NCBI RefSeq assembly: GCF_030413595.1
Contig: NZ_CP129238.1
Coordinates: 3,038,001-3,102,000 of the forward strand
From: Planococcus liqunii
GTDB lineage: Bacteria > Bacillota > Bacilli > Bacillales_A > Planococcaceae
Length of the DNA stretch: 64,000 nt
Reading direction: 5' to 3'
Positions 1-64,000 of this stretch are shown piece after piece; the first letter of the stretch is position 1; every line of letters starts with the position of its first letter. The notes beneath the pieces are model-generated. The model was not told the origin of the DNA, did not search any database, and saw only the letters and a list, made by a program, of their open reading frames with translations. A program made the translations under genes and the position numbers.

Positions 1-216
1 CGGCAAGTTTTGTTCGTCTATGCAGGCTTTAGTTATGGCCAGTTGCTGCTTCGTTTTCTGGACATCGGTAGGGAAATTCGGATGGTGGGCATGAGGGGTT
101 GCGATAATGCCTGTCAGCCCTTCTTCCAGTGCTTTGTCGAGAAGCTGTTTCGTCTCCTCCATCGTTTCAGCACCGTCATCAATTCCTGCCAGGATATGTG
201 AGTGGGTATCAATCAT
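1..216 (-). CDS. ywqE: CpsB/CapC-type tyrosine-protein phosphatase, N-terminal part (cut by window edge)
   Basis: Only the first 72 codons are present; the gene runs off the window. The protein starts MIDTHSHIL, the HxH metal-binding motif of PHP-fold bacterial tyrosine phosphatases, followed by GIDDGAETMEET and an ATPHAHHP segment, all typical of the YwqE/CpsB family. Family members remove phosphate from the tyrosine cluster of the BY-kinase, here the ywqD-like gene just upstream. The ATG is preceded by AAGGAGG at good spacing. It is the last gene of the ywqC-ywqD-ywqE-like operon, but two hairpins separate it from ywqD, so its expression may be lower. Identification is confident; the symbol is by family analogy. 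Confidence 0.9.
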   Translation of the reverse strand, partial: MIDTHSHILAGIDDGAETMEETKQLLDKALEEGLTGIIATPHAHHPNFPTDVQKTKQQLAITKACIDEQNLP

Positions 217-245
217 GCGTGTTTCCTCCTTGCTGTAAAAAATTA

Positions 246-282
246 GGCCGCACCCTTTTAGGGGGATAAACAGGATACGGCC
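246..282 (-). terminator. Hairpin with T-tract between ywqD and ywqE
   Basis: On the minus strand, GGCCGTATCC pairs with GGGTGCGGCC (10 bp including two G-T pairs) around a 17-nt loop, followed three bases later by TTTTTT. It lies inside the operon, so it may act as an attenuator rather than a full stop. Confidence 0.6.
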
Positions 283-319
283 AGCACTTGTACATTTTGT
301 TTATCATTCAAAGAAAAAA

Positions 320-341
320 GTAAAAAGGAAATCCTTTTTAC
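320..341 (-). terminator. Perfect 10-bp inverted repeat overlapping the ywqD stop codon
   Basis: GTAAAAAGGA and its exact reverse complement are separated by 2 nt. On the minus strand the structure is followed by TTTTTTCTTT. The stem is A/T rich, so terminator strength is uncertain. It is the first of two hairpins before ywqE. Confidence 0.5.
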
Positions 342-1057
342 TTTTCAGTACCGTAGTATTGATAGTAGTAGCCGTCTTTTAGGGGCACGAAATTGTTCAA
401 GACCGCACCGATGATCCGACTATTGGAAGCAGCAATGGCTTCTTTCGCTTTTAACGCCTGTTCTTTTTCTGTTTCTCCGGAATTGACCACCAGTATCGTA
501 CCTTCGCATTTGCTGGCGATCAATTGGCCATCGGCTACTGACAAAACCGGTGGCGCATCGAAAACAACGAGGTCGTACATGTTCTTCAATTGCTCCATCA
601 GTTTATTCATCGACTGGGAAGCAAGCAGTTCTGCCGGATTCGGTGGAATCGGTCCGCACGTCAATAAGTCGAGGCGGTCCACTTCTGTTGCTTGGACCGC
701 TTCTTCAATGCTTGCCTGGCGCGTCAAAACGTTCGACAAGCCTTTCAAATTCGCCATATGGAAAGTGTGATGGGTCGTTGGTTTTCGCATATCGCCGTCG
801 ATCAACAATACTTTTTTGCCTTCTTGGGCGAATACGACCGCTAAATTGGCTGCGGCGGTGGATTTTCCTTCCCCTGGTGCTGCAGACGTGACAACAATCG
901 AACGGATATCTGAATCCGGTGACGAGAAGTTGATGTTGGTCCGAAGTGTCCGGAATTGTTCCACGACGAAAGAGCGTGGGTGGGTATGAGCGACCAGTTT
1001 TCTTGGTGCTTGCTGCAATTTCAATCGTTTGGCTTGTTTTCTTTTCTTAAAGAACAT
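338..1057 (-). CDS. ywqD: CpsD/CapB-family cytoplasmic tyrosine kinase (BY-kinase)
   Basis: 239 aa, the usual length for the detached cytoplasmic kinase half in Firmicutes. It shows the BY-kinase Walker A (APGEGKST), Walker A' (LLIDGDMRKP) and Walker B (LVVFDAPP) motifs and ends in a tyrosine cluster (DGYYYQYYG), the autophosphorylation tail. It needs the membrane modulator encoded immediately upstream (5-bp gap) for activity and is reversed by the phosphatase downstream. Such modules control exopolysaccharide chain length and other targets. No polysaccharide synthesis genes follow within the window, as in the isolated B. subtilis ywqCDE operon. Confidence 0.93.
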   Translation of the reverse strand: MFFKKRKQAKRLKLQQAPRKLVAHTHPRSFVVEQFRTLRTNINFSSPDSDIRSIVVTSAAPGEGKSTAAANLAVVFAQEGKKVLLIDGDMRKPTTHHTFHMANLKGLSNVLTRQASIEEAVQATEVDRLDLLTCGPIPPNPAELLASQSMNKLMEQLKNMYDLVVFDAPPVLSVADGQLIASKCEGTILVVNSGETEKEQALKAKEAIAASNSRIIGAVLNNFVPLKDGYYYQYYGTEK

Positions 1058-1062
1058 AACGC

Positions 1063-1791
1063 TTACCCCGCCTTTCTGTTCGTTGATGTGGAAGTTTGGG
1101 TCTCAAATGAGTCTTCTTCTTTAATCGGTGAAATGACGCCTAGAAGTGGAACACCCAGGAAGTCTTCAATGTCTTGTTCATTTTTAATGCTTGTGTCTAA
1201 GTATTCCAATAAGAAGGCAATACCGACGCCGAGCATTAATCCGACTACAGCGGCAATCGCCATATTCAGCATCGGGTTTGGTGCAACTGGTGCTGGGTTT
1301 TCTTTTAATACGGCAGGAGACAGGATCGACACGTTATCGACTTTCATCAACTGCTGGATTTCTTCTTGGAACACCGCAGATGTTGTGTTCGCAATATCAA
1401 CGGCGATGGCAGGATCCGGGTCTTGGACCGCTACGTTCACAACTTGTGAGTTTTCCGCGTTGCTTACCGTGATTTTATTCGTCAGTTGTTCAGCGGAAAG
1501 GCCAAGATCTAATTGCTGAGAAACTTGATCTAAAATTGCTGGGCTTTTGATGATGACGCTGTATGTATTGATCAATTGTAAGTCGGTTTGGATGTTTTGG
1601 TTGAGCATTTGCGCGGCATCTGTTTTTTCTTGGTTTACAAGAATTTGCGTGTTGGTTTCATAAATCGGTGTCAGGAAATTGTAGCTGACAATTCCGGCAA
1701 TCAGGATAGCCAGTATCGTAAGGCCAATGATCAAGCCGATCCTCTTTTTGAGCGTGGTGAATAGTTCTTGTAACGAAATGGTTTCTTCCAT
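1063..1791 (-). CDS. ywqC: Wzz-domain tyrosine kinase modulator (CapA/YveK/YwqC family)
   Basis: 242 aa. Residues ~1-40 carry the Wzz entry and the first membrane helix (GLIIGLTILAILIAGIVSY); a ~130-residue external part follows; the second helix lies at ~172-195 after a proline-rich stretch (PAPVAPNPM), the Wzz signature. The short cytoplasmic C-terminus is the part that activates the partner kinase in this family. The ATG has AAAGGAG upstream at somewhat long spacing. It is the first gene of the operon. Confidence 0.92.
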   Translation of the reverse strand: MEETISLQELFTTLKKRIGLIIGLTILAILIAGIVSYNFLTPIYETNTQILVNQEKTDAAQMLNQNIQTDLQLINTYSVIIKSPAILDQVSQQLDLGLSAEQLTNKITVSNAENSQVVNVAVQDPDPAIAVDIANTTSAVFQEEIQQLMKVDNVSILSPAVLKENPAPVAPNPMLNMAIAAVVGLMLGVGIAFLLEYLDTSIKNEQDIEDFLGVPLLGVISPIKEEDSFETQTSTSTNRKAG

Positions 1792-1829
1792 TTGTAAGTT
1801 GGCTCCTTTGTCAGTAAAATGCTTTTTTT

Positions 1830-1838
1830 AGTATAGCA
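1830..1838 (-). promoter_or_regulatory. Extended -10 element for the ywqCDE-like operon
   Basis: The minus strand reads TGCTATACT, an extended -10 about 40 nt before the ywqC start. No convincing -35 is present, as is common for extended -10 promoters. The rest of the 1792-2152 divergent gap is AT-rich; a possible plus-strand promoter (TTGATT, 18 bp, TATTAG near 2020-2050) is weak. Confidence 0.4.
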
Positions 1839-2152
1839 TGAAGTTATTAGGTAAGAGAGGTTTTTATTGGAAAAATTTTTTAGGTATAATATCTTATATT
1901 TTACACGATGTCCTTTAATATTTGGAAAAAGTCGGGAAAGATGGTGTTAAGAGTGGTCTTTTAGTTGCGTTTTCAAAATATAGGCAAAAAAACAACTGAA
2001 AAGCCCCAAATTCGGATTGATTTCTGGTATTGTTTTAATGTATTAGGAAAGATGTGTGAACTTTCTTTCATGCAGGATTCGTTTTTAAGTGCAGATAAAA
2101 GGATTTATTATCCATCATGATATACTATTTTTCACCTTTAGGAGGATTGTTT

Positions 2153-3115
2153 ATGAAAAAACATTGGAAAAAAATCACGTTGGTCCTGGCGGCGGTATTG
2201 TTGAGTGTTGGCGGCTACTTGGTCTATGTGCTGCAATTTAAAGAATATGAAACAGCGGATGAAAACGTCGAGAAAGTCACGAAAGAGAAGATTGAAATCG
2301 ATTTGCCGGATGACACCAAATTGGTGGTTGACGAAGAAGGCAATGTTGTCGAAGTGAAAGACGGCGAAACAGCTCAAGTGGCAAGTGAAGGGTCTGACGC
2401 AAAGGGTTCTGAGGGAATGACAGGTTCTGCCGGTTCTGATGAAGCGGCTGGAACATCTTCTGCTAGTGACAGCAAAAGCGGTTCAGGTTCAGCTGTAGCA
2501 GCTTCAAATTCGAACGGTTCTGCAGGTGGCAGTTCTTCTAACGGCACGAGCGGATCTGCTGGTGGCGAAGGATCGAATGATAAAGCTCCTTCAGGGAGTG
2601 CTGCTAGCGGAAATGCTTCTGCTGGAAGCGGTTCTTCTGGGAACGGTTCTACTGATAAAGGCACGAATGGAAATGGTTCTTCTGGCAATACCGGTTCTAA
2701 CGCTGGCGGGTCGAACGGCTCGGCGGGCAATAACGGTTCTGCTGGTTCAAACGGTGAAACGGCTCGTGTAACGGTTGCGGACATCAAAGCGAAGTACCAA
2801 CCGACATTGTCTGGCTTGGAAGCGGATGCCAATGCGAAAATTGGCGGCTTGATCAACGTAGCGAAAAACGAGTATTCTCAAGACAGCAAAGACGGCAAAG
2901 TCAGCTACCCGTACTATTACAACAAGTACATGGGTGCGGCAACGGATTTGGAGAAACGCATGGACTCTGCGTTCTACGCTGTGGTTGACGTGATGAAGAA
3001 AGACTTGAAAGCGAATGGCCTTGCTGAAGCCCATACGAAGTCAGTCGTTGAAGAGTACGAAGCTACGAAAAAACAACGCCGCAGTGAATTGATCAACAAA
3101 GCTGCTGGATTATAA
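2153..3115 (+). CDS. Exported Ser/Gly/Asn-rich protein with conserved-looking C-terminal domain, function unknown
   Basis: 320 aa. The chosen ATG follows a strong AGGAGG; an ATG 36 nt upstream lacks one. Residues 1-25 form a signal anchor (positive start, then a hydrophobic run), followed by an acidic segment with IDLPDDTKLVVDEEG. Residues ~75-215 are low complexity (NGSAG, SGSSGNGS-type repeats), probably an extracellular linker crossing the wall. The last ~105 residues look like a folded, mainly helical domain with a YPYYYNKY motif and a Lys/Arg-rich C-terminal helix. I do not recognise this domain. It is monocistronic, with its own terminator. Confidence 0.8.
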   Translation: MKKHWKKITLVLAAVLLSVGGYLVYVLQFKEYETADENVEKVTKEKIEIDLPDDTKLVVDEEGNVVEVKDGETAQVASEGSDAKGSEGMTGSAGSDEAAGTSSASDSKSGSGSAVAASNSNGSAGGSSSNGTSGSAGGEGSNDKAPSGSAASGNASAGSGSSGNGSTDKGTNGNGSSGNTGSNAGGSNGSAGNNGSAGSNGETARVTVADIKAKYQPTLSGLEADANAKIGGLINVAKNEYSQDSKDGKVSYPYYYNKYMGAATDLEKRMDSAFYAVVDVMKKDLKANGLAEAHTKSVVEEYEATKKQRRSELINKAAGL

Positions 3116-3124
3116 GAACATGTG

Positions 3125-3157
3125 AAACCCCACGACAGGATGCCTGTCGTGGGGTTT
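3125..3157. terminator. Bidirectional terminator between convergent genes
   Basis: CCCCACGACAGG and CCTGTCGTGGGG pair perfectly around ATG, with AAA on the left and TTTTTG on the right. It can end both the upstream plus-strand gene and the minus-strand protease gene. Confidence 0.9.
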
Positions 3158-3165
3158 TTGTTTGC

Positions 3166-4092
3166 TTAATAAGTATCGTACACGTCTTCCACTTCGTTTT
3201 CGCTCATCGGCTGCGCTGCCCAGCCTTGGAGAAGCTCGGTCATTGAGTACATCGGAATGGAGAAGCCGATGGCGTTGCCTTCGTTTAACAACAAGGCATT
3301 GATGCCGATGACTTTTCCGGTGATAGCGTCAATGAGCGGCCCTCCGCTGGAACCTGGGGCTATTTGGGCATCAATCTGGTACATGTCTTTGTACAGGAAG
3401 CCGTGGTCAAAGTCGCGGTCGGTGCCGGTCAAGTAGCCGATCGCTGCCGTGTTTTCAAGGCCTGATGGGCTGCCGAGCGCAATCACTTCCGTGCCGATTT
3501 CGGTCGGATTCGTCTCCATTTCGAGCGGTTCGATGCCCGCAAAAGCGTCGACTTGGATGAGTGCAATGTCATAGGTTTCCGAGATGCCGATGACTTTTCC
3601 AGGCTCCTCTACCCCGTCGGTCGTCCGGACAGAAACGTCAATTGTGTCGATGATTAAATGGGCACTCGTGACAATGGTTCCGGTGTCGGTAAAAAGAAAG
3701 CCGGAGCCGTAAGCGGAATCGGTTTTAATAGTGAAAACTTTTTGTTGGGTGTCTTTGATGATGTCAGTTTTGGCTTTTGAGCCATCTTGGGTTGGAGTAT
3801 CTTGTGGCTGGGCAGCAGATTCAGTGGCAACTTTTTCAAGTGGCGGGTTGGCTTGCGGTTCTGTAGCGACTACTGTTTCAACGGGTGTTTCCGGTTGGTC
3901 ATTGGCTGGCTGGTAGAACACTCGGGCTGAGCCGAATCCTGTTCCAAGAAAGAGAATCGCGACGACAAAGAAGTTTAGGCGCTGACGCCTTTTGTGTTTT
4001 TTGATTCGAGTGGTTCGATCCATTGGCTGGCCGCAGTTGAGGCAGTTTTTGGTCGTAACGCTATTCATGCATCCGCATTTGGAACAGAACAT
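3166..4092 (-). CDS. Membrane-anchored trypsin-like (HtrA-type S1C) serine protease with N-terminal zinc ribbon
   Basis: 308 aa. It opens with a double CxxC zinc ribbon (CSKCG and CLNCG) on the cytoplasmic side, a basic KKHKRRQR segment, one membrane helix (~35-55), a Pro/Glu/Ala-rich linker and a chymotrypsin-fold protease outside. The visible triad is His145 (TSAHLI), Asp175 (YDIALI) and Ser249 (PGSSGGPL). There is no PDZ domain, so it is shorter than HtrA/DegP proper. A second PDZ-less membrane protease sits at 32-33.4 kb. Substrates are unknown; surface protein processing or quality control is an inference. Confidence 0.87.
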   Translation of the reverse strand: MFCSKCGCMNSVTTKNCLNCGQPMDRTTRIKKHKRRQRLNFFVVAILFLGTGFGSARVFYQPANDQPETPVETVVATEPQANPPLEKVATESAAQPQDTPTQDGSKAKTDIIKDTQQKVFTIKTDSAYGSGFLFTDTGTIVTSAHLIIDTIDVSVRTTDGVEEPGKVIGISETYDIALIQVDAFAGIEPLEMETNPTEIGTEVIALGSPSGLENTAAIGYLTGTDRDFDHGFLYKDMYQIDAQIAPGSSGGPLIDAITGKVIGINALLLNEGNAIGFSIPMYSMTELLQGWAAQPMSENEVEDVYDTY

Positions 4093-4288
4093 AGCGGCTC
4101 CCCCCTACTCGATTTAGTTAGTCTCTGTATACCCGCTTGTGGGAAAGATAGTCGGTTATGACCAGTGAATTTTCTTGGGATATTTCCTGGGAAATGTTTT
4201 GGTTTGGATTGAGTGATTAGGTGGTTCTTTTTGCCTTTTGAAGTGGGAAATTTTTAGTTAGAATATTCATTTAATTTATTTTCAGAAT

Positions 4289-4297
4289 TGCTATACT
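4289..4297 (+). promoter_or_regulatory. Extended -10 element before the NERD gene
   Basis: TGCTATACT lies about 20 nt before the first ATG of the NERD reading frame. No clear -35 is seen. Confidence 0.4.
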
Positions 4298-4316
4298 GGA
4301 GAAAAGGAGTGATGCG

Positions 4317-5263
4317 ATGTTGATGTTTTTAAAAGAACGGACAGCCCCTCCCTTGCTGGAGTGTTTGCCGCGCTTGCTGCACCGGTTACCGAAGTCCCAT
4401 GCGAGTTTTGAAGATGTGGTGTCGGATCATTATAAGGTGCGTGCCGGTTTGGCGGAGAGCAGCATGTGGATGGTTTGCTGAAGCGGATGCGCTGGAGCGA
4501 TCCGGTGATGGCGCTGGCTGATTTTCAGCTGTGTGATCGTTTTTGCCAGATGGATACGGTTTTGTTGACGTCTCACGGTGCTGTTGTTTTGGAAGTGAAG
4601 AATTATTCCGGAACGCTGTCGTTTGATGAACAAAGTTATCATATGAAGCAAGAAACGCGTGATGGCAAGTTTCTTGGATTTAACTCCCCTGTGACGCAAG
4701 TGTGTAATGCACGCGAGGAGTTGCTGCATCTCTTTAAACAATTGTCGATTTCGTTGCCGGTTTATCCGGCTGTCGTGCTGCCTTATTCCTCGACGCTGAT
4801 TGAAGGGGCACCAAAAGAAGTGCCTGTAATTTATGGCTACTCGTTAAACCGGTTCCTCTCCACCCTCCCCCGGACCGAACGAATAATGCCCCCAGAAGAA
4901 CTGGCGCGTTTGGCCCAACTTCTCATTGACCACCACACCCCTTTCCCCAAGATGGATTTTCCTGCTATGTATCGATATGAAGTGAATAGTTTGGTTAAAG
5001 GAGTGCTTTGCAGTGCTTGCGGTTCCCGTTGTGAGCGGCGCAGTGAGCGTGTGCATGCTTGTATTCGCTGCGAGGCAACAGTTATTGATGGGTATGCGCG
5101 TGCATTGGATGACTGGTTTGAGTTTGTCTCTCCGGAAATTTCGAATGCTGAATGCCGGGAGTTTTTGGGATTGAAGGATCACTATGCTGCGAAGTATGTC
5201 CTTGTGAAGATGGGACTTGGCCGACGTGGGAATGGCCGGGCGGTGAGGTATTTTCGGGAGTGA
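4317..5263 (+). pseudogene. NERD-domain protein gene broken by a single-base frameshift
   Basis: An ATG at 4317 behind AAAAGGAG opens a frame (MLMFLKERTAPPLLE...) that stops at 4479-4481. The -1 frame continues from about 4454 as GEQHVDGLLKR and on through a nuclease-related (NERD) domain with FQLCDRFCQMDTVLL and AVVLEVKNYSG, then a C-terminal double CxxC ribbon (CSACG, CIRCE) and a helix-turn-helix-like tail. Joining the frames near 4452-4457 gives the family pattern (AGL-A-GEQ-hVDgLL), so one base, probably a G in the GGCGGAGAG stretch, appears missing. The 3' part alone could start at GTG 4466, but that would lack the NERD N-terminus. NERD proteins have a predicted nuclease-like fold; the role in Bacilli is not established. 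Confidence 0.75.
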
Positions 5264-5273
5264 GGGCTGGGGT

Positions 5274-5780
5274 TGAGGAGTGGGTTTCACTATTTGGTGC
5301 TTGAGTTTCACTATTTTTGGGGTGAGTTTCACTTTTCTCTTGCTGGGTTTCACTTTTCTCCCCTTGAGTTTCACGATACTCGATGTAACCTACACTTAAA
5401 GAAGGGGTTTGACTTTTTCGCTTTTCGCTGGAGGCGAAAAGCAAGGCAATTGAGGGGTTTAATTGGGGTTGTGGAGTGGGTTTCACGATTTGGTGCTTGA
5501 GTTTCACTATTTTGGGGTGAGTTTCACTTTTCTCTTGCTGGGTTTCACTTTTCTCCCCTTGAGTTTCACGATACTCGATGTAACCTTCACCAAAAATGGG
5601 GTTTGGCTTTTTCGCTTTTCGCTGGAGGCGAAAAGCAAGGCAATTGTGGGGGTTGTTGGGGATTTGGAGTGAGTTTCACGATTTGGTGCTTGAGTTTCAC
5701 TATTTCATAGGTGAGTTCCCCTTTTCTCTTGCTGGGTTTCACTTTTCTTCCCTTGAGTTTCCCTATACCACTTTCACTTC
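5274..5780. repeat. 21-bp-phased TGAGTTTCAC array, locus A (three tandem ~195-bp units)
   Basis: Repeats of a 10-bp core (TGAGTTTCAC, variants TGGGTTTCAC) plus an 11-bp variable part give a 21-bp period. Five to six cores form a block, and the block occurs three times (cores beginning 5281, 5477 and 5670), spaced 196 and 193 bp. Between blocks sit two copies of a perfect 9-bp hairpin GCTTTTCGC/GCGAAAAGC (5420-5442, 5614-5636). Variable parts are shared between blocks (GATTTGGTGCT, TTTTCTCTTGC, GATACTCGATG). The gap lies between convergent genes and holds no credible gene, although the repeats keep antisense frames open. Related arrays occur at loci B-E. Confidence 0.9.
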
Positions 5781-5783
5781 AAA

Positions 5784-5819
5784 GAAAAAGGCATTTGCGG
5801 GTTCGCAAATGCCTTTTCT
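5784..5819. terminator. Bidirectional terminator
   Basis: GGCATTTGCG pairs with CGCAAATGCC around a 4-nt loop, with A-rich and T-rich flanks on both sides. It ends the minus-strand nucleotidase gene and could stop rightward transcripts. Confidence 0.88.
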
Positions 5820-5827
5820 TATGGGTT

Positions 5828-8185
5828 TTATTTCAGGTCGATGCCGTATTTGGCAAAGCCGTTTGCGCCTGCACCGATGTACGTGATGCCGCTGTCAGCT
5901 GGGATCAGCTGTTGGGCTTTTGGTGAGGTTTCGAATGTTAGGTTCAAGTTGCCTGCGACTGGTGAGAATGACCAGTTGCTGTCAGCGGATGGATCGATGG
6001 TGCCGACTTCGACCATGTAGTCCATGATGACTTGACGGTTTTCGTAGGCATAATCCATTTTTTCTGTAGCGTTGCGGACGCCTGGGAAGTTGCCGCTTGC
6101 GCGGTAGTTGTTTGTTACGACTAGGAATTCTTGAGCCGGATCAACTGCTTTGCCGTCGAAGCTCAAGTTTTTGATGCGGTTTGCAGATGCGTTTGCGACT
6201 GCGCCTTCGGCATTGTATTTCGCCGGCTGGGTGACGTCGATTTCGTATGTGACGCCATCGATGACGTCAAAATTGTACGTGCGGTATTCATCGTTGATCA
6301 GTTTTTGTTCGCCTGTTGCTGCCGGGTTCACTTGCTGGAACTGGCCAGCGGACATTTCGAGCCATTCTTTCAGGTCTGCGCCTGTCAGTTTCAAAGTGAA
6401 GACCGTGTTGTCGAAGACGTATAGGTCTGCTACGTTTTTAATGGCAATTTGGCCGGTTTTGATGTCTGTGTAGTATTCAGCACCGTTGCGTCCGCCTGCT
6501 TTGAACGGAGCTGCTGCTGAAAGGATTGGCAAGTTGGCATTTTCTGTACCTGCCACTTTTTGTTCAACATACCATTTTTGTGCGTTGTTGACGATTTGGA
6601 TCGATGGATCATCCGTTACCAAGGAGAAATAGCTCGTGATCGGAGCTGTTGTTTCACCTACTGGGCTGCGGACATATTCGATGGTTGCTTCGTGTGTTTC
6701 TTTTACTGCTTCAATGACTTGTTCTGCTACTACGTTTGTTTTTGTATCAATGGCACGAAGTTCGGCTTTTTCTGAAACAACTTCCCATTCTTTTCCTTTA
6801 GGAGCCAATTTCAAATCGATGACACCCAAGTGGCTGCCGAATTTACCAGGCATCACGATTGGTGTGCCGTTGATCGTCCCTTGTTCTTGGTCGACGTTTT
6901 TCAATTCGCCATATGATCCTGGGAAGACATCATGGTTGTGCCCTGTGATGATGGCATCGATGCCTTTAATAGAAGAAAGCTGGTACGTGATGTCTTCTTC
7001 ACCGACTTCGTATGTTTCATCACCCATTCCCGAGTGCGAAAGAACGACGACGACATCGGCGCCTGCTTTTTCTACTTCAGGAAGGAATTTCTTAACAGAT
7101 GCAACTGCGTCTTCTGCAATGACTTTGCCTTCCAGATTCGCGCGGTCCCATTTCATGATGTGTGGTGCTACAACTCCAATAACCCCTACTTGGATGGTGT
7201 GTTTTTTGCCTTTGCCATCCACTACTTCTTTGTCGATGATGGTGTAAGGCGTGAAGCGGTTTTTCTTTGTTTTTGCGTCGTACACATTGGCATTCAATAC
7301 TGGGAATGGCGCATCATCCAGTGCTTCGTCCAAATAATCCAAGCCGAAGTTGAATTCGTGGTTCCCAAGTGTTGATGCATCAAAGTCCAGTGACTCCAGT
7401 GCTGCATAAGCCGGGTGAAGTTCGCCGTCTTCTAAGCGGTCCACCGTTACTTTATAGCCGCCAAATGGCGTTCCTTGGATCAAGTCGCCGTTGTCGAATA
7501 ACATAGCGTTCGGGTTTTCTGCACGGGCAGCTTCAATCAAGACGCCTGTTTTCGCTAAACCAAGTGCATTGGACTCTTTGTCCTGGTAATAATCATAGTT
7601 GACGAAGTTCGTGTGCAAATCGGACGTCCCCAAAATGCGAAGCGACACGTCTTTGCCTTTTACCGTTTTGTATTCTTTCAGCAAACGCTGAACGATGGCA
7701 CGCATTTCACCTGGCGCAATGCCTTTAGAAGGTTTGACGGTGCCGTCTTTATAACCGAAAAGCAACCCAACGCCGACTGCTTCTGACAAATTGCCAAGCA
7801 GGCTGCGGCTTAAATAGCGGTTGTCTTTGAATTTAGTTAATAAGGAAGTTGAATATTCTTTTTCCGATTCGATGGCGCGTGCTGCAACCGCGAATCCTTG
7901 TTCACGTGTAATTTTTTCGTTTGGTCCAAATGTGGTTGCCGTTTTTCCGCTGATCAGCTTTAAATTGTAAGCTGCTTCCACGTATGGCGCCAATTTTTTA
8001 TCAACGTCTTTAAATGCGATCGTTGATCCGTCTCCAAGCTCCAGCTCCATCGAAGTGACGAGGTGTTTGACGAATTCCCCGCGAGATACTTCGTTTGCTG
8101 CTTGAGCAGGTGTAACGGTAATTAATCCACTTAGCGTTAAAACCAGTGCGATTATTGCAATAGCGGCTTTTCTTCCGATTGCCAT
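5828..8185 (-). CDS. SLH-anchored 5'-nucleotidase / 2',3'-cyclic phosphodiesterase family enzyme
   Basis: 785 aa with a signal peptide ending around AQA (residue ~29). Three SLH repeats span ~30-175, with TRE/TGE-type motifs degenerate but recognisable (KITREQGF, IAPGEMRAI). A calcineurin-like metallophosphatase follows: TSDLHTNF, FDNGDLIQG, LGNHEFNFG, VLSHSG and TGHNHDVFPG are the metal-binding motifs in the expected order (~185-420). The 5'-nucleotidase C-terminal domain fills ~490-730. The enzyme would release phosphate and nucleosides from extracellular nucleotides while docked on the pyruvylated wall polymer. RBS AAGGAGATGG is next to the ATG. Monocistronic. Confidence 0.92.
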   Translation of the reverse strand: MAIGRKAAIAIIALVLTLSGLITVTPAQAANEVSRGEFVKHLVTSMELELGDGSTIAFKDVDKKLAPYVEAAYNLKLISGKTATTFGPNEKITREQGFAVAARAIESEKEYSTSLLTKFKDNRYLSRSLLGNLSEAVGVGLLFGYKDGTVKPSKGIAPGEMRAIVQRLLKEYKTVKGKDVSLRILGTSDLHTNFVNYDYYQDKESNALGLAKTGVLIEAARAENPNAMLFDNGDLIQGTPFGGYKVTVDRLEDGELHPAYAALESLDFDASTLGNHEFNFGLDYLDEALDDAPFPVLNANVYDAKTKKNRFTPYTIIDKEVVDGKGKKHTIQVGVIGVVAPHIMKWDRANLEGKVIAEDAVASVKKFLPEVEKAGADVVVVLSHSGMGDETYEVGEEDITYQLSSIKGIDAIITGHNHDVFPGSYGELKNVDQEQGTINGTPIVMPGKFGSHLGVIDLKLAPKGKEWEVVSEKAELRAIDTKTNVVAEQVIEAVKETHEATIEYVRSPVGETTAPITSYFSLVTDDPSIQIVNNAQKWYVEQKVAGTENANLPILSAAAPFKAGGRNGAEYYTDIKTGQIAIKNVADLYVFDNTVFTLKLTGADLKEWLEMSAGQFQQVNPAATGEQKLINDEYRTYNFDVIDGVTYEIDVTQPAKYNAEGAVANASANRIKNLSFDGKAVDPAQEFLVVTNNYRASGNFPGVRNATEKMDYAYENRQVIMDYMVEVGTIDPSADSNWSFSPVAGNLNLTFETSPKAQQLIPADSGITYIGAGANGFAKYGIDLK

Positions 8186-8225
8186 TCTTCCATCTCCTTA
8201 AGTTCTTAATAGTCCAACAGTTTTT

Positions 8226-8231
8226 ATTATA
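8226..8231 (-). promoter_or_regulatory. -10 element (TATAAT) of the SLH-nucleotidase gene
   Basis: A perfect TATAAT on the minus strand lies 40 nt before the start codon. No good -35 is seen; upstream are CGTAAA, 5 nt, TGTAAA (8259-8275 region), a near match to paired hexamer sites. Confidence 0.45.
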
Positions 8232-8355
8232 CGCCAGTTTTTTAACAAATGAAGGCGTTTACAAAAAATTTACGTTGAAATTATCAAGTAAGTTTTTTCT
8301 TTTTACCTTTTTTTGAAAAAACTTCTGAATAAATATTGTTAATTATGGAACTTAT

Positions 8356-8383
8356 GTTACATTAATATTACAGGATTATTACA
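8356..8383 (+). promoter_or_regulatory. Triple hexamer direct repeat (11-bp period) upstream of SLH paralogue 1
   Basis: GTTACA, ATTACA and ATTACA are each separated by 5 nt. Read on the opposite strand they are TGTAAT, TGTAAT, TGTAAC, which matches the WalR half-site TGTWAH with N5 spacing; in gene direction they resemble PhoP boxes (TTHAYA, 5 of 6). The same triple occurs before paralogue 2. Which regulator binds is inference. Confidence 0.6.
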
Positions 8384-8481
8384 GGATATTTCACAATGCA
8401 CCACTGCATAGTCAATTCTTTGGGATGAATGCCGGAAACGTTCTTGTAGGTCTGAAAAACAAAGTTGAGGAGTGAATCGTT

Positions 8482-9564
8482 TTGAAGAAATTTTCATTGA
8501 TTACCGGTGCAGTATTGGCAGTAAGCCTACTCGCATCACCCGCACAAGCCGCATCGGATTTGCCGAACACACACAGATTTTATGAGGAAATGACGTTTTT
8601 GCAGACAAAAGGAGTCATTTCCGGGTTTGAAGACGGTACAATGCGTCCCGATCAAACTGTGAGCCGCGCAGAAGCTGCCATCATGATTGGGAAACTGAAA
8701 GGTTTGGACGGCACACAGCGCGGCACAAAATTTGCAGACGTACCGGCTAACTTAAAAGCGAGCGGTTATATCGCTTCTGCTGCTCAAGCCGGTTATATTT
8801 CAGGTTACCTGGACGGTTCATTTAAACCGAACGCACCGATTACGCGCGGCGATATGGCAATCATTCTTTCGTATGTCTTCCCTCTTGCCATGCAAGGCCT
8901 TGAAGATTTTAAAGATGTATCGCCGAATATGCGTGCTTATGATGCAATTGGGCAAGTAGTCAGCGGCAGTATTGCTGCCGGTTACCAGGACAACACATTT
9001 AAGCCGACTAATGCGACAACGCGTGCACAATTTGCAGCGTTCTTATCGCGCGGCTTGGAGCCGAAATTCCAGAACGATACGCATATGAAGGGCTCGTATT
9101 TAATGGATAAAACCAAAACTTATACCTTCCAATGGAATGATGGCGATATTGAGAAAATTTCTTACGTAAAACCAAAAGGCGAATTGGCTGAGGACTGGAA
9201 CTTCCTTTGGAAAGGTGATTTTGCTTCCGGAGACAGCTATTACTTGGTGGATATTGAGTCGAGTGAATTCCATGCTACGGGCGAACCATTTTCGGAGTTT
9301 TTCATTGATCTGGTTTATCCGGTTAAAAGCGGTACGAAGTTCAACGAAGATTCACCTTATGGACCCGCTGCTCAAATTACCAAAACCGGCGTAACGGTAA
9401 AAACGAAATACAAAACATTCACGAATGCAGTGGAAGTAACGGTTCCAGCTGATAAAGACTTTGAATTTGACGGCGTGAAATATTATATGGTCCCGGGATT
9501 CGGAAATGTAAAAACTTTGGACTTAACTGGAAATGTTTTAGGCGAGTTGATTTCGGTTAAATAA
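8482..9564 (+). CDS. SLH-domain surface protein, paralogue 1 of a tandem triplet
   Basis: 360 aa starting at TTG behind GAGGAG. Signal peptide to ~24 (ASPAQAA). Three SLH repeats lie at ~27-190, with clear motifs GFEDGTMRPDQTVSRAEAA, GYLDGSFKPNAPITRGDMA and GYQDNTFKPTNATTRAQFA. The C-terminal ~165 residues form a beta-rich domain starting after EPKFQNDTHMKGS and ending LGELISVK; I do not recognise it. The SLH region anchors the protein to pyruvylated SCWP. Monocistronic with a terminator. Confidence 0.9.
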   Translation: MKKFSLITGAVLAVSLLASPAQAASDLPNTHRFYEEMTFLQTKGVISGFEDGTMRPDQTVSRAEAAIMIGKLKGLDGTQRGTKFADVPANLKASGYIASAAQAGYISGYLDGSFKPNAPITRGDMAIILSYVFPLAMQGLEDFKDVSPNMRAYDAIGQVVSGSIAAGYQDNTFKPTNATTRAQFAAFLSRGLEPKFQNDTHMKGSYLMDKTKTYTFQWNDGDIEKISYVKPKGELAEDWNFLWKGDFASGDSYYLVDIESSEFHATGEPFSEFFIDLVYPVKSGTKFNEDSPYGPAAQITKTGVTVKTKYKTFTNAVEVTVPADKDFEFDGVKYYMVPGFGNVKTLDLTGNVLGELISVK

Positions 9565-9573
9565 AGAGGAAGT

Positions 9574-9603
9574 AAGGAGAATTCAAAAGGAATTCTCCTT
9601 TTT
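9574..9603 (+). terminator. Terminator after SLH paralogue 1
   Basis: AAGGAGAATTC pairs perfectly with GAATTCTCCTT around AAAAG, followed by TTT. Confidence 0.88.
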
Positions 9604-9647
9604 CATTTGGAAATTACTACATAATTATTGATATTTATGGAATCAAT

Positions 9648-9690
9648 GTTACAATTATATTACATACAGATTACAAGACTTATTTATACA
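9648..9690 (+). promoter_or_regulatory. Triple hexamer repeat and -10 upstream of SLH paralogue 2
   Basis: GTTACA, ATTACA, ATTACA with 5-nt spacers, then 9 nt, then TATACA as a -10. This spacing (last hexamer in the -35 place) is what is known for PhoP-activated promoters; the half-sites also fit WalR read in reverse. Confidence 0.6.
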
Positions 9691-9767
9691 TACGATTTAC
9701 TTAGTTATTCGATTTGTTCACCTAAGAAACGTTTTGAGTCTGTAAAAAAAATTGAGGAGTGAAGGAT

Positions 9768-10844
9768 TTGAAAAAGTTTTCATTGATTACAGGAGCGGTA
9801 CTGGCATTGACCTTACTCGCCTCCCCTGCACAAGCAGCATCCGATTTGCCGAACAGCCACCGGTTTTACGAGGAAATGACGTATTTGCAGAACAAAGGGG
9901 TCATCTCCGGTTTTGAAGACGGCACCTTGCGCCCGGATAAAACGGTCAGCCGCGCGGAAGCCGCGATTATGATCGGCAAATTGAAAGGCTTGGACGGCAC
10001 GCAACGCGACGCCGGGTTCAAGGATGTTCCGAAAAGCTTGAAAGCGAGCGGTTATATTGCGGCAGCGGCAAAAGCCGGCTATGTATCGGGATATGAGAAC
10101 GGCACCTTTAAGCCGGACGCTCCGATTACGCGCGGGGATATGGCGATTATCCTATCCCGTGTGTTCCCGCTTTACATGCCCGGGCTTGAAGACTTCAAGG
10201 ATGTTTCACCAAATATGAAAGCTTATGAGTCCATCGGCTATGTCGTAAGCGGCAATGTCGCGGCTGGTTATCCAGACAACACGTTTAAGCCATCCAATGC
10301 TACGACTCGTGCGCAATTTTCCGCATTCCTGTCTCGTGGAGTGGAGCCGAAGTTCCAAAACGATACACATATGAAAGGCTCGTTTTTAAGAGATAAAACG
10401 AAAACGTATTCTTACAAAAATGCAGATGGCAAATATGAAATTTATTCCTATGTAAAGCCTGACAGTGAATTTGCTGACATTGAAAACTTTGTATGGAAAC
10501 GAATTTATGAAAACGAATTCTCATACTACACAGAGCATGAATCCAGCAAGTTTCACTTATCCGGTTTTGCAGGATCCGACTCTTATATCGATTTGGTTTA
10601 TCCAATTAAAAAAGGAGCCACTTTTACTGGTTTCCAAGACTCGTCAGTTTATGAAATCACAAATGTTGGCGTGACGGTGAAAACGCCATACAAAACATTT
10701 ACCAATGCCGTTGAAGTAACTTTAAAAGCAGATCCTAAAAAGAATATAGAAGGTCATAAATATTACATGGTCGAAGGACATGGTCACGTTAAAACCGTTT
10801 CCCTGGATGGCAAAGTTCTTTCTGAATTGTTTTCAGTCAAGTGA
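9768..10844 (+). CDS. SLH-domain surface protein, paralogue 2
   Basis: 358 aa. TTG at 9768 is chosen because it aligns with paralogue 1 and sits 8 nt after GAGGAG; a GTG three codons upstream overlaps that site. Signal peptide, three SLH repeats (GFEDGTLRPDKTVSRAEAA, GYENGTFKPDAPITRGDMA, GYPDNTFKPSNATTRAQFS), then a ~165-residue C-terminal domain beginning EPKFQNDTHMKGS and ending LSELFSVK. SLH parts are nearly identical to paralogues 1 and 3; the C-terminal domains differ much more. Confidence 0.9.
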   Translation: MKKFSLITGAVLALTLLASPAQAASDLPNSHRFYEEMTYLQNKGVISGFEDGTLRPDKTVSRAEAAIMIGKLKGLDGTQRDAGFKDVPKSLKASGYIAAAAKAGYVSGYENGTFKPDAPITRGDMAIILSRVFPLYMPGLEDFKDVSPNMKAYESIGYVVSGNVAAGYPDNTFKPSNATTRAQFSAFLSRGVEPKFQNDTHMKGSFLRDKTKTYSYKNADGKYEIYSYVKPDSEFADIENFVWKRIYENEFSYYTEHESSKFHLSGFAGSDSYIDLVYPIKKGATFTGFQDSSVYEITNVGVTVKTPYKTFTNAVEVTLKADPKKNIEGHKYYMVEGHGHVKTVSLDGKVLSELFSVK

Positions 10845-10866
10845 TAAAAACTGTTTAGAAGATTTC

Positions 10867-10897
10867 AAGGAGAGTGTTAGCACTCTCCTTTTCTTTG
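10867..10897 (+). terminator. Terminator/attenuator between SLH paralogues 2 and 3
   Basis: AAGGAGAGTG pairs with CACTCTCCTT around TTAG and is followed by TTCTTT. No separate promoter is evident before paralogue 3, so the third gene may depend on read-through. Confidence 0.8.
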
Positions 10898-10933
10898 AAC
10901 TTTTCTGCAGTTAACTATGAAGGAGTGGAAGAT

Positions 10934-12016
10934 TTGAAAAAGGTTTCATTGATTACAGGAGCGGTACTGGCACTCACATTACTTGCCTCCCCGGCACAGG
11001 CCGCAACGGATTTACCGAACAGCCACCGTTTTTTTGAGGAAATGACGTATTTGCAGAACAAAGGAGTCATTTCCGGTTTTGAAGACGGCACTCTGCGCCC
11101 GGATAAAACGGTGAGCCGTGCGGAAGCGGCCATCATGATCGGCAAGTTGAAGGGCTTGGATGGCACACAAAAAGATTCTCAGTTCAAGGATGTGCCGAAG
11201 AGCTTGAAAGCGAGCGGTTATATTGCCGCAGCGGCGAAAGCCGGCTATGTGTGGGGGTATGAGAACGGTACGTTTAAGCCGGATGCCCCGATTACGCGCG
11301 GCGATATGGCGATCATTCTTTCACGGGTATACCCACTCGAAATGAAGGCCGTTGAAGATTTAAAAGACGTTTCACAGAATATGCGTGCTTACGAAGCCAT
11401 CGGTGGCGTTATCAGAGGCAATATTGCAGCCGGATATCCAGATAAGACCTTTAAACCAACCCAAGCTACTACACGTGCGCAGTTCTCTGCTTTTGTAGCT
11501 CGTGGGTTAGAACCGAAATTTCAAAACGATACCCATATGGCCCATTCGTATTTGATGGACAAAACAAAAACGTATACGTTTCAGTATTGGGATGGGATAA
11601 AGTTTGATGCTTCGTACGTGAAACCGAAAGGAAAGTATGAAAATATACATAACTTCCTCTGGGTAAATCAATCTGAAAATGTACCGCCTTCCTATTTCTC
11701 AGAATACGAGACAAGCGAAGAGTTGCAGATTGGCTATCCAGGAGTTGAATACCACACCCAGTTAGTTTACCCGATTCAAAAAGGAACACGGTTTAATGAA
11801 GATGGCACGTTTTCATTGCCTGCTAAAATCACCAATGTCGGCATGACGATTGAAACCAAATATAAAACGTTTAAGAATGCGGTGGAAGTGACGATCTTGC
11901 CGATCCCTCAATCCAGTGTAGAAGGGTCTAAATATTATTTGGTTGAAGGATATGGAATTGTGAAGGAAGTCGCAATGAATGGGGAATTAATTTACGAATT
12001 GATTGCAGTGAAATAA
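10934..12016 (+). CDS. SLH-domain surface protein, paralogue 3
   Basis: 360 aa. TTG at 10934 behind AAGGAGTGG is chosen by alignment with the other two copies. Signal peptide, three SLH repeats (GFEDGTLRPDKTVSRAEAA, GYENGTFKPDAPITRGDMA, GYPDKTFKPTQATTRAQFS), then the same C-terminal domain type (EPKFQNDTHMAHS to IYELIAVK). It lacks the triple hexamer repeat found before copies 1 and 2 and sits only 90 bp after copy 2, behind a terminator. Confidence 0.9.
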   Translation: MKKVSLITGAVLALTLLASPAQAATDLPNSHRFFEEMTYLQNKGVISGFEDGTLRPDKTVSRAEAAIMIGKLKGLDGTQKDSQFKDVPKSLKASGYIAAAAKAGYVWGYENGTFKPDAPITRGDMAIILSRVYPLEMKAVEDLKDVSQNMRAYEAIGGVIRGNIAAGYPDKTFKPTQATTRAQFSAFVARGLEPKFQNDTHMAHSYLMDKTKTYTFQYWDGIKFDASYVKPKGKYENIHNFLWVNQSENVPPSYFSEYETSEELQIGYPGVEYHTQLVYPIQKGTRFNEDGTFSLPAKITNVGMTIETKYKTFKNAVEVTILPIPQSSVEGSKYYLVEGYGIVKEVAMNGELIYELIAVK

Positions 12017-12056
12017 AAAGAAGGCCCGCTCACACTGATGAGCGGGCCTTCTTTTT
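12017..12056. terminator. Bidirectional terminator between convergent genes
   Basis: AAGGCCCGCTCA pairs with TGAGCGGGCCTT around a 6-nt loop, with AAAAAGA before and CTTTTTT after. It ends SLH paralogue 3 and the minus-strand SMR-like gene whose stop overlaps it. Confidence 0.92.
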
Positions 12057-12400
12057 TAGCTTACAAGTACTACGGCACCGGTAAGGATCAACAGGACACC
12101 TGCGATTTTGCGCAGGCTGATTTTTTCTTTCAAGATGAAATAGGACAAAATCATTGTCCAAATATACGTAACAGCGGTTAATGGGAACACGGTCGTATAC
12201 GGCAAGTATTGCAGCGCCACAATGTTGAGGATCGCGCCCAAGCCGTAAAAGCCGACTCCCAGTACCAGCTTTGTCACCATTTTTGTTTTTTCGGTTTGCA
12301 GATCATGGCTGGAAGCGGCTTTTAGGAAATAACCGCCGAGTGCGCCGAGCCACGTCATAACGATCATCAATAATCCAAGCAAGAGATTAATGGCGGTCAC
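12056..12400 (-). CDS. Small multidrug-resistance-like (EamA/DMT) membrane protein, second of a pair
   Basis: 114 aa with four predicted membrane helices, including the ending typical of the DMT/SMR fold (FILKEKISLRKIAGVLLILTGAVVLVS). Its gene overlaps the end of a sister gene, and both follow a polyprenyl-phosphate glycosyltransferase and a large membrane protein. Paired SMR-like proteins in such operons (ArnE/ArnF type) flip polyprenyl-phosphate sugars across the membrane; this role is inferred from context. The GTG at 12400 has its Shine-Dalgarno almost adjacent; an ATT at 12391, overlapping the upstream TAA, would be better spaced, so the start is uncertain. Confidence 0.78.
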   Translation of the reverse strand: MTAINLLLGLLMIVMTWLGALGGYFLKAASSHDLQTEKTKMVTKLVLGVGFYGLGAILNIVALQYLPYTTVFPLTAVTYIWTMILSYFILKEKISLRKIAGVLLILTGAVVLVS

Positions 12401-12725
12401 CCCCTATCGCGACAACGCCCACCAGGATTAACAGCGTCCCAAGAGAAACATTAAGCGTCACGGCTTCCCCAAGGAACATCGCCCCGTAGAAAATGGCGAT
12501 GACGTACCCGAGGCTGAGCAATGGATGCAAGACGGACAGCTTGCCGAAGCGAAACGCCACCGTCATTAAGACAGCACCCATTCCGTACAGCACAAAGCCG
12601 ATCCACATCTGGTAATCGAGCACCGAGTCTGCCAGTTTCCAGAACATTTGCCCTGTTGCCGTGGAAAAAGCGGCGGCCACCATCAGCACGATGCCTAAAG
12701 GTTTTGTTGTTTCCTCACTTTTCAA
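12387..12725 (-). CDS. Small multidrug-resistance-like (EamA/DMT) membrane protein, first of a pair
   Basis: About 112 aa with four membrane helices (GIVLMVAAAFSTATGQMFW start; GTLLILVGVVAIGG end). TTG at 12725 lies 11 nt after AAGGGG and overlaps the stop of the preceding gene by 11 nt; TTG 12749 or GTG 12734 are possible but poorly placed. It is expected to form a heterodimer with the next gene product. The best analogy is the ArnE/ArnF undecaprenyl-phosphate-sugar flippase, from the operon order GT2, membrane protein, SMR, SMR. Confidence 0.78.
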   Translation of the reverse strand: MKSEETTKPLGIVLMVAAAFSTATGQMFWKLADSVLDYQMWIGFVLYGMGAVLMTVAFRFGKLSVLHPLLSLGYVIAIFYGAMFLGEAVTLNVSLGTLLILVGVVAIGGDRH

Positions 12726-14457
12726 GCTTGCCACCGCCCCTTGGGACAAAGGAGATCAAACTGATGAATAAGGCTGCATACAAGAACAAGGTATTGCTGA
12801 ACAAGTAGCGGAAATCCTGCGCCGGAATGGTCGCTGTTACTGCCCCGGTATTTAATGCAATTGGCAATAGCAACAGCCAAACGCGCCAGTTATTGCGCAA
12901 ATACGCGATGTAGATGAGCAGCGTGCTCAAGAAAATGTAAACAGCAGGACGCCAAATCGTTTCTTTGGCACTGTCATCAACACTTAAATACTTGCCGGCT
13001 GCTTGCGTCACAGTAGGATAGATCACTCGGTTCACGAGCCCGAATTCATTGCCATAATAGATGTTGGTCACATAGCGGTTCATCCGCCCATCTTCCGGCA
13101 AATTCATCTGCCAGACGAGCGAACTTTGCTTCAAGAAACCTTCTATGGCCAGCGCCGGGTTCTGGACCACAAGTCCGCCCCACATTTTAAAGTAGCCTGG
13201 CCAATCGTTGTAAATGACCCAGCGGTCGTAGTCGCCCCAAGAAAATTTAATCGGGTCGACGCTGTAGGGATTGTATTTTTCCGGCCATTTTTCGAGCGCC
13301 ATGAGGCTGTTGACATACGCCCGTTGGTCGTCGTCCATATCGCCGTTATTAACGACAATATTGGCAATTTGCTGAGTCGGGATGCTGAGCGCTTCCTGGG
13401 GATCCGAGTCCACCACATCAAGTTTGGTATACACCGGCCCCGTGATAATTTGATGAATGACGATAATAACCAGCGCTGCCGGCAAGAGACGCTTCCACGT
13501 ATGGCGGTACATGATCAACACCACAATCATCGTGATGACAAATACCGGGAATCCGTTGTGGCGGAAGAATACCAGCACGAACGAACTGATCAGAAATAAG
13601 GCCATAAAGGACAGCTTTTTCGTTTCTTCGCCGTTCGTTTTGACCAATAAGATCATCAACAATGAGAAAAACAAGAGTGAAATGCTATACGTTACATCTT
13701 TCCAGATGGTGATGGAAAGAATGGAATTCATCGGAACAAGGGCTGCACCAATTAAGACGACCCAAATAATTGCGGAATGGAGATTGAATCGTTTCATCAA
13801 ATAGCCGAGATACCCCATAGTGATAGCGAGCAAAGCAATTTGGAACAACGCCACACTTCCCGGACTGTCCCATAGTTTGGTTAAGAACATGATGGTCCAT
13901 GTAAACATGACCGGATGCCAGTTGGTGAATTCCTGCGTTTTCGCCTGTTCCCACTGCGCCATGGAGTCGGGCGTCATCGCTGCCGGATAGAAGGCGATGA
14001 ACATCACCATCGAAGCGGCAAGCATCGGCAGCATGTAAATCAACACATATACTGGTGACACTTTTTGCAATTCTGTTGCGGGCTTGATCGCCAGGAAAAA
14101 TTTGATAATGGCCATCACCAATATGGCGACCGCTAAGAACATACCAAAGTACACAACAAGCTTAATGACCAAATGGTTATCTGCGAGATACCCCTGTTCC
14201 CCGCGCACACTAAAGGAAGCAAGAATCGAAAAGATTGGCAGGAAAATCACCAAGCTGATTTGTTTCGGCCGCGGCCATGCTTTGATTATTCGGGCAAACG
14301 GATAAATGTAAATCAGCAACGCAAACAAGACAAGCGTCACCAATGCAATCAGCCAGAAACTGGCATTTAAAATCGGTTGGAAATAAAAAACAGCGGTTAG
14401 CGAAAGAAAAAGTGCTGCTAGTAACAATGCAGCACTTACCAGGTAAGTCTTTTTCAT
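12715..14457 (-). CDS. Large multi-pass membrane protein, probable GT-C-type glycosyltransferase (DUF6020-like)
   Basis: 580 aa with about 12-14 hydrophobic helices and one sizeable external loop (~345-450; DVVDSDPQEALSIPTQQIA, WGDYDRWVIYNDWPGYFKMW). The architecture and a conserved-looking Asp-containing first loop (YPAAMTPDSMAQWEQA) suit a polyprenyl-phosphate-sugar dependent transferase. Its ATG overlaps the stop of the GT2 gene upstream (TAATG), so the two are translationally coupled. Proposed role: to attach the flipped sugar to an extracytoplasmic acceptor such as wall polymer or glycoprotein. The family assignment is from memory of similar proteins; the role is inference. Confidence 0.75.
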   Translation of the reverse strand: MKKTYLVSAALLLAALFLSLTAVFYFQPILNASFWLIALVTLVLFALLIYIYPFARIIKAWPRPKQISLVIFLPIFSILASFSVRGEQGYLADNHLVIKLVVYFGMFLAVAILVMAIIKFFLAIKPATELQKVSPVYVLIYMLPMLAASMVMFIAFYPAAMTPDSMAQWEQAKTQEFTNWHPVMFTWTIMFLTKLWDSPGSVALFQIALLAITMGYLGYLMKRFNLHSAIIWVVLIGAALVPMNSILSITIWKDVTYSISLLFFSLLMILLVKTNGEETKKLSFMALFLISSFVLVFFRHNGFPVFVITMIVVLIMYRHTWKRLLPAALVIIVIHQIITGPVYTKLDVVDSDPQEALSIPTQQIANIVVNNGDMDDDQRAYVNSLMALEKWPEKYNPYSVDPIKFSWGDYDRWVIYNDWPGYFKMWGGLVVQNPALAIEGFLKQSSLVWQMNLPEDGRMNRYVTNIYYGNEFGLVNRVIYPTVTQAAGKYLSVDDSAKETIWRPAVYIFLSTLLIYIAYLRNNWRVWLLLLPIALNTGAVTATIPAQDFRYLFSNTLFLYAALFISLISFVPRGGGKLEK

Positions 14458-15395
14458 TATTTTGCCTCTCCCCGAATCCGGTCGCTGATGCGAATCAGTT
14501 CAAGTTCAAACTGTTTGCGGTGCGTTCCGGCTACTGTGTCGAGGATCAAGCCACAAGCGAACGACAACATCGATACCATGACGAGGCCGACGGCAAGAAT
14601 TGCTGATGGCACACGTGTGACGAACTGCGTTTGAGCGTATTCGACAATGACCGGCACGCCGGCAATCAAGCCCAAAATCAAGAAAACAACAGCCCACGAC
14701 GTGAAGAATAAGTATGGCTTGTAGTCTTTGAACAAAGTAAAGATCATGCGAAGTACTTTGATGCCATCCTGAACCGTATTCAGTTTGGATTCACTGCCTT
14801 CTGGGCGGTCACGGTAATCGATTGCGACTTCTTTAATCAGGAATTTGTTATCCAAAGCATGGATGCTCATTTCAGTTTCAATTTCAAAACCAGGGCTCGT
14901 GACAGGCAAAGATTTGACAAACAAACGGTCAAATGCTCGGTAACCCGTCATGATGTCATTGATATTGCTCTTGTACAAGCGGTTGATCAAGTTTTTCACA
15001 AGCGTGTTCCCGAAACCATGGAATTTCCGCTTGTTTTCATTGAAATAAGTACCGTTGGATAACCGGTCTCCGATCACCAAGTTTGCTTCTTTGTTGACGA
15101 TTGGTTTAATCAGCTCGTGAACAAATTCTGCAGGGTATGTATCGTCACCATCGGCCATGATGTAAACGTCGGCATCGATTTGGCGGAACATGGAACGAAC
15201 CACGTTCCCTTTCCCTTGGCGCGGCTCTTGGCGCACGATTGCTCCATGAGCCAGTGCCACTTCTGTGGTTTTATCTTTGGAGTTATTATCGTAAACGTAA
15301 ATTTTTGCATGAGGCAGTTCTCTCTTGAAGTCTTCAATGACTTTGCCAATCGTCAGTTCTTCGTTATAACAAGGCAATAAAATTGCAATTTCCAT
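14457..15395 (-). CDS. GT2 polyprenyl-phosphate glycosyltransferase (DPM1/GtrB/ArnC-like)
   Basis: 312 aa. It starts MEIAILLPCYNEELTIGKV, the GT-A GT2 entry, with the DNNS nucleotide-binding segment and the catalytic DGDDTYPAE region (the DXD-like site is ADGDDTYP). The last ~90 residues hold two membrane helices, as in GtrB-type enzymes. It would move a sugar from a nucleotide donor to undecaprenyl phosphate on the inner face. First gene of a four-gene operon with overlapping or near-overlapping junctions. RBS AAAGGAGAAC precedes the ATG. Confidence 0.9.
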   Translation of the reverse strand: MEIAILLPCYNEELTIGKVIEDFKRELPHAKIYVYDNNSKDKTTEVALAHGAIVRQEPRQGKGNVVRSMFRQIDADVYIMADGDDTYPAEFVHELIKPIVNKEANLVIGDRLSNGTYFNENKRKFHGFGNTLVKNLINRLYKSNINDIMTGYRAFDRLFVKSLPVTSPGFEIETEMSIHALDNKFLIKEVAIDYRDRPEGSESKLNTVQDGIKVLRMIFTLFKDYKPYLFFTSWAVVFLILGLIAGVPVIVEYAQTQFVTRVPSAILAVGLVMVSMLSFACGLILDTVAGTHRKQFELELIRISDRIRGEAK

Positions 15396-15542
15396 TTTTG
15401 TTCTCCTTTATTTCATCTAGACATATTCTTCATTGTAACATGATTGAATGCTTTAGTGAAATAGGACCTGAAAGGGTTTGTATTTGGTGGAAGAAGGGGT
15501 GGTGTGAGTGGAAGGTAACTCCTTTTGACCGGTTTTGCTTGG

Positions 15543-15850
15543 TGAGTTTCACTATTTTCTCGATGAGTTTCACGATTTGGCAGGTGAGTTTCACGATTCT
15601 CTCTTTGAGTTTCACGATTTGGCAGGTGAGTTTCACGATACTCAGTGAAAAGTGTTATTTGGTGTCTTTTTCGCTTTTCGCTGCAGGCGAAAAGCTCGGC
15701 ATCTAAGGTTTAAGTAGGCTGGGCTTGTGAGTTTCACTTTTCTCTAGCTGAATTTCACTATTGGGCAAGTGAATTTCACAATTCTTTCTTTGAGTTTTAC
15801 CTTTCTCTTCTTGAGTTCCCCTTTTCGCTTTGCGAACTTCCTATAACTAG
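15543..15850. repeat. 21-bp-phased TGAGTTTCAC array with hairpin, locus B
   Basis: Two blocks of five to six 21-bp units (cores TGAGTTTCAC, TGAATTTCAC, TGAGTTTTAC) flank a hairpin GCTTTTCGC/GCGAAAAGC with loop TGCAG at 15673-15695. Variable parts GATTTGGCAGG and TTTTCTCTAGC echo locus A. It lies in the ~500-bp gap upstream of the GT2 gene and downstream of a protease gene. No gene is supported here. Confidence 0.88.
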
Positions 15851-15861
15851 TTTTATAAGAA

Positions 15862-15890
15862 AAGGCATCTGCTCCATCAGCAGATGCCTT
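15862..15890 (-). terminator. Terminator of the 1022-aa subtilase gene
   Basis: AAGGCATCTGCT pairs with AGCAGATGCCTT around CCATC; on the minus strand it is followed by TTCTTAT. Confidence 0.85.
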
Positions 15891-15899
15891 CTACACAGT

Positions 15900-18800
15900 T
15901 TATTTGGTTTGATTGATAGTGGCTTCGCCTTTGTTTCCAGCAGCATCGGTGATGATGACTTTGACTTTGTCAGCTGCTGGGTTGAAATTTTGGATATTGA
16001 GGGTAAATGTCCCATTTTGCTTTAATGTGAATGGAACCGCTTTTTGGGCTTTGCCATTTTTGGTAACGACGAAGCTTGCTTTCAGTTTGCTGTTCAAGTC
16101 GAATGGCAAGCCGAACCGGGCAAGTTCAGTGTTATAGACGAGGTACATGTCTTCCACTTTGCCGCTCAGTTTGGCACCTGTGAGTGTGGCTTTGATGATT
16201 GGATCCGTGTTTTTTACAACGACCGGGTAAATATTGGCACCGACAAAGGGTGGGTTGTTAGATGCCGGGATGCCAAGGAAATCGAATGAGTACAGGCCAT
16301 CCGGAATGGTGGTTTCCGGTGCACCTGTCCATGGGCGGTATTTGCCCGTTATCGGAATGGCGACCTTCCCGGCTTTCATCGTTTGCGCGGAATGGATATA
16401 GCCGATGTAGCCGTCTTCAAAGCCGCCGCTTCTCGGATTCATGATGTTCCAAATTTCCAATGAGTTTTTCGCCAAGTTGCCCGTCAAGTTAAAACGATAT
16501 TCGGCTTTGTCATTCACACCATCTCCATCAAACGACAGATCTAACACCGTCATGGCAGGTGTTTGCAGTTCCGTGATAAATTCACCGCTCAAATCTGCAG
16601 CGAACGGCAATGACATCGCGGTGGCACCGTTTGAAATACGGATGTACCCGATGATTTCATCTCCGTAGACCGCTCCTGCATTTTTGGATGCGGTCAACGT
16701 AACGTTCAATAGTTGCTCACCTTTTAAAGTGAAGGCCGGTTTGTCCACGGTAAGTTTAGCGTTCCCGGCTGTTTTCTTCACCTGGATGCTCACTTTGTAA
16801 TTGCCGCCTTTTCCGGTGATGTCTTTTACCCGGATTTGTTTGGCAACTGAAATGTTTTTAGTGCGAATCGGCTGCGGCCCGAATGTAACGGATCCTTTTA
16901 AGTTATTGATTTGGGTGCCGCTTTGATTCTGTACGGCCTTGTCGAGTGAATACGCCATTGCTTGCGGATGAACTGCTGCAAAAGCTTGGACACGGCCAGC
17001 ACCTTGGGCGAAAACATCGTATTTTGTGGTATCTAGCACTTTTGCCGAGTTGGCCAGCGCCACTTTGATGTCAAACGGCGTCCAGTTTGGATGTGCTTGT
17101 TTTATCAAAGCCGCGATTCCTGCGATATGCGGCGAGGCCATTGATGTGCCGGATTCCCGGACGTAAGCTTTGCGGTAATCGGCTTTTGGAAATTCCGATT
17201 TGTACATGGGTTTCGCCGACATGATGTTCATGCCCGGTGCCACAATGTCCGGTTTGATATCGAAGTTTGGCGTCGTCGGCCCACTGGAACTTGTTTCAGA
17301 AATGGCATCTCCTGCAGTAGTGGTCGTCTTGATGGCGCTAAAACTGACGCTCCCTTTCGATTTGGCAAGTTCACGGCGCAAAGCTTCACCGTCTGCCCGA
17401 GACAAATCGAATGCCGGAATAAAATCAAAGGCATCGCCGAAGAACACATTCGCCGGCCCTTCTCCTTCCGGGGCATTTCGAAGGTTATGGATCAGGATCG
17501 CTTTTGCCCCTTTTGCTTTGGCGGTTTTGATTTTATTGGTATATGGGATTTCCCCGCGCGCAACCAGTACAACTTTGCCTTTCACATCTTTTCCTTTGTA
17601 ATCCGCTTCAGCTCCTGCACCAGATATGGTGACAAGTTCTGTAGAACCCGCAAGTTTTGCAGCGGTGTCCTGATTGAGTTCGGTCGCCATCAAGTTATGG
17701 ACTTTCGCGAGTTTGTATTTGCCGACCGTAGCGTTGATCATTCCGCTATGATGGGCTTCCGGAATGGTCGAATTGCCGACAGCGATTGCCAGTCTGGATG
17801 TAGCAGGAGTTCCGATTGAGCTGCGGAATAATCCATTGTTCCCCGCTGCAGATACCGCCACTGTTCCCGCGAGCATGGCATTGTTCAGCGCAAAGGACAT
17901 GGACTCGGCTTCAGAAGTTCCATAACCGCCAAGCGATAAATTGATGACATCCATATCCTGGACGACAGCTTCTTCAATTCCTGCGATGATGCTGGAGAAT
18001 TCACCGCCGGTGTATGCGCCGAGGACGCGGTAAGCATACAAATCCACTTTCGGTGCTATCCCTTTAAAACCGAAATCATTGGCACCAGTTGCTGCAAGAA
18101 TACCCGCAACATGGGTTCCGTGTGTGGTCGCAAATGTTCCGCCAAAATCATTGACTGCAGGCAGATGCGGCGGCCGTTCAGATGGCTTGGTTTCGGATGG
18201 ATCATTTTTTGCACGCGGTTTCGCGTAATTGACGGTATTTGGCACAAAGTTCTTGCCGCCTTTATAAATGCCCTTGAATTCGGGATGATCTGGATCGATG
18301 CCCGTATCAAGGACTGCCACTTTGACGCCTTTGCCGTTCAATCCTTCTGCCCATAATTTATCGATTCCTAGAAAAGTGGTACTCGCTTTGAACTTCGCAA
18401 TGGCACTCGGCTTGACTTGATCTGCTGCTTCCGGAATGGCATCGACGTGGACGTCCGGCTCGATCAAGGTGACGCCTTCGATTTGGAGCAGCTTTTTCAA
18501 ATCCCCTGCTTTTACTTTGGCGGAGAAACCGTTTAAGACGGTGCTGTAGGAAAATCCTTTTGTTACGTTGAGCTTTTTCTGCTGAATTTGGCTCGAAACT
18601 GTGGCTTGTTGGCTAATCGCTGCCACTTTTGCTTCTTTCACTTTGGCAGTGGTTACCGTCTTCCCTTGTGCCGCCAGTATTCCCTGTTCGAGAGCAGCCG
18701 GCCGATTGGATAAATGCACAATGACTCCCACTTCTTGGTTGGCAGGTAATTTCTGTAAATCCGGATGAATTTTCGGTTTGCCTTTAAGCAGTTCGGTTTG

Positions 18801-18968
18801 TTCAGCAATCGCGGAGCGAATCAGAAACTGGCTTTCGTCTTGAGCAGGTTTAACTGGGCTCGTGTCTTTGGCATAACTTGAAGCAGGAAACGGAAACAGC
18901 AAAGCTACAATCATCACCATGGCTAATAAGGTACTTGCAAACTTCCAAAACCGCTTTTTCTCCACCAT
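15900..18968 (-). CDS. Secreted subtilisin-like (S8) serine protease, Vpr-like, with PA domain
   Basis: 1022 aa: signal peptide (to ~33), inhibitor I9-type propeptide (~80-175), S8 catalytic domain with Asp221 (VAVLDTGID), His283 (THGTHVAG) and Ser609 (SGTSMASPH), and a protease-associated insert between His and Ser (KTAKAKGAKAILIHN). After the catalytic domain come beta-sandwich regions and a C-terminal Ig-like end. It resembles B. subtilis Vpr but is longer. It is expected to degrade extracellular protein or process surface proteins. RBS GGAGGAAG before ATG. Its own terminator follows. Confidence 0.92.
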   Translation of the reverse strand: MVEKKRFWKFASTLLAMVMIVALLFPFPASSYAKDTSPVKPAQDESQFLIRSAIAEQTELLKGKPKIHPDLQKLPANQEVGVIVHLSNRPAALEQGILAAQGKTVTTAKVKEAKVAAISQQATVSSQIQQKKLNVTKGFSYSTVLNGFSAKVKAGDLKKLLQIEGVTLIEPDVHVDAIPEAADQVKPSAIAKFKASTTFLGIDKLWAEGLNGKGVKVAVLDTGIDPDHPEFKGIYKGGKNFVPNTVNYAKPRAKNDPSETKPSERPPHLPAVNDFGGTFATTHGTHVAGILAATGANDFGFKGIAPKVDLYAYRVLGAYTGGEFSSIIAGIEEAVVQDMDVINLSLGGYGTSEAESMSFALNNAMLAGTVAVSAAGNNGLFRSSIGTPATSRLAIAVGNSTIPEAHHSGMINATVGKYKLAKVHNLMATELNQDTAAKLAGSTELVTISGAGAEADYKGKDVKGKVVLVARGEIPYTNKIKTAKAKGAKAILIHNLRNAPEGEGPANVFFGDAFDFIPAFDLSRADGEALRRELAKSKGSVSFSAIKTTTTAGDAISETSSSGPTTPNFDIKPDIVAPGMNIMSAKPMYKSEFPKADYRKAYVRESGTSMASPHIAGIAALIKQAHPNWTPFDIKVALANSAKVLDTTKYDVFAQGAGRVQAFAAVHPQAMAYSLDKAVQNQSGTQINNLKGSVTFGPQPIRTKNISVAKQIRVKDITGKGGNYKVSIQVKKTAGNAKLTVDKPAFTLKGEQLLNVTLTASKNAGAVYGDEIIGYIRISNGATAMSLPFAADLSGEFITELQTPAMTVLDLSFDGDGVNDKAEYRFNLTGNLAKNSLEIWNIMNPRSGGFEDGYIGYIHSAQTMKAGKVAIPITGKYRPWTGAPETTIPDGLYSFDFLGIPASNNPPFVGANIYPVVVKNTDPIIKATLTGAKLSGKVEDMYLVYNTELARFGLPFDLNSKLKASFVVTKNGKAQKAVPFTLKQNGTFTLNIQNFNPAADKVKVIITDAAGNKGEATINQTK

Positions 18969-19210
18969 CAGCTTCCTCCCTTACATGCATTATGTATTTT
19001 CTGAATTACCAGATAGTTAGATTTTATCATGTATTTTTCTTATTTCACCCCCTTTTGATAAAAAATTACCATTTTTATTTTATGGAAGGAAACTTTGTTC
19101 GAAGTTGATGGAGTGATTACCTGGAAAAGCCCATTTACTTTTTATGTGAATGTGAAGAGAAGCTCTGCTTTTTGCAGAACAAAATTGTTCAAATCCTTAT
19201 CCGGTTTTTT

Positions 19211-19294
19211 CGCATTTTAATCGATGTGTTTTCGCTTTCTATAAAAGTTATTTCAATCTCTATTCATGCTTCTCGATTTTCTATCGATGTTTGC
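19211..19294. repeat. Four-unit 21-bp-phased array with a different core, locus F
   Basis: Four consecutive 21-bp units begin at 19211, 19232, 19253 and 19274. They share a pattern near TCGNTTTCTATCGATGT (units end ATCGATG, ATAAAAG, ATTCATG, ATCGATG), so the period matches loci A-E while the core differs. In one plus frame they read as seven-residue repeats (SLSIKVI, SISIHAS, RFSIDVC). No GCTTTTCGC hairpin is adjacent; a short TCTGC/GCAGA hairpin lies just upstream. The 18969-19359 gap shows no gene. Confidence 0.6.
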
Positions 19295-19315
19295 TCCCAC
19301 ACTCTGTTTCCATAC

Positions 19316-19350
19316 AAAAAAGCCTGGAGTGCCAGACTCCAGGCTTTTCG
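19316..19350 (-). terminator. Terminator of the 1414-aa subtilase gene
   Basis: AAAGCCTGGAGT pairs with ACTCCAGGCTTT around a short loop; on the minus strand it runs into TTTTTGTATG. Confidence 0.88.
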
Positions 19351-19359
19351 GATTTCTTC

Positions 19360-22300
19360 TTATTTAACGGTTAACTTAATTGTTGTTTCATTGCCGTTAT
19401 ATGTCACGGTAATGACTGTTGTGCCTTTTTTCTTGGCAGTGATTTGGCCATTTTTCACTTCAGCGATGTCACTGTCTGCTACTTTAAATTCCGCTTTTTT
19501 CGTGACGTCTTGCTTCACGGGGCGGTTATTGCCTGTCGTTGTAGTTTGCGTTACTTTGATCGCGGCTTTTCTGCCTTGCTTCACCGATAGGTCATCGTTG
19601 TTGACAGACAGAGTTGTCACCGTTACCGGTTCTTTTACAGTTACACTGATGACGACTTTATCGTTGCCATATGAAACCGTAATGGTAGTTGTGCCCGCTT
19701 TTTTCGCTGTAATTTTCCCTTTGTTCACAGTCAAAATGGCTGGGTCTGCAACTTGGTAAGTGGCTTTTAATGTAACATTTGTAGTTCGCTTGCTACCTCT
19801 AGGTGTAGTCTTTTCCTGAGTGACGGAAATTGTTTCGCTGTCTCCCACATATAAATTGAAGCTGTCTTTCTTCACTTTCAGCGTTGTGCCATCATCCGGT
19901 TCAGGAGCAGGCGCCGCTTCTTTCGTAATTGTGAATTTCGCTTCTGTGCGGTGTCCAGTCAAATCTTCAACAACCAAGACGTACTCGTTTGCGCCTACTT
20001 CAGTTACTGGCACTGTTGTCTTGATATCTTGATTGAAATTTGAGATGCCGTAAGTTGACAGTTCGTGTGCGTAAATCTCACTGTCATACAAGTAAGCACG
20101 AATCTGGTCAAAGTTGTCTTTCACATTGTAGGTGATTTCAACTTCTTTTGTATCCAAATCAACAGTTTTCGGTACATTCACTAAGGTGATTTCAGCAGCT
20201 TGTGTATCCACCATAATCTGGCGGCGGATTTCCATTTCGTTGCCGAACTCATCTACTGCTTTCACGCTTACGTATTGCGAACCGTCTTCAAACGTTAACG
20301 TATGTGTAAAGTTGGTGCCGTCAAATTGGGTTGCTGTTTCGCCGTTAATGGTTAAAGAAGCGATTTTCGAATCGTCTTCCACTCGGCCTTTCACGATTAC
20401 TTCTTTGCTGTTGTATGCAGACAGAACTTCTGGAGATTCAACAAAGATCACCGGTTCTTTTTCTTCTGCATCCGGAGTCGGCAAGCCCAATTCGACTTGG
20501 GTTTTATTGCCCGCGACATCGTAGAATACGGCTGTCAATTGATCGTCTTTGCCCAACTCTTGTGAAACCGTGAAGCTTGTGGTTGCTGGGGCAAGTGACT
20601 CGTCTTCTTTCGTCGCTTTGTCTTCCGTAAGTTCCGTGCCGTTTAAGAACACTTCCCAACGGTCTGCAGCTGTGTTATCCGTGAAGCTTGCGACTTCCAC
20701 GGTTTTCGTTTCTGCATTGAATGTTGCTTGTGCAACAGGCGCTGCTGTATCCACGATAACCGGGAATTCGATTGACTGCCATTCAGCTCCAGGGTAATCG
20801 ATTACCGCACGCACTTGAATCTGATAGTTGCCATCTTCAACTGCTTTGCCTGCGACTTTTCCATCCCAAGCAAAGTTGCGTGAAAGGATTACGTCTTCAG
20901 CGCTGTCGTAGTTTTTGCCCAATTCTTTTTCTGTCCGGATGGTGCGCAATTTCTTACCGGATTCATCCAATACATTTACTTCAAGTTCTTTGGCATTTCG
21001 GATCAACGAGAATACTGGCTGAACCGAATCTTGCTTGCCGTCGCCATTTGGTGAAAATGCAAATTTTGTCGGGTCAAATCCTTTAATATGCGTTCCACCG
21101 TTCAAGACGAACTCTTCATTATCGATAAGGTACGTTGATCCGTAGAACGTCATTGGATCCCATGCAAAATAATCAAAGATGTTTGCATCGTCCCATTCGC
21201 CGTTAAAGCCGAAGTACGGAACGACTAGTTCTGTGTTGCCTGTTACTTGTTCGTTTTCATCGGTCAACGTGATAAACCCGTCAACAAAATAGCCGTTTGT
21301 GAAGACCTTGTCCAATTCGGCATCGATTGCAGAAACGTCCACTGTTACCGGAATTTCCACAGTGCCGTTTGCCGGAACCGTTACCGTTTCAGGAGCATTA
21401 ATGGAGACAGCTTCCGAAACGTTCTGTGAACCGAATAAGTTTGGTGCAGTTACCATTAAACCGCCGCCACCGTCTGCCACTTCATCCACTTGCACGTTCA
21501 CATCCACTGCAAATTCTGCAGCTTCGTCTGAGTAGTTTTCAGCTGACAAAGTGAATGCGTATTTGTTGCCGGTGATTTCTTTCAATGCGACTTTGCCTTC
21601 GCCAGTCGCTTTGTTTGTCACCACTACGTCCGTTGAAAGAGCATCATGCAATTGCATCAATCCTGCACCTTGGCGGCGAGGTGAAACATATTGCCCTTCT
21701 CCAAATTCTACTGGGTTTGCTGTGTTCATCATGATGTTTTTCGCAAATTGAACGCGTTCTTTCCCTTCCAATCCAAGCTCTTCAATGCGTTGGAAAACAA
21801 GCGCAGTTCCGCCGGATACGTGTGGCGCTGCCATTGACGTACCGCTCATCAAGCCGTATCCATCATTGTTTAATGTAGAGAAAATGTTGCCGCCTGGCGC
21901 AGTAATTTCAGGTTTGAAATCCAAGTTTGGTGTTGGTCCCCAAGACGTGAAATCACTCATTTCGCCCGCTGTCGGGTTTTGAGTTTCTACATATTTACCA
22001 TCGAATGCAATTTTCACTTCTTGGCCGGCATCAAGTGCCGCTTTCATTGCCAAACCGTCTGCTTGAAGCGTAGACATGAATGGAATCGTAATAGCTGGAT
22101 CGGAAGCCATGCTGATGATGCCGGTCGTGTTGTTGTAAACAATCGCTCCAATGGCACCAGCTGCCTGCGCTGCTTTTCCTTTTTCAACGAAATTAATTTC
22201 ACCACGGGAAATCAATGCAAATTTTCCAGTGAAATCCTTGCCAGCAAAATCTTCCGGTTTCCCAAAGCCTGCATCGACAACTTCATAGTTCGCTGCCGGA

Positions 22301-23604
22301 AGATCACGTGGATCTTTGTCATTGGCCAGCATATACAAAGCATGTCCGGCTTCAGTGCCATTAAAGCTGTAACCGAAACTCATAGCTGTAATCATGTCGT
22401 TTTCAAATGAAGCCACACCAAACGAATCTTCTGACACACTTGGTGAGCCTGTTAAGCCATAGTCCTGGTTTTCTGCATAAGGGTAGAAGAACCCTGACCC
22501 GAACATATCCGAGTTACCTGCAGAAATGGAGACTAAAATTCCGTTATTTGTTGCACGTTCCACTGCCTGTTGTTCCGGATCTGTGGAATCCACGAATCCA
22601 GCAGTTGCACCAAGAGACATATTGATAACATCTGCTCCAAGCTTGATGGAATCATCAATTGCCTTAATATAGATATCCCCGTAAGTGGACGGGTAAAGCG
22701 GATCGTTTCCGAAAACTTTCAAAGCTAAAAGCTGCGCTTCTGGAGCCACACCTTTGATGCCGCCGTTTTCTTCATTTCCATTGGCGCCGACTGTTCCAGC
22801 CACGTGCATTCCGTGCATAGAAGCTTCCGGCCCAAGGTCAAGAATCGTGTTGTTGCCGTCCATGTAATTGTAGCCGAACGGCACTTTTGCTGTGTAGTAT
22901 TTCCCTGCTTCTAGTGAACCATCACCAAGCAATTCACTTACTTCTGCTTGTGTAATGTCGCCGGATGCATTGTCTGTTAAGATCATGTCTTTATGCGACG
23001 GGTCAATTCCGGTATCGATGACGCCGACAACCATGCCTTCGCCTTTATAGCCGTAATCGTTCCAGACTTGTTGCGCCTGAACCAATTCTTTTGAATACTT
23101 CATCTCTGGTTTTACTTCAGGACGTTCGTATTCAGTTGCTTCATATACCGCTTTAACGCCAGCTTGTGAAGCAATTTTCTCTGCTTGTCCTGCTTTTACA
23201 GTAGCTGAGAAGCCATTAAAGACCGTTGTGAAGTTTTCCAAATATGTAATGCCTGGCGCTACCACGTTCAGTCTTTTCTTAACGTTTTTCTGGTCAGTGG
23301 TCACTGCAGATTCCAAGCTGTCTTTCGTGGAATCAGGCAAATTTTTATATATTACCCCTTTGCGGGTCGCACTTTCAATCGCCGGCTCTTTTTGGAGTTC
23401 AACGATAATCCGAACTTCCTTGTTTGGATCTTCCGGATTTTCCAGTTGTTTAGGTACTTTCACGACTGGTTTTTTGATTTCCAGTGTCGGAACATTTTTG
23501 GCCGATTGGTTTGCTGCCGACACTCCGGCAACGCCAAATGCTGCCGAGCTGAATGTCAACGTAACAACAAGTGCTGACACAACTATAGAACGAATTCTAC
23601 TCAA
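19360..23604 (-). CDS. Secreted lactocepin-like S8 protease with C-terminal BIG2-type repeats (duplicate copy 1)
   Basis: 1414 aa, TTG start behind GAGGGGG. Signal peptide (~1-31), I9-like propeptide (~60-170), catalytic domain with VGVIDTGID, MHGMHVAGT and SGTSMAAPH. The His motif has Met where subtilisins have Thr, as in lactocepin/Vpr-type enzymes. A PA domain lies between His and Ser. Fn3-like and Ig-like domains follow (FSPNGDGKQDS, VDTAAP), and the C-terminus carries two ~85-residue BIG2-like repeats (GKITAKKAGTTTITVSY, GQITAKKKGTTVITVTY). A closely similar gene lies directly upstream at 24.3-28 kb and lacks these last repeats. Confidence 0.92.
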   Translation of the reverse strand: MSRIRSIVVSALVVTLTFSSAAFGVAGVSAANQSAKNVPTLEIKKPVVKVPKQLENPEDPNKEVRIIVELQKEPAIESATRKGVIYKNLPDSTKDSLESAVTTDQKNVKKRLNVVAPGITYLENFTTVFNGFSATVKAGQAEKIASQAGVKAVYEATEYERPEVKPEMKYSKELVQAQQVWNDYGYKGEGMVVGVIDTGIDPSHKDMILTDNASGDITQAEVSELLGDGSLEAGKYYTAKVPFGYNYMDGNNTILDLGPEASMHGMHVAGTVGANGNEENGGIKGVAPEAQLLALKVFGNDPLYPSTYGDIYIKAIDDSIKLGADVINMSLGATAGFVDSTDPEQQAVERATNNGILVSISAGNSDMFGSGFFYPYAENQDYGLTGSPSVSEDSFGVASFENDMITAMSFGYSFNGTEAGHALYMLANDKDPRDLPAANYEVVDAGFGKPEDFAGKDFTGKFALISRGEINFVEKGKAAQAAGAIGAIVYNNTTGIISMASDPAITIPFMSTLQADGLAMKAALDAGQEVKIAFDGKYVETQNPTAGEMSDFTSWGPTPNLDFKPEITAPGGNIFSTLNNDGYGLMSGTSMAAPHVSGGTALVFQRIEELGLEGKERVQFAKNIMMNTANPVEFGEGQYVSPRRQGAGLMQLHDALSTDVVVTNKATGEGKVALKEITGNKYAFTLSAENYSDEAAEFAVDVNVQVDEVADGGGGLMVTAPNLFGSQNVSEAVSINAPETVTVPANGTVEIPVTVDVSAIDAELDKVFTNGYFVDGFITLTDENEQVTGNTELVVPYFGFNGEWDDANIFDYFAWDPMTFYGSTYLIDNEEFVLNGGTHIKGFDPTKFAFSPNGDGKQDSVQPVFSLIRNAKELEVNVLDESGKKLRTIRTEKELGKNYDSAEDVILSRNFAWDGKVAGKAVEDGNYQIQVRAVIDYPGAEWQSIEFPVIVDTAAPVAQATFNAETKTVEVASFTDNTAADRWEVFLNGTELTEDKATKEDESLAPATTSFTVSQELGKDDQLTAVFYDVAGNKTQVELGLPTPDAEEKEPVIFVESPEVLSAYNSKEVIVKGRVEDDSKIASLTINGETATQFDGTNFTHTLTFEDGSQYVSVKAVDEFGNEMEIRRQIMVDTQAAEITLVNVPKTVDLDTKEVEITYNVKDNFDQIRAYLYDSEIYAHELSTYGISNFNQDIKTTVPVTEVGANEYVLVVEDLTGHRTEAKFTITKEAAPAPEPDDGTTLKVKKDSFNLYVGDSETISVTQEKTTPRGSKRTTNVTLKATYQVADPAILTVNKGKITAKKAGTTTITVSYGNDKVVISVTVKEPVTVTTLSVNNDDLSVKQGRKAAIKVTQTTTTGNNRPVKQDVTKKAEFKVADSDIAEVKNGQITAKKKGTTVITVTYNGNETTIKLTVK

Positions 23605-24020
23605 AATTTTTCCCCCTCTTGAATTTTTTGCTAAATAAATTTAGCAACATAACAAATTTACCATATTGTATAAATATTCTAACTAGTCTGATGTGATTAT
23701 TTGTATGCATTTGTTTGTAAAGTTTTGTCAGTCTATAGGAATAATTTGATTTAATATTTAGAAAGTTTGTAAAGGACCGCTTTTTTTAAGGAAACTAAGG
23801 TAAACGATAAGCCCGGTTCCATAGAAGTGGTAAAGCACCAAGCTGCTGGATGAAGTGGTTTGAACCACGTATAGCGAAGCTTTGAGAAATTAATGAATGA
23901 TGCAGGTGGGGAAAAGAAGGATGCATTTGCCCATTTGTAAAACGCAATACCGGGCCGCATATGCCTCAGCTTTCCGCTTTCAGCAATAAGCCATATAAGA
24001 GATTGAAGTTTACTCTTAAT
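23605..24020. other. Gene-poor gap between duplicated subtilase genes
   Basis: The first ~110 bp is the AT-rich upstream region of the 1414-aa protease gene. The remainder has higher G+C, includes a small palindrome (GTGGTT TG AACCAC) near 23860 and a degenerate form of the GCTTTTCGC hairpin near 23970. No reading frame has a ribosome binding site or recognisable protein. Confidence 0.5.
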
Positions 24021-24240
24021 ATCGGGGAACTCAGGGACTGAAATGGGAAATTCACTTCCCCCCCTTTAAGGACCTAGATGCCCAGCTTTTCGCTTTCAGC
24101 GAAAAGCGATAAAAGAAATTTAAAGGTGGCTCCGAGTATCGGGAAACTCATGCAGATAATGGAGAAACTCGGAGCGAGTATCGGGAAACTCACACGCCCA
24201 ATCGTGAAACTCAAGGCCAGAATAGGGAAACTCCCTCCTC
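24020..24240. repeat. 21-bp-phased array in opposite orientation, locus C
   Basis: Cores read ATCGGGAAACTC, ATGGAGAAACTC, ATCGTGAAACTC and ATAGGGAAACTC (reverse complement of the locus A type), at 21-bp steps from about 24137 to 24235, with two degenerate units near 24025-24060. A perfect hairpin GCTTTTCGC/GCGAAAAGC (loop TTTCA) lies at 24085-24107. The antisense/sense heptad here reads SIGKL and PIVKL. Confidence 0.85.
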
Positions 24241-24255
24241 CTCTCCATAACCAAC

Positions 24256-24292
24256 AAAAAAAAGCGTTCGATCAGTTTCCTGATCGAACGCC
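24256..24292 (-). terminator. Terminator of the 1231-aa subtilase gene
   Basis: GCGTTCGATCAG pairs perfectly with CTGATCGAACGC around TTTC; on the minus strand it is followed by TTTTTTTTG. Confidence 0.92.
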
Positions 24293-24304
24293 ATTCTAAT
24301 TCTA

Positions 24305-27300
24305 TTAAGGGGCTTGCTTCGTAATCTTGAAGTTGATCGGCGTCCGGTGGCCGGCGAGGTCTTCGGCGACGAGCATGAAGTTATTGGCTCCATTGTTCGG
24401 GACTTTGATCGTTTCAGTGATGGTTTCATCGAACGCCACCATATCATTGCGGCTGATCGGATGGTAGTAAATTTCGCTGTCGATCAAGTACACCCGGATC
24501 TGGTCGAAATTGTCTTTCACCCGGAACGTAATTTCCGCTTCATCGGTTCCGGCCGGAATGCTTGTCGGCACGTCGATCAGTTCAATAGTGGGTCCGACGG
24601 TGTCGACAAAAATTTGCCGGCGGATTTCCAAGTCGTTGCCCGCTGCATCCACGGCTTTCACGGTGATGTAGCGCGAACCATCTTCAAGTGTTACGGTGTG
24701 CTTGAACACTGAACCGTTGAATTCTCTCGGCGCTTGTCCGTTAATGGTGAGCGACGCGACTTTGGAGGCATCTTCCACACGTCCCGTCACTTCAACGGTT
24801 TTCGTTTTATGGATGGACAAGACGGCTGGTGTGTCGATGAAAATCGCCGGTTCGGTTTCGTCGGCTACCGGCGCCGGTGTTGCGGCAACTGCCAGCGCCA
24901 CTTCGGTTTTATTGCCCGCAACGTCGTAGAACACGGCGGACAGTTTATCGGTTGCCTTCAGTGCTGGAGTGACGGTGTAGCTGGTGGTGCTTGGCGCAAG
25001 CGATTCGTTGGCCGGCGTTGTGGTGTTCTCGGTCAGCTCGGTGCCGTTCAAGAAAACTTCCCAGCGGTCCGCAGCTAGGTTGTCGGTAAAGCTTGCCACT
25101 TGGATTGTTTTCGTTTCGGCGTTGAATGTTGCTTTTGCGGCCGGCTTGACGGTATCGACGATAATCGGGAAATCAGTTGTTTGCCATTCTGCTCCCTCGT
25201 AATCGATAATGGCGCGCAGCTGAATGCGGTACGGGCCGTCCGCCGCCCGTTTGCCTAAAATATTGCCGTCCCATGCGTATAACGGGTTGAGCACATACGG
25301 CATATTCGGTGCGGTCGCCGAGAAGTTTTTCGCCAGTTCCTGGTCGGTCCGGATTGTCCGCAATTTTTCACCGGCTGCACTCAGGATGTTCACTTCCAGC
25401 GCTTTGGCGTTCCGCAATAGCGAGAACACCGGAATGACGGCATCCTGGACACCGTCGCCGTTCGGTGAGAAGGCGAAGCGCTCCGGCTGATAACCGGTGG
25501 AATGGCTGTTGCCGTTCAGTATGTTGCCGGCCGGGTCAGCGAGCAGCGTAAAGCCGTAAAACGTATTCGGGTCCCAAGCGAAGCGGTCAAAAATCGGTGC
25601 ATCGTCCCAGCTGCCGTTAAAGCCGAAATAGGGAACGACGAGTTCGGTGTTGCCGGTCACTTCTTCCCCATCATCGGTCAAGGTCACAAAGCCGTCGACG
25701 AAAAAGCCGTTCGGGAAATTGCTTTTCAGCGGCCCGGCTGCATCAATCAGATCCACTGTCACCGGAATATCGGCACTGCCGCCTGCCGGTACGGTAATAG
25801 AGGCGGGTGCCGTGATGACGGTATCTTTAGTGATGTTGACGGAGCCAATGTTGTTCGGCGCAGTGACGACTTTGCCGTTCGTGGTCGTAACAGCATCTAC
25901 TTGGACGTTGACGGCGACCTTGAATTCGGCTGGCTGATCCGATAAGTTATCGGCGGTCAAGGTCATCGTAAAGCGATCGCCTTCGATTTCTTTCAACGCG
26001 ACTTTTCCTTGTCCGGTGATTTTATCGGTCACCATGACGCGCGTCGCCAGTGCATCATGCAGCTGCATGAGCCCAGCGCCTTGGCGCCGCGGCGACACAA
26101 ATTGACCTTTGGCGAACTCGACCGGATTGGCCGTATTCATCATCAGGTTTTTTGCATAATCGACCCGGTCGCGTCCAGAGAGGTTCAGGTCTTTCAGCCG
26201 CTCAAATAACAGTGCAGCTCCACCTGATACGTGCGGGGCGGCCATCGACGTGCCACTCATGAGGCCATATTCATTGTTGTTGAGCGTCGAGAAGATGTTG
26301 CCGCCGGGCGCTGTGATTTCGGGTTTGAAATCCAGATTCGGCGTCGGTCCCCAAGATGTGAAATCGCTCATCTTGCCGGCGGTCTCGCTCGGCACATCGA
26401 AATACTGGCCGTCGAAGGTCACGGTAACAGGCTGGCCGGCATCAAGCCCCGCTTTCATCGCAAGTCCCACCGATTGCAAAGTCGACATATAGGGAATCGT
26501 AATCGCCGGGTCACTTTGCATCGACACGGTGCCGGTCGTGTTGTTGTAGATGATGACTGCTGCCGCTCCCGCTTTTTGTGCGTTCAAACCTTTTTCAGTG
26601 AATGGAATCGTACCGCGGGCAACGAGCGCCACTTTGCCTTTAAAGTCCTTGCCGGCAAAGTCAGCCGGAGCCCCGAGCCCGGCATTCATTACGGGGTAGG
26701 CATCCTGCGGCAGTTTAGTTGGATCCACATTATTTCCCAGGAAATAGATACCGCGCGCCGCTTCGCCTGTACCAATCCGGTACGCAAAGCTTTTTGCGGT
26801 GATGCGGCTGTTTTCAAATGACGCCACACCGAACGAATCGGCCGACACGCTCGGTGAGCCGCTCAAGCCGTAATCGGGATTTGCCGCAAGCGGATTGAAG
26901 TGCCCGGAACCGAACAGGTTCGAGTTCCCGGCAGAAATGGAAACGAGTATGCCATTGTTCGTGGCACGTTCCACTGCCTGCTGTTCGGGATCGGTCGAAT
27001 CGACGAAACCGGCTGTCGCGCCGAGTGACATATTGATGACGTCAGCACCAAGTTTGATGGCATCGTCCATCGCTTTGATGTAGATGTCGCCGTAAGTGGA
27101 TTCATATGTCGCGTCGTTGCCGAACACTTTCAATGCCAGCAGCTGTGTTTCCGGTGCGACGCCCTGTATGCCGCCCGTGGCTTCATTGCCATTGGCGCCG
27201 ACGGTTCCGGCGACGTGCATGCCGTGCATCGACGCATTCGGCCGGATGTCCCGGATTTCGTTATTGGCATCTACGTAGTTGTAGCCGAACGGCACTTTTG

Positions 27301-28000
27301 CGCTGAAGAACTGGCCGCCTTGGAGCGAGCCGTCCGCACGCAATGCCTCCACTTCCGCTTTCGTGATTTCACCGGTGGCGTTGTCGGTCAGCCTCATGTC
27401 TTTGTGGGTCGGATCGATGCCGGTGTCGATGACGCCAACGACCATCCCTTCCCCTTTAAAGCCGTAATCATTCCAGACCCTTTGTGCCTGGACAAGTTCT
27501 TTTGAATATTTCATTTCCGGCTTCGGTTCGGGGCGCTGGTATTCGGTCGCCTCGTATACCGCTTTGACGCCTTTTTGGCCGGCGATTTTTTCTACCGCGC
27601 CTGCCGGGACCACCGCGGAAAAGCCGTTAAAGACGGTGGTGAAACTTTGTTCGTACTGGATGGATGGAGCAGCTTTCGTGACCGCCGCTTTTACCGTCTT
27701 TTGGCTGTTGGCGACGGCTGCTTCCAGGTTGTCTTTTGTGGCATTCGGCAATTCATTGTACAGAATGCCTTTTTTCGTGGCGCTTTCAATGGCCGGTGCT
27801 TTGTCGAGTTCGACGATGATGCGCACTTCATTCTTTGGCTGCACGGGCTTCAGCAGTTCTTCCGGGACGGTAGCAAGTTTGTCTGAATCCGGGACACTGG
27901 CATTCTTGGCAATGGCGGTACGGGATGTGCCGAACGCCAGTGAACTGAACACCAAGATGGCAATCAACAGAAGCATGAATAAGGCCTGCCGGTTTTTCAA
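24305..28000 (-). CDS. Secreted lactocepin-like S8 protease (duplicate copy 2)
   Basis: 1231 aa, TTG start behind GGAGGAAG. Same architecture as the neighbouring 1414-aa protein: signal peptide, propeptide (ATKKGILYNELPNATKDN), catalytic motifs VGVIDTGID, MHGMHVAGT and SGTSMAAPH, PA insert, then Fn3/Ig-like domains (FSPNGDGVQDA; RVKDNFDQIRVYL). It ends at the point where copy 1 continues into BIG2-type repeats. The two proteins align over their whole shared length with long identical stretches, so this is a tandem duplication. G+C looks higher here than in copy 1. Confidence 0.92.
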   Translation of the reverse strand: MKNRQALFMLLLIAILVFSSLAFGTSRTAIAKNASVPDSDKLATVPEELLKPVQPKNEVRIIVELDKAPAIESATKKGILYNELPNATKDNLEAAVANSQKTVKAAVTKAAPSIQYEQSFTTVFNGFSAVVPAGAVEKIAGQKGVKAVYEATEYQRPEPKPEMKYSKELVQAQRVWNDYGFKGEGMVVGVIDTGIDPTHKDMRLTDNATGEITKAEVEALRADGSLQGGQFFSAKVPFGYNYVDANNEIRDIRPNASMHGMHVAGTVGANGNEATGGIQGVAPETQLLALKVFGNDATYESTYGDIYIKAMDDAIKLGADVINMSLGATAGFVDSTDPEQQAVERATNNGILVSISAGNSNLFGSGHFNPLAANPDYGLSGSPSVSADSFGVASFENSRITAKSFAYRIGTGEAARGIYFLGNNVDPTKLPQDAYPVMNAGLGAPADFAGKDFKGKVALVARGTIPFTEKGLNAQKAGAAAVIIYNNTTGTVSMQSDPAITIPYMSTLQSVGLAMKAGLDAGQPVTVTFDGQYFDVPSETAGKMSDFTSWGPTPNLDFKPEITAPGGNIFSTLNNNEYGLMSGTSMAAPHVSGGAALLFERLKDLNLSGRDRVDYAKNLMMNTANPVEFAKGQFVSPRRQGAGLMQLHDALATRVMVTDKITGQGKVALKEIEGDRFTMTLTADNLSDQPAEFKVAVNVQVDAVTTTNGKVVTAPNNIGSVNITKDTVITAPASITVPAGGSADIPVTVDLIDAAGPLKSNFPNGFFVDGFVTLTDDGEEVTGNTELVVPYFGFNGSWDDAPIFDRFAWDPNTFYGFTLLADPAGNILNGNSHSTGYQPERFAFSPNGDGVQDAVIPVFSLLRNAKALEVNILSAAGEKLRTIRTDQELAKNFSATAPNMPYVLNPLYAWDGNILGKRAADGPYRIQLRAIIDYEGAEWQTTDFPIIVDTVKPAAKATFNAETKTIQVASFTDNLAADRWEVFLNGTELTENTTTPANESLAPSTTSYTVTPALKATDKLSAVFYDVAGNKTEVALAVAATPAPVADETEPAIFIDTPAVLSIHKTKTVEVTGRVEDASKVASLTINGQAPREFNGSVFKHTVTLEDGSRYITVKAVDAAGNDLEIRRQIFVDTVGPTIELIDVPTSIPAGTDEAEITFRVKDNFDQIRVYLIDSEIYYHPISRNDMVAFDETITETIKVPNNGANNFMLVAEDLAGHRTPINFKITKQAP

Positions 28001-28132
28001 GTTTCTTCCTCCTTTAAAATAATAGTAATATTTAAAGAAAATTCATAATTTATTGATAACTTTAATTTACCATAGTTATTCATTTAAGAGGGTAAAATAT
28101 CTTGCGGATTTGGATTTTATTTTATCTGGACA

Positions 28133-28167
28133 GTAAAAAACCGCTCGCCTGTTTGGGCGAACGGTTT
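28133..28167 (-). terminator. Terminator of the acyltransferase gene
   Basis: AACCGTTCGCC (minus strand) pairs with GGCGAGCGGTT, one G-T pair, followed by TTTTTTACTG. It overlaps the stop codon of the gene. Confidence 0.85.
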
Positions 28168-29185
28168 AAGGGACAATCTGCCTGACCACCGGAATCTTCT
28201 GCATCAGCCGGATGATAAGGAACGACAGGAAGAACAGGACGAGCCAGGTCAGTGGCAGGCCAATGAGCACGCTCCCGGTGGTTTCATTGATGTTGAAGAA
28301 TTTATGCAAATACACTTGAAGCAGCGGATGGATGATGTAAATGCCGAGCGTCGCGTTGCTCATGCGGGTGATCCAGCGGTTGCGCCCGATTTTCCCGGCG
28401 AGGTGCCGGAAGCCGACGTAGATGAACAGCGTAATGGCCAGCGTATTCGGCCGGTAATGTTCGTAGTAGAAATCGTCAAATTCGCCATACTGCCGGGTCA
28501 GGCTCAAGGTGCCAAACACCGTAACCAAGTAGCCGGCGAGCGCCAGCAGGGCTAAATGCGGCAGCCGTTTTTTCGGAATCGGGTAATAGAACAGATACGC
28601 TCCCAGCATGAAATAGCCGATATACGGCTCGAATAGGCCGGCGGTGATTGCCGGTTCAAAATCGAAGTATTTCGGGGCGAATGGCAAGAGGCCGGAAAAG
28701 ATGAACCAGAACACCAGGAAATACAGGAAAGTTTTCTGCGTCATGTGGTGCACAAGGATGCGCAGAAACGGCGCCATCAAATACAAGCCGATGATGACGT
28801 ACATAAACCATAGGTGGTAATAGACGTCGTCGCTAAGAAACAGCTTAATCATTTCCTGCCACGTATAAGACTCTCCGAGTTCGTAGACATTGTAAGCCGT
28901 GTAGACCGCACTCCAAAAAACGAGCGGAATGAGGGCTTTCGCCAGCCGCCGTTTCAAGAAATCCCCTACCGGTTCATCGGGGTGCCGGGTCAAGAGAAGC
29001 GCGCCGCTCAACATGAAAAAGACCGGAACGCACCAGCGTAGAGCCGAATCGATGGCATTGGCAAACTGCCATTCCCAGTCCGCCGGCGAGCCGGTATTGA
29101 TAACTTTTGAGCAGACGTGGATGCCGACTACGACGAAAATCGAAATCACGCGCAGCCAGTCCATGTAATCGTATCGCTTCGCCAT
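28166..29185 (-). CDS. Acyltransferase-3 family membrane O-acyltransferase
   Basis: 339 aa with about ten membrane helices. The N-terminus YDYMDWLRVISIFVVVGIHVCSK carries the R...H pattern of acyltransferase-3 (OatA/WecH type) proteins, with FFMLSGALLL shortly after. There is no C-terminal SGNH domain, so it resembles WecH-like enzymes that O-acetylate a sugar on the cytoplasmic or membrane side. The target polymer is not evident. Monocistronic, ATG start. Confidence 0.85.
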   Translation of the reverse strand: MAKRYDYMDWLRVISIFVVVGIHVCSKVINTGSPADWEWQFANAIDSALRWCVPVFFMLSGALLLTRHPDEPVGDFLKRRLAKALIPLVFWSAVYTAYNVYELGESYTWQEMIKLFLSDDVYYHLWFMYVIIGLYLMAPFLRILVHHMTQKTFLYFLVFWFIFSGLLPFAPKYFDFEPAITAGLFEPYIGYFMLGAYLFYYPIPKKRLPHLALLALAGYLVTVFGTLSLTRQYGEFDDFYYEHYRPNTLAITLFIYVGFRHLAGKIGRNRWITRMSNATLGIYIIHPLLQVYLHKFFNINETTGSVLIGLPLTWLVLFFLSFLIIRLMQKIPVVRQIVP

Positions 29186-29278
29186 CCCTGAATTCCCCTT
29201 TCCCTGTGTTCAATTGCGTTAATGATAGCATTCCCGAAGAAGAATGGAATTGAAACTTCCAAAGGGTTTGGGTTTGTC

Positions 29279-29400
29279 GCTTTTCGCCGGGGCGAAAAGC
29301 ATGTAATTGGGTTGTGGGCAGATTACTTTCGTTAGGGAGTGGGTTATAACCTTTGGTATGTGAGTTACAACCTCTCCCTCTCGAGTTACAACCCTAAGCC
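29279..29400. repeat. Hairpin plus 21-bp-phased array with GAGTTACAAC core, locus D
   Basis: A perfect 10-bp hairpin (GCTTTTCGCC/GGCGAAAAGC, loop of 2) at 29279-29300 is followed by three 21-bp units from ~29340 with cores TGGGTTATAAC, TGAGTTACAAC and CGAGTTACAAC. Period and hairpin match loci A-C but the core has changed from GAGTTTCAC to GAGTTACAAC in all units together. Confidence 0.8.
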
Positions 29401-29417
29401 CTGTAAAACCCCACAAA

Positions 29418-29450
29418 AAAGGCATTCGCCCATTCCCCGCGGATGCCTTT
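29418..29450 (-). terminator. Terminator of the patatin gene
   Basis: AAAGGCATCCGC (minus strand) pairs with GCGAATGCCTTT with one G-T pair and is followed by TTTGTGGG. Confidence 0.75.
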
Positions 29451-29462
29451 CTTCTATATATA

Positions 29463-30440
29463 TTATCTCAGCAATTGCTCACATAGTTGACCCAGCTTGG
29501 CTTGATTGGTTTTGTCGCGGATGATGCCGATGCCGAGCGCTTCGAGTTTCTCCATATTAAAGGTGTCGGAGTTGTCGATGTGTTCGGTATCCCGACCAAG
29601 TTCCGCCTGGAAGCGGTAATAGCGCGCTTCGCCATTTCTTGGCGTGACGATTTGCCGCAGCTGGTAGTCGACCGAATCGGAGTTGCCGTCCATCATGATG
29701 TTCAGCATGCGCCGCGACCAGCCGATATGTCCCCAGTTGACCGCTTCCTCGTAAGGAATCGGCGCGTTCGCTTCCCCGGTGCCGAGCGATACGACGAGAA
29801 AATCGGTTTCCTCCTGGAAAATCGCCCGTGCTTCGGCATAGGCGCACATCGCCGGGTTGTTGGCATAGACGCCGCCATCGATAAACGCCATTTCCGGCAG
29901 ATTTTCAATTTTTTCCGGTGTGAAGTATGTTGGGGCCGCAGAAGTTGCCCGAGCCACGTCTTTCATCAGCACATCCGTCTGCGTTGGGTGCTCGGATGTC
30001 ACTTTCGCGCTTTTGAAAAATTCCGGATTGCGTTTTTCGATTTCATAAGCCGGAATCAGAACATCCGTCAGCGCGTCAGAAATCATGGCATTCTGGAAGT
30101 ATTTCTCCAGCACAAATTCGATGCCGTCATCCGGATACCTTCTATATACATAACGCCCACCGGGAATCCGGTACAAAATCGATTTATCGAAAATGACATG
30201 GGCATCTTTTTTGATCAGCTCCGCCAGTCGCTTGGCGGTATACCTCGGCATCCGGTTGTCCGACTTTTGCTGTTCCGGCACCACCAGCCCAAGCGCCAAG
30301 ATGCCGCCTGCCGACGTTCCGGAAATCAAATCGAACAGTTCACAGATTGGCTTGCCCGTGCGTTTTTCGATTTCTGTCAGGACAATAGCCGGTATAATGC
30401 CGCGCACGCCGCCTCCGTCGATTGCCAGAATTTTAATCAT
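29463..30440 (-). CDS. Patatin-like phospholipase
   Basis: 325 aa from ATG 30440, preceded by GGAGAGGGAG; a TTG 18 nt upstream would place the ribosome site inside the gene. Motifs: ILAIDGGGVRGIIPA (oxyanion hole), SGTSAGG with nucleophile Ser43, and FIDGGVYANNP with the catalytic Asp. This is a soluble one-domain patatin of the type also seen as CBASS effectors (CapV-like), but no nucleotide cyclase or other CBASS gene is nearby, so a housekeeping lipase role is equally possible. Confidence 0.88.
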   Translation of the reverse strand: MIKILAIDGGGVRGIIPAIVLTEIEKRTGKPICELFDLISGTSAGGILALGLVVPEQQKSDNRMPRYTAKRLAELIKKDAHVIFDKSILYRIPGGRYVYRRYPDDGIEFVLEKYFQNAMISDALTDVLIPAYEIEKRNPEFFKSAKVTSEHPTQTDVLMKDVARATSAAPTYFTPEKIENLPEMAFIDGGVYANNPAMCAYAEARAIFQEETDFLVVSLGTGEANAPIPYEEAVNWGHIGWSRRMLNIMMDGNSDSVDYQLRQIVTPRNGEARYYRFQAELGRDTEHIDNSDTFNMEKLEALGIGIIRDKTNQAKLGQLCEQLLR

Positions 30441-31063
30441 GGCACTCTCCCTCTCCAATCTATTTTAAATGGAATATTCTGAATAATTAAAGGGTAGTTT
30501 ATCCAAACTGTTTTGTCAAAGAGATGCAGCACCGCTCACTATACGCGTGCTGTAGCAATAAAAAGCCTTCGTTATATCAATGTAGAATTTTCAGATTAAA
30601 GATATCTTTTTGTTTTATTTATTAATTATTTTAGAAAACATAAAATTCTTGTTAATTACTTTTTTTGGAAATAAAATATTCTTAATACTTAATTAATCGT
30701 ATAACTTTTTTGCCGTTTTTATCACTTTCCTGTCTTTCCTTTTGAATAAATCTTAAACTTATAGTAAAAATTTTAGGGCCGTTTTCTTACATAAAGTGTC
30801 ATTTTTCGACTAAAAAATGCAATAAAACGAAAAACAAAACCTGTTTTTCATGTTTTTAAACCTTTTCTTGTTTTTTATGAAGAAGCGAAAACCCTTGCAG
30901 TTACTGGGTTTATTCTCCAGAAATATTTTTGTTATACATTTGTAATATAACTGCAATCGAATTGACGTTGTTATTAATATGCTCTCCCTTTATAGTAAAT
31001 AACAGATTGCAAAACAAACTTTAATCCTATTCGGGGATAACAAAAAATGTTAGGAGAAAAACA
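30441..31063. other. AT-rich upstream region of the SH3-NlpC/P60 gene
   Basis: Very AT-rich, no gene. It contains a WalR-type paired site (30930-30946) and a TTGACG hexamer at 30962 with TATAGT at 30991, spaced 23 nt, which is too far for a normal promoter. I looked for a c-di-AMP riboswitch, often found upstream of such hydrolases, and saw no match. Confidence 0.5.
30930..30946 (+). promoter_or_regulatory. WalR-type box upstream of the SH3-NlpC/P60 gene
   Basis: TGTTAT, 5 nt, TGTAAT: both halves match TGTWAH with exact N5 spacing, in gene orientation, about 120 bp before the start. WalR is known to activate peptidoglycan hydrolase genes through such sites. Confidence 0.65.
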
Positions 31064-31828
31064 ATGAAAAAATTAGTCTTCACTCTTTTCGCAGCTAGTT
31101 CATTGATATTTACTAACTCAGCTGTTGGTGCACAGGCAGCGTTTAACTCAAATACAACTACTACATCGGTGATCGAGTCTACTCATACAGAACAAACAGC
31201 TTCTTTGGAAGTTGAGCAAGTTGCAGCAGCAAAAGCGACTGCTAAATCCGGCACATTCAAAACAAAATACAATTCCAACATCCGCGTGGATGCTGGCACT
31301 AAATACAAAGTTGTAACACTTGCTAAAAAAGGCACAAAAGTTACTGCTACTCACCAGAAAAAAGTTGGATCTCAAACTTGGTACAAAGTTAAAGTCGGCA
31401 AAAAAGCCGGTTGGATTCTTAGCTCGCTCTTGACTTCAACGTCTGCCAAAGTCGTAAAAGCATCGAACACAGCTTCTTCTTCAAGTGTTGTTTCTGCTGG
31501 ATTGTCTCTTAAAGGCATTCCTTACCGATTCGGCGGTACAACAACTAGCGGCTTTGACTGCAGCGGATTCACTCAATACGCATTTAAAAAAGCTGGCAAA
31601 TCGATTTCACGCACAACTGGCTCTCAGTTTGCTGAATCAACTACAGTAAGTTCACCGCAACCTGGAGACTTGATCTTCTTCGCAAACACGTACAAAGCTG
31701 GAATCTCACACGTCGGAATCTACATTGGCAACGGCCAATTCGTCCATGCTGGTGGATCTAAAGCTGAAGTGAAAAGCGTAAATGACCCTTACTGGGGCAA
31801 GAAATTCCACAGCTACAAACGCATCTAA
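31064..31828 (+). CDS. Secreted SH3b-NlpC/P60 peptidoglycan endopeptidase
   Basis: 254 aa. Signal peptide (~1-25), Thr/Glu-rich linker, a bacterial SH3 domain (~63-126; NIRVDAGTKYKVVTLAKKG, WYKVKV, AGWILSS) and an NlpC/P60 catalytic domain (~145-254). Cys166 in GFDCSGF and His216 in ISHVGIYIG are the catalytic residues. It is expected to cut peptide stems of the wall, targeted by SH3. RBS TTAGGAG before ATG. Monocistronic, with a terminator behind and a WalR-type site ahead. Confidence 0.92.
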   Translation: MKKLVFTLFAASSLIFTNSAVGAQAAFNSNTTTTSVIESTHTEQTASLEVEQVAAAKATAKSGTFKTKYNSNIRVDAGTKYKVVTLAKKGTKVTATHQKKVGSQTWYKVKVGKKAGWILSSLLTSTSAKVVKASNTASSSSVVSAGLSLKGIPYRFGGTTTSGFDCSGFTQYAFKKAGKSISRTTGSQFAESTTVSSPQPGDLIFFANTYKAGISHVGIYIGNGQFVHAGGSKAEVKSVNDPYWGKKFHSYKRI

Positions 31829-31837
31829 TTGATAAAA

Positions 31838-31873
31838 CAAATCCCTTTAGCCTGTTGGCTGAAGGGATTTTTC
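31838..31873 (+). terminator. Terminator of the SH3-NlpC/P60 gene
   Basis: AAATCCCTTTAGCC pairs with GGCTGAAGGGATTT, followed by TTCTTG. Confidence 0.85.
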
Positions 31874-32006
31874 TTGTTGTGCCGATCTTTTGATAAAGTT
31901 AACTTCGTTCAACTTGCACAAACTTCTTTAATTCATCAAAATAATAGCCAAAAGTGGAATGCCCAAAACTCCCATTCCAACTTTCTTCTATATTAATAGA
32001 ACATCT

Positions 32007-32042
32007 AAAAAGCCATCTTCGCAGAAGACGAAGATGGCTTTT
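32007..32042 (-). terminator. Terminator of the second membrane protease gene
   Basis: AAAAGCCATCTTCG pairs with CGAAGATGGCTTTT around CAGAAGA; flanks allow function on the minus strand (TTTTTAGATG). Confidence 0.88.
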
Positions 32043-32053
32043 CGAATACATTC

Positions 32054-33391
32054 TTATTTGCTGACCATGTTTTGGATTTGGTAATCGCCATATGCGTCAA
32101 TGACCACAGTGAAAATGACGGTTTCTGTCTCACTCATTGTTTTATTGCTTGCTTTGTCGTGATAGATATATTCAGCCGTTGCTTCAACAGTCGATTGTTC
32201 TTCGCCTATTTCCACCTGCGTGACCGAAGAATTGATGACGTCGTAGACCTTGTTGGCATCTGTTCGCTCTTCTACACGCTTAATGCCCTCGGTTTCCCCT
32301 TCACTGCCAGGCAGCAAGTAAGACTGGTAATAGACCAGTTCAGGATCATTCAGCGAGTATGGCAGCAATTCGTAATAGGACTGGATGAAGACTCCAAGCA
32401 GTTCTTCATCAAAATAGGAATCTTTAACATCCGGCAGCACAACTTCTTCTTCCACATACTCAATTGGATTGGCTACCCATTCGTTTAGCTCATCCATCAC
32501 TGTGCTAATTGGAATCGCATAGCCGGTTTTTGGGCTATCTTCCAAGATGATTGAATTGATGCCGATGATTTGTTCATCCTCTGTGTCAATCAGCGGCCCG
32601 CCGCTGGAACCTTTTTTTAAGGTTGCGGTGCTTTCAATCATATTGGTGTATTCATATTCATCTGAAAAGCTTGCACCAGTTGCGGTAACTTCCCCCTCAG
32701 TAGCCGTGTTCGCCTGATCTTCGGGAGATCCGATGGCGACAACTTTCGTACCGACTTCCGGATTTTTTGCCGCTACTGGCATTGGCGTTTTGCCGGCGAG
32801 TTCTTTCACACGAACCAAGGCGATATCTTTTGTTTCCGAGATGCCGATCACTTGGCCATTGAACTCCTGTCCGTCACTGTTTTTCAATGTTACATACGAA
32901 GCGTCTTTAACGACGTGGGCATTGGTTAAGACGTCACCTTGTTCGTTAAACAGGAAGCCCGAACCTTGCTCGAGATCGGTATAAAGTGTATAAACATGAG
33001 TCTTGGCGTTAGCAATCATTAAGGAAAGGTCTTTTTGCGGTGCTGCAACCGGTTGTTCCGGTGTGACAACTTTCGCGTCTCCCGCCGTTTCCTTTGTTTT
33101 CTCTTCCGCCTTTTCTTCTTGCGGTTCTTCTTCTCTTACATCTTGAACTTTCCCTTCAACCGGCACTTCTGACTCCGGAATTTCTTCCACTTCTGTTTGG
33201 AAGCCCGTATAGGCTTTTCCAGCGAACGCTTGTTGTTTAACGGTCGCTGTCGTCGGCGGCGCATCTGTTGGAGGAAGCAGCAGGAAGTAACTGCTGAGAC
33301 CAATCATCGCTAATATTACGAGCATTATTGTAACAACAAAAATTTGTTTATTGTTTTTCTTAGTCAGGCGATTGGATTTTCGGCTATTCAT
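32054..33391 (-). CDS. Membrane-anchored trypsin-like (S1C) protease with C-terminal NTF2/TcaA-like domain
   Basis: 445 aa. Basic cytoplasmic start, one helix (~18-40), an acidic Glu/Pro/Lys linker (~75-115), protease domain with His159 (TNAHVVKD), Asp189 (KDIALVRV) and Ser263 (KKGSSGGPL), then a ~130-residue C-terminal domain (FIQSYYELLPYSLNDPEL to YGDYQIQNMVSK) resembling the NTF2-like domain of TcaA-type membrane proteins. No PDZ domain. Compared with the protease at 3.2 kb it lacks the zinc ribbon and gains the C-terminal domain. It may act on wall-associated proteins; that is inference. Confidence 0.85.
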   Translation of the reverse strand: MNSRKSNRLTKKNNKQIFVVTIMLVILAMIGLSSYFLLLPPTDAPPTTATVKQQAFAGKAYTGFQTEVEEIPESEVPVEGKVQDVREEEPQEEKAEEKTKETAGDAKVVTPEQPVAAPQKDLSLMIANAKTHVYTLYTDLEQGSGFLFNEQGDVLTNAHVVKDASYVTLKNSDGQEFNGQVIGISETKDIALVRVKELAGKTPMPVAAKNPEVGTKVVAIGSPEDQANTATEGEVTATGASFSDEYEYTNMIESTATLKKGSSGGPLIDTEDEQIIGINSIILEDSPKTGYAIPISTVMDELNEWVANPIEYVEEEVVLPDVKDSYFDEELLGVFIQSYYELLPYSLNDPELVYYQSYLLPGSEGETEGIKRVEERTDANKVYDVINSSVTQVEIGEEQSTVEATAEYIYHDKASNKTMSETETVIFTVVIDAYGDYQIQNMVSK

Positions 33392-33678
33392 AGGGTCAAC
33401 TCACTTCTCGTTTAAATGGAATATACATAATAGACGTGACAAGCGGCAATAAGTTACAAGGTCTTGTGACATCAAGGTTCGGCTATATTATAACAAGTTG
33501 TGGACCAAAGGTCTGCTTGTGTGCATTAACAAGCCGCTATAAGAAGGAAAAGACGGAAAATTTGCGAATCCTTCTCTTCCAAGATATGTCCTTTTAAGTT
33601 TTCCACGGATGCAATTTTTATGTATACTAGAAGGATACGATAAATTTTTTGAATTGAGTCTGAGGTGGTTTTTTGAAA

Positions 33679-35529
33679 ATGCGTTTTAATTACAAGGGCG
33701 TCTTGTTGATGCTAGGTGCACTGCTATACTTTTATTTTCTTGTCGGTGGGATTGAGACGTTTTTAAACGGCAATCCAGATGCTACAGCTGCCTGGAAAAC
33801 CGATCAGAAAGAAGCTTTTTATTTTAACATTCTAATTGTGTTTAGTTTGTTTTTGTTGCTGATGGGAATCTTTAACCGTTATATGGTCAGTTTTATCCTG
33901 ACAAATATCGTTGTGGTGTTACTGGCTGTCATCAGTTACTACAAATTCAGCTTTCTAGGGGAATATTTATATCCTTGGGATATGCTGCTTTACAATAATA
34001 TCTTTAATTTGCTGCCCAACCTCTATAAGGAAATTGACAGCGCTAAGTTGCTTGGCGGAGCAGCCATCGTGATTGCCATTATTTCCGGAATTGTCGCTTA
34101 TGCCTTCATTAAAAAACCGAAGCGGCTGATCCGGCTAAATCCGTGGATCCGTATTGCGTTTATCGGTGCAGCTGCCGCTTTTTTAAGTATCTTTATCTTC
34201 TATCGTTCCATTCCGAACGTAGAAGCATCCCTTAAAGAGGTAGGCGTTACGAATTTGACATTTGACCAAATTCGGAATTACAAGACAAATGGTTTTTTGG
34301 TGACGTTCTTGTTGAATATGCAGAGCGCTATCGTGTTGTCGCCAAGCGGATACAATGAAAAGAATATTAACGAAATTGTCGATGACTTGGAAAGGGTTCC
34401 TCCGAAAGTGAAACCGGATTTAGAGAAAAAGCCGAACATCATTTTTGTCATGAGCGAAAGTTTTTGGGATCCGACGTCAATGGAGAATTTGACGTTTGGA
34501 ACAGACCCCGTCCCGAATGTCAGGGAACACCAAACCGGCAAAATCTTGTCCCCTACTTTTGGCGGCGGTACTAGTAACGTTGAGTTTGAAGTACTGACCG
34601 GATTCAGTAATATGTTCCTGCCTCCAGGTTCTGTTCCTTATCAGCAATACATCAAAGACGAGTTGCCGTCGATGCCCCGCTACTTAGCAGACATGGGCTA
34701 TCAGACGACTGCCATTCATCCTTATCCAAAATGGTTCTGGAACCGTGAAGAAGTGTATAAGCATATCGGATTTGACAAGTTTATCGATATTGACGGCTTC
34801 ACCGATCCTTTGTATAAAGGGCCATTTGTTTCTGACGAGCAAGTGACAAACACCATTATTGACCAGACCGAACAAAGTGAAGATCCGGTATTTGCTTATG
34901 CCATTACGATGCAGAACCACACCGGTTATAATGAAGATAAATATCCAGAATACACGGTAGAAACCGGCGTTCCAGAAACGGTTGATCCGGTCTTCAATTT
35001 ACTGTTGCGTTCTTATACCCAAGGGGTTTCCGATGCTGATAAAGCGTTCAAGCAATTGATTGATTACTATGAGAATGCTGAAGAACCGACTTTGGTCGTC
35101 TTTTTTGGAGACCACCTTCCGGCAATCGGACAAGACTACAAATTTTATAAACAAGCAGATTTTGTGGCTCGTGGACCAGGCGAAGAAAATTGGGACCTTG
35201 AAGATTACCAGGACACGCGAACTACACCGCTTGTTATATGGAATAATTACGGGGCACCAACTCCTGAAATCGAAACGGTCAGCACCTCTTTCCTAGGACC
35301 GACTGTTTTTGATATGGCAGGCATCCAAAAACCATTGTATTACTCCATTCTTGAACAGTTCTCCGAGCAGATGCCGGGCTACACGCGCGACTTGAAAATC
35401 GACGCAGAAGGCAATTTGCTGAATGTCACGCCTGATGCTGTTGAACGGATAAAACAAGATTACCAATTGATCCAATACGACTTATTATTCGGTAAGCAAT
35501 ACTCACGTGATGCATTGTTTAAACCGTAA
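33679..35529 (+). CDS. LtaS-family (sulfatase-fold) membrane phosphoglycerol transferase
   Basis: 616 aa from ATG 33679; an in-frame TTG at 33673 shares the same GAGGTGG site. Five membrane helices fill ~5-180, then an extracellular sulfatase-fold domain: NIIFVMSESFWDP (metal site), nucleophile Thr298 in GGGTSNVEFEVL, HPYPKWFWN and FFGDHLPAIG. This is the LTA synthase/phosphoglycerol transferase layout, with Thr298 matching the family nucleophile position. Substrate could be lipoteichoic acid or phosphoglycerol decoration of another polymer. It precedes an MBOAT/SGNH pair, separated by a hairpin. Confidence 0.88.
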   Translation: MRFNYKGVLLMLGALLYFYFLVGGIETFLNGNPDATAAWKTDQKEAFYFNILIVFSLFLLLMGIFNRYMVSFILTNIVVVLLAVISYYKFSFLGEYLYPWDMLLYNNIFNLLPNLYKEIDSAKLLGGAAIVIAIISGIVAYAFIKKPKRLIRLNPWIRIAFIGAAAAFLSIFIFYRSIPNVEASLKEVGVTNLTFDQIRNYKTNGFLVTFLLNMQSAIVLSPSGYNEKNINEIVDDLERVPPKVKPDLEKKPNIIFVMSESFWDPTSMENLTFGTDPVPNVREHQTGKILSPTFGGGTSNVEFEVLTGFSNMFLPPGSVPYQQYIKDELPSMPRYLADMGYQTTAIHPYPKWFWNREEVYKHIGFDKFIDIDGFTDPLYKGPFVSDEQVTNTIIDQTEQSEDPVFAYAITMQNHTGYNEDKYPEYTVETGVPETVDPVFNLLLRSYTQGVSDADKAFKQLIDYYENAEEPTLVVFFGDHLPAIGQDYKFYKQADFVARGPGEENWDLEDYQDTRTTPLVIWNNYGAPTPEIETVSTSFLGPTVFDMAGIQKPLYYSILEQFSEQMPGYTRDLKIDAEGNLLNVTPDAVERIKQDYQLIQYDLLFGKQYSRDALFKP

Positions 35530-35530
35530 A

Positions 35531-35583
35531 ACACAAGGCCACCCCGTAAAGTTTGAACATGACTTTTCGGGGTGGCTTTGTGT
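35531..35583 (+). terminator. Terminator-like hairpin between LtaS-like and MBOAT genes
   Basis: A 16-bp stem (ACACAAGGCCACCCCG with CGGGGTGGCTTTGTGT, one G-T pair) and a 21-nt loop. The T-tract after it is weak (TGTTTAA). Confidence 0.7.
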
Positions 35584-35800
35584 TGTTTAAAAAATCCATA
35601 TTATTCTCTAGATTCACCTGGCATAAAATGATAAATTTGAATGACTTCTAAGGCAGTTCGTTCTATAATAAATTGGACCAGGATTTCAGTTTAGTCAGGC
35701 TTGTCGAACCGCAGGCTATTGCGGTTTGCTCTGCGTTGCCTTCTCATTAAAACTTGATCGATTTCCGCCATATTCCATCTATATAAAGGGGTTTCACAGT

Positions 35801-37228
35801 GTGATTTTTAACTCGTTCGAATTCATCTTTCTGTTTCTGCCAATTGTCTGGATTCTGTATATGCTGCTTGGCCGTATCCACATACCATTCGCCAAGACGT
35901 GGCTCTTAGTAGCTTCGTTGTTTTTTTATGGCTATTGGAACCCGGCATATTTGCCGCTCATTCTAATCTCTATGCTTGTGAACTATGCAATCGGCATGTT
36001 TTTAGGGAGAAATAAAGCCAAAACTTACCGCAAAGCCATCTTAACGATTGGTATCATTTTCAATGTACTGTTGCTTGGTTATTTCAAGTATTACGACTTC
36101 TTTGTAGAAAACATCAATTTCTTAATTGGTTCTGAGCTGGTATTGAAAAATATTTTATTGCCGCTCGCCATTTCTTTCTATACGTTCCAGCAAATCGCTT
36201 ACTTGGTCGATTCGTATCGCTTGGAAACGAAAGAATATAATTTCTTGAATTACGGCCTGTTCGTTACGTTTTTCCCGCAACTGATTGCGGGGCCTATTGT
36301 TCACCACGGACAAGTCATGTCCCAGTTCAGCGATAAGAAAACGTATCGCATCAATTACGAACACATTTCCCAAGGCTTGTTGATTTTTGCTATCGGCTTA
36401 TTCAAAAAAGTGGCCATAGCCGATACTTTTGCGGAATGGGCTAACGCCGGCTACAGCAACGTTAACGTGCTGACTTTTCTTGATAGCTGGGTGACCACTC
36501 TGTCTTATACATTGCAGCTGTATTTCGATTTCAGCGGTTATTCTGATATGGCCATCGGACTGGCTTTGCTGTTTAATATCCGCCTGCCACTGAATTTCAA
36601 TTCCCCGTATAAAGCACGGGACATTCAGGATTTTTGGCGCCGTTGGCATATTACTCTGTCGCATTTTTTGACCACATATATCTACATCCCGCTCGGCGGC
36701 AATCGCAAGGGACCAAAGCGTACATATGTGAACATTTTCATCATCTTCCTGGTATCGGGCATTTGGCACGGCGCTGGCTGGACATTCTTGATCTGGGGTA
36801 CAATGCACGGACTTGCGAGCATCATTTGCCGTTACTGGAAATTGGCCGGCTTTAAAATGAATTCAGTGTTGGCATGGGTCACGACATTTTTGTTTGTCCA
36901 TTTTGCCTGGGTTTTCTTCCGTGCCTTGACGCTTCAAGACGCTCTTACTGTGTTAAAAGCGATGTTCGGCATGAACGGCCTTCGCTTGCCAACGGAATGG
37001 TTCCATGAAACAAATTTAGACTGGCTGTTTCCTTTTTCAGCCACAACGCTGGAATTGTCGATTACCATCTTAATCGGCTTAGCGATTTCCTGGTATGCCA
37101 AGAACTCGGTTGAAATTATGTATGAAACGAAACGGAACGTGCCGATGGCTGTTTTCGCTGCTCTTTTGCTGTTTTACAGCGTGATGCAGTTGCAACAGGT
37201 CAGCGAGTTCTTGTACTTTAACTTCTAG
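35801..37228 (+). CDS. MBOAT-family O-acyltransferase (DltB/AlgI/PatA-like)
   Basis: 475 aa. GTG at 35801 follows AAAGGGG by 9 nt and gives the family start (VIFNSFEFIFLFLPIVW); an upstream ATG adds 25 unlikely residues. About eleven helices; conserved FDFSGYSDMAIGLA, FWRRWHITLS and the membrane His in SGIWHGAGWTFLIWG. It hands acyl groups to the outer face for transfer by a partner SGNH/DltD-like protein, encoded 11 bp downstream. In B. anthracis PatA/PatB pairs O-acetylate the S-layer anchoring polymer; a similar job fits this S-layer region but is not proven. Confidence 0.9.
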   Translation: MIFNSFEFIFLFLPIVWILYMLLGRIHIPFAKTWLLVASLFFYGYWNPAYLPLILISMLVNYAIGMFLGRNKAKTYRKAILTIGIIFNVLLLGYFKYYDFFVENINFLIGSELVLKNILLPLAISFYTFQQIAYLVDSYRLETKEYNFLNYGLFVTFFPQLIAGPIVHHGQVMSQFSDKKTYRINYEHISQGLLIFAIGLFKKVAIADTFAEWANAGYSNVNVLTFLDSWVTTLSYTLQLYFDFSGYSDMAIGLALLFNIRLPLNFNSPYKARDIQDFWRRWHITLSHFLTTYIYIPLGGNRKGPKRTYVNIFIIFLVSGIWHGAGWTFLIWGTMHGLASIICRYWKLAGFKMNSVLAWVTTFLFVHFAWVFFRALTLQDALTVLKAMFGMNGLRLPTEWFHETNLDWLFPFSATTLELSITILIGLAISWYAKNSVEIMYETKRNVPMAVFAALLLFYSVMQLQQVSEFLYFNF

Positions 37229-37239
37229 GAGGAGATCCC

Positions 37240-38283
37240 ATGAACGATAGAAAATTTTCGCTTACCGTCATGGCGATTTTCGCCATTTTGACACTTGCTG
37301 TGGTTACTTTCAATTACTGGATGGATCCGCTCTGGAATTTCAGCCATGCCCATGAATACAACGACGTCCAGCTTGTCACGGACGAACGCGAACAAAAGAC
37401 AGCCAATCAGATTTACGTTCCAAAAACCGAGGATACCTTATTGCTTGGTTCAAGCCGGAGCACTTACATCCATCATGACGGCTTTAAAGATTGGAAAGTC
37501 TACAATTACTCAGTGGCCAACTTATCCATGCGGGAGTATTACACGATGATGGACTTTGCGTTTGAGCAGAATCCGGATTACGAACGCGTCATTCTCGGCG
37601 TTGATTTCTTCAAATCGAGCACGCAGGAAGCTGAAGCTCCACGTTCGATCCAGAACCATGTAAAGCGGGTTACTCAACCGTTTTACCGAGCTAAAAACTT
37701 ATTGTCGTTTGATTTGATGAAGACCTCTGCTCAAAATTTGCAAATGTCAGCTGACGATGAAATTACAGAAGATCGCTTGTATAACCGTGAAGGTGATGCA
37801 TTTGCCCGAAAATTATCTGAAGAAGAGACTTTAAGTGACACTGAAGACAAGATTAAGAAATTTGAGTCCACGTTTTATGGAAAGTCGTATACGTATTACC
37901 CACGATACAAAGAAATTATGAAAAAGGTACATGACTTGCATCCAGAAGCAGAAAAAATGGTCTACACTACGCCAATTTCAAGCGAGCTTTTCAAGTCGCT
38001 TGTATCGACCGGTCTGTACGAGGAATACGAAATCTGGCTTCGTGATTTGGTCGAAGTATATGGAGGCGTCTGGAATTTCATGTATCCAAATAGCGTAACG
38101 AATGATATTACCAACTATTACGACGGCCATCACTTTTATCCCGAAGTTGGTTATTACATTGCCTCACGTATGGAACAAGGCGATAACGCTGAAGCTCCAG
38201 AAGACTTTGGTGTCTATGTTACGCCTGATACTATCGATTCCCATCTTAAGCAAGTGAAGAAACTTGTAGACGAATTGAATTGA
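37240..38283 (+). CDS. DltD/AlgJ/PatB-like single-pass protein, partner of the MBOAT acyltransferase
   Basis: 347 aa with an N-terminal anchor helix (~8-26) and an extracellular domain. LLLGSSRSTYIH gives a GSSR nucleophile-type block, GVDFFKSS follows, and YYDGHHFYPEVGYYIA near the C-terminus supplies the D..H block, as in SGNH-fold acyl acceptors. RBS AGGAGGAG, 11 bp after the MBOAT stop, so the genes are co-transcribed. Expected to complete acyl transfer to an extracellular polymer. Confidence 0.82.
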   Translation: MNDRKFSLTVMAIFAILTLAVVTFNYWMDPLWNFSHAHEYNDVQLVTDEREQKTANQIYVPKTEDTLLLGSSRSTYIHHDGFKDWKVYNYSVANLSMREYYTMMDFAFEQNPDYERVILGVDFFKSSTQEAEAPRSIQNHVKRVTQPFYRAKNLLSFDLMKTSAQNLQMSADDEITEDRLYNREGDAFARKLSEEETLSDTEDKIKKFESTFYGKSYTYYPRYKEIMKKVHDLHPEAEKMVYTTPISSELFKSLVSTGLYEEYEIWLRDLVEVYGGVWNFMYPNSVTNDITNYYDGHHFYPEVGYYIASRMEQGDNAEAPEDFGVYVTPDTIDSHLKQVKKLVDELN

Positions 38284-38288
38284 ATTTA

Positions 38289-38320
38289 CAAAAGCCGCTT
38301 CGGTAAGAAGCGGCTTTTTC
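38289..38320 (+). terminator. Terminator of the MBOAT/SGNH operon
   Basis: AAAGCCGCTTC pairs with GAAGCGGCTTT around GGTAA, then TT. Confidence 0.9.
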
Positions 38321-38321
38321 G

Positions 38322-38478
38322 TGCTTCGCTGCAGGCGTGACGCTTGGCTTCTTTGGAGCTGGGGGATTGGTGGGTGAGTTTCCCCTTTCTAGTAGCGAGT
38401 TTCACGATACTTCCTCTGAATTTCACGATTCTCCTTTCCAATTTCACGATACGCTATTTGAGTTTCACGATCCTGTCA
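38322..38478. repeat. 21-bp-phased array with degenerate hairpin, locus E
   Basis: Five 21-bp units from 38374 with cores TGAGTTTCCC, CGAGTTTCAC, TGAATTTCAC, CCAATTTCAC and TGAGTTTCAC; variable parts begin GATA or GATT in four of them. Just upstream (38322-38345) is a decayed copy of the hairpin (CTTCGCTGCAGGCGTGACGC). No gene is supported in the gap. Confidence 0.82.
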
Positions 38479-38559
38479 AATAGTTCCCAAGCTGAGATGG
38501 ACGGCTACTTTTATACGGAATCCTAATTTGTTTAATAAATAAATTAGTAAAAAAAGTTA

Positions 38560-38588
38560 TTTACTAGAAATAAGTGGAATGCTACAAT
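38560..38588 (+). promoter_or_regulatory. SigA-type promoter of the 301-aa SLH gene
   Basis: TTTACT, 17 bp, TACAAT, with TGC in front of the -10 (extended -10). The start codon is 34 nt downstream. Confidence 0.6.
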
Positions 38589-38621
38589 CAGTTCAGTACT
38601 TTTAGATAGGGGATATCATCA

Positions 38622-39527
38622 TTGAATAATCAAAAACTTTTTATGGCAGCATCGGCTGTCGCACTTGCTGCTGTTACTGTCGCTGCACCTGTCAGCGCAT
38701 CTTCTGAACACACCTTTACGGACGTCGGATCTCGTTATGATGAAGCTGTCAGCTTCTTACATGAATATGAAATCATTAATGGATTATCTGCAACAAAGTT
38801 TGGCACTCAACAAACATTGACACGTGGTGATGCGGCTGTCATTTTAGCTAATACACTCGGGTTGAATGATTACTCTGCTCCAGATGCCGGTTTTAAAGAT
38901 TTGAACCATCGTGTACGCGGTGCAGTAAATGGCCTCGCGGAATACGGCATTATTTCTGGCGTGACGAAAACGCAATTCAAACCAAATGAGCCGTTAAGCC
39001 GTGGCGCTATGGCGAAATTCCTGGTATTGTCTTTTGAGTTGGAAGAATTCCAGGAAGAAACCCCTTTTACTGATGTTGGCGGCGTCTTCGAACCCTATAT
39101 TGAAGCACTTTTCGGAACGCAAATCACTTCCGGCAAGACTCCAACTTCTTATGGCACTTATACCAACATTACTCGCGGTGAATTTGCGAACTTATTATAT
39201 AACACGATTCTTTTTTCCGAAATGCTGGACTTCTATTCCCCATCTGTCACACATGCAGAAGTAACAACACCGACTTCTACACAAATCACTTTATTTGAAC
39301 CGATACCAGAAGGTTTCAGCGCTATTGATGCAAGCTATCTTTTTGATTACTCAGTGAAACTAGAAGATGGAACGGAAATGATTCTGACACCCACTTCAGC
39401 TAAACTTTCGACTGATCGAAAAGTGCTGACAATCAATCACGTTAGCACCGATTTAAGTGGAAAAACCGGTATGGTTATTGCGGATGATTATGAAGATATT
39501 ATCGAAATTCCTTTTGACTTTAAGTAA
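38622..39527 (+). CDS. SLH-domain surface protein with short C-terminal domain
   Basis: 301 aa, TTG start behind AGGGGAT. Signal peptide to ~26 (APVSASS), then three SLH repeats (~30-205): FTDVGSRYDEAVSFLHEYEI, FKDLNHRVRGAVNGLAEYGI and FTDVGGVFEPYIEALFGTQI, with TRGDAAV, SRGAMAK and TRGEFAN motifs. The SLH subtype matches that of the large S-layer protein at 47-50 kb rather than the 8-12 kb triplet. The last ~95 residues look like one beta domain (DYSVKLEDGTEMILTPTSAKL). Monocistronic. Confidence 0.88.
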   Translation: MNNQKLFMAASAVALAAVTVAAPVSASSEHTFTDVGSRYDEAVSFLHEYEIINGLSATKFGTQQTLTRGDAAVILANTLGLNDYSAPDAGFKDLNHRVRGAVNGLAEYGIISGVTKTQFKPNEPLSRGAMAKFLVLSFELEEFQEETPFTDVGGVFEPYIEALFGTQITSGKTPTSYGTYTNITRGEFANLLYNTILFSEMLDFYSPSVTHAEVTTPTSTQITLFEPIPEGFSAIDASYLFDYSVKLEDGTEMILTPTSAKLSTDRKVLTINHVSTDLSGKTGMVIADDYEDIIEIPFDFK

Positions 39528-39565
39528 ATACAAAACTTGGCTGTCTAAGCTTTTAAGAAAAAGCG

Positions 39566-39603
39566 AAAACCTTCACGAAGCATATGCTTCGTGAAGGTTT
39601 TTA
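39566..39603. terminator. Bidirectional palindromic terminator
   Basis: AAAACCTTCACGAAGCAT and its exact complement meet without a spacer, an 18-bp perfect palindrome, then TTATT. It serves the convergent SLH gene and SLH-SGNH gene. Confidence 0.9.
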
Positions 39604-39607
39604 TTCT

Positions 39608-40861
39608 TTATTTTATATATTGCCTCACCGAATATTCCACCATCAGATGCCCTCTCGGTGTCCAATGGAAGCCAAGTAACGGATCGACCAATCCGCTCTT
39701 GGCAATACCAGCGTCTGTTGCAGTTCCCGCTTTTTGAATGGCATTGGCGTAGTTATCGATCAACTTCAGATTTTGCTGTCTGGCGATTTTTCGAATGATA
39801 TCGTTGTAACTGTTTTCCCAGGCACGGATGCCTCCTTGATCTGCATACAGTTTGCGAATATCCGGATTGGCGAAGGATTGCGCTTTGTAATACGTTTCTT
39901 CATGAACCGGCAAATTGGTCATCAAAATAACTTCAATCTGCTGTTTCTTCATTTGCCCAATCATGTTTACTAGGTTTTGCTCGAATTGCACTTTGTCGAC
40001 TTGAGGCTTTTTCGTATCAGACCGGATTAAAGCATCGTTTAACCCAAACATCATGATTACCGTATTTGGCTTATGATCCAATACATCTGTTTTTAACCGC
40101 TTCAGAGCATTTTCAGTTGTATTTCCACTGACACCGGCGTTTTTAACCGCCAATAAAGATGGCCAGCTATGATTCGGATATTCTGGAAATTCTCTTGGCA
40201 AATAAGAACCTGAGGTGTTGCTGTCGCCAAAAGCGATGATTTTGGCTTTTTGAAGTAAAGCTCGGTTGGCAAAAGCCGCCATTTGCGCCCGTGTCACAAT
40301 CTCTTCGGGCCGATATGTGTTGTCTTCAGGATATCCAACTGTAATGCCGTGTACACGCATAGCCATTACGTAAGGGTATTTCCAGTCAGTTTCTTTTACA
40401 TCCCGAAATTGAACTGCTGCAGTACCTTCCAGCTTAAAGCTTGCTGAAAGAAACTTCGCCATCTGTCCGCGCGTCAGCACTTCATCCGGGCCAAACGTTC
40501 CGTCTGTTTTCCCGTCAACAATTCCTTGTTTTTTCAAGGCTTCAATGTATGCGAATGCCCAGTGGCCTTTTGACACATCCGAAAAACTAGCGCTTTCTGG
40601 CTGAATCGGTTTAATATCGGCAGCAAGCGACAAAACCTTCGCTGCCTGGGCTCGCGTGATGTTTTCGTTTGGCTTGAACGTATCGTTCGAAAATCCACTC
40701 AGCACTTTTTTACCAACCAATGATTGAATGTCTTCATACGCCCAGTGGCTGGTTTGAAGATCTTTGAAGGTGATAGCTGCTTGTGCAGTGCCCGTACTTC
40801 CTGAATATAAGCAAATGAATAATATCCAGACGACTACTGCTTTTCCCCATGTTTTCAACAT
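39608..40861 (-). CDS. SLH-anchored SGNH/GDSL hydrolase
   Basis: 417 aa from ATG 40861 (a TTG four codons upstream overlaps the G-rich ribosome site). Signal peptide, three SLH repeats (~28-195; FKDLQTSHWAYEDIQSL, FSDVSKGHWAFAYIEAL, FRDVKETDWKYPYVMAM), then an SGNH domain: block I IIAFGDSNTSGS, block II-type NAGVSGNTTE, block III MFGLNDALI and block V DPLLGFHWTPRGH. The enzyme is an esterase or lipase held at the cell surface; acetyl groups of wall polymers are an attractive substrate, but this is inference. Confidence 0.9.
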   Translation of the reverse strand: MLKTWGKAVVVWILFICLYSGSTGTAQAAITFKDLQTSHWAYEDIQSLVGKKVLSGFSNDTFKPNENITRAQAAKVLSLAADIKPIQPESASFSDVSKGHWAFAYIEALKKQGIVDGKTDGTFGPDEVLTRGQMAKFLSASFKLEGTAAVQFRDVKETDWKYPYVMAMRVHGITVGYPEDNTYRPEEIVTRAQMAAFANRALLQKAKIIAFGDSNTSGSYLPREFPEYPNHSWPSLLAVKNAGVSGNTTENALKRLKTDVLDHKPNTVIMMFGLNDALIRSDTKKPQVDKVQFEQNLVNMIGQMKKQQIEVILMTNLPVHEETYYKAQSFANPDIRKLYADQGGIRAWENSYNDIIRKIARQQNLKLIDNYANAIQKAGTATDAGIAKSGLVDPLLGFHWTPRGHLMVEYSVRQYIK

Positions 40862-41001
40862 CCATTCCCCCAATTTTTATCCATCTAATTTGATCTGATG
40901 TCAGATTCTCTGTCTTTTCTACAGAGAAGATCCATCTCCCTTTATCTTCTTTATTATAGAAGAAATTTACATCTTATGGTTCTTTATTTTAACCATAAAG
41001 A

Positions 41002-41052
41002 AAAACACCTTCACTTAGCCGTTTGTTGCCAAACGACCGTGAAGGTGTTTTC
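41002..41052 (-). terminator. Terminator of the large secreted nuclease gene
   Basis: AAAACACCTTCAC pairs with GTGAAGGTGTTTT; the loop contains a second stem CGTTTG/CAAACG. On the minus strand TTTTTCTTT follows. Confidence 0.85.
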
Positions 41053-41097
41053 CATGATTCATCTTAACGAATTCTGCTTATAAGTTTTAACATCGTC

Positions 41098-44000
41098 TTA
41101 CTTTTTCGCTTGTCCTTTGTTCGTCACAACCGTGTAATTGCCGAACTCGTTGATGCTAAGCGTGAATGTTCCGCCATCCAGTTTTCCTTGGATGATTTTC
41201 CATTTGCCTTTGGCATCTTCGCGTGCGCCGAATTGTACTTTAACGTTAGTTGTGTCAAAGCTCAAAGTGACGCTTGAAGTGAATTTTACCCCAATTTCTT
41301 TGCCTTCAGCGTCTGTAACTGTGAAGTCAATCTGGTCTGTCAGTGCCGGACGGCCGTCTACTGCTGGTGCGTCATCCACTGCAAGCTCCAAAGTGAATCC
41401 TTCGCCAGCCGCGTTAGCAAGCTGCTGCAGGTTCTCAGTCGAAAGCGTCAAGTCTGCAGTCGGCAAATCAATCAACAGATCTTTGCCGCTTGCAATGAGG
41501 TCCTCTACTGTTCCTTCAGAGAAACTGATATCCAGCGTTCCATCTGCATCAAATTCTCCTGTCTTAAGGACAGCCGTTTCGCCTGTCATATCCGGATCAG
41601 CTTCTTGCTCACCCGGTACAATTGGATCAGCGAATGTGATTTGTGCCAAGAGCGGATCGTGGTCAGATGCACGGCCATGTTCTTCCATGAACATCGCATT
41701 GATGTGGACCATATCCAGCTCTGTTTTGGCTGCCAAGTTGTTGGTTACGAGCAAATGGTCAAGCACTTGCGAGTTCCCTTGGTAGTAGTAAGAGAAACGA
41801 TCGTCTAACGGCACATCTTCGACTTTATTCGTCAGGATGTCACCTTTTAATGCATCAAGAGCCGGTGTGAATTCGAAATCGTTCATGTCGCCCGCAACGA
41901 TGACGTTCAAGTCAGGGTTTTGTGCAAGCCCTTCTTTGATAAAACCGTTGATCGCTGTAGCCAGTTCAATTCGTTCTGCCACTGAACCAAGGAATGGCGG
42001 CTGGTTCTTGCCAAACAAGCCCTGGTCTCCGCCTTTGGAGTTCAAATGGGCGCCGATTACAACAACCTGCTCGCCTTGGAATTCAAATTGCGCCGCTACG
42101 GGTTTGCGTGTACCTGGCATTGGAATCGGCTGTACGCGTCCCGGGTTCAGCGACAATTCGCCGTTTACCCATTCTACGTCCTGTGTCGCCGTTCCTTTAG
42201 TGCCTTCAGAAAGTGTGACGCGTTCCGGGTTATAAAGGAAACCGACACGGATGTTCCCGCCTGGCTCTCCTCCATCTTTGTTGTACTCTGGCGCAATGTC
42301 CGTCCATTTGTAAGTCGGTCCGCCTGCTGCTTCGATTGAAGCAATAAGCCGCTCATAGCTTGCTGTTGCATCAGAGTTGCCAGATGCAATTGGGCCATCG
42401 TTGTCTTGCACTTCGACCATTGTGATGACGTCCGGTGAGTTTAAGTCTTTAACAAATGATTCACCTACACGTGCCGCTTTTTCATTGCTTGTGTGGCTCG
42501 GGTCTGCAGAGAAGTTCTCAACATTGTAAGAAGCAACCGTCAATTTGTCTTCTGCTTTTTGAATCCAAGTCTGTTCTGGTTTAGTGCCGCCGTCAACAAT
42601 TGCCGGCAGTTCGTTTTCGTTTGTCCAAATTTGGTAGTTGCCGAAGCCATAACCAAGAACACCGACTGGCGCTTCAGCGAATCGGTCGCCCGCTTTCGCG
42701 ATGACGCCTTCACCTGTTGAAATGGTAATGCGTTCCGGGTTGTAATCATCTTCAGCGATCAAGATGCCACCCAGTTTATGGAACTCGTTGTTTGTCGCGC
42801 TTTTCGATACGACGAACACTTCGCCGTAATCTTGCGGCCCGACGATTTGGGCATCAGCGACGCCAACGCGCATCAATTCAAGCGATTCCCAGAAATCAAC
42901 ACCGTCTGTTTCCGGATCGAACGAAGTCAATCGATCGTCATCAATGTTCTTTGTTGGAGGAAAAACATCTTCGCCGATCATGATTGGTTCAGGAAGTTCG
43001 GCCGTACCGTTTTTCACGACTTCCGTTGAGCGGATGCGTGTAAGCGGCAGGTCGTTGTCTTTCATGTCGGAATAGCCTTTATAGAACCATTCTTCCACTG
43101 TACCGGCAACTGTTACCACGTCGCCCACTTGGAAAGAACTGCTCGCACTTGAGCGGTTGACGATAATGGCTTCTGAAGTGGCCAAGTCATCGTCTGCATT
43201 GGGATCTTGAATCACAAAGTTTGCGCCGTTGTAGAAATGTGTGATGACGCCCGTAATTTCATTCACCGCGACATTTTCGTAGTTCGAGAAATGTTTTTTG
43301 CCTTGAATATCACGGATTTTCAGGTCCGCTGTTTTCAGGACGGTGTATTCAAATGTGAAGACTTCTGACGTTTCAGCGCCAATTGCGATGGCTTTGATCA
43401 CCGTGTCTTCGTTTAACGTAATCGGTGCTGTGTATTTTGTACTTGCAGCTGTTGGTGCTGAGCCGTCAAGCGTGTAGTAAATGGCTGCATCTTCCCAGCC
43501 TGATGCCAAAGTGATTTTTGTCCCTTGGGAAACGACACCCGGGAAGACATCTGCATAGACAGCCGGCTTGTTGACCAAGTCAAAGCTTTCAGTGCCCAGC
43601 GTTTTCACTTGATAGGTTTCGTTGAATTTCGAAGCGATCCCCGAAACGTGGATCAAATCGCCTTCTTTGTATTGCTGAAGAAAGCGCTCATATGTCAATC
43701 CATTGCGGTTATCGTTGCGGATGACGACGGTTTCGCCGTTCTCAGCTTTCGCTGTAAATTCGAAAGTGCCGAAGTTGTTTACTGCGGCAAGGCCTGTGAT
43801 GGAGACATTTTTCAGTTCAACCAATTCGCTTTGCGTTTCTTCATTGACACCAGCTGGCGTGATAGATTGCGTCGCTGGAATTTCGTTGTTTGAAGAAATT
43901 ACTTCTATAGTATTGGGCTGTAATTGAAGTTCACCCGAATACGAGGATACGGTACCAACTAAGCGGACTTTGTCGCCCGTTGCTACCTTTGCATTTGCTG

Positions 44001-44595
44001 TATAAACATAAAGCCCGGCAGTCTCGTCCTGGATATAGAATGCGTTGCCGCCCCAGAAACCGGTTCCGGTCGTTACGGTACCTTCCACTTGGATCAATTC
44101 ACCCGGCATTGTGCGTGCTTGGGCCAGTGTATCGACTGCTGTCGGTTCAGGTCCAGCAGGCGGTTCTTCGCCCGCAGAAACGATAGTGAATGCCGATGCA
44201 CTGCGTAAACCTGGCACTGTGAAATAAGCGCCAAGTGTACCTGTAATCGTTACTTGTGCTTTAAAGTTTTGCGGGTTGTCCACCAAGTTCACTCCTGCAC
44301 GGACAGCGCCAGTCGGCAATTGAACCGGCAAGATTTTCGCTGGATTTGTTTCATCCGGCGAATCCGCTAGCCCAACATTCGTAGCAGCTGTAAAAGGAGC
44401 TTCTTGATCGTAGCTGGTACCGCTAATGGCAGTGCCGACGATATATCCTTTCACTGTTGCGGATCCAGTATTGTTAGCAATTGCATCTGCCACGCTGATT
44501 GGTTCTGCGGCATTAGCTGTCGCCATATATGGAAAAACGGCGGATAAGATCAGTAAAAGACTTAGAAAAATCTTACTGAACGCATTTTTGGTCAA
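41098..44595 (-). CDS. Large secreted nuclease with OB-fold domains and endonuclease/exonuclease/phosphatase domain
   Basis: 1165 aa, TTG start behind AAGGAG. Signal peptide (~1-30). Two or three OB-fold regions of the YhcR/ExeM type (~35-140, ~155-235, ~430-520), a chitobiase-like Ig domain (IYYTLDGSAPTAASTKY), then the EEP catalytic domain (~690-985) with ASYNVENFS, EVQDNDG, GAHLNSKGG, VAGDMNDFE and ASDHDPLL. A C-terminal beta region ends the protein. It should degrade extracellular DNA or RNA. The promoter carries three spaced hexamers and a TATAAT, which hints at phosphate control. No sortase motif or SLH is seen. Confidence 0.9.
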   Translation of the reverse strand: MTKNAFSKIFLSLLLILSAVFPYMATANAAEPISVADAIANNTGSATVKGYIVGTAISGTSYDQEAPFTAATNVGLADSPDETNPAKILPVQLPTGAVRAGVNLVDNPQNFKAQVTITGTLGAYFTVPGLRSASAFTIVSAGEEPPAGPEPTAVDTLAQARTMPGELIQVEGTVTTGTGFWGGNAFYIQDETAGLYVYTANAKVATGDKVRLVGTVSSYSGELQLQPNTIEVISSNNEIPATQSITPAGVNEETQSELVELKNVSITGLAAVNNFGTFEFTAKAENGETVVIRNDNRNGLTYERFLQQYKEGDLIHVSGIASKFNETYQVKTLGTESFDLVNKPAVYADVFPGVVSQGTKITLASGWEDAAIYYTLDGSAPTAASTKYTAPITLNEDTVIKAIAIGAETSEVFTFEYTVLKTADLKIRDIQGKKHFSNYENVAVNEITGVITHFYNGANFVIQDPNADDDLATSEAIIVNRSSASSSFQVGDVVTVAGTVEEWFYKGYSDMKDNDLPLTRIRSTEVVKNGTAELPEPIMIGEDVFPPTKNIDDDRLTSFDPETDGVDFWESLELMRVGVADAQIVGPQDYGEVFVVSKSATNNEFHKLGGILIAEDDYNPERITISTGEGVIAKAGDRFAEAPVGVLGYGFGNYQIWTNENELPAIVDGGTKPEQTWIQKAEDKLTVASYNVENFSADPSHTSNEKAARVGESFVKDLNSPDVITMVEVQDNDGPIASGNSDATASYERLIASIEAAGGPTYKWTDIAPEYNKDGGEPGGNIRVGFLYNPERVTLSEGTKGTATQDVEWVNGELSLNPGRVQPIPMPGTRKPVAAQFEFQGEQVVVIGAHLNSKGGDQGLFGKNQPPFLGSVAERIELATAINGFIKEGLAQNPDLNVIVAGDMNDFEFTPALDALKGDILTNKVEDVPLDDRFSYYYQGNSQVLDHLLVTNNLAAKTELDMVHINAMFMEEHGRASDHDPLLAQITFADPIVPGEQEADPDMTGETAVLKTGEFDADGTLDISFSEGTVEDLIASGKDLLIDLPTADLTLSTENLQQLANAAGEGFTLELAVDDAPAVDGRPALTDQIDFTVTDAEGKEIGVKFTSSVTLSFDTTNVKVQFGAREDAKGKWKIIQGKLDGGTFTLSINEFGNYTVVTNKGQAKK

Positions 44596-44634
44596 ATTAC
44601 TCCACTCCTTGGATTTTTTTGAGGTGCAGGATTA

Positions 44635-44677
44635 ATTATACATAAAGAATGTAAGCGCTTCGTTAATTTTTTGTAAC
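44635..44677 (-). promoter_or_regulatory. Triple hexamer repeat with TATAAT for the large nuclease gene
   Basis: In gene direction: GTTACA, 5 nt, TTAACG, 5 nt, CTTACA, 9 nt, TATAAT, then 40 nt to the start. The hexamers resemble PhoP boxes and occupy the -35 region, the layout known for phosphate-starvation promoters in B. subtilis. Confidence 0.6.
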
Positions 44678-44768
44678 AATTCAAAATAGTTACCTTTATA
44701 GCATATATAAATGTAAATATAAAGAAATTTTTAATTAAATATTACTATATTTTATATAATTTTCGCTT

Positions 44769-46313
44769 TTACCAAATGGATTCTGCCCATTCTGGATGAT
44801 CAATGAATGGATTCCGGTTTCCTTGGAAATCTTCAATTTTTTCATTGCGCTGCTTTTCCCAAGCGCTGACCGGATCTTGTGCATGCCATTGAAGCAATAC
44901 GGACAATTTGCCGTGGTACGGCGCTGTTCCGTTGTTCAATACATTATTCAATTCCAAATCCACCGGGTCGCCCGGCTCATAGCGCACTGCCATGTACAGA
45001 AGCATACGAGCAACGTCGCCTTTCACGTTGTTCGGCGGTTCCCATGAAGTGGAGGTCCGGAGACAGCCGGTGCATCCGCTCACCGTGCTGCCGCCGTTAT
45101 CAAAGTCGAGGTTGCCGCGCAGACCGTTGATTTGCACATCGCTCGGACGAACATGATGGATATCGGTTCCAGCCCCGTTGGCTGTTCCGAAATCGCCGTG
45201 CGACTTCGCCCATGTGTGCTCGCGGTTCCAGTTGCCGACACTGCCGCCATTCAATGATTTCGAACGTGATTCGCCGGTGTAAAGCAAAATGACGTTATTC
45301 GGATTGTTCGGGTCTTCATCGGTCACTTTTAGTGCATCCCATACGGCTGAATAGCTAAGCTGCTTGTGGTCGTCGATGATTTCGTGCAGTTCCGCTTTTA
45401 ACGCCGCGCCTTGCAGCCCAGCTGCTGTCGCGTAATAGCCTTCCACACTCGGATCTGCCGCCGTGACTGTGACGGAGAAGGAGCGGGTGATGCTTTGGCT
45501 GCCGTCGCTTGCCGTCACGCCGACAATGTGCGTGCCTTCAGCAAGTTTCAATGTCAGTGTAGAACCGGAGATTGTTCCTTTCGTTGCGGTAAAGGAAAGT
45601 GCCTGCCCTTCCGGATCTGCGAAATAATTGCGCATATCGTATTGAAGTGTTGCACCGGCTTGCACTTGTTCATTGGCGAATGCCTTTGTAGCAGTAGGTG
45701 CTCCATTCGGCGAAGTTACACTGCCGTTTATTACGTGGGCACCGAGTTTACTAAACGTATCGGCCGGATATTTTGTCCACTGGGTCGTTGGTGTGAACGC
45801 ATCATTGGTGACGCGGTCGCCTGAAGTCACATCCGCATTCCGCACCAACGTAACGTCCGCCAGATTGTTGACAAGCTTGCCTGTCTGGCCAATGGAATCA
45901 ATGGCCGCACCGGATTTCTCCAGCACCAAAGCATCGTCGCCGTTGAAATTGATGACGCTGTCGCTCCGCAAATCGCCTTGGGCTTTGATGGCTGTTCCTG
46001 CGCTGCCGTGGTAAACGACAAAGGTTTCGCCGTTTGCGAGTGTGCCTGCCAGATTCACTTTACTTTGGGGAGAAGTGCTGCCGTTTGAATACAAAGACAG
46101 CGAATAGGAACTCAAATTCACAGCTGCTCCTGTACCGTTATAAAGCTCGATTGCTTTGTTCATGCTGCTGCCTTCAATGTATTCGGAAATGAAGAGATCG
46201 CTTGCGGTGGTTGCCGCTTCGGCAGTTGTTGCACCCGTCGGCAGCCAGAGGCCTGCCGCCATTCCGATTGATAACAGGACTTTCATAGGTTTGCTCCATT
46301 TTTTCTTCGCCAT
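44769..46313 (-). CDS. Secreted endonuclease I (EndA/NucM family) with lamin-tail domain
   Basis: 514 aa. Signal peptide to ~33 (TTAEAAT), a lamin-tail domain (~38-150; DLFISEYIEGSSMNKAIELYN), a cadherin/Ig-like domain (~205-290), then the endonuclease I catalytic domain: LSYSAVWDAL, NREHTWAKSHG (the catalytic His motif) and DIHHVRPSD. RBS GGGAGGAAC before ATG. It is followed at 173 bp by the larger nuclease gene, with no clear terminator between, so read-through is possible besides the second gene's own promoter. Confidence 0.92.
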   Translation of the reverse strand: MAKKKWSKPMKVLLSIGMAAGLWLPTGATTAEAATTASDLFISEYIEGSSMNKAIELYNGTGAAVNLSSYSLSLYSNGSTSPQSKVNLAGTLANGETFVVYHGSAGTAIKAQGDLRSDSVINFNGDDALVLEKSGAAIDSIGQTGKLVNNLADVTLVRNADVTSGDRVTNDAFTPTTQWTKYPADTFSKLGAHVINGSVTSPNGAPTATKAFANEQVQAGATLQYDMRNYFADPEGQALSFTATKGTISGSTLTLKLAEGTHIVGVTASDGSQSITRSFSVTVTAADPSVEGYYATAAGLQGAALKAELHEIIDDHKQLSYSAVWDALKVTDEDPNNPNNVILLYTGESRSKSLNGGSVGNWNREHTWAKSHGDFGTANGAGTDIHHVRPSDVQINGLRGNLDFDNGGSTVSGCTGCLRTSTSWEPPNNVKGDVARMLLYMAVRYEPGDPVDLELNNVLNNGTAPYHGKLSVLLQWHAQDPVSAWEKQRNEKIEDFQGNRNPFIDHPEWAESIW

Positions 46314-46380
46314 TTACTTTGTTCCTCCCCGTTTCTAATTGCTTGGTGCCGTCTAACGGTTATTAGATGAAACTTAATAA

Positions 46381-46431
46381 ATAATAATTGTAAATTATTT
46401 ACTTAAAAATATAGTAATTTACAATTATTAT
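46381..46431. promoter_or_regulatory. Perfect 17-bp inverted repeat upstream of endonuclease I
   Basis: ATAATAATTGTAAATTA (46381-46397) is repeated inverted at 46415-46431 with a 17-nt gap. The left arm is itself part of a smaller palindrome (AATAATT GTA AATTATT). It lies ~70-120 bp before the start, a likely operator; the regulator is unknown. Confidence 0.5.
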
Positions 46432-46522
46432 CTACTGACTATTCAAACTTTATAGAACGAAGGGCCATTCGTCAATATCACTTGAAAAGAGTTACATAAA
46501 CTTAATAATAAGAACGAATCCA

Positions 46523-46559
46523 AAAAGCCTCCTGACCCAGTCGGGGTCAGGAGGCTTCT
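46523..46559 (-). terminator. Terminator of the excalibur gene
   Basis: AAGCCTCCTGACCC pairs with GGGTCAGGAGGCTT; minus strand continues TTTTGG. Confidence 0.9.
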
Positions 46560-46582
46560 TCATCATCTAGTGATTCTTCGTA

Positions 46583-46858
46583 TTAACGTTCGCAGGCAAT
46601 CAAATCTTTGTCGCGGTCGCTTTTCTTATTGGCATCATATAACGCTTGGGAAACAAATGGTTTGTACTTCGTTTTTCCGCCTTTGTTCTTCACTTTTGAA
46701 GAGCGGGCAATGCCCCCTGCATAAACCTTGTTGATCTCTGTGCAGTTTTTGTACGTCTTCGCTTTTGTTCCTGCAGCATCTGCTGGCATTGGTGCTGCGC
46801 TAACCGTGAAACTAAGCGCTACCATCAATGACATGACTGCAAAACTAAGTTTTTTCAT
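46583..46858 (-). CDS. Small secreted excalibur-domain protein
   Basis: 91 aa from ATG 46858, 8 nt after AGGGG; an upstream in-frame start adds 11 residues with no ribosome site. Signal peptide to ~28 (PADAAG) and then an excalibur domain: YKNCTEINKVYAGG at the start and SDRDKDLIACER at the end, where the DxDxD..AC element is the calcium-binding site. Excalibur domains usually accompany secreted nucleases; here it stands alone next to two nuclease genes. Confidence 0.88.
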   Translation of the reverse strand: MKKLSFAVMSLMVALSFTVSAAPMPADAAGTKAKTYKNCTEINKVYAGGIARSSKVKNKGGKTKYKPFVSQALYDANKKSDRDKDLIACER

Positions 46859-47049
46859 GTTTTTGCCCCTTTTCTTCAAGCTTTTCCCCATCTACCCTTG
46901 CTAACAAATTCAGTATAACTCACGAAAAATATCCATATATTGTTAGCTAATTTAGTATAGCAGGTATTTATCTCCAGCACTATAGTTGTCGAAATTAAAG
47001 TTTCTACTATATTAATAAGAACCATTCCAATTCAATTGTTTGAGTAATA

Positions 47050-47082
47050 AAAAAGGAGCTCCTATAAATAGGAGCTCCCGGT
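47050..47082 (-). terminator. Terminator of the S-layer gene
   Basis: GGAGCTCCTA pairs with TAGGAGCTCC around TAAA, with AAAAAA on the left giving a T-tract on the minus strand. Confidence 0.88.
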
Positions 47083-47126
47083 TTACTCATTCACCTTTCG
47101 GTTTATTGAGTAAGGTTTAGTTTGTA

Positions 47127-49964
47127 TTAGTTAAGGTCAGATGGAGCAGAAACAAACTCGTTTTGGCCTGTCAGTACTGTACCATTAGCAGACGTTACAG
47201 ATTTAGAAATTGTAAGTGTGTTAGACGCTTCTAGAAGAGTACCATCTGGAAGTGTGATTTCAATTTCATCGTCATCGCCAAGAGCTACTGTAGAGTTTTG
47301 CGGCAAAGCAGCACCGTTCAACGTATAGTTTTGTGCTCTTAAAGCATTTGTCTCGTTACCAGTGAAGCGAACTGCATCAGTGAAGTCAATAACAACTTCA
47401 TCTTCCTCTTCACCGTTCAAGTAGAAGTCAACAGTTTCTACTTCGAAGTCAACTGGAGTAGCTTTCACTTCAAATTTCTTAGAAAGTGAAAGTGCTGCGT
47501 TTCCAACATCATCAGTTACGTTACGTACTACTAATGTCCAGTCAGAACCGTAGCCGTCTTCGTCAACTAGGTCTTGCAAGTCTTGAGTAGCTCTCACTAA
47601 CAATTCGTTGTCAGCAGAAGTATCATTCAAGCTGCGGTAAGGAGCAGTTAAATCTCTAACGTCATCTGGGAAGTATCCAGCAACTTCGCCAGCGATAGTA
47701 ACTTTCTTACCTTCAGCGTCTGTTCCTTGGAATTCAACGATCAAGTTTGGAAGTGCTTCGCCTTGCTCAACTGACGGAGTATCTTCATTGTCGAATCCTG
47801 GAGCTTTAACTGGCTCGTCGAATGATACTACAAAACCTTCATTGTCCCCAGCTTCGTTGATATATTCGTATGGAGTTCCAACCAATTTAGGGCTTACGCT
47901 ATCCATTTCATTCAATGGAGAACCTTGGTAGTTCAAGCCAATAATTTGTTCGCTGTTGTTTAGGCCGTTTACAGAACTTGTTACTGTATCAGCATTGATA
48001 ACTGCGCGGAATTCATAGTTAGAGTAGTTAACGTACTCTTCGTCTGAGCCTTCAAAAATTCTTGAAAGGTCAGTGTTCAACTCGTAAACATACTCAGAAC
48101 CCGTTACGATTGTTGTGCGGTCGAAGTATTCAGCACCAATTTCAACCCATTCGCCTTCAGTTGCAGTTGTAGCATCATTTTCTTCAATGAAGATTTCAAA
48201 TGATAATTCGTCTGCATCAAATCCAGTTACAGGATCTGTGAAGTTAACACGGAATTGTTCTGGTGATTCAACTTTGATAGTCGCGTTTGGACGAGCATCG
48301 TAAGTTGGTAGTGAGAAGTCAAGTGAATCTGAAGCGATTACGTTACCAGCGTAATCAGTTACACCTGAAATTTGTACTGAATGATCTCCAGCAGGGAAGA
48401 ATACGCTAGAATCTACAGTGATTTGGTGACGTTTGTCGCCAGTGTTTTGGTTGAATTCGCCAGCAGTAATAGCACTTACAGGAACTTTCCCGCCGTTGAT
48501 TGTGATGTTTGCGCCTTCGTCAAGTACAGGCTCAGAGAAGTTTAGAACTAGTGTGTTGCGGTCTGCAACTGTCACTGAAGTAGCTTCTGGCTTAAGAGCA
48601 TCTGTAAATGTGAATGATTTTGTTGTAGTTTCATAGCCAGCACCATCGTAGTCGCCAGTGAAACCAGCTTCAACTGAAACGCGGCTAGATGCAGTCAATG
48701 TATCGTCAGCAGCAAGAATAACTTCTACAGCATTTGGATTGCCTTTAACTGCTTGGATTCCACGGATGTTGTGAGTATCGCCGTTAGAGAAATCAGAAGT
48801 GATTTCAATTTGAGCGTCGTCACGCAAGATTGCATTTCCTTGAGCGTCAACAGCGAAACGGCCATTGATCGTTTCAACGAAAGTAGCTGGGCTAACAGCT
48901 TTATCGAACACAAGAGTAACGCGATCAGCTTCGTCAGTATCTACGCTGCGAAGAACTGGGTCAACTGCAGAGTCAGATTTAACTGCTTTGAACGTGATTG
49001 CTTTCTCAGCGTATACATTGCCGATTTGATCGTGCCATTTAGAATCTGGAGCAGCTTCTACCAATTTAGCAGTAACGACTGCAGTAGCATCTTCTTGGTG
49101 GAAGTCAGACTGCAATGTAGCTGTTGCTACGCCGTCTTGTACGATAACACGAGCTGTGTTGCCGTTGTTCAATGAACCGTGTGAAGAAGAAAGTTCAAGA
49201 ACGATATTGTCAGCATCAGTTGCTACAGCGCCAGTTTTAGGGTCTTTGATTGTCAATGTAACTGTAGTAGTGTCAGTTCCATCAGCAACTAGAGAACCTT
49301 TACCGAATGTGATACCGATTTGGCTAGGTTCAACTCCTGGAACTTCAATGAATGGCTCTAAAGCGTAGATGAATTTAGCGAAGTCTCCACGTTTGATCGG
49401 GTTTTGAGTACCGAACTGAGTAGCAGAAATACCGTTAGTTACATCGTTAGCCATCAAAGCAGCAACAGCGTCTTTGTAGCGATCGCTTACGTCAGAGAAA
49501 GGAACTTTCGTGTCTCCGCCTTTAAGGTCGAAAGCTTTTTGAAGCATGATTGCAGCTTCACCACGAGTGATTGAATCAGCAAAACCGAAGTTAGTAGCTG
49601 ATTTACCGTTAACTACGCCAGCAGCTTTCAAAGAGTTGATCGCTAGAGCTGCACGGTTAGGAACATCACGGAAGCCTGACGCTGGAGCATCTTTATCGTT
49701 AAGACCAGCAGCGTTTGCAATGATTACAGCAGCGTCTCCACGTTTAATTGAATCAGCAATTCCATATTGAGTTGGTGTCAATCCTTTAGAGAAGCTGTTT
49801 TTTACTACGAAATCAATTGCCGGAGCATATGAAGACGGAACGTCTGTAAATGCAGCTGGTTTAACTTCCGCTGCGAAGGCCGCAGGAACTACTGCACTTG
49901 CTACTATAGTAGCAGTCGCTGCAGTTGCAACGAATTTTTTGTAAGATTTAGATTGATGAGCCAT
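47127..49964 (-). CDS. Probable major S-layer protein (three SLH domains plus Ig-like repeats)
   Basis: 945 aa. ATG behind GGGAGG. Signal peptide to ~31 (VPAAFAAE). Three SLH repeats fill ~35-205 (FTDVPSSYAPAIDFVVKN, FRDVPNRAALAINSLKAAGV, FSDVSDRYKDAVAALMANDV; motifs KRGDAAV, TRGEAAI, KRGDFAK). The rest is beta-rich: an invasin/BIG1-type domain (~215-320; SLVADGTDTTTVTLTIKD) and several SbsC-like Ig domains (DALKPEATSVTVADRNTLV). It is Asp/Thr/Val-rich, acidic, free of Cys and has no enzyme motif, all as expected for an S-layer subunit. The long AT-rich leader and the nearby csaB locus support this. It could also be a secondary SLH protein. Confidence 0.85.
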   Translation of the reverse strand: MAHQSKSYKKFVATAATATIVASAVVPAAFAAEVKPAAFTDVPSSYAPAIDFVVKNSFSKGLTPTQYGIADSIKRGDAAVIIANAAGLNDKDAPASGFRDVPNRAALAINSLKAAGVVNGKSATNFGFADSITRGEAAIMLQKAFDLKGGDTKVPFSDVSDRYKDAVAALMANDVTNGISATQFGTQNPIKRGDFAKFIYALEPFIEVPGVEPSQIGITFGKGSLVADGTDTTTVTLTIKDPKTGAVATDADNIVLELSSSHGSLNNGNTARVIVQDGVATATLQSDFHQEDATAVVTAKLVEAAPDSKWHDQIGNVYAEKAITFKAVKSDSAVDPVLRSVDTDEADRVTLVFDKAVSPATFVETINGRFAVDAQGNAILRDDAQIEITSDFSNGDTHNIRGIQAVKGNPNAVEVILAADDTLTASSRVSVEAGFTGDYDGAGYETTTKSFTFTDALKPEATSVTVADRNTLVLNFSEPVLDEGANITINGGKVPVSAITAGEFNQNTGDKRHQITVDSSVFFPAGDHSVQISGVTDYAGNVIASDSLDFSLPTYDARPNATIKVESPEQFRVNFTDPVTGFDADELSFEIFIEENDATTATEGEWVEIGAEYFDRTTIVTGSEYVYELNTDLSRIFEGSDEEYVNYSNYEFRAVINADTVTSSVNGLNNSEQIIGLNYQGSPLNEMDSVSPKLVGTPYEYINEAGDNEGFVVSFDEPVKAPGFDNEDTPSVEQGEALPNLIVEFQGTDAEGKKVTIAGEVAGYFPDDVRDLTAPYRSLNDTSADNELLVRATQDLQDLVDEDGYGSDWTLVVRNVTDDVGNAALSLSKKFEVKATPVDFEVETVDFYLNGEEEDEVVIDFTDAVRFTGNETNALRAQNYTLNGAALPQNSTVALGDDDEIEITLPDGTLLEASNTLTISKSVTSANGTVLTGQNEFVSAPSDLN

Positions 49965-50844
49965 TGGTGAAATTCCTCCCTTTTCCAGGTGTTAAAGTGG
50001 TATAAACTAGCAATTAAATGTAATTCAATTATCCTGAGCAATCCAAGCTTTCCTAATAATTCCTAAATGATGTGATTAAAGACAAAGTTGCATTAGAATA
50101 TGTAGGCAGTAAGGCTCTTTTTGTCAGATAATTAAACTCAATCTAACTATAACAAACAAATAGAAAATTTCAACCCAAAAATTAAAAAGATATCCAAAAT
50201 ATTACCTTTTCTTGATAAAATAATACATTTGGATTACAAAATATTTCAAGATTTAATTAATCTGATAAATTAAATAGTATATTATAATGCATTAATGGTA
50301 AATTTTATAAGTAAAACGAGATTTTTTCTCTATTTCTTTTTTTACTTTCTTCCTGTCATTTCACTCAAATTCGATTTTTTATCAACTTTATATTAGTTAA
50401 TCAAATAAATGTTATAAAGAGTAAATTTGACCAGTTCTTTCTTCAGACGTCTTACCTTTTGGATAAAATAAAGCAATGCTGGAATTTCAATTTAACCCCA
50501 ATTCCTTTTAATACTTTGGATTTCGTTGATTGATCATAGGCAGCTTCTTCTGAAAAAGTTAAAGTAATTAATGAATTTTTTATTATTCCAAGATAATTAA
50601 TATAGCAAAATTCAGTCTCAATACTTTTTAATTTTTACTAAGTATTTTCCTGGTTTATATCAATTTTACGATGCTTTTCCCTTAATCTAATATTCATTCT
50701 TCCAGATACTTAAACTTTATCGAGCTTACTTTCTGCAAATGTCCAACTATTAAATGGCATTTTTAAAAAACGTTTTTCTCCTCTATCAATCTCGCCGTTT
50801 CTTTTTTGTGTATTTAGTCCATTCGAAGCTCTAAAAAGCAATAC
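49965..50844. other. Long AT-rich upstream region of the S-layer gene
   Basis: About 880 bp without a supported gene. Candidate minus-strand promoter parts are TATAAT near 50286 and CTGACA/TACATA near 50105-50130, none with a good full consensus. Strong S-layer genes often have long leaders; this region could hold several promoters. A 68-codon minus-strand frame at 50710-50916 lacks a ribosome site and overlaps a terminator. Confidence 0.5.
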
Positions 50845-50888
50845 AAAAAGCACGGAATCTCTGATTAACAGAGATTCCGTGCTTTTTA
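50845..50888 (-). terminator. Terminator of the polymerase/GT operon
   Basis: AAAAGCACGGAATCTCTG pairs perfectly with CAGAGATTCCGTGCTTTT around ATTAA; T-rich on both sides. Confidence 0.92.
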
Positions 50889-50928
50889 TATTTTTTAATA
50901 ACTGCAAATGATTCATTTACATTTGCAC

Positions 50929-52335
50929 TTATTTTTCAGTTATCAAGTTTTCTTTCACCACTAGCATTGCCAATATGGCGGCAATATATATGGAAACAGC
51001 TGGTGCGGTCAATACGTGGCCTGCTGTATAAGCGATACCGATCGCAAGCAGGAACGCCACTCCATACAATACATAAAAGTAGGTGAAATGTGTGTTAATG
51101 TGGCGGATAAAGTGGATCAGATATTTGCCTGCAAACCATACAAGAGGTGCAATTAAATAAATGAATCCAAGCCAACCGAATGAATAGAACCAATCATGAA
51201 AATCCATTTCAATCATTTTTGGTGTTTTGCCAGGTAAGGGTTCTGGATAATTTCCTGCAAAGCCCATCCCAAATAATTGTTGTGTTAATGGCGAACTGGA
51301 AAAATCGTCACTCATTACTTCAGCATACTTTTCACGTGAGCTAAATACCAAGTTCTGCACTTGTTCATTAGTAATCTCTGGGCGTTCTTCTTCTGCTTCT
51401 AATTCCTGCTCTTCGAAGCCTTCATCACCTTCTACTAATACTTCTTGTCCCGGCCGCTCCACGGGGTCTCCCAAGTTAATGCCAAGTGAAGTAATGTGGG
51501 CAAACATATTGCCAAATACCGGTGTAAAAGGAGTAATGACAACTAGTACGGCAGTAAGAATAATCGATACGATCAAATTAGATTTGACAGTTGCCGTGCG
51601 CTGTTTTGTAAGCAGCATGATGATACTTCCGACCAATACAGATAAAAGAACGATCAAAATACCGCCATACCCTACTTTTGTGCCAAGCGCTAACATACTC
51701 ACCGACAACAATAAGAATGGGATCCATGCCCAAGGTTTTTTAACAGAATCTGTTTTTTCAACTGCATACAATGCCATGATTGGCAAAATAATTGCCATAA
51801 TGGCTCCGATTTCGTTGCCAGCAAAGAACCAGCCGGTAAAGCCTGTTTTGGTATGAGAATAATTTGAAAGGCTTGTTCCGGTGATTTGCGCTATGACAAA
51901 AACAATTCCAATAATAATGCCGGATAGCCAGATATACTTTGTCGTCTTTTTAGCAACGTCGACATTCGCATCTTTCAATTGACGGAAAGCTACCATCAAT
52001 CCTAAAAATACAATGTGGAAGTAGATGATTTTATTGAAAAACTTCAGTTCTTGGAAAATGTAATATGGATCTTTTACTTGCATATTCACTAAAACATTGA
52101 TGACAAGCAAAGCAGCTAGTCCCACTAAATATAAAGTCAACATCCTGCTGATTTTACTTGTCTTTGACAGCCATAATAATAAGACAATCATCGCCAGCAT
52201 AAATACTACGCGAACGATTACCCCAATTGTCAGGCTCGTATCTATCAGAAAAATCGATGCGGTCGTCAGGACATCGATAATTGGCTGAAGAACTAAAAAG
52301 GCTACGATAGCCAAAAGAATTTTATTTCTATTCAT
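50929..52335 (-). CDS. O-antigen ligase/polymerase-like membrane protein
   Basis: 468 aa with about twelve helices and one large external loop (~285-355) rich in Glu (EEQELEAEEERPEITNEQV), the layout of Wzy/WaaL-type O-antigen polymerases and ligases. It overlaps the preceding GT4 gene by 4 nt. Next to TagA, CsaB and a flippase, it is a candidate polymerase for SCWP repeat units, or for a teichuronic-acid-like polymer. Family call is good; precise role is inference. Confidence 0.82.
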   Translation of the reverse strand: MNRNKILLAIVAFLVLQPIIDVLTTASIFLIDTSLTIGVIVRVVFMLAMIVLLLWLSKTSKISRMLTLYLVGLAALLVINVLVNMQVKDPYYIFQELKFFNKIIYFHIVFLGLMVAFRQLKDANVDVAKKTTKYIWLSGIIIGIVFVIAQITGTSLSNYSHTKTGFTGWFFAGNEIGAIMAIILPIMALYAVEKTDSVKKPWAWIPFLLLSVSMLALGTKVGYGGILIVLLSVLVGSIIMLLTKQRTATVKSNLIVSIILTAVLVVITPFTPVFGNMFAHITSLGINLGDPVERPGQEVLVEGDEGFEEQELEAEEERPEITNEQVQNLVFSSREKYAEVMSDDFSSSPLTQQLFGMGFAGNYPEPLPGKTPKMIEMDFHDWFYSFGWLGFIYLIAPLVWFAGKYLIHFIRHINTHFTYFYVLYGVAFLLAIGIAYTAGHVLTAPAVSIYIAAILAMLVVKENLITEK

Positions 52336-53420
52336 ATTAGGGAATCCTCTTTCTTGTCATTTGTAGAGTTGAATACAGCGAGAAGTTTGTTTTTCACTAT
52401 ATGTTGATCGAACCTTTCAGCCGTTTTTAAAGCGGCTGCTTGATATTCCGCAAGCGGTTGTGTTGCAGCTTTTTCCAGGCGCAAAGCCAATTGATCGGCT
52501 TCCCCGGCTGAAAAAAGCCAGGAATTTTTATCGGTGACATAGTCTTTTACACCCGGTATGTCGGAAACAATGATAGGTGTGGCAGTTGCCATCGCTTCTA
52601 TTCCTACTAACCCTAAGGATTCCTGAAAAGAAGGGAAACAAAAAATATCCATTGCGTTAAAAGCGGCATTCATTTGCGGTTGCGTCAGCATTGGAAGTTT
52701 TGTCAGCGGCTTTTTCAAAACCTTTGCTTTTTCTCTGAAGAGTGTTTCTTCAGCTCCCGTGCCGGCAACTAGCAAATGCAAGTTTGGAATATTTGCCATT
52801 TCGCTCGCTTCCAGTAAGGTGTCCCATCCTTTGCCCACATCAATGCGCGAGATATAGCCCACGACAAACGCGTTTTCCGGGATACTGTGCTGCTTTCTGA
52901 AATCTGCGCCCATGTTAGGCGCCGGGCGAAAAATATTCGTATCAATTCCTCCTGAAGGAAAGACTGTTATGCCTCCAGTGAATCCATACTTCTCTTTAAC
53001 CGTTTTCTCGTAAAACGTTGAAGGTGCTATGACGTGTTCTACTTTTGCCATAAGCTTCGCCACATCCGGCTGATATTTCGCCTGTGCTGCTGTTTGCGGC
53101 AACACATCGGTCCCATGTACGTTCAAGACAACGCGAAGATTTGGAAAACGTTTTTTTAGCCAAAGGACCGGTCGTGCATTTTGAGAAGCGTAGTGGACAT
53201 ATAATACATCCGGTTTAAAGGCTGCCGTCTCCTTGAATAGGCTTACCACATAGTGGGCATATCCTGCCACTTTACGGACGCGGGAGGATTGCTTCGACAA
53301 CACCACACGTTTTACTTCATGGCCTGCTTCAAGCAGCAATTGTTCAGTTCTGCGGACAAAGACCCCATAATTTGGAGCCGCTTCTGAAGGGTACATATTC
53401 GACAATAGCAGGATTTTCAA
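52332..53420 (-). CDS. GT4-family glycosyltransferase
   Basis: 362 aa. TTG at 53420 follows AGGTGA by 6 nt and gives the usual start KILLLSNMYPS; a GTG three codons upstream has no ribosome site. GT-B fold: donor side shows VVGYISRIDVGKGWDTLLEA, FCFPSFQESLGLVGIEAMA and TPIIVSD (the E-x7-E element lies in QESLGLVGIE). It overlaps the O-antigen-ligase-like gene by 4 nt. Sugar and acceptor are unknown. Confidence 0.88.
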   Translation of the reverse strand: MKILLLSNMYPSEAAPNYGVFVRRTEQLLLEAGHEVKRVVLSKQSSRVRKVAGYAHYVVSLFKETAAFKPDVLYVHYASQNARPVLWLKKRFPNLRVVLNVHGTDVLPQTAAQAKYQPDVAKLMAKVEHVIAPSTFYEKTVKEKYGFTGGITVFPSGGIDTNIFRPAPNMGADFRKQHSIPENAFVVGYISRIDVGKGWDTLLEASEMANIPNLHLLVAGTGAEETLFREKAKVLKKPLTKLPMLTQPQMNAAFNAMDIFCFPSFQESLGLVGIEAMATATPIIVSDIPGVKDYVTDKNSWLFSAGEADQLALRLEKAATQPLAEYQAAALKTAERFDQHIVKNKLLAVFNSTNDKKEDSLI

Positions 53421-53510
53421 AAAGTTCACCTATTTCATTGCGCATTCGCGGTTTTGAAGAATACCAAAAGATTTAGTGCATACGTGCAATTAATGTTTAA
53501 TTCGATTCTT

Positions 53511-54224
53511 TCAACGTGATTGCAGTACTTTAAATAAGAACTTCGGCAAGTTCAATTGCCGTTTCAAACGGGAAGGGCTCGCTAATAATCTATAGAGCCA
53601 TTCAATGCCAAGCTTGCGGAATAATGCCGGAGCCCGTTTTACGGTTCCTGAAAACACATCAAAACTTCCGCCAACTCCTTGAAATACTTGGACGTTCGGC
53701 AACTGGTCCAGGTTTCTTCTGATCCAAAGTTCTTGTCTTGGGCTACCAAGTGCCACAAATAGAATCTTAGCGCCACTTTGATGAATTTTTGAAACCAGTG
53801 CTTTTTCGTCTTTTTCATAGCCATTTGTGTGGCCGGCTACTTGAATATTTGGATGTTTTGCTTGAATGTTGGCAACCGCTTTGGTCACAACTTCTTCTTT
53901 TGCTCCATAAAAATAAACGGAATGTCCGTCGCTTTCCGCAAATTGTAATAATTTCGCCATCATATCGACACCAGTGACGCGGGAGTGGATATTGCCCCCT
54001 TTAATTTTTGCTGCCAATAGAATACCAACGCCATCTGCGATTTGGTACGTAGAAGCATTAATGAGTTCTTTCACTTCGGGATCACGCTGGGCGCTCATCA
54101 CTTTTTCCGGGTTGACCGCAATGATTGTCGATTGTTTACCTTCAGCCAGACGCACCCTTAAATCACTTATTATACCTTCATATGTGAGAGGCGAAACATT
54201 CACCCCTAAATATTTTTCTTTCAT
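53511..54224 (-). CDS. tagA: TagA/WecG/CpsF-family N-acetylmannosaminyltransferase
   Basis: 237 aa, the usual family length. Motifs: TIIAVNPEKVMSAQRD, YQIADGVGILLAAK (the conserved Asp), VYFYGAKEEVV, LFVALGSPRQELWI and FQGVGGSFDVFSGTVKRAP. TagA adds ManNAc to GlcNAc-PP-undecaprenol, the committed step of linkage-unit and SCWP synthesis; the ManNAc is the residue that CsaB-type enzymes pyruvylate. It faces csaB across a divergent promoter region. First gene of a minus-strand group with the GT4 and polymerase-like genes. The symbol is by family and context. Confidence 0.92.
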   Translation of the reverse strand: MKEKYLGVNVSPLTYEGIISDLRVRLAEGKQSTIIAVNPEKVMSAQRDPEVKELINASTYQIADGVGILLAAKIKGGNIHSRVTGVDMMAKLLQFAESDGHSVYFYGAKEEVVTKAVANIQAKHPNIQVAGHTNGYEKDEKALVSKIHQSGAKILFVALGSPRQELWIRRNLDQLPNVQVFQGVGGSFDVFSGTVKRAPALFRKLGIEWLYRLLASPSRLKRQLNLPKFLFKVLQSR

Positions 54225-54261
54225 TATTCACACCCTCGATTTAGTCGCTTTCAATTTTATT

Positions 54262-54270
54262 AGTATATCA
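54262..54270 (-). promoter_or_regulatory. Extended -10 of the tagA group
   Basis: The minus strand reads TGATATACT about 38 nt before the tagA start; no strong -35. Confidence 0.45.
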
Positions 54271-54305
54271 GATTTTGAGATTGGTTGCACAGGCAGTTTG
54301 ACAAG

Positions 54306-54314
54306 TGTTAGAAT
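54306..54314 (+). promoter_or_regulatory. Extended -10 of the csaB operon
   Basis: TGTTAGAAT lies about 47 nt before the csaB GTG. The TTGACA at 54299 is too close to serve as its -35. Confidence 0.45.
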
Positions 54315-54360
54315 TTAGCGAGGACAAGGCTTACGAGCTTTAGTTTGAGGAGGAAGATAT

Positions 54361-55482
54361 GTGAAAATTGTACTATCAGGTTTTTATGGATTGGGCAATA
54401 CGGGTGACGAAGCGATCCTGAAAGCCATTATTGATAATTTGCGTGCAGAGTTAAGAAACCCGGACATCACCGTCTTTTCATTGTCACCGGAAAAAACGGC
54501 TAAAGAATATAATGTGAAATCAGTTTACCGTGCATGGCGGCGGGAGAATAAAGAGAAAGTAAAAGCGCTCAGAAGCGCTGATCTGCTGATTTCGGGCGGC
54601 GGCGGTTTGTTGCAAGATACATATCCCACAAAATTTCTGTTTGGCCCACTTCCTTATTATTTGCTGATCGTTATGTTGGCAAAGCTTTGCGGCACAAAAG
54701 TAATGTTCTTCTCGCAAGGAATTGGGCCCGTCACTTCGACTTGGGGCAAAATTCTGATGAAAGTTTTTGCTAATCGTGCGGATTTTGTTACCGTTCGCGA
54801 CCAATACTCGAAAGACTATTTAGAGAAACTCGGCGTTACTCGCCCGGAAACTGTCGTAACAGCTGATATTGTTTTTGCTTTTATGGCTGATGAAGATCAT
54901 TCGGCATATGACTCCTTGCCTTTAACTGGAAACGAACGGTTAGTTGCTGTTGCCCCGCGCCCTTGGTTCGAACATGAAGATGCCTATATTCAAAAAATGG
55001 CGTGGACGTTGGACCAATTGATCGAGCAGCGCGGTGTTACTCCGGTATTTGTACCAATGGAGCCGCCGTACGATACGAATATCTCAAAGAAGATTCAGGC
55101 ACAAATGCGCCATGCCGATAACTCCCTGTTGCTCGGCGAACAGTTCACGCCAAACCAATTCTATAATTTTATCTCGCGTTGCGATTTAACCTTGGCACTT
55201 CGCTTGCATGCATTGATTTTCTCAGCCTTGTCGAATGTTCCTCATATCGGCCTTAGCTACGACCGGAAAGTGGAAAGTTTCTTAAAACGTTCCGGTATGT
55301 GGGACAAGTCGTTCGAATTAGGGGAATTCACCCAGGAAGCTTTGCTGCAAAATGCTTTATATGCACTTGATCACCGCTCTGAAGTGGAAGCGCTAATGGA
55401 ACCAAAAGTGGAGTTGCTTCGTCAAGAAGCAAAACGGAACGTCGGATTATTAAAAGAACAGTTCGGAGGGTCTACCCAGTGA
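54361..55482 (+). CDS. csaB: CsaB polysaccharide pyruvyl transferase
   Basis: 373 aa, GTG start behind GAGGAGG. The N-terminus KIVLSGFYGLGNTGDEAIL is the CsaB signature; further ISGGGGLLQD, FFSQGIGPV, and the C-terminal LALRLHALIFSALSNVPHIG with the catalytic-type Arg-x-His. CsaB adds pyruvate from PEP to ManNAc of the SCWP; the ketal is the ligand for SLH domains. This gene explains how the many SLH proteins in the window are retained. The next gene overlaps by 4 nt (GTGA). Confidence 0.96.
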   Translation: MKIVLSGFYGLGNTGDEAILKAIIDNLRAELRNPDITVFSLSPEKTAKEYNVKSVYRAWRRENKEKVKALRSADLLISGGGGLLQDTYPTKFLFGPLPYYLLIVMLAKLCGTKVMFFSQGIGPVTSTWGKILMKVFANRADFVTVRDQYSKDYLEKLGVTRPETVVTADIVFAFMADEDHSAYDSLPLTGNERLVAVAPRPWFEHEDAYIQKMAWTLDQLIEQRGVTPVFVPMEPPYDTNISKKIQAQMRHADNSLLLGEQFTPNQFYNFISRCDLTLALRLHALIFSALSNVPHIGLSYDRKVESFLKRSGMWDKSFELGEFTQEALLQNALYALDHRSEVEALMEPKVELLRQEAKRNVGLLKEQFGGSTQ

Positions 55483-56654
55483 AAATATTATTACTTAGCA
55501 TTTATGATTATCCGCATGTCGGCGGTTTATCGACACATATCACGACCTTAAAGTCGGGACTTGAATCCAGAGGCCATGAAGTTTCAATCCTGTCTTTCTC
55601 GGATGTGCCGAAATGGAAGCGTGATTTGATCGCTCGCGGACCATCTATGATGCTAAACAAAATGAAACTCGGGGCCGGCTATGTATGGACATTAAAGCGC
55701 CGTGCTGATTTCATGAAAGAGCTATTAAAAGATTCCAAGTTCAAAGATATTGACTTGGTCAATGCCCAGGATGTTATGTCAGCTAAAGCTGCTACAGAGG
55801 CTGGATTTGCTGTCGTAACTACTGTCCATGGCTATATGACATTCGAAGGCATTTCAAAAGGTTCTGTTGCTGAAAATAGCGTATATGCAGATCAGATTAA
55901 ACAATTTGAGCATAACGGCTATAAAATGTCGCGTGAAGTCATTACTGTAGATACTCGGATTAAAGATTATATCAAGACCGAGACAGGCGTTACCGGCAAC
56001 ATGATTAAAAACTTTATTGATGTGGAAGATTTCAAACCAGAGACCGAACGCCGGGCAGAATTCCGGAAGCAGTTCAATTTGTCAATGGCTGATAAGATTT
56101 TCTTCATCCCGCGCAGACTAACAAAGAAAAACGGCGTCATTTACCCAATTCTTTCGTTCCCTCCAGTAGTTGAGCGTTTTCCTCAAGCTCGCTTAGTGTT
56201 TGCCGGAACAGGCGAAATGATGGAGGATATGAAGAAGAAAGCACGGGAGCTTGGTGTTGAGGACCGCGTCACCATGCTAGGTGCTGTGGATCATAAAGAC
56301 ATGATCCGCTATTATGCTTTAAGCGATATTGTTCTAGTGCCTTCCATCTACTCGGCTGGAGTTGAAGAAGCCACTTCTATATCTGCATTAGAAGCGATGG
56401 GATCCGGGGTTCCTTTAATTGCCTGCGCAGTTGGTGGGCTGAAAGAAATTGTCGAACACGGAGAAGACGGGCTTCTTGTAGAAGAAAAGAATGTAGAAGA
56501 GCTTTCAGACGCGATGATCCGACTGCTTGCAAACCCTGAAGAAGGTGCCCGATTAGCAAAAGCCGGCCGCACCAAAATCACCGAAGAGTATTCCCATTTC
56601 GCAGCTGCGGAGAAATACGAATCGATTTACATGAAGGCTTTAGCCCAAAGATGA
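55479..56654 (+). CDS. GT4-family glycosyltransferase, csaB operon
   Basis: 391 aa; its GTG overlaps the csaB stop. Rossmann start KILLLSIYDYPHVGGLSTHI with the Gly-rich acceptor loop, donor side FIPRRLTKKNGVIYPILSF, VPSIYSAGVEEATSISALEAM (E-x7-E) and GSGVPLIACAVGGLKEIV. Translational coupling to csaB suggests it acts on the same polymer. Sugar unknown. Confidence 0.9.
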   Translation: MKILLLSIYDYPHVGGLSTHITTLKSGLESRGHEVSILSFSDVPKWKRDLIARGPSMMLNKMKLGAGYVWTLKRRADFMKELLKDSKFKDIDLVNAQDVMSAKAATEAGFAVVTTVHGYMTFEGISKGSVAENSVYADQIKQFEHNGYKMSREVITVDTRIKDYIKTETGVTGNMIKNFIDVEDFKPETERRAEFRKQFNLSMADKIFFIPRRLTKKNGVIYPILSFPPVVERFPQARLVFAGTGEMMEDMKKKARELGVEDRVTMLGAVDHKDMIRYYALSDIVLVPSIYSAGVEEATSISALEAMGSGVPLIACAVGGLKEIVEHGEDGLLVEEKNVEELSDAMIRLLANPEEGARLAKAGRTKITEEYSHFAAAEKYESIYMKALAQR

Positions 56655-56672
56655 AATTGAGTTGAATAATTG

Positions 56673-56700
56673 GCGGTTGGCTCAAAAAAGAGTCAGCCGC
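56673..56700 (+). terminator. Weak hairpin between GT4 and flippase genes
   Basis: GCGGTTGGCTC pairs with GAGTCAGCCGC (two G-T pairs) around AAAAAA; the trailing T-tract is short (TTATTG), so partial read-through is likely. Confidence 0.55.
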
Positions 56701-56725
56701 TTATTGTATGGAAAGAGGTGGACTC

Positions 56726-58240
56726 ATGTCGAGTCTAAAAAAAGCGGCCATATGGACAACTGGCCTTGCGTTATTGTTAAAATTATCCGGTCTTCTCCGG
56801 GAATCGGTTGTTGCCAATGAGTTTGGTGCATCAGCAGCGACGGATGCTTATTTTCTGGCATTTTCTTTTATCACATTAGTGGTGGCCATGATTGCCACAG
56901 GATTTAATAATGTGTTTCTTCCAATGTATATTAAGCGCCGCAAAAACGGCAGTGACTTGGATGACACAAACGCAAATGGCTTGCTCAATTGGACAATGCT
57001 CATTTTCGCAGCTGTCTCCATTGCCGGCTGGTCTTGGTCAGAAAAAATAGTTCCTGCTATTTATCCGGTAATGTCGGAAGCAGCTGAGCCGATCGCAATT
57101 GAAATTACAGAAGTCTTCTTTATTTTCATGACGTTCATTGCTCTTGCCGGTTTACTTGAATCCTATTTGCAATCCCGCCGAATTTTCGTTCCAACTTTGG
57201 TGTCAAAATTGCTCGCCACATTGATGTCAGCATTATTCGCTCTGTTTTTCAGCGATATTTGGGGGATCTATTCGTTGGCCTATGGTTTTGTTGTCGGAAC
57301 GGTGATCGGAGCCATTATACAAATGTATTATCTGATCCGTTCAGATTATAAATGGAAACCGACTTTACGTATGGAATCCGATTTTACGAAAGCATTTGTT
57401 ATTTTAATCATTCCTTCCCTCTTAAATTCTGTGGTCGGGCAAATCAATTTGTTTGTCAACAAAGCTTTTGCTTCCGGTACCATTGACTCTGCTGTCACGT
57501 ATTTAAACAACGCATCGTTACTCGTCAGTATACCGAATGCAATTTATGCTTCTACATTAGCTGCAATCATTTTCACATTGATGTCAGAACAAACCGAGGA
57601 TGAAGCAAAGTTCAAAGATACCTTGTTTCGTGGCATGGAAATTTCGTTTATCACCCTTGTACCGATTGCCATCGGTTTATGGGTTGTAGGCGATGCAGCG
57701 ATTTCTTTCATCTACGAACGTGGTGCATTTACTGCTGCAGATACTGAAGGCACTTATCAAGCTTTGCTATTTTACTTGCCTATTATTATTTTCCAAGGTA
57801 TGCAGCTGATTCTTTCAAAATCAATGTACGCCCGTGGAAAAACAGCGATTGTGTTCCGCATTTCGGTCACCACAATCGTTCTCAACTTTTTACTGAACTG
57901 GTTCTTGGTTGACGATTACGGTTACACAGCACTTGCATTTGCTGCATCCGCTGTATCTGTGTATTACTTTGCGATTTCGATGGTAGTCGTATACAAAGAT
58001 TTGGGAATGAGCGAATTTAAGCGCTTTTTGGCTACTGCAGTTCGTATTGCGATCCCAGCCATCCTTATGGGAATCGCAGTCTGGGGAGCTAAAGAACTAT
58101 TAAACGCTGAACAATGGTATTCGCTTGTTCAGTTGGGTGTTTTAGTTCCTATTGGAATAGTTGTCTACGTTGCCATGCTCCGCATCGTTCACCCAGCCGG
58201 TTTTAGAAGATTTTTAGGATTGGCTAAACGCAATAGATAA
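56726..58240 (+). CDS. MurJ/MviN-family (MOP) lipid-linked oligosaccharide flippase
   Basis: 504 aa from ATG 56726, behind AGAGGTGG; an ATG 18 nt upstream lies before that site. About fourteen helices. LLRESVVANEFGASAATDAYF is the MurJ/MviN entry, with QINLFVNKAFASG and FIYERGAFTAADT further on. In the csaB operon it may act as a Wzx-like flippase for SCWP repeats instead of the housekeeping lipid II flippase; this is inference from location. Confidence 0.87.
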   Translation: MSSLKKAAIWTTGLALLLKLSGLLRESVVANEFGASAATDAYFLAFSFITLVVAMIATGFNNVFLPMYIKRRKNGSDLDDTNANGLLNWTMLIFAAVSIAGWSWSEKIVPAIYPVMSEAAEPIAIEITEVFFIFMTFIALAGLLESYLQSRRIFVPTLVSKLLATLMSALFALFFSDIWGIYSLAYGFVVGTVIGAIIQMYYLIRSDYKWKPTLRMESDFTKAFVILIIPSLLNSVVGQINLFVNKAFASGTIDSAVTYLNNASLLVSIPNAIYASTLAAIIFTLMSEQTEDEAKFKDTLFRGMEISFITLVPIAIGLWVVGDAAISFIYERGAFTAADTEGTYQALLFYLPIIIFQGMQLILSKSMYARGKTAIVFRISVTTIVLNFLLNWFLVDDYGYTALAFAASAVSVYYFAISMVVVYKDLGMSEFKRFLATAVRIAIPAILMGIAVWGAKELLNAEQWYSLVQLGVLVPIGIVVYVAMLRIVHPAGFRRFLGLAKRNR

Positions 58241-58251
58241 GGGGTGGAAAA

Positions 58252-59820
58252 ATGATAAAGAAAATTGCCTTTGGAATAGGAGCTTTGGTTTTAGTATTAG
58301 CCTTGGCTCTTGGGGCTTTCGTTCTTATAAAAGACGAGGTCCTATTTTATAAAAACAGTAATTTGGCACTGACTTTGAAAAAACCAGCTTTACTGTCTTT
58401 TTCAGAAATTGAAACCACTGAAAAAACCATTGAAAATGCAGTGGATCAAACCTACTTTGCACATCTGAAACTCTTCGGACTAACAATGGGTACATACGAA
58501 ATAACGGAACGAACACTTGGAAACGGTACAGAGTTTGTATTTGAACAATTGTCCAATGCCAGTTGGCTGCCTATTCCGGTATCGAGCGAATTATCCGGAC
58601 TAAAAAATGGCGAACTGACAGACTGGAATCCCGAAGTGATCAACCATCCTTACCATAATGATTTCGGCGTAGATCCTACCGTTAATCCATTTGGCGCTAT
58701 ATCTTATGCGGATGGAGAAGTTCTCCAGGGCAATGTTTATATTTCCGAAAGTCTTGAAACTGCTTATGATGGGCAGCAAGTTAGCCGCCTGAAGGAGTTG
58801 CATAAAGAGGTCCGTGAACTTGAACTGACTGAAGACACCCTTCAAAAGAACTTTTGGCTGATGCCTAACCGTACCGCAGAATCTTGGGTACTCTTAACTC
58901 AAAGTCCACTTTTTACAAATGAAGAGATTGAGCAAGAATGGATTGAGTTTGCATTAAACAATCAAACGATGCAGTTGAACTGGTTGACTGCAGAGGGGCC
59001 ATTTACTAAATTGCCATTTTCTATAGAACCTGGCACAAAAATGGGTTATGGCCGCGCCATGGGACGTTTTGAAGACGAAGTCGCTCTGCAATGGAATGAG
59101 CGATCGCCTTCCCTCTTTTTCGAATCGATGGTCTTGAATTCCCGCGTCAACTTATTGAATTACCTTGATGAATTTGAAGGCACACGTTGGCCGACCGAAT
59201 ACACCAGCATGTGGTTAAAGAATGCTTACGGCTTGAAAGCTCCGTATGTTGATACTCGCTTTAATGAATACGTCGCGTTCTATCTCGATAATACTGCTGA
59301 GCAATACCCTGACGACATTGACCAAGAGCAATTTGCTGTCGTGGTGTATGCGGATTATCTATTGAGCCGCATTGAGAAAAATGAAATTATTCAAGCAGAA
59401 GACGGTTTTTTAATTGTTGATTACTTTGACGAAGATCCGGAAACCCCCTTAACTCATGCGTCATTGAACCACGAACTAGGGGGCTTGAAAATTTTGCTTA
59501 CCGCCTATGAACGAACGAACGACAGCAAGTATTTGGATGCAGCTACTCAAGTTGTTAAAGGCATTGAACAATTCGGGCAAAATGAAGGCGGATGGATTCG
59601 TGAGAACGGCGATCTTTGGTACCAGGCACGACCTGACGGTACATTCAGCGGTGATGACTACCCCCAACTCACTTTAGTCGATTTACTCGAAACGCAAGCA
59701 TTATTTGAAGAACTTGAAATGGAACGAAATCCCTATTTTGACGAACTGATTGAATCCAAGTTGAAGTACTTGGATGCAGAAGGTATCGAACTGATTGAAA
59801 AAGTGACCAATCTAATGTGA
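58252..59820 (+). CDS. Exported membrane-anchored protein of unknown function in the SCWP locus
   Basis: 522 aa. ATG behind AAGGGGTGG, 11 bp after the flippase stop. One anchor helix (~4-27) then an extracellular part. The first half (~30-270) seems beta-rich; the second (~290-515) is helical with repeating paired helices, HELGGLKILLTAYERT, YLDAATQVVKGIEQF, GGWIRENGDLWYQARPDG and LTLVDLLETQALFEEL. This recalls (alpha/alpha)6-toroid carbohydrate enzymes such as glucuronyl C5-epimerase C-terminal domains, but I cannot assign a family. Context suggests a role in modifying or processing the wall polymer. Confidence 0.75.
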   Translation: MIKKIAFGIGALVLVLALALGAFVLIKDEVLFYKNSNLALTLKKPALLSFSEIETTEKTIENAVDQTYFAHLKLFGLTMGTYEITERTLGNGTEFVFEQLSNASWLPIPVSSELSGLKNGELTDWNPEVINHPYHNDFGVDPTVNPFGAISYADGEVLQGNVYISESLETAYDGQQVSRLKELHKEVRELELTEDTLQKNFWLMPNRTAESWVLLTQSPLFTNEEIEQEWIEFALNNQTMQLNWLTAEGPFTKLPFSIEPGTKMGYGRAMGRFEDEVALQWNERSPSLFFESMVLNSRVNLLNYLDEFEGTRWPTEYTSMWLKNAYGLKAPYVDTRFNEYVAFYLDNTAEQYPDDIDQEQFAVVVYADYLLSRIEKNEIIQAEDGFLIVDYFDEDPETPLTHASLNHELGGLKILLTAYERTNDSKYLDAATQVVKGIEQFGQNEGGWIRENGDLWYQARPDGTFSGDDYPQLTLVDLLETQALFEELEMERNPYFDELIESKLKYLDAEGIELIEKVTNLM

Positions 59821-59828
59821 ATAAATTC

Positions 59829-59858
59829 AAGCCGTCCGCATCCTATGGACGGCTTTTT
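59829..59858 (+). terminator. Terminator of the csaB/flippase group
   Basis: AAGCCGTCC pairs with GGACGGCTT around GCATCCTAT, then TTT. Confidence 0.85.
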
Positions 59859-59914
59859 ATATTTATATTCGACGGAACAGCGGATGAAACATTTCCTTAT
59901 CTTCCTGAATTCAT

Positions 59915-59949
59915 AAAAAAGAACCAGCAAGTATGCTGGTTCTTTTTTA
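59915..59949 (-). terminator. Terminator of the SLH-glucosaminidase gene
   Basis: AAAAAGAACCAGCA pairs with TGCTGGTTCTTTTT around AGTA; functional in either direction. Confidence 0.9.
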
Positions 59950-59951
59950 TC

Positions 59952-61958
59952 TTAATTGATCAGATCTACTAAATCGGAACGGACCCATCCAACACCATTG
60001 TTGGTATCGTGTTCCGGGTTTAAATCGGAAATGATTTTGTACCAGATGTATCCATCGGTGTGTTTTGCTGTATCAAGAATCACAACCGGATAGCCGAATG
60101 CATTTTCGACACCCAAGTACTCACGTTTGTAAGTATACAGCAACTCACCTTGAGGCGTTTTACGCACTTTGGTCAAAGCCGTATTGGTGATTCCCAGTTT
60201 ATATTTATTGATGTCTTTTTTGCCAAGTGCCAAATCAATGCGGAACATATGTCCCGCCACTTTTGAACCCCACGTCGGGTCAGAAGCATAACTGACGTTC
60301 AAACCGGTTGTCTTATTCCCTGGAGATGCCCCATTCGCATAAGTACCGTTCGGATTAACGTAATTGCGGTTCATGTATTCGCGTGCAAACGCATCAATGC
60401 TGTTTTCTGCTTTTGCATATACTGTTCCTTCGTGTGGCGATCCATCAAATACTCGTATGCCAAACAGATTATTCTTGGTTTGGGCATTGCCGCTCATGCC
60501 ATTTTCGCTTTCATGCATGGCAGCAGACAACATGAACAATGCATTGATATTGTACTTTTCTTGCATGGCAATAAAGTATCGTCCTGTTCCAATCAATTTT
60601 GATCGCTTCACTGCATCTTTATACGTACTTGAAGAGTTATTTAGTGCTGTTAAGCGTTCCATGATGAAACGATCCAACTCTTCAGCTGTGTAACTCGTTT
60701 TTGTGCGTACAGACTGGTACTGGAAGTAAGGATAATGCGTCAAGACAGTTGACCCTGACTCAAAATGAATACCATCACGGCTAAAGTATGTGACATTCGC
60801 TTTCATCCCTGTTGGTGCTGGACCGATGGAAAAGCTTCCACGTGTCTTTGTTACGTAATTGTACTGGTAATGATTCAAGGTACCCCACTGGTTCACCATA
60901 TAGTAGTCTTGGTGGGTCATAAGTTCATCCGGGAGAAAATCCACTTCACTTTGCTTTGCGTAACCAACAGTTCCACCCACTTGTACTTTGACGTACTCAG
61001 CGGTTGAATCGATATAACCGATTTCTCGGCCATGCTCGATATAAGTGGCTTGCTTTTTAAATGCTGGATCGTAGTAAATGGTGGTGACTTGCTTTTGGCC
61101 ATTTAATACACGATCACCGTAAGCAATACCTGACCTAATGTGAAGTATTTCATCTCCGCGAAGGATCGCTTTTGCTGAAGGAACCGCTTTAAATGATGCT
61201 GCTGCACTTGCATAGTCTTTATGACCATACTCTTGTTTCACAAAAATTCCTTTTTCTACATATCCCAGGTAATACAAGTTATCATCATTAGGAACTGGGG
61301 CTGGATTTTCAGATGCTGGCGGTTCTGGAGCTGGGACAGCTTTTTTCGCTTCAAGGAAGCGGTAGATGAAAGCGGCTGCCTGCTCACGTGTTGTGCTGTC
61401 CTTTGGCGCAAATTTCAATCCGCCTTTGCCATCCGGTATTCCTGCAGTAATTCCATAATGCAAAATATGATAAACGGCTTTAATCCCCCCTGAAGAAACA
61501 AAGTCTCTTTCATCCGAGAAGCTCACGCGCTTTTCTTTTAGTTCCATATTGCTGTATTCCAAAACATTGTTTAAAGTTTGAGCCATTTGTTCGCGAGTGA
61601 TTAAGGTGGTCGGCTTAAACGTGGAGTCATCTAGTCCTGCCATTAAACCAGCGGTGTAAACTGCTCCGATGTCAGCGGATAATTGGGAATTCATCGGTAC
61701 ATCTTTGAAGTTATGTATCCCGGCAGGCAACTTTAAAGCCCGGTTGATAAAGGCAGCGAATTGCTCACGCGTTACTTTATCCTTCGGTTTGTACACTCCA
61801 TTTCCATATCCGTGCAGGATTCCTTGATCAATCATGGCTTGCATTTCTTTTTCCAGGGCACTGCCTGGTACTATGTCGCTAGCCTGAGTTGTTGATGCGA
61901 ACCCCAGAACTCCCGCTAACAACAAAATAGACGCAACTATTCTACTAATACTTCTCAT
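59952..61958 (-). CDS. SLH-anchored N-acetylglucosaminidase (peptidoglycan hydrolase)
   Basis: 668 aa, ATG behind GAGGAGGG. Signal peptide to ~27, three SLH repeats (~30-205; GYGNGVYKPKDKVTREQFA, LDDSTFKPTTLITREQMA, KFAPKDSTTREQAA), a Pro/Glu linker, SH3-like stretches (~240-310), a glucosaminidase domain (~400-570) with the catalytic Glu in SAAMHESENGMSGNA and NNLFGIRVFDG, and a C-terminal SH3-like domain (GVGWVRSDLVDL). It should cleave the glycan backbone of peptidoglycan while held on the SCWP. It resembles B. subtilis LytD/LytG-type catalytic domains. Confidence 0.92.
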   Translation of the reverse strand: MRSISRIVASILLLAGVLGFASTTQASDIVPGSALEKEMQAMIDQGILHGYGNGVYKPKDKVTREQFAAFINRALKLPAGIHNFKDVPMNSQLSADIGAVYTAGLMAGLDDSTFKPTTLITREQMAQTLNNVLEYSNMELKEKRVSFSDERDFVSSGGIKAVYHILHYGITAGIPDGKGGLKFAPKDSTTREQAAAFIYRFLEAKKAVPAPEPPASENPAPVPNDDNLYYLGYVEKGIFVKQEYGHKDYASAAASFKAVPSAKAILRGDEILHIRSGIAYGDRVLNGQKQVTTIYYDPAFKKQATYIEHGREIGYIDSTAEYVKVQVGGTVGYAKQSEVDFLPDELMTHQDYYMVNQWGTLNHYQYNYVTKTRGSFSIGPAPTGMKANVTYFSRDGIHFESGSTVLTHYPYFQYQSVRTKTSYTAEELDRFIMERLTALNNSSSTYKDAVKRSKLIGTGRYFIAMQEKYNINALFMLSAAMHESENGMSGNAQTKNNLFGIRVFDGSPHEGTVYAKAENSIDAFAREYMNRNYVNPNGTYANGASPGNKTTGLNVSYASDPTWGSKVAGHMFRIDLALGKKDINKYKLGITNTALTKVRKTPQGELLYTYKREYLGVENAFGYPVVILDTAKHTDGYIWYKIISDLNPEHDTNNGVGWVRSDLVDLIN

Positions 61959-62115
61959 TTCGCCCTCCTCAATTCTGTCTAGTTTCAGTGTAAAGCATTT
62001 TTATCCTATAAAAAAGGTTTTTTATGGTATCTATGTTAATAAAGAGCCATTACTCATAAGAAAATTTGTCTTTTTTTATTTTCTAAAGAAAAACAAGGTC
62101 TTATGACATACAAAT

Positions 62116-62148
62116 AAAGAACCGATTGCTGGGAGCAATCGGTTCTTT
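62116..62148. repeat. Left copy of a 33-bp palindromic terminator, probable target-site duplication
   Basis: AAAGAACCGATTGCT and AGCAATCGGTTCTTT arms around GGG (62116-62148). It is identical except for one base to 62467-62499 and directly abuts the left end of the inserted element. Confidence 0.75.
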
Positions 62149-62466
62149 CAGGCTGTCGAGAAACTTTTCATTCTCTAAGCCATTTCACTCTAAGTGGACG
62201 CTTTCCGCTACATTCGGCTCACTCTTATAATAAAGAATTCTTTTTATTAGAAAGAGTGGATGAGTATACATGCTTTTTATTCACAGTTCACTGTCGATAT
62301 GGAGCAAACCAGCGAAGACGCCTGCGGGAAAGCGAGACAGCCGAGACCCCGCAAGACGCGCAGCGGCTGAGGAGGCTTGGCGCTCGCCCGCGGCAAGCGC
62401 AGCTGGTTTGCGGAATATCGGAGATATTCTAAGGGGAATTTTTTCTATATCTTTCTCAACAAGCTG
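62149..62466. mobile_element. 318-bp MITE-like element with imperfect terminal inverted repeats
   Basis: The ends read CAGGCTGTCGAGAAA (left) and, on the other strand, CAGCTTGTTGAGAAA (right), 12 of 15 matching. The interior has a G+C-rich region (62303-62413) bounded by GCAAACCAGC and GCTGGTTTGC, able to fold, with CCCGCAAGACGCGCAGC and CTCGCCCGCGG segments of a type I recall as repeated in many Bacillaceae/Planococcaceae genomes. It has no transposase gene. It splits what was one terminator hairpin into two copies. The ends resemble IS1182-family termini, an attribution from memory. Confidence 0.7.
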
Positions 62467-62499
62467 AAAGAACCGATTGCTAGGAGCAATCGGTTCTTT
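62467..62499 (-). terminator. Terminator of the NlpC/P60-SLH gene; right copy of the duplicated hairpin
   Basis: A 15-bp stem around a 3-nt loop (TAG context instead of TGG), ending 10 nt before the stop codon of the minus-strand gene. It remains in place to serve that gene after the insertion. Confidence 0.85.
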
Positions 62500-62509
62500 T
62501 GAGAAGTAC

Positions 62510-63559
62510 TTATTTTGCTTGGATTACACTGTAAAGTGCTGCTGCAAATTCTGAACGGTTAGCCTCTTTGTTTGCATAAAACCTAGAAGTATTGAACACG
62601 GTTGTTTGATCAATTGCTTTCAACGTCACTATTGGCTTATGCGCCCAATACGTGGTCGGAATGTCTAAGTATTTTACGGAGGCTGTTTGAACTTGAACTT
62701 TTCTTGATTCTGAGATGGCAAAGGCTCTTTCGAGAATGACGGCCAATTGCGACTTTGTCAAAGAATCATATACACCGTAAGAGCCGTTTGTATAGCCTAA
62801 GAGAATTCCCGCTTCGTTCATTGCCGCTATATCCTTAGCAAATTTATGGCTAGTGGAGACATCTTTGAAGCGAACCGTTTTGGCTGGCTTCAACTGCAAT
62901 ACGCGGTTGATCATGGCAGCTGCCTGTCCTCGCGTCACTTTTTCTGCCGGGCGAAAATCCTGTTTTTCGAATCCGCTGATGACTCCCGATACATTTAAAC
63001 TTTTAATTGCTACATAAGCCGGATGAGTGGTCTTAACGTCTACAAAATTGCCATTCGTTACTGGCGGCAAAGCTTTTGGAGCTGATGTTTTGACTGGGGC
63101 AGGACTGATAACACGCGTAGCACTAGCATATTTTGGTCCCCAATATGGGTTTGTGTTGATATTTGAGACTTTCACCCCGCCGCTTTCTGCTGAGATAACG
63201 TTGCCATTTCCTAAGTATATTCCGGTATGAGAAATGCCTTTTTTATATGTATTGGCAAAAAATACTAAATCCCCTTTTTGTAAATTGCTCTTGGCTACCG
63301 CTGTTCCCACTTTAGCTTGTTCAGCAGCGGTCCTTGGCAATGACACGCCAAAATGATCAAATACATAACGGATGTACCCAGAGCAATCAAATCCCGATGG
63401 AGTTGTTCCTCCAAATTTGTACGGAGTACCTTTAAATTTTTGGGCATATGCAGCTATTTCATCTGCTGTGGCACCACTGGCTTCTGCTTTAGTTGGCAAT
63501 AACGGACTAGCTGTTATCATTAACACAGCTACTATCATCATAATTATTCGCTTCTTCAA
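62510..63559 (-). CDS. NlpC/P60 endopeptidase with C-terminal SLH anchor
   Basis: 349 aa, TTG start behind AGAGGTGA. Signal peptide (~1-27), NlpC/P60 domain (~30-150) with the catalytic Cys in SGFDCSGYI and His in ISHTGIYLGNG, a short Pro/Ala linker, then three SLH repeats (~170-345; GFEKQDFRPAEKVTRGQAA, GYTNGSYGVYDSLTKSQLA and a third ending NRSEFAAALYSV). The catalytic domain closely resembles that of the 31-kb SH3-NlpC/P60 protein (GTPYKFGGTTPSG versus GIPYRFGGTTTSG), so the two share a hydrolase but use different wall anchors. A WalR-type site lies upstream. Confidence 0.92.
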   Translation of the reverse strand: MKKRIIMMIVAVLMITASPLLPTKAEASGATADEIAAYAQKFKGTPYKFGGTTPSGFDCSGYIRYVFDHFGVSLPRTAAEQAKVGTAVAKSNLQKGDLVFFANTYKKGISHTGIYLGNGNVISAESGGVKVSNINTNPYWGPKYASATRVISPAPVKTSAPKALPPVTNGNFVDVKTTHPAYVAIKSLNVSGVISGFEKQDFRPAEKVTRGQAAAMINRVLQLKPAKTVRFKDVSTSHKFAKDIAAMNEAGILLGYTNGSYGVYDSLTKSQLAVILERAFAISESRKVQVQTASVKYLDIPTTYWAHKPIVTLKAIDQTTVFNTSRFYANKEANRSEFAAALYSVIQAK

Positions 63560-63664
63560 TTCGTCACCTCTAATAGTTTTGGCGATTCCAGGCCATCTGC
63601 CTTTTTGAAATCTTTCTGTTGTCTTAACCTGTGTTTGATTCTAACAATAGAATGCCAAAATTAG

Positions 63665-63692
63665 GTTACGATAATATTACAATTGTGTAACA
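63665..63692 (-). promoter_or_regulatory. WalR-type box upstream of the NlpC/P60-SLH gene
   Basis: In gene direction: TGTTAC, 5 nt, TGTAAT, 5 nt, CGTAAC. The first two match TGTWAH exactly; the third has one mismatch. Located ~105-135 bp before the start. Confidence 0.65.
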
Positions 63693-63737
63693 TTTCCTAT
63701 TTTATGGTTTAAAAGTATGTATAAGAGGATAAAAAAA

Positions 63738-63770
63738 GAAGTTGCACCTGAATAATCAGATGCAACTCTT
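63738..63770 (-). terminator. Terminator of the right-edge SLH-like gene
   Basis: GTTGCACCTGA pairs with TCAGATGCAAC (one G-T pair) around ATAA; the minus strand then reads TTCTTTTTTT. Confidence 0.85.
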
Positions 63771-63776
63771 CATTCT

Positions 63777-64000
63777 TTACTTAATGAAACTCGGGTTTTT
63801 CGCTCTGGCTAAAAAGACGCCAAAGGCATAGCGGTTCATCATTTTATCAGGTGCAAAAGTAGTGGCAGAATAGCCTGCGGTAACCTTGTTCTGGGTGATT
63901 GCTTGTATGGCTTTGTAACTTGCTTGCTCTGGCTTTACATCAATAAATGGAGGTGCTAAAGCGGGATCAAACTTAAATTGGAAAACATTTTGGATCAACA
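63777..64000 (-). CDS. C-terminal end of an SLH-like surface protein (cut by window edge)
   Basis: The last 74 codons are visible and the frame stays open to the edge. FIDVKPEQASYKAIQAITQN followed by GYSATTFAPDKMMNRYAFG is a diverged SLH repeat (the TR.. motif is replaced by MNRYAFG), ending ARAKNPSFIK. What precedes it is outside the window. Together with the two genes to its left it continues the minus-strand run of SLH genes. Confidence 0.75.
   Translation of the reverse strand, partial: LIQNVFQFKFDPALAPPFIDVKPEQASYKAIQAITQNKVTAGYSATTFAPDKMMNRYAFGVFLARAKNPSFIK

Follow-up and report, generated by a model that had tools for sequence, protein, structure and literature searches.

The largest of the 21-bp repeat arrays found between genes of Planococcus liqunii lies directly beside a gene for a NERD-domain protein, and this pairing recurs at loci from genomes of Bacilli. 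An array with a period of 20 or 21 bp lies beside the gene at 82 of 107 NERD loci, compared with 4 of 212 control regions that were unmatched for intergenic content. The repeats alone have already been described; it is the pairing of a NERD gene with matching arrays that appears to be new, judging by open-licence papers. Probably, each family of arrays represents the DNA sites of one cognate NERD protein, set in helical phase.

Arrays and hairpins in the window

The window, which is the whole stretch of 64,000 nucleotides that was analysed, covers bases 3,038,001-3,102,000 of the 3,955,745-bp genome of P. liqunii. The arrays that the initial annotation had placed in five intergenic gaps are real, and comprise 40 units in nine sub-arrays in this 64-kb window. 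Seven of the nine sub-arrays have five units and the remaining two have three and two. The spacing inside sub-arrays is 21 bp in 30 of 31 cases and 20 bp once (5498 to 5518), so the earlier description of "always 21 bp per unit" is slightly too strict.

In the largest array, a 194-bp module is repeated in tandem (2.6 copies with 91% matches), which gives three five-unit arrays on the plus strand, at 5281..5385 with core TGAGTTTCAC, at 5477..5580 with the single 20-bp spacing, and at 5670..5774. Further five-unit arrays are located at 15543..15647, 15728..15832 and 38375..38479 on the plus strand and at 24130..24234 on the minus strand, with two more units at 24013..24054 on the minus strand. 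When one mismatch is allowed, the core TGAGTTTCAC has 31 matches in the window compared with 5.2 expected (the maximum of 100 shuffles was 11), and 30 of these 31 matches fall in four of the five gaps. Among the 37 units of this type, agreement at core positions 1-10 is 27-37 of 37, and position 13 is the sole invariant one among the remaining 11 positions. A genome-wide search for a two-core pattern of the TGAGTTTCAC form with up to two mismatches gave 28 matches, 27 of which are inside the window within 33 kb.

The gap at 29.3 kb has a variant core, GAGTTACAAC, and its three units (29340..29402, plus strand) carry an older core, GAGTTACAACC, resembling that of P. glaciei. Another array with the older core lies at about 1.53 Mb of the genome. 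In P. glaciei the equivalent gene gap is occupied by several modules, whose cores follow the pattern GAGTTNCNACC; the window array keeps a P. glaciei-like core at this place, and thus an old core can linger. A gene 3' end is found 51-92 bp away at 10 of 13 array sites in the genome. At the 29.3-kb site, an open reading frame is called on the strand opposite a patatin-like gene that ends 61 bp away.

Intact GCTTTTCGC..GCGAAAAGC hairpins, five in number, accompany the arrays at four of the five gaps (5420..5442, 5614..5636, 15673..15695, 24085..24107 and 29279..29300). Two further hairpins, at 23969..23991 and 38320..38343, appear decayed by eye, the latter at the fifth gap, which agrees with what had been claimed. 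An exact copy of the stem was found near arrays at 9 or more of 81 loci and, among the matches listed, all are in the genus of the window.

Other repeats are present in the window. A weak, decayed-looking array at 19201-19291 belongs to a second family with core TTTCTATCG, whose NERD gene is at 3.1127 Mb, and a 15-bp tandem repeat (2609-2654) lies within the open reading frame 2117-3115. Positions 5828-61958 form a surface-protein region with many SLH proteins and three large subtilase-type proteases, together with a GDSL lipase, an O-antigen ligase-like protein, glycosyltransferases and a pyruvyl transferase.

NERD genes and their association with arrays

The largest array lies directly 3' of a NERD-domain gene (4317..5263, plus strand), which was recognised by Pfam PF08378 and by its ortholog in P. 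glaciei. The head (4317-4478) is in one frame and the tail is open from about 4448 in another; the tail frame 4466-5263 matches PF08378 with an E-value of 1.7e-10, above the curated cut-off. The translations of head and tail both resemble the P. glaciei ortholog, in different frames, and the break relative to P. glaciei may be a sequencing error. The frame is broken near its start, while the array modules next to it are 91% alike. The P. glaciei ortholog is 69% identical and that of Planococcus sp. 107-1 52%; both adjoin 21-bp arrays with other cores.

The NERD protein combines a predicted PD-(D/E)XK nuclease fold with a motif of four cysteines and, at its C terminus, a winged helix. Over 107 loci, the Asp and Lys of the nuclease motif are conserved in 100%, the Glu in 94% and the four cysteines in 98-100%. 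The structure model has a mean pLDDT of 87.4, and its residues 6-187 align with PD-(D/E)XK nucleases and residues 256-317 with winged helices. The conserved residues and the predicted fold make the proteins of this family putative nucleases.

At an E-value of 0.001, a search with the NERD profile was positive for 72 of 81 sampled genomes of the family and for 77 of 200 of the class, often with several matches per genome, and the weaker matches at class level may be other NERD proteins. The paralogs within a genome are divergent and some have internal stops. Homologs outside Planococcus are found in Bacillus, Fictibacillus, Cytobacillus, Rossellomorea, Ornithinibacillus, Lentibacillus and Ammoniphilus, among others. 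The protein encoded at one locus with arrays on both sides (L146) and a protein of Ammoniphilus resinae share 100% identity. Searches for NERD relatives in plasmids, phages and viral contigs, made with few queries of limited reach (single proteins and an alignment of seven), rendered no hits, and a DNA search of plasmids also found nothing. PADLOC gave weak MkoA matches for two of five proteins (E 1.8e-4 and 9.3e-5), and the matches in PHROGs were likewise weak, with nothing stronger.

The flanks of the NERD genes were scanned for self-matches at lags 10-35, over 700 bp on the 5' side of the gene and 600 bp on its 3' side, with a threshold of 0.57. The loci from Bacilli genomes were the best matches reported or were hand-picked before the flanks were seen, and are therefore not a random sample. 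Two loci at contig ends (L088 and L137) and one that is the same gene as another (L080, identical to L066) are excluded from the 107; a further gene is counted twice (L144 and L169), which gives 81 of 106 when counting by gene. Lag 21 reached the threshold at 76 of the 107 loci, lag 20 at 8, lag 19 at 1 and lag 22 at none. Unit length thus does not vary freely around 21 bp, a variation that the initial annotation had named as an argument against a functional phase. The arrays at six loci (L063, L065, L131, L171, L174 and L185) fit a period of 20 bp better than one of 21 bp. Constant size combined with a sequence that differs between families is a property of all these arrays taken as a set. 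Lags 12 and 33 reached the threshold at 8 loci each and the other lags at 3 or fewer. The lag-12 and lag-33 signals, found near one NERD group, were judged to be coding: at the three loci checked, they lie in antisense frames that stay open for 292 and 310 codons.

The association is also seen in longer stretches of 12-19 kb. Around 40 NERD genes, 703 kb contained 48 lag-21 and 3 lag-20 arrays, compared with one of each in 540 kb of controls, again unmatched for intergenic content. The lag-21 match in the controls sits in a 354-codon open frame and was judged to be coding. At lags 40-42, which are multiples of the unit, there were 25 arrays around NERD genes and 3 in the controls. Ten 20-kb stretches of the P. 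liqunii genome, nine of which belong to the 540-kb controls, contained no array at a threshold of 0.58. Among the seven NERD genes examined in this genome, those at 3,527,936 and 1,554,304 had no array at threshold. One control stretch, from a genome that does have NERD genes, contains a 20-bp array (L199:6271-6382) that has no frame open through it and looks real; by eye, its core is unlike those of the two NERD arrays examined in that genome.

Cores of paired genes and constraint at distant arrays

Cores beside different NERD genes are mostly dissimilar. Where a locus has arrays on both sides of the gene, the same core in the same orientation is found in 20 of 23 cases (above the 99th percentile of random pairs), and core matches in opposite orientation across the gene are at background level. 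The comparison of cores excludes seven array entries that were considered coding or doubtful. Over 75 loci, the similarity of cores correlates with that of the winged-helix region (Mantel r 0.127, reached by 0 of 500 permutations) and less with that of the NERD half (r 0.044, reached by 51 of 500). Core similarity thus appears to track the winged helix better than the nuclease half, in a comparison where each r was permuted separately and shared descent contributes. The rise in core similarity occurs mainly above 60% protein identity.

The family with its NERD gene at 3.1127 Mb also has arrays far from the gene, at about 672, 779, 818, 827, 1528, 2937 and 2949 kb. Each of these seven distant sites has a counterpart array at the corresponding position in P. 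glaciei, reduced in the case of 827 kb. When the eight arrays at these sites are compared between the two species, 382 of 409 core positions are identical and 135 of 182 spacer positions (p 5.9e-10), in a test where positions are not independent and the motif served to anchor the units in one or both species. Without the 1528- and 827-kb arrays, the remaining six have 299 of 318 identical core positions and 99 of 141 in the spacer. Those two arrays alone have next to no difference between core and spacer; adding both shrinks the contrast somewhat, and the result holds. For the three arrays beside the NERD gene itself, the counts are 94 of 116 in the core and 35 of 50 in the spacer (p 0.15). 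The least conserved core positions are two adjacent ones (23/36 and 21/37), with a directed trend between the species over nine arrays. Gains and losses of units occur mostly in whole 21-bp steps. Gene content near arrays differs between P. liqunii and P. glaciei at L241:4950-5560, L240:5143-5690 and L239:5150-8880; at L241 and L239 no more than about 20 bp separate the difference from the end of the array, and at L240 about 100 bp.

Known systems, alternative explanations and possible function

REP elements are dispersed intergenic short palindromes whose partner, a RAYT of the Y1 (TnpA_REP) transposase type, is flanked by its own repeats. The arrays resemble them in being dispersed and intergenic, in flanking the gene of their own partner and, in Planococcus, in having hairpins nearby. 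Unlike in REP/RAYT, the partner here is a NERD protein with a PD-(D/E)XK fold and not a Y1 transposase, and the unit is a 21-bp direct repeat. CRISPR arrays consist of near-identical repeats alternating with unique spacers, together with cas genes. Constant and variable parts alternate here as well, but with a 10-bp core, a 21-bp period, spacers that recur and a NERD partner instead of Cas. A CRISPR array was rejected because spacers recur between units and a Pfam scan of 29 window proteins showed no cas family.

The closest likeness is found in the satellites of Bacillus described by Subirana and Messeguer in 2021 (PMC8161180) and earlier in 2019 (PMC6749651), a class presented there as unexplained. 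These tandem repeats have a constant length of 20-21 nt, variable sequence, a short conserved core and species-specific families, and are mostly non-coding. Arrays of this class have four or more units, as do seven of the nine sub-arrays in the window. The arrays studied here are also non-coding, despite an excess of open antisense frames and open reading frames called across two of the sites. The suggestion that this pattern matches no described family is thus not upheld (PMC8161180). The two papers are not known to report a partner gene, and the words "NERD" and "nuclease" have no occurrences in their main texts, whereas a cognate NERD gene is linked to the arrays here. Among the matches listed, titles and the opening parts of abstracts of open-licence papers yielded no link between NERD genes and these repeats.

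SmdA of Staphylococcus aureus is a NERD-domain membrane protein involved in cell division that is described as being without several of the most conserved NERD residues, and according to the same paper the function of NERD in bacteria had not been studied before (PMC9040797). Beyond the NERD domain that it shares with SmdA, the family described here has a motif of four cysteines, a winged helix and the accompanying arrays. BldC binds direct repeats cooperatively and multimerises on DNA (PMC5859096), and RdfS is an oligomeric winged-helix DNA-binding protein (PMC11963761). Both resemble the proposed behaviour of the NERD protein in multimerising on DNA, BldC on direct repeats, but the opening parts of their abstracts mention neither a nuclease domain nor a paralog-specific satellite family.

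Several explanations other than binding by the cognate protein have to be weighed. In a selfish or domesticated repeat of the REP/RAYT kind, the NERD nuclease would spread or convert modules and solo arrays would be non-autonomous copies. This is a possibility of some substance, although a clearly less probable one, in keeping with the repeats that flank NERD genes, the intergenic and dispersed solo arrays, the tandem modules of about 190 bp, the differing gene content next to some arrays and the divergent NERD paralogs with occasional internal stops. Against it, the P. glaciei array is at the same place for seven distant sites (one reduced), and the cores of eight arrays are kept while spacers change, unlike in dead copies. 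No clean empty site was found for the solo arrays, the 827-kb array being present, although reduced, in P. glaciei too. The Y1 transposase family PF01797 had 0 matches in the P. liqunii genome, in a search that was positive in 5 of 14 named control genomes, and the few queries of phage, plasmid and viral collections gave no NERD relative. It is improbable, at a still lower level, that the arrays act as transcribed RNA, a small RNA or an mRNA tail, that is bound or cut by the NERD protein. Arrays are often directly 3' of the NERD gene, some in Planococcus are near hairpins, and 52-nt repeats are reported to be transcribed in B. coagulans (Subirana and Messeguer, PMC8161180). The dominance of lag 21, with lag 20 rarer and lag 22 absent, nevertheless fits the helical phase of DNA, gene and array have a terminator-like hairpin between them in P. 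glaciei, and an Rfam scan of the window gave no family at the gathering threshold.

A general nucleoid protein might use the arrays with NERD genes merely nearby, and a polymerising protein on satellites has been suggested (Subirana and Messeguer, PMC8161180). This is about as unlikely as the RNA alternative or slightly more so, as it predicts neither that cores differ from one NERD paralog to another nor that they match across a gene. Least credible by far is that the antisense strand encodes heptad-repeat peptides. Antisense frames are open somewhat in excess, in 92 of 98 arrays compared with 79.6 expected when columns are permuted. The sequence IVKL, said to be read in every unit, is found in 15 of 40 window units, and the three units with the variant core have a stop there. 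Conservation between species forms a contiguous block and does not fall on every third base, and 20-bp arrays exist. Two of the 13 array sites are covered by called open reading frames, one of 107 aa and one of 434 aa, and the likely start of the longer one (AGGAGG-ATG) lies short of the array. Of the initial interpretation, the protein-binding array is the part that gains support, from the flanking nuclease-fold/winged-helix gene with its own core and from the cores conserved at distant sites; the structured RNA, whose exact stem among the matches listed is confined to Planococcus and which has no Rfam counterpart at the gathering threshold, the heptad frames and the lack of a described family do not.

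If the arrays are sites of the cognate protein, each NERD protein would be encoded beside one or more arrays of its family and its winged helix would read the core of about 10 bp. Since 21 bp corresponds to two helical turns, all cores would be on one face of the DNA and several molecules could bind side by side, possibly in a cooperative manner. The conserved active site might then nick or cut nucleic acid held at the array or brought there. Array copies away from the gene would constitute a network of sites that selection maintains, and one genome could carry several protein/array pairs with different cores. A role in local recombination or in chromosome upkeep is conceivable, as is a benefit to the cell. 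The constraint at distant sites argues that these are maintained by the host and are not dead copies, while divergent paralogs, broken copies and local amplification of modules argue for conflict or mobility; sites kept by the host are given a somewhat higher weight.

The balance of evidence leans towards the view that, in Bacilli, NERD genes and 20-21-bp satellites together make up two-part chromosomal systems of a class not recognised so far. Each system would consist of a winged-helix nuclease and address arrays of its own, set in helical phase; a genome would contain several such pairs that differ in specificity and diversify by joint change of winged helix and core. With the NERD protein, these puzzling bacterial repeats gain a first candidate for a partner. 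By linking unexplained satellites with the little-studied bacterial NERD domain, it gives each of these questions a concrete partner that can be tested, and the many natural pairs of protein and core form a series from which it may be learned how a winged helix changes its target.
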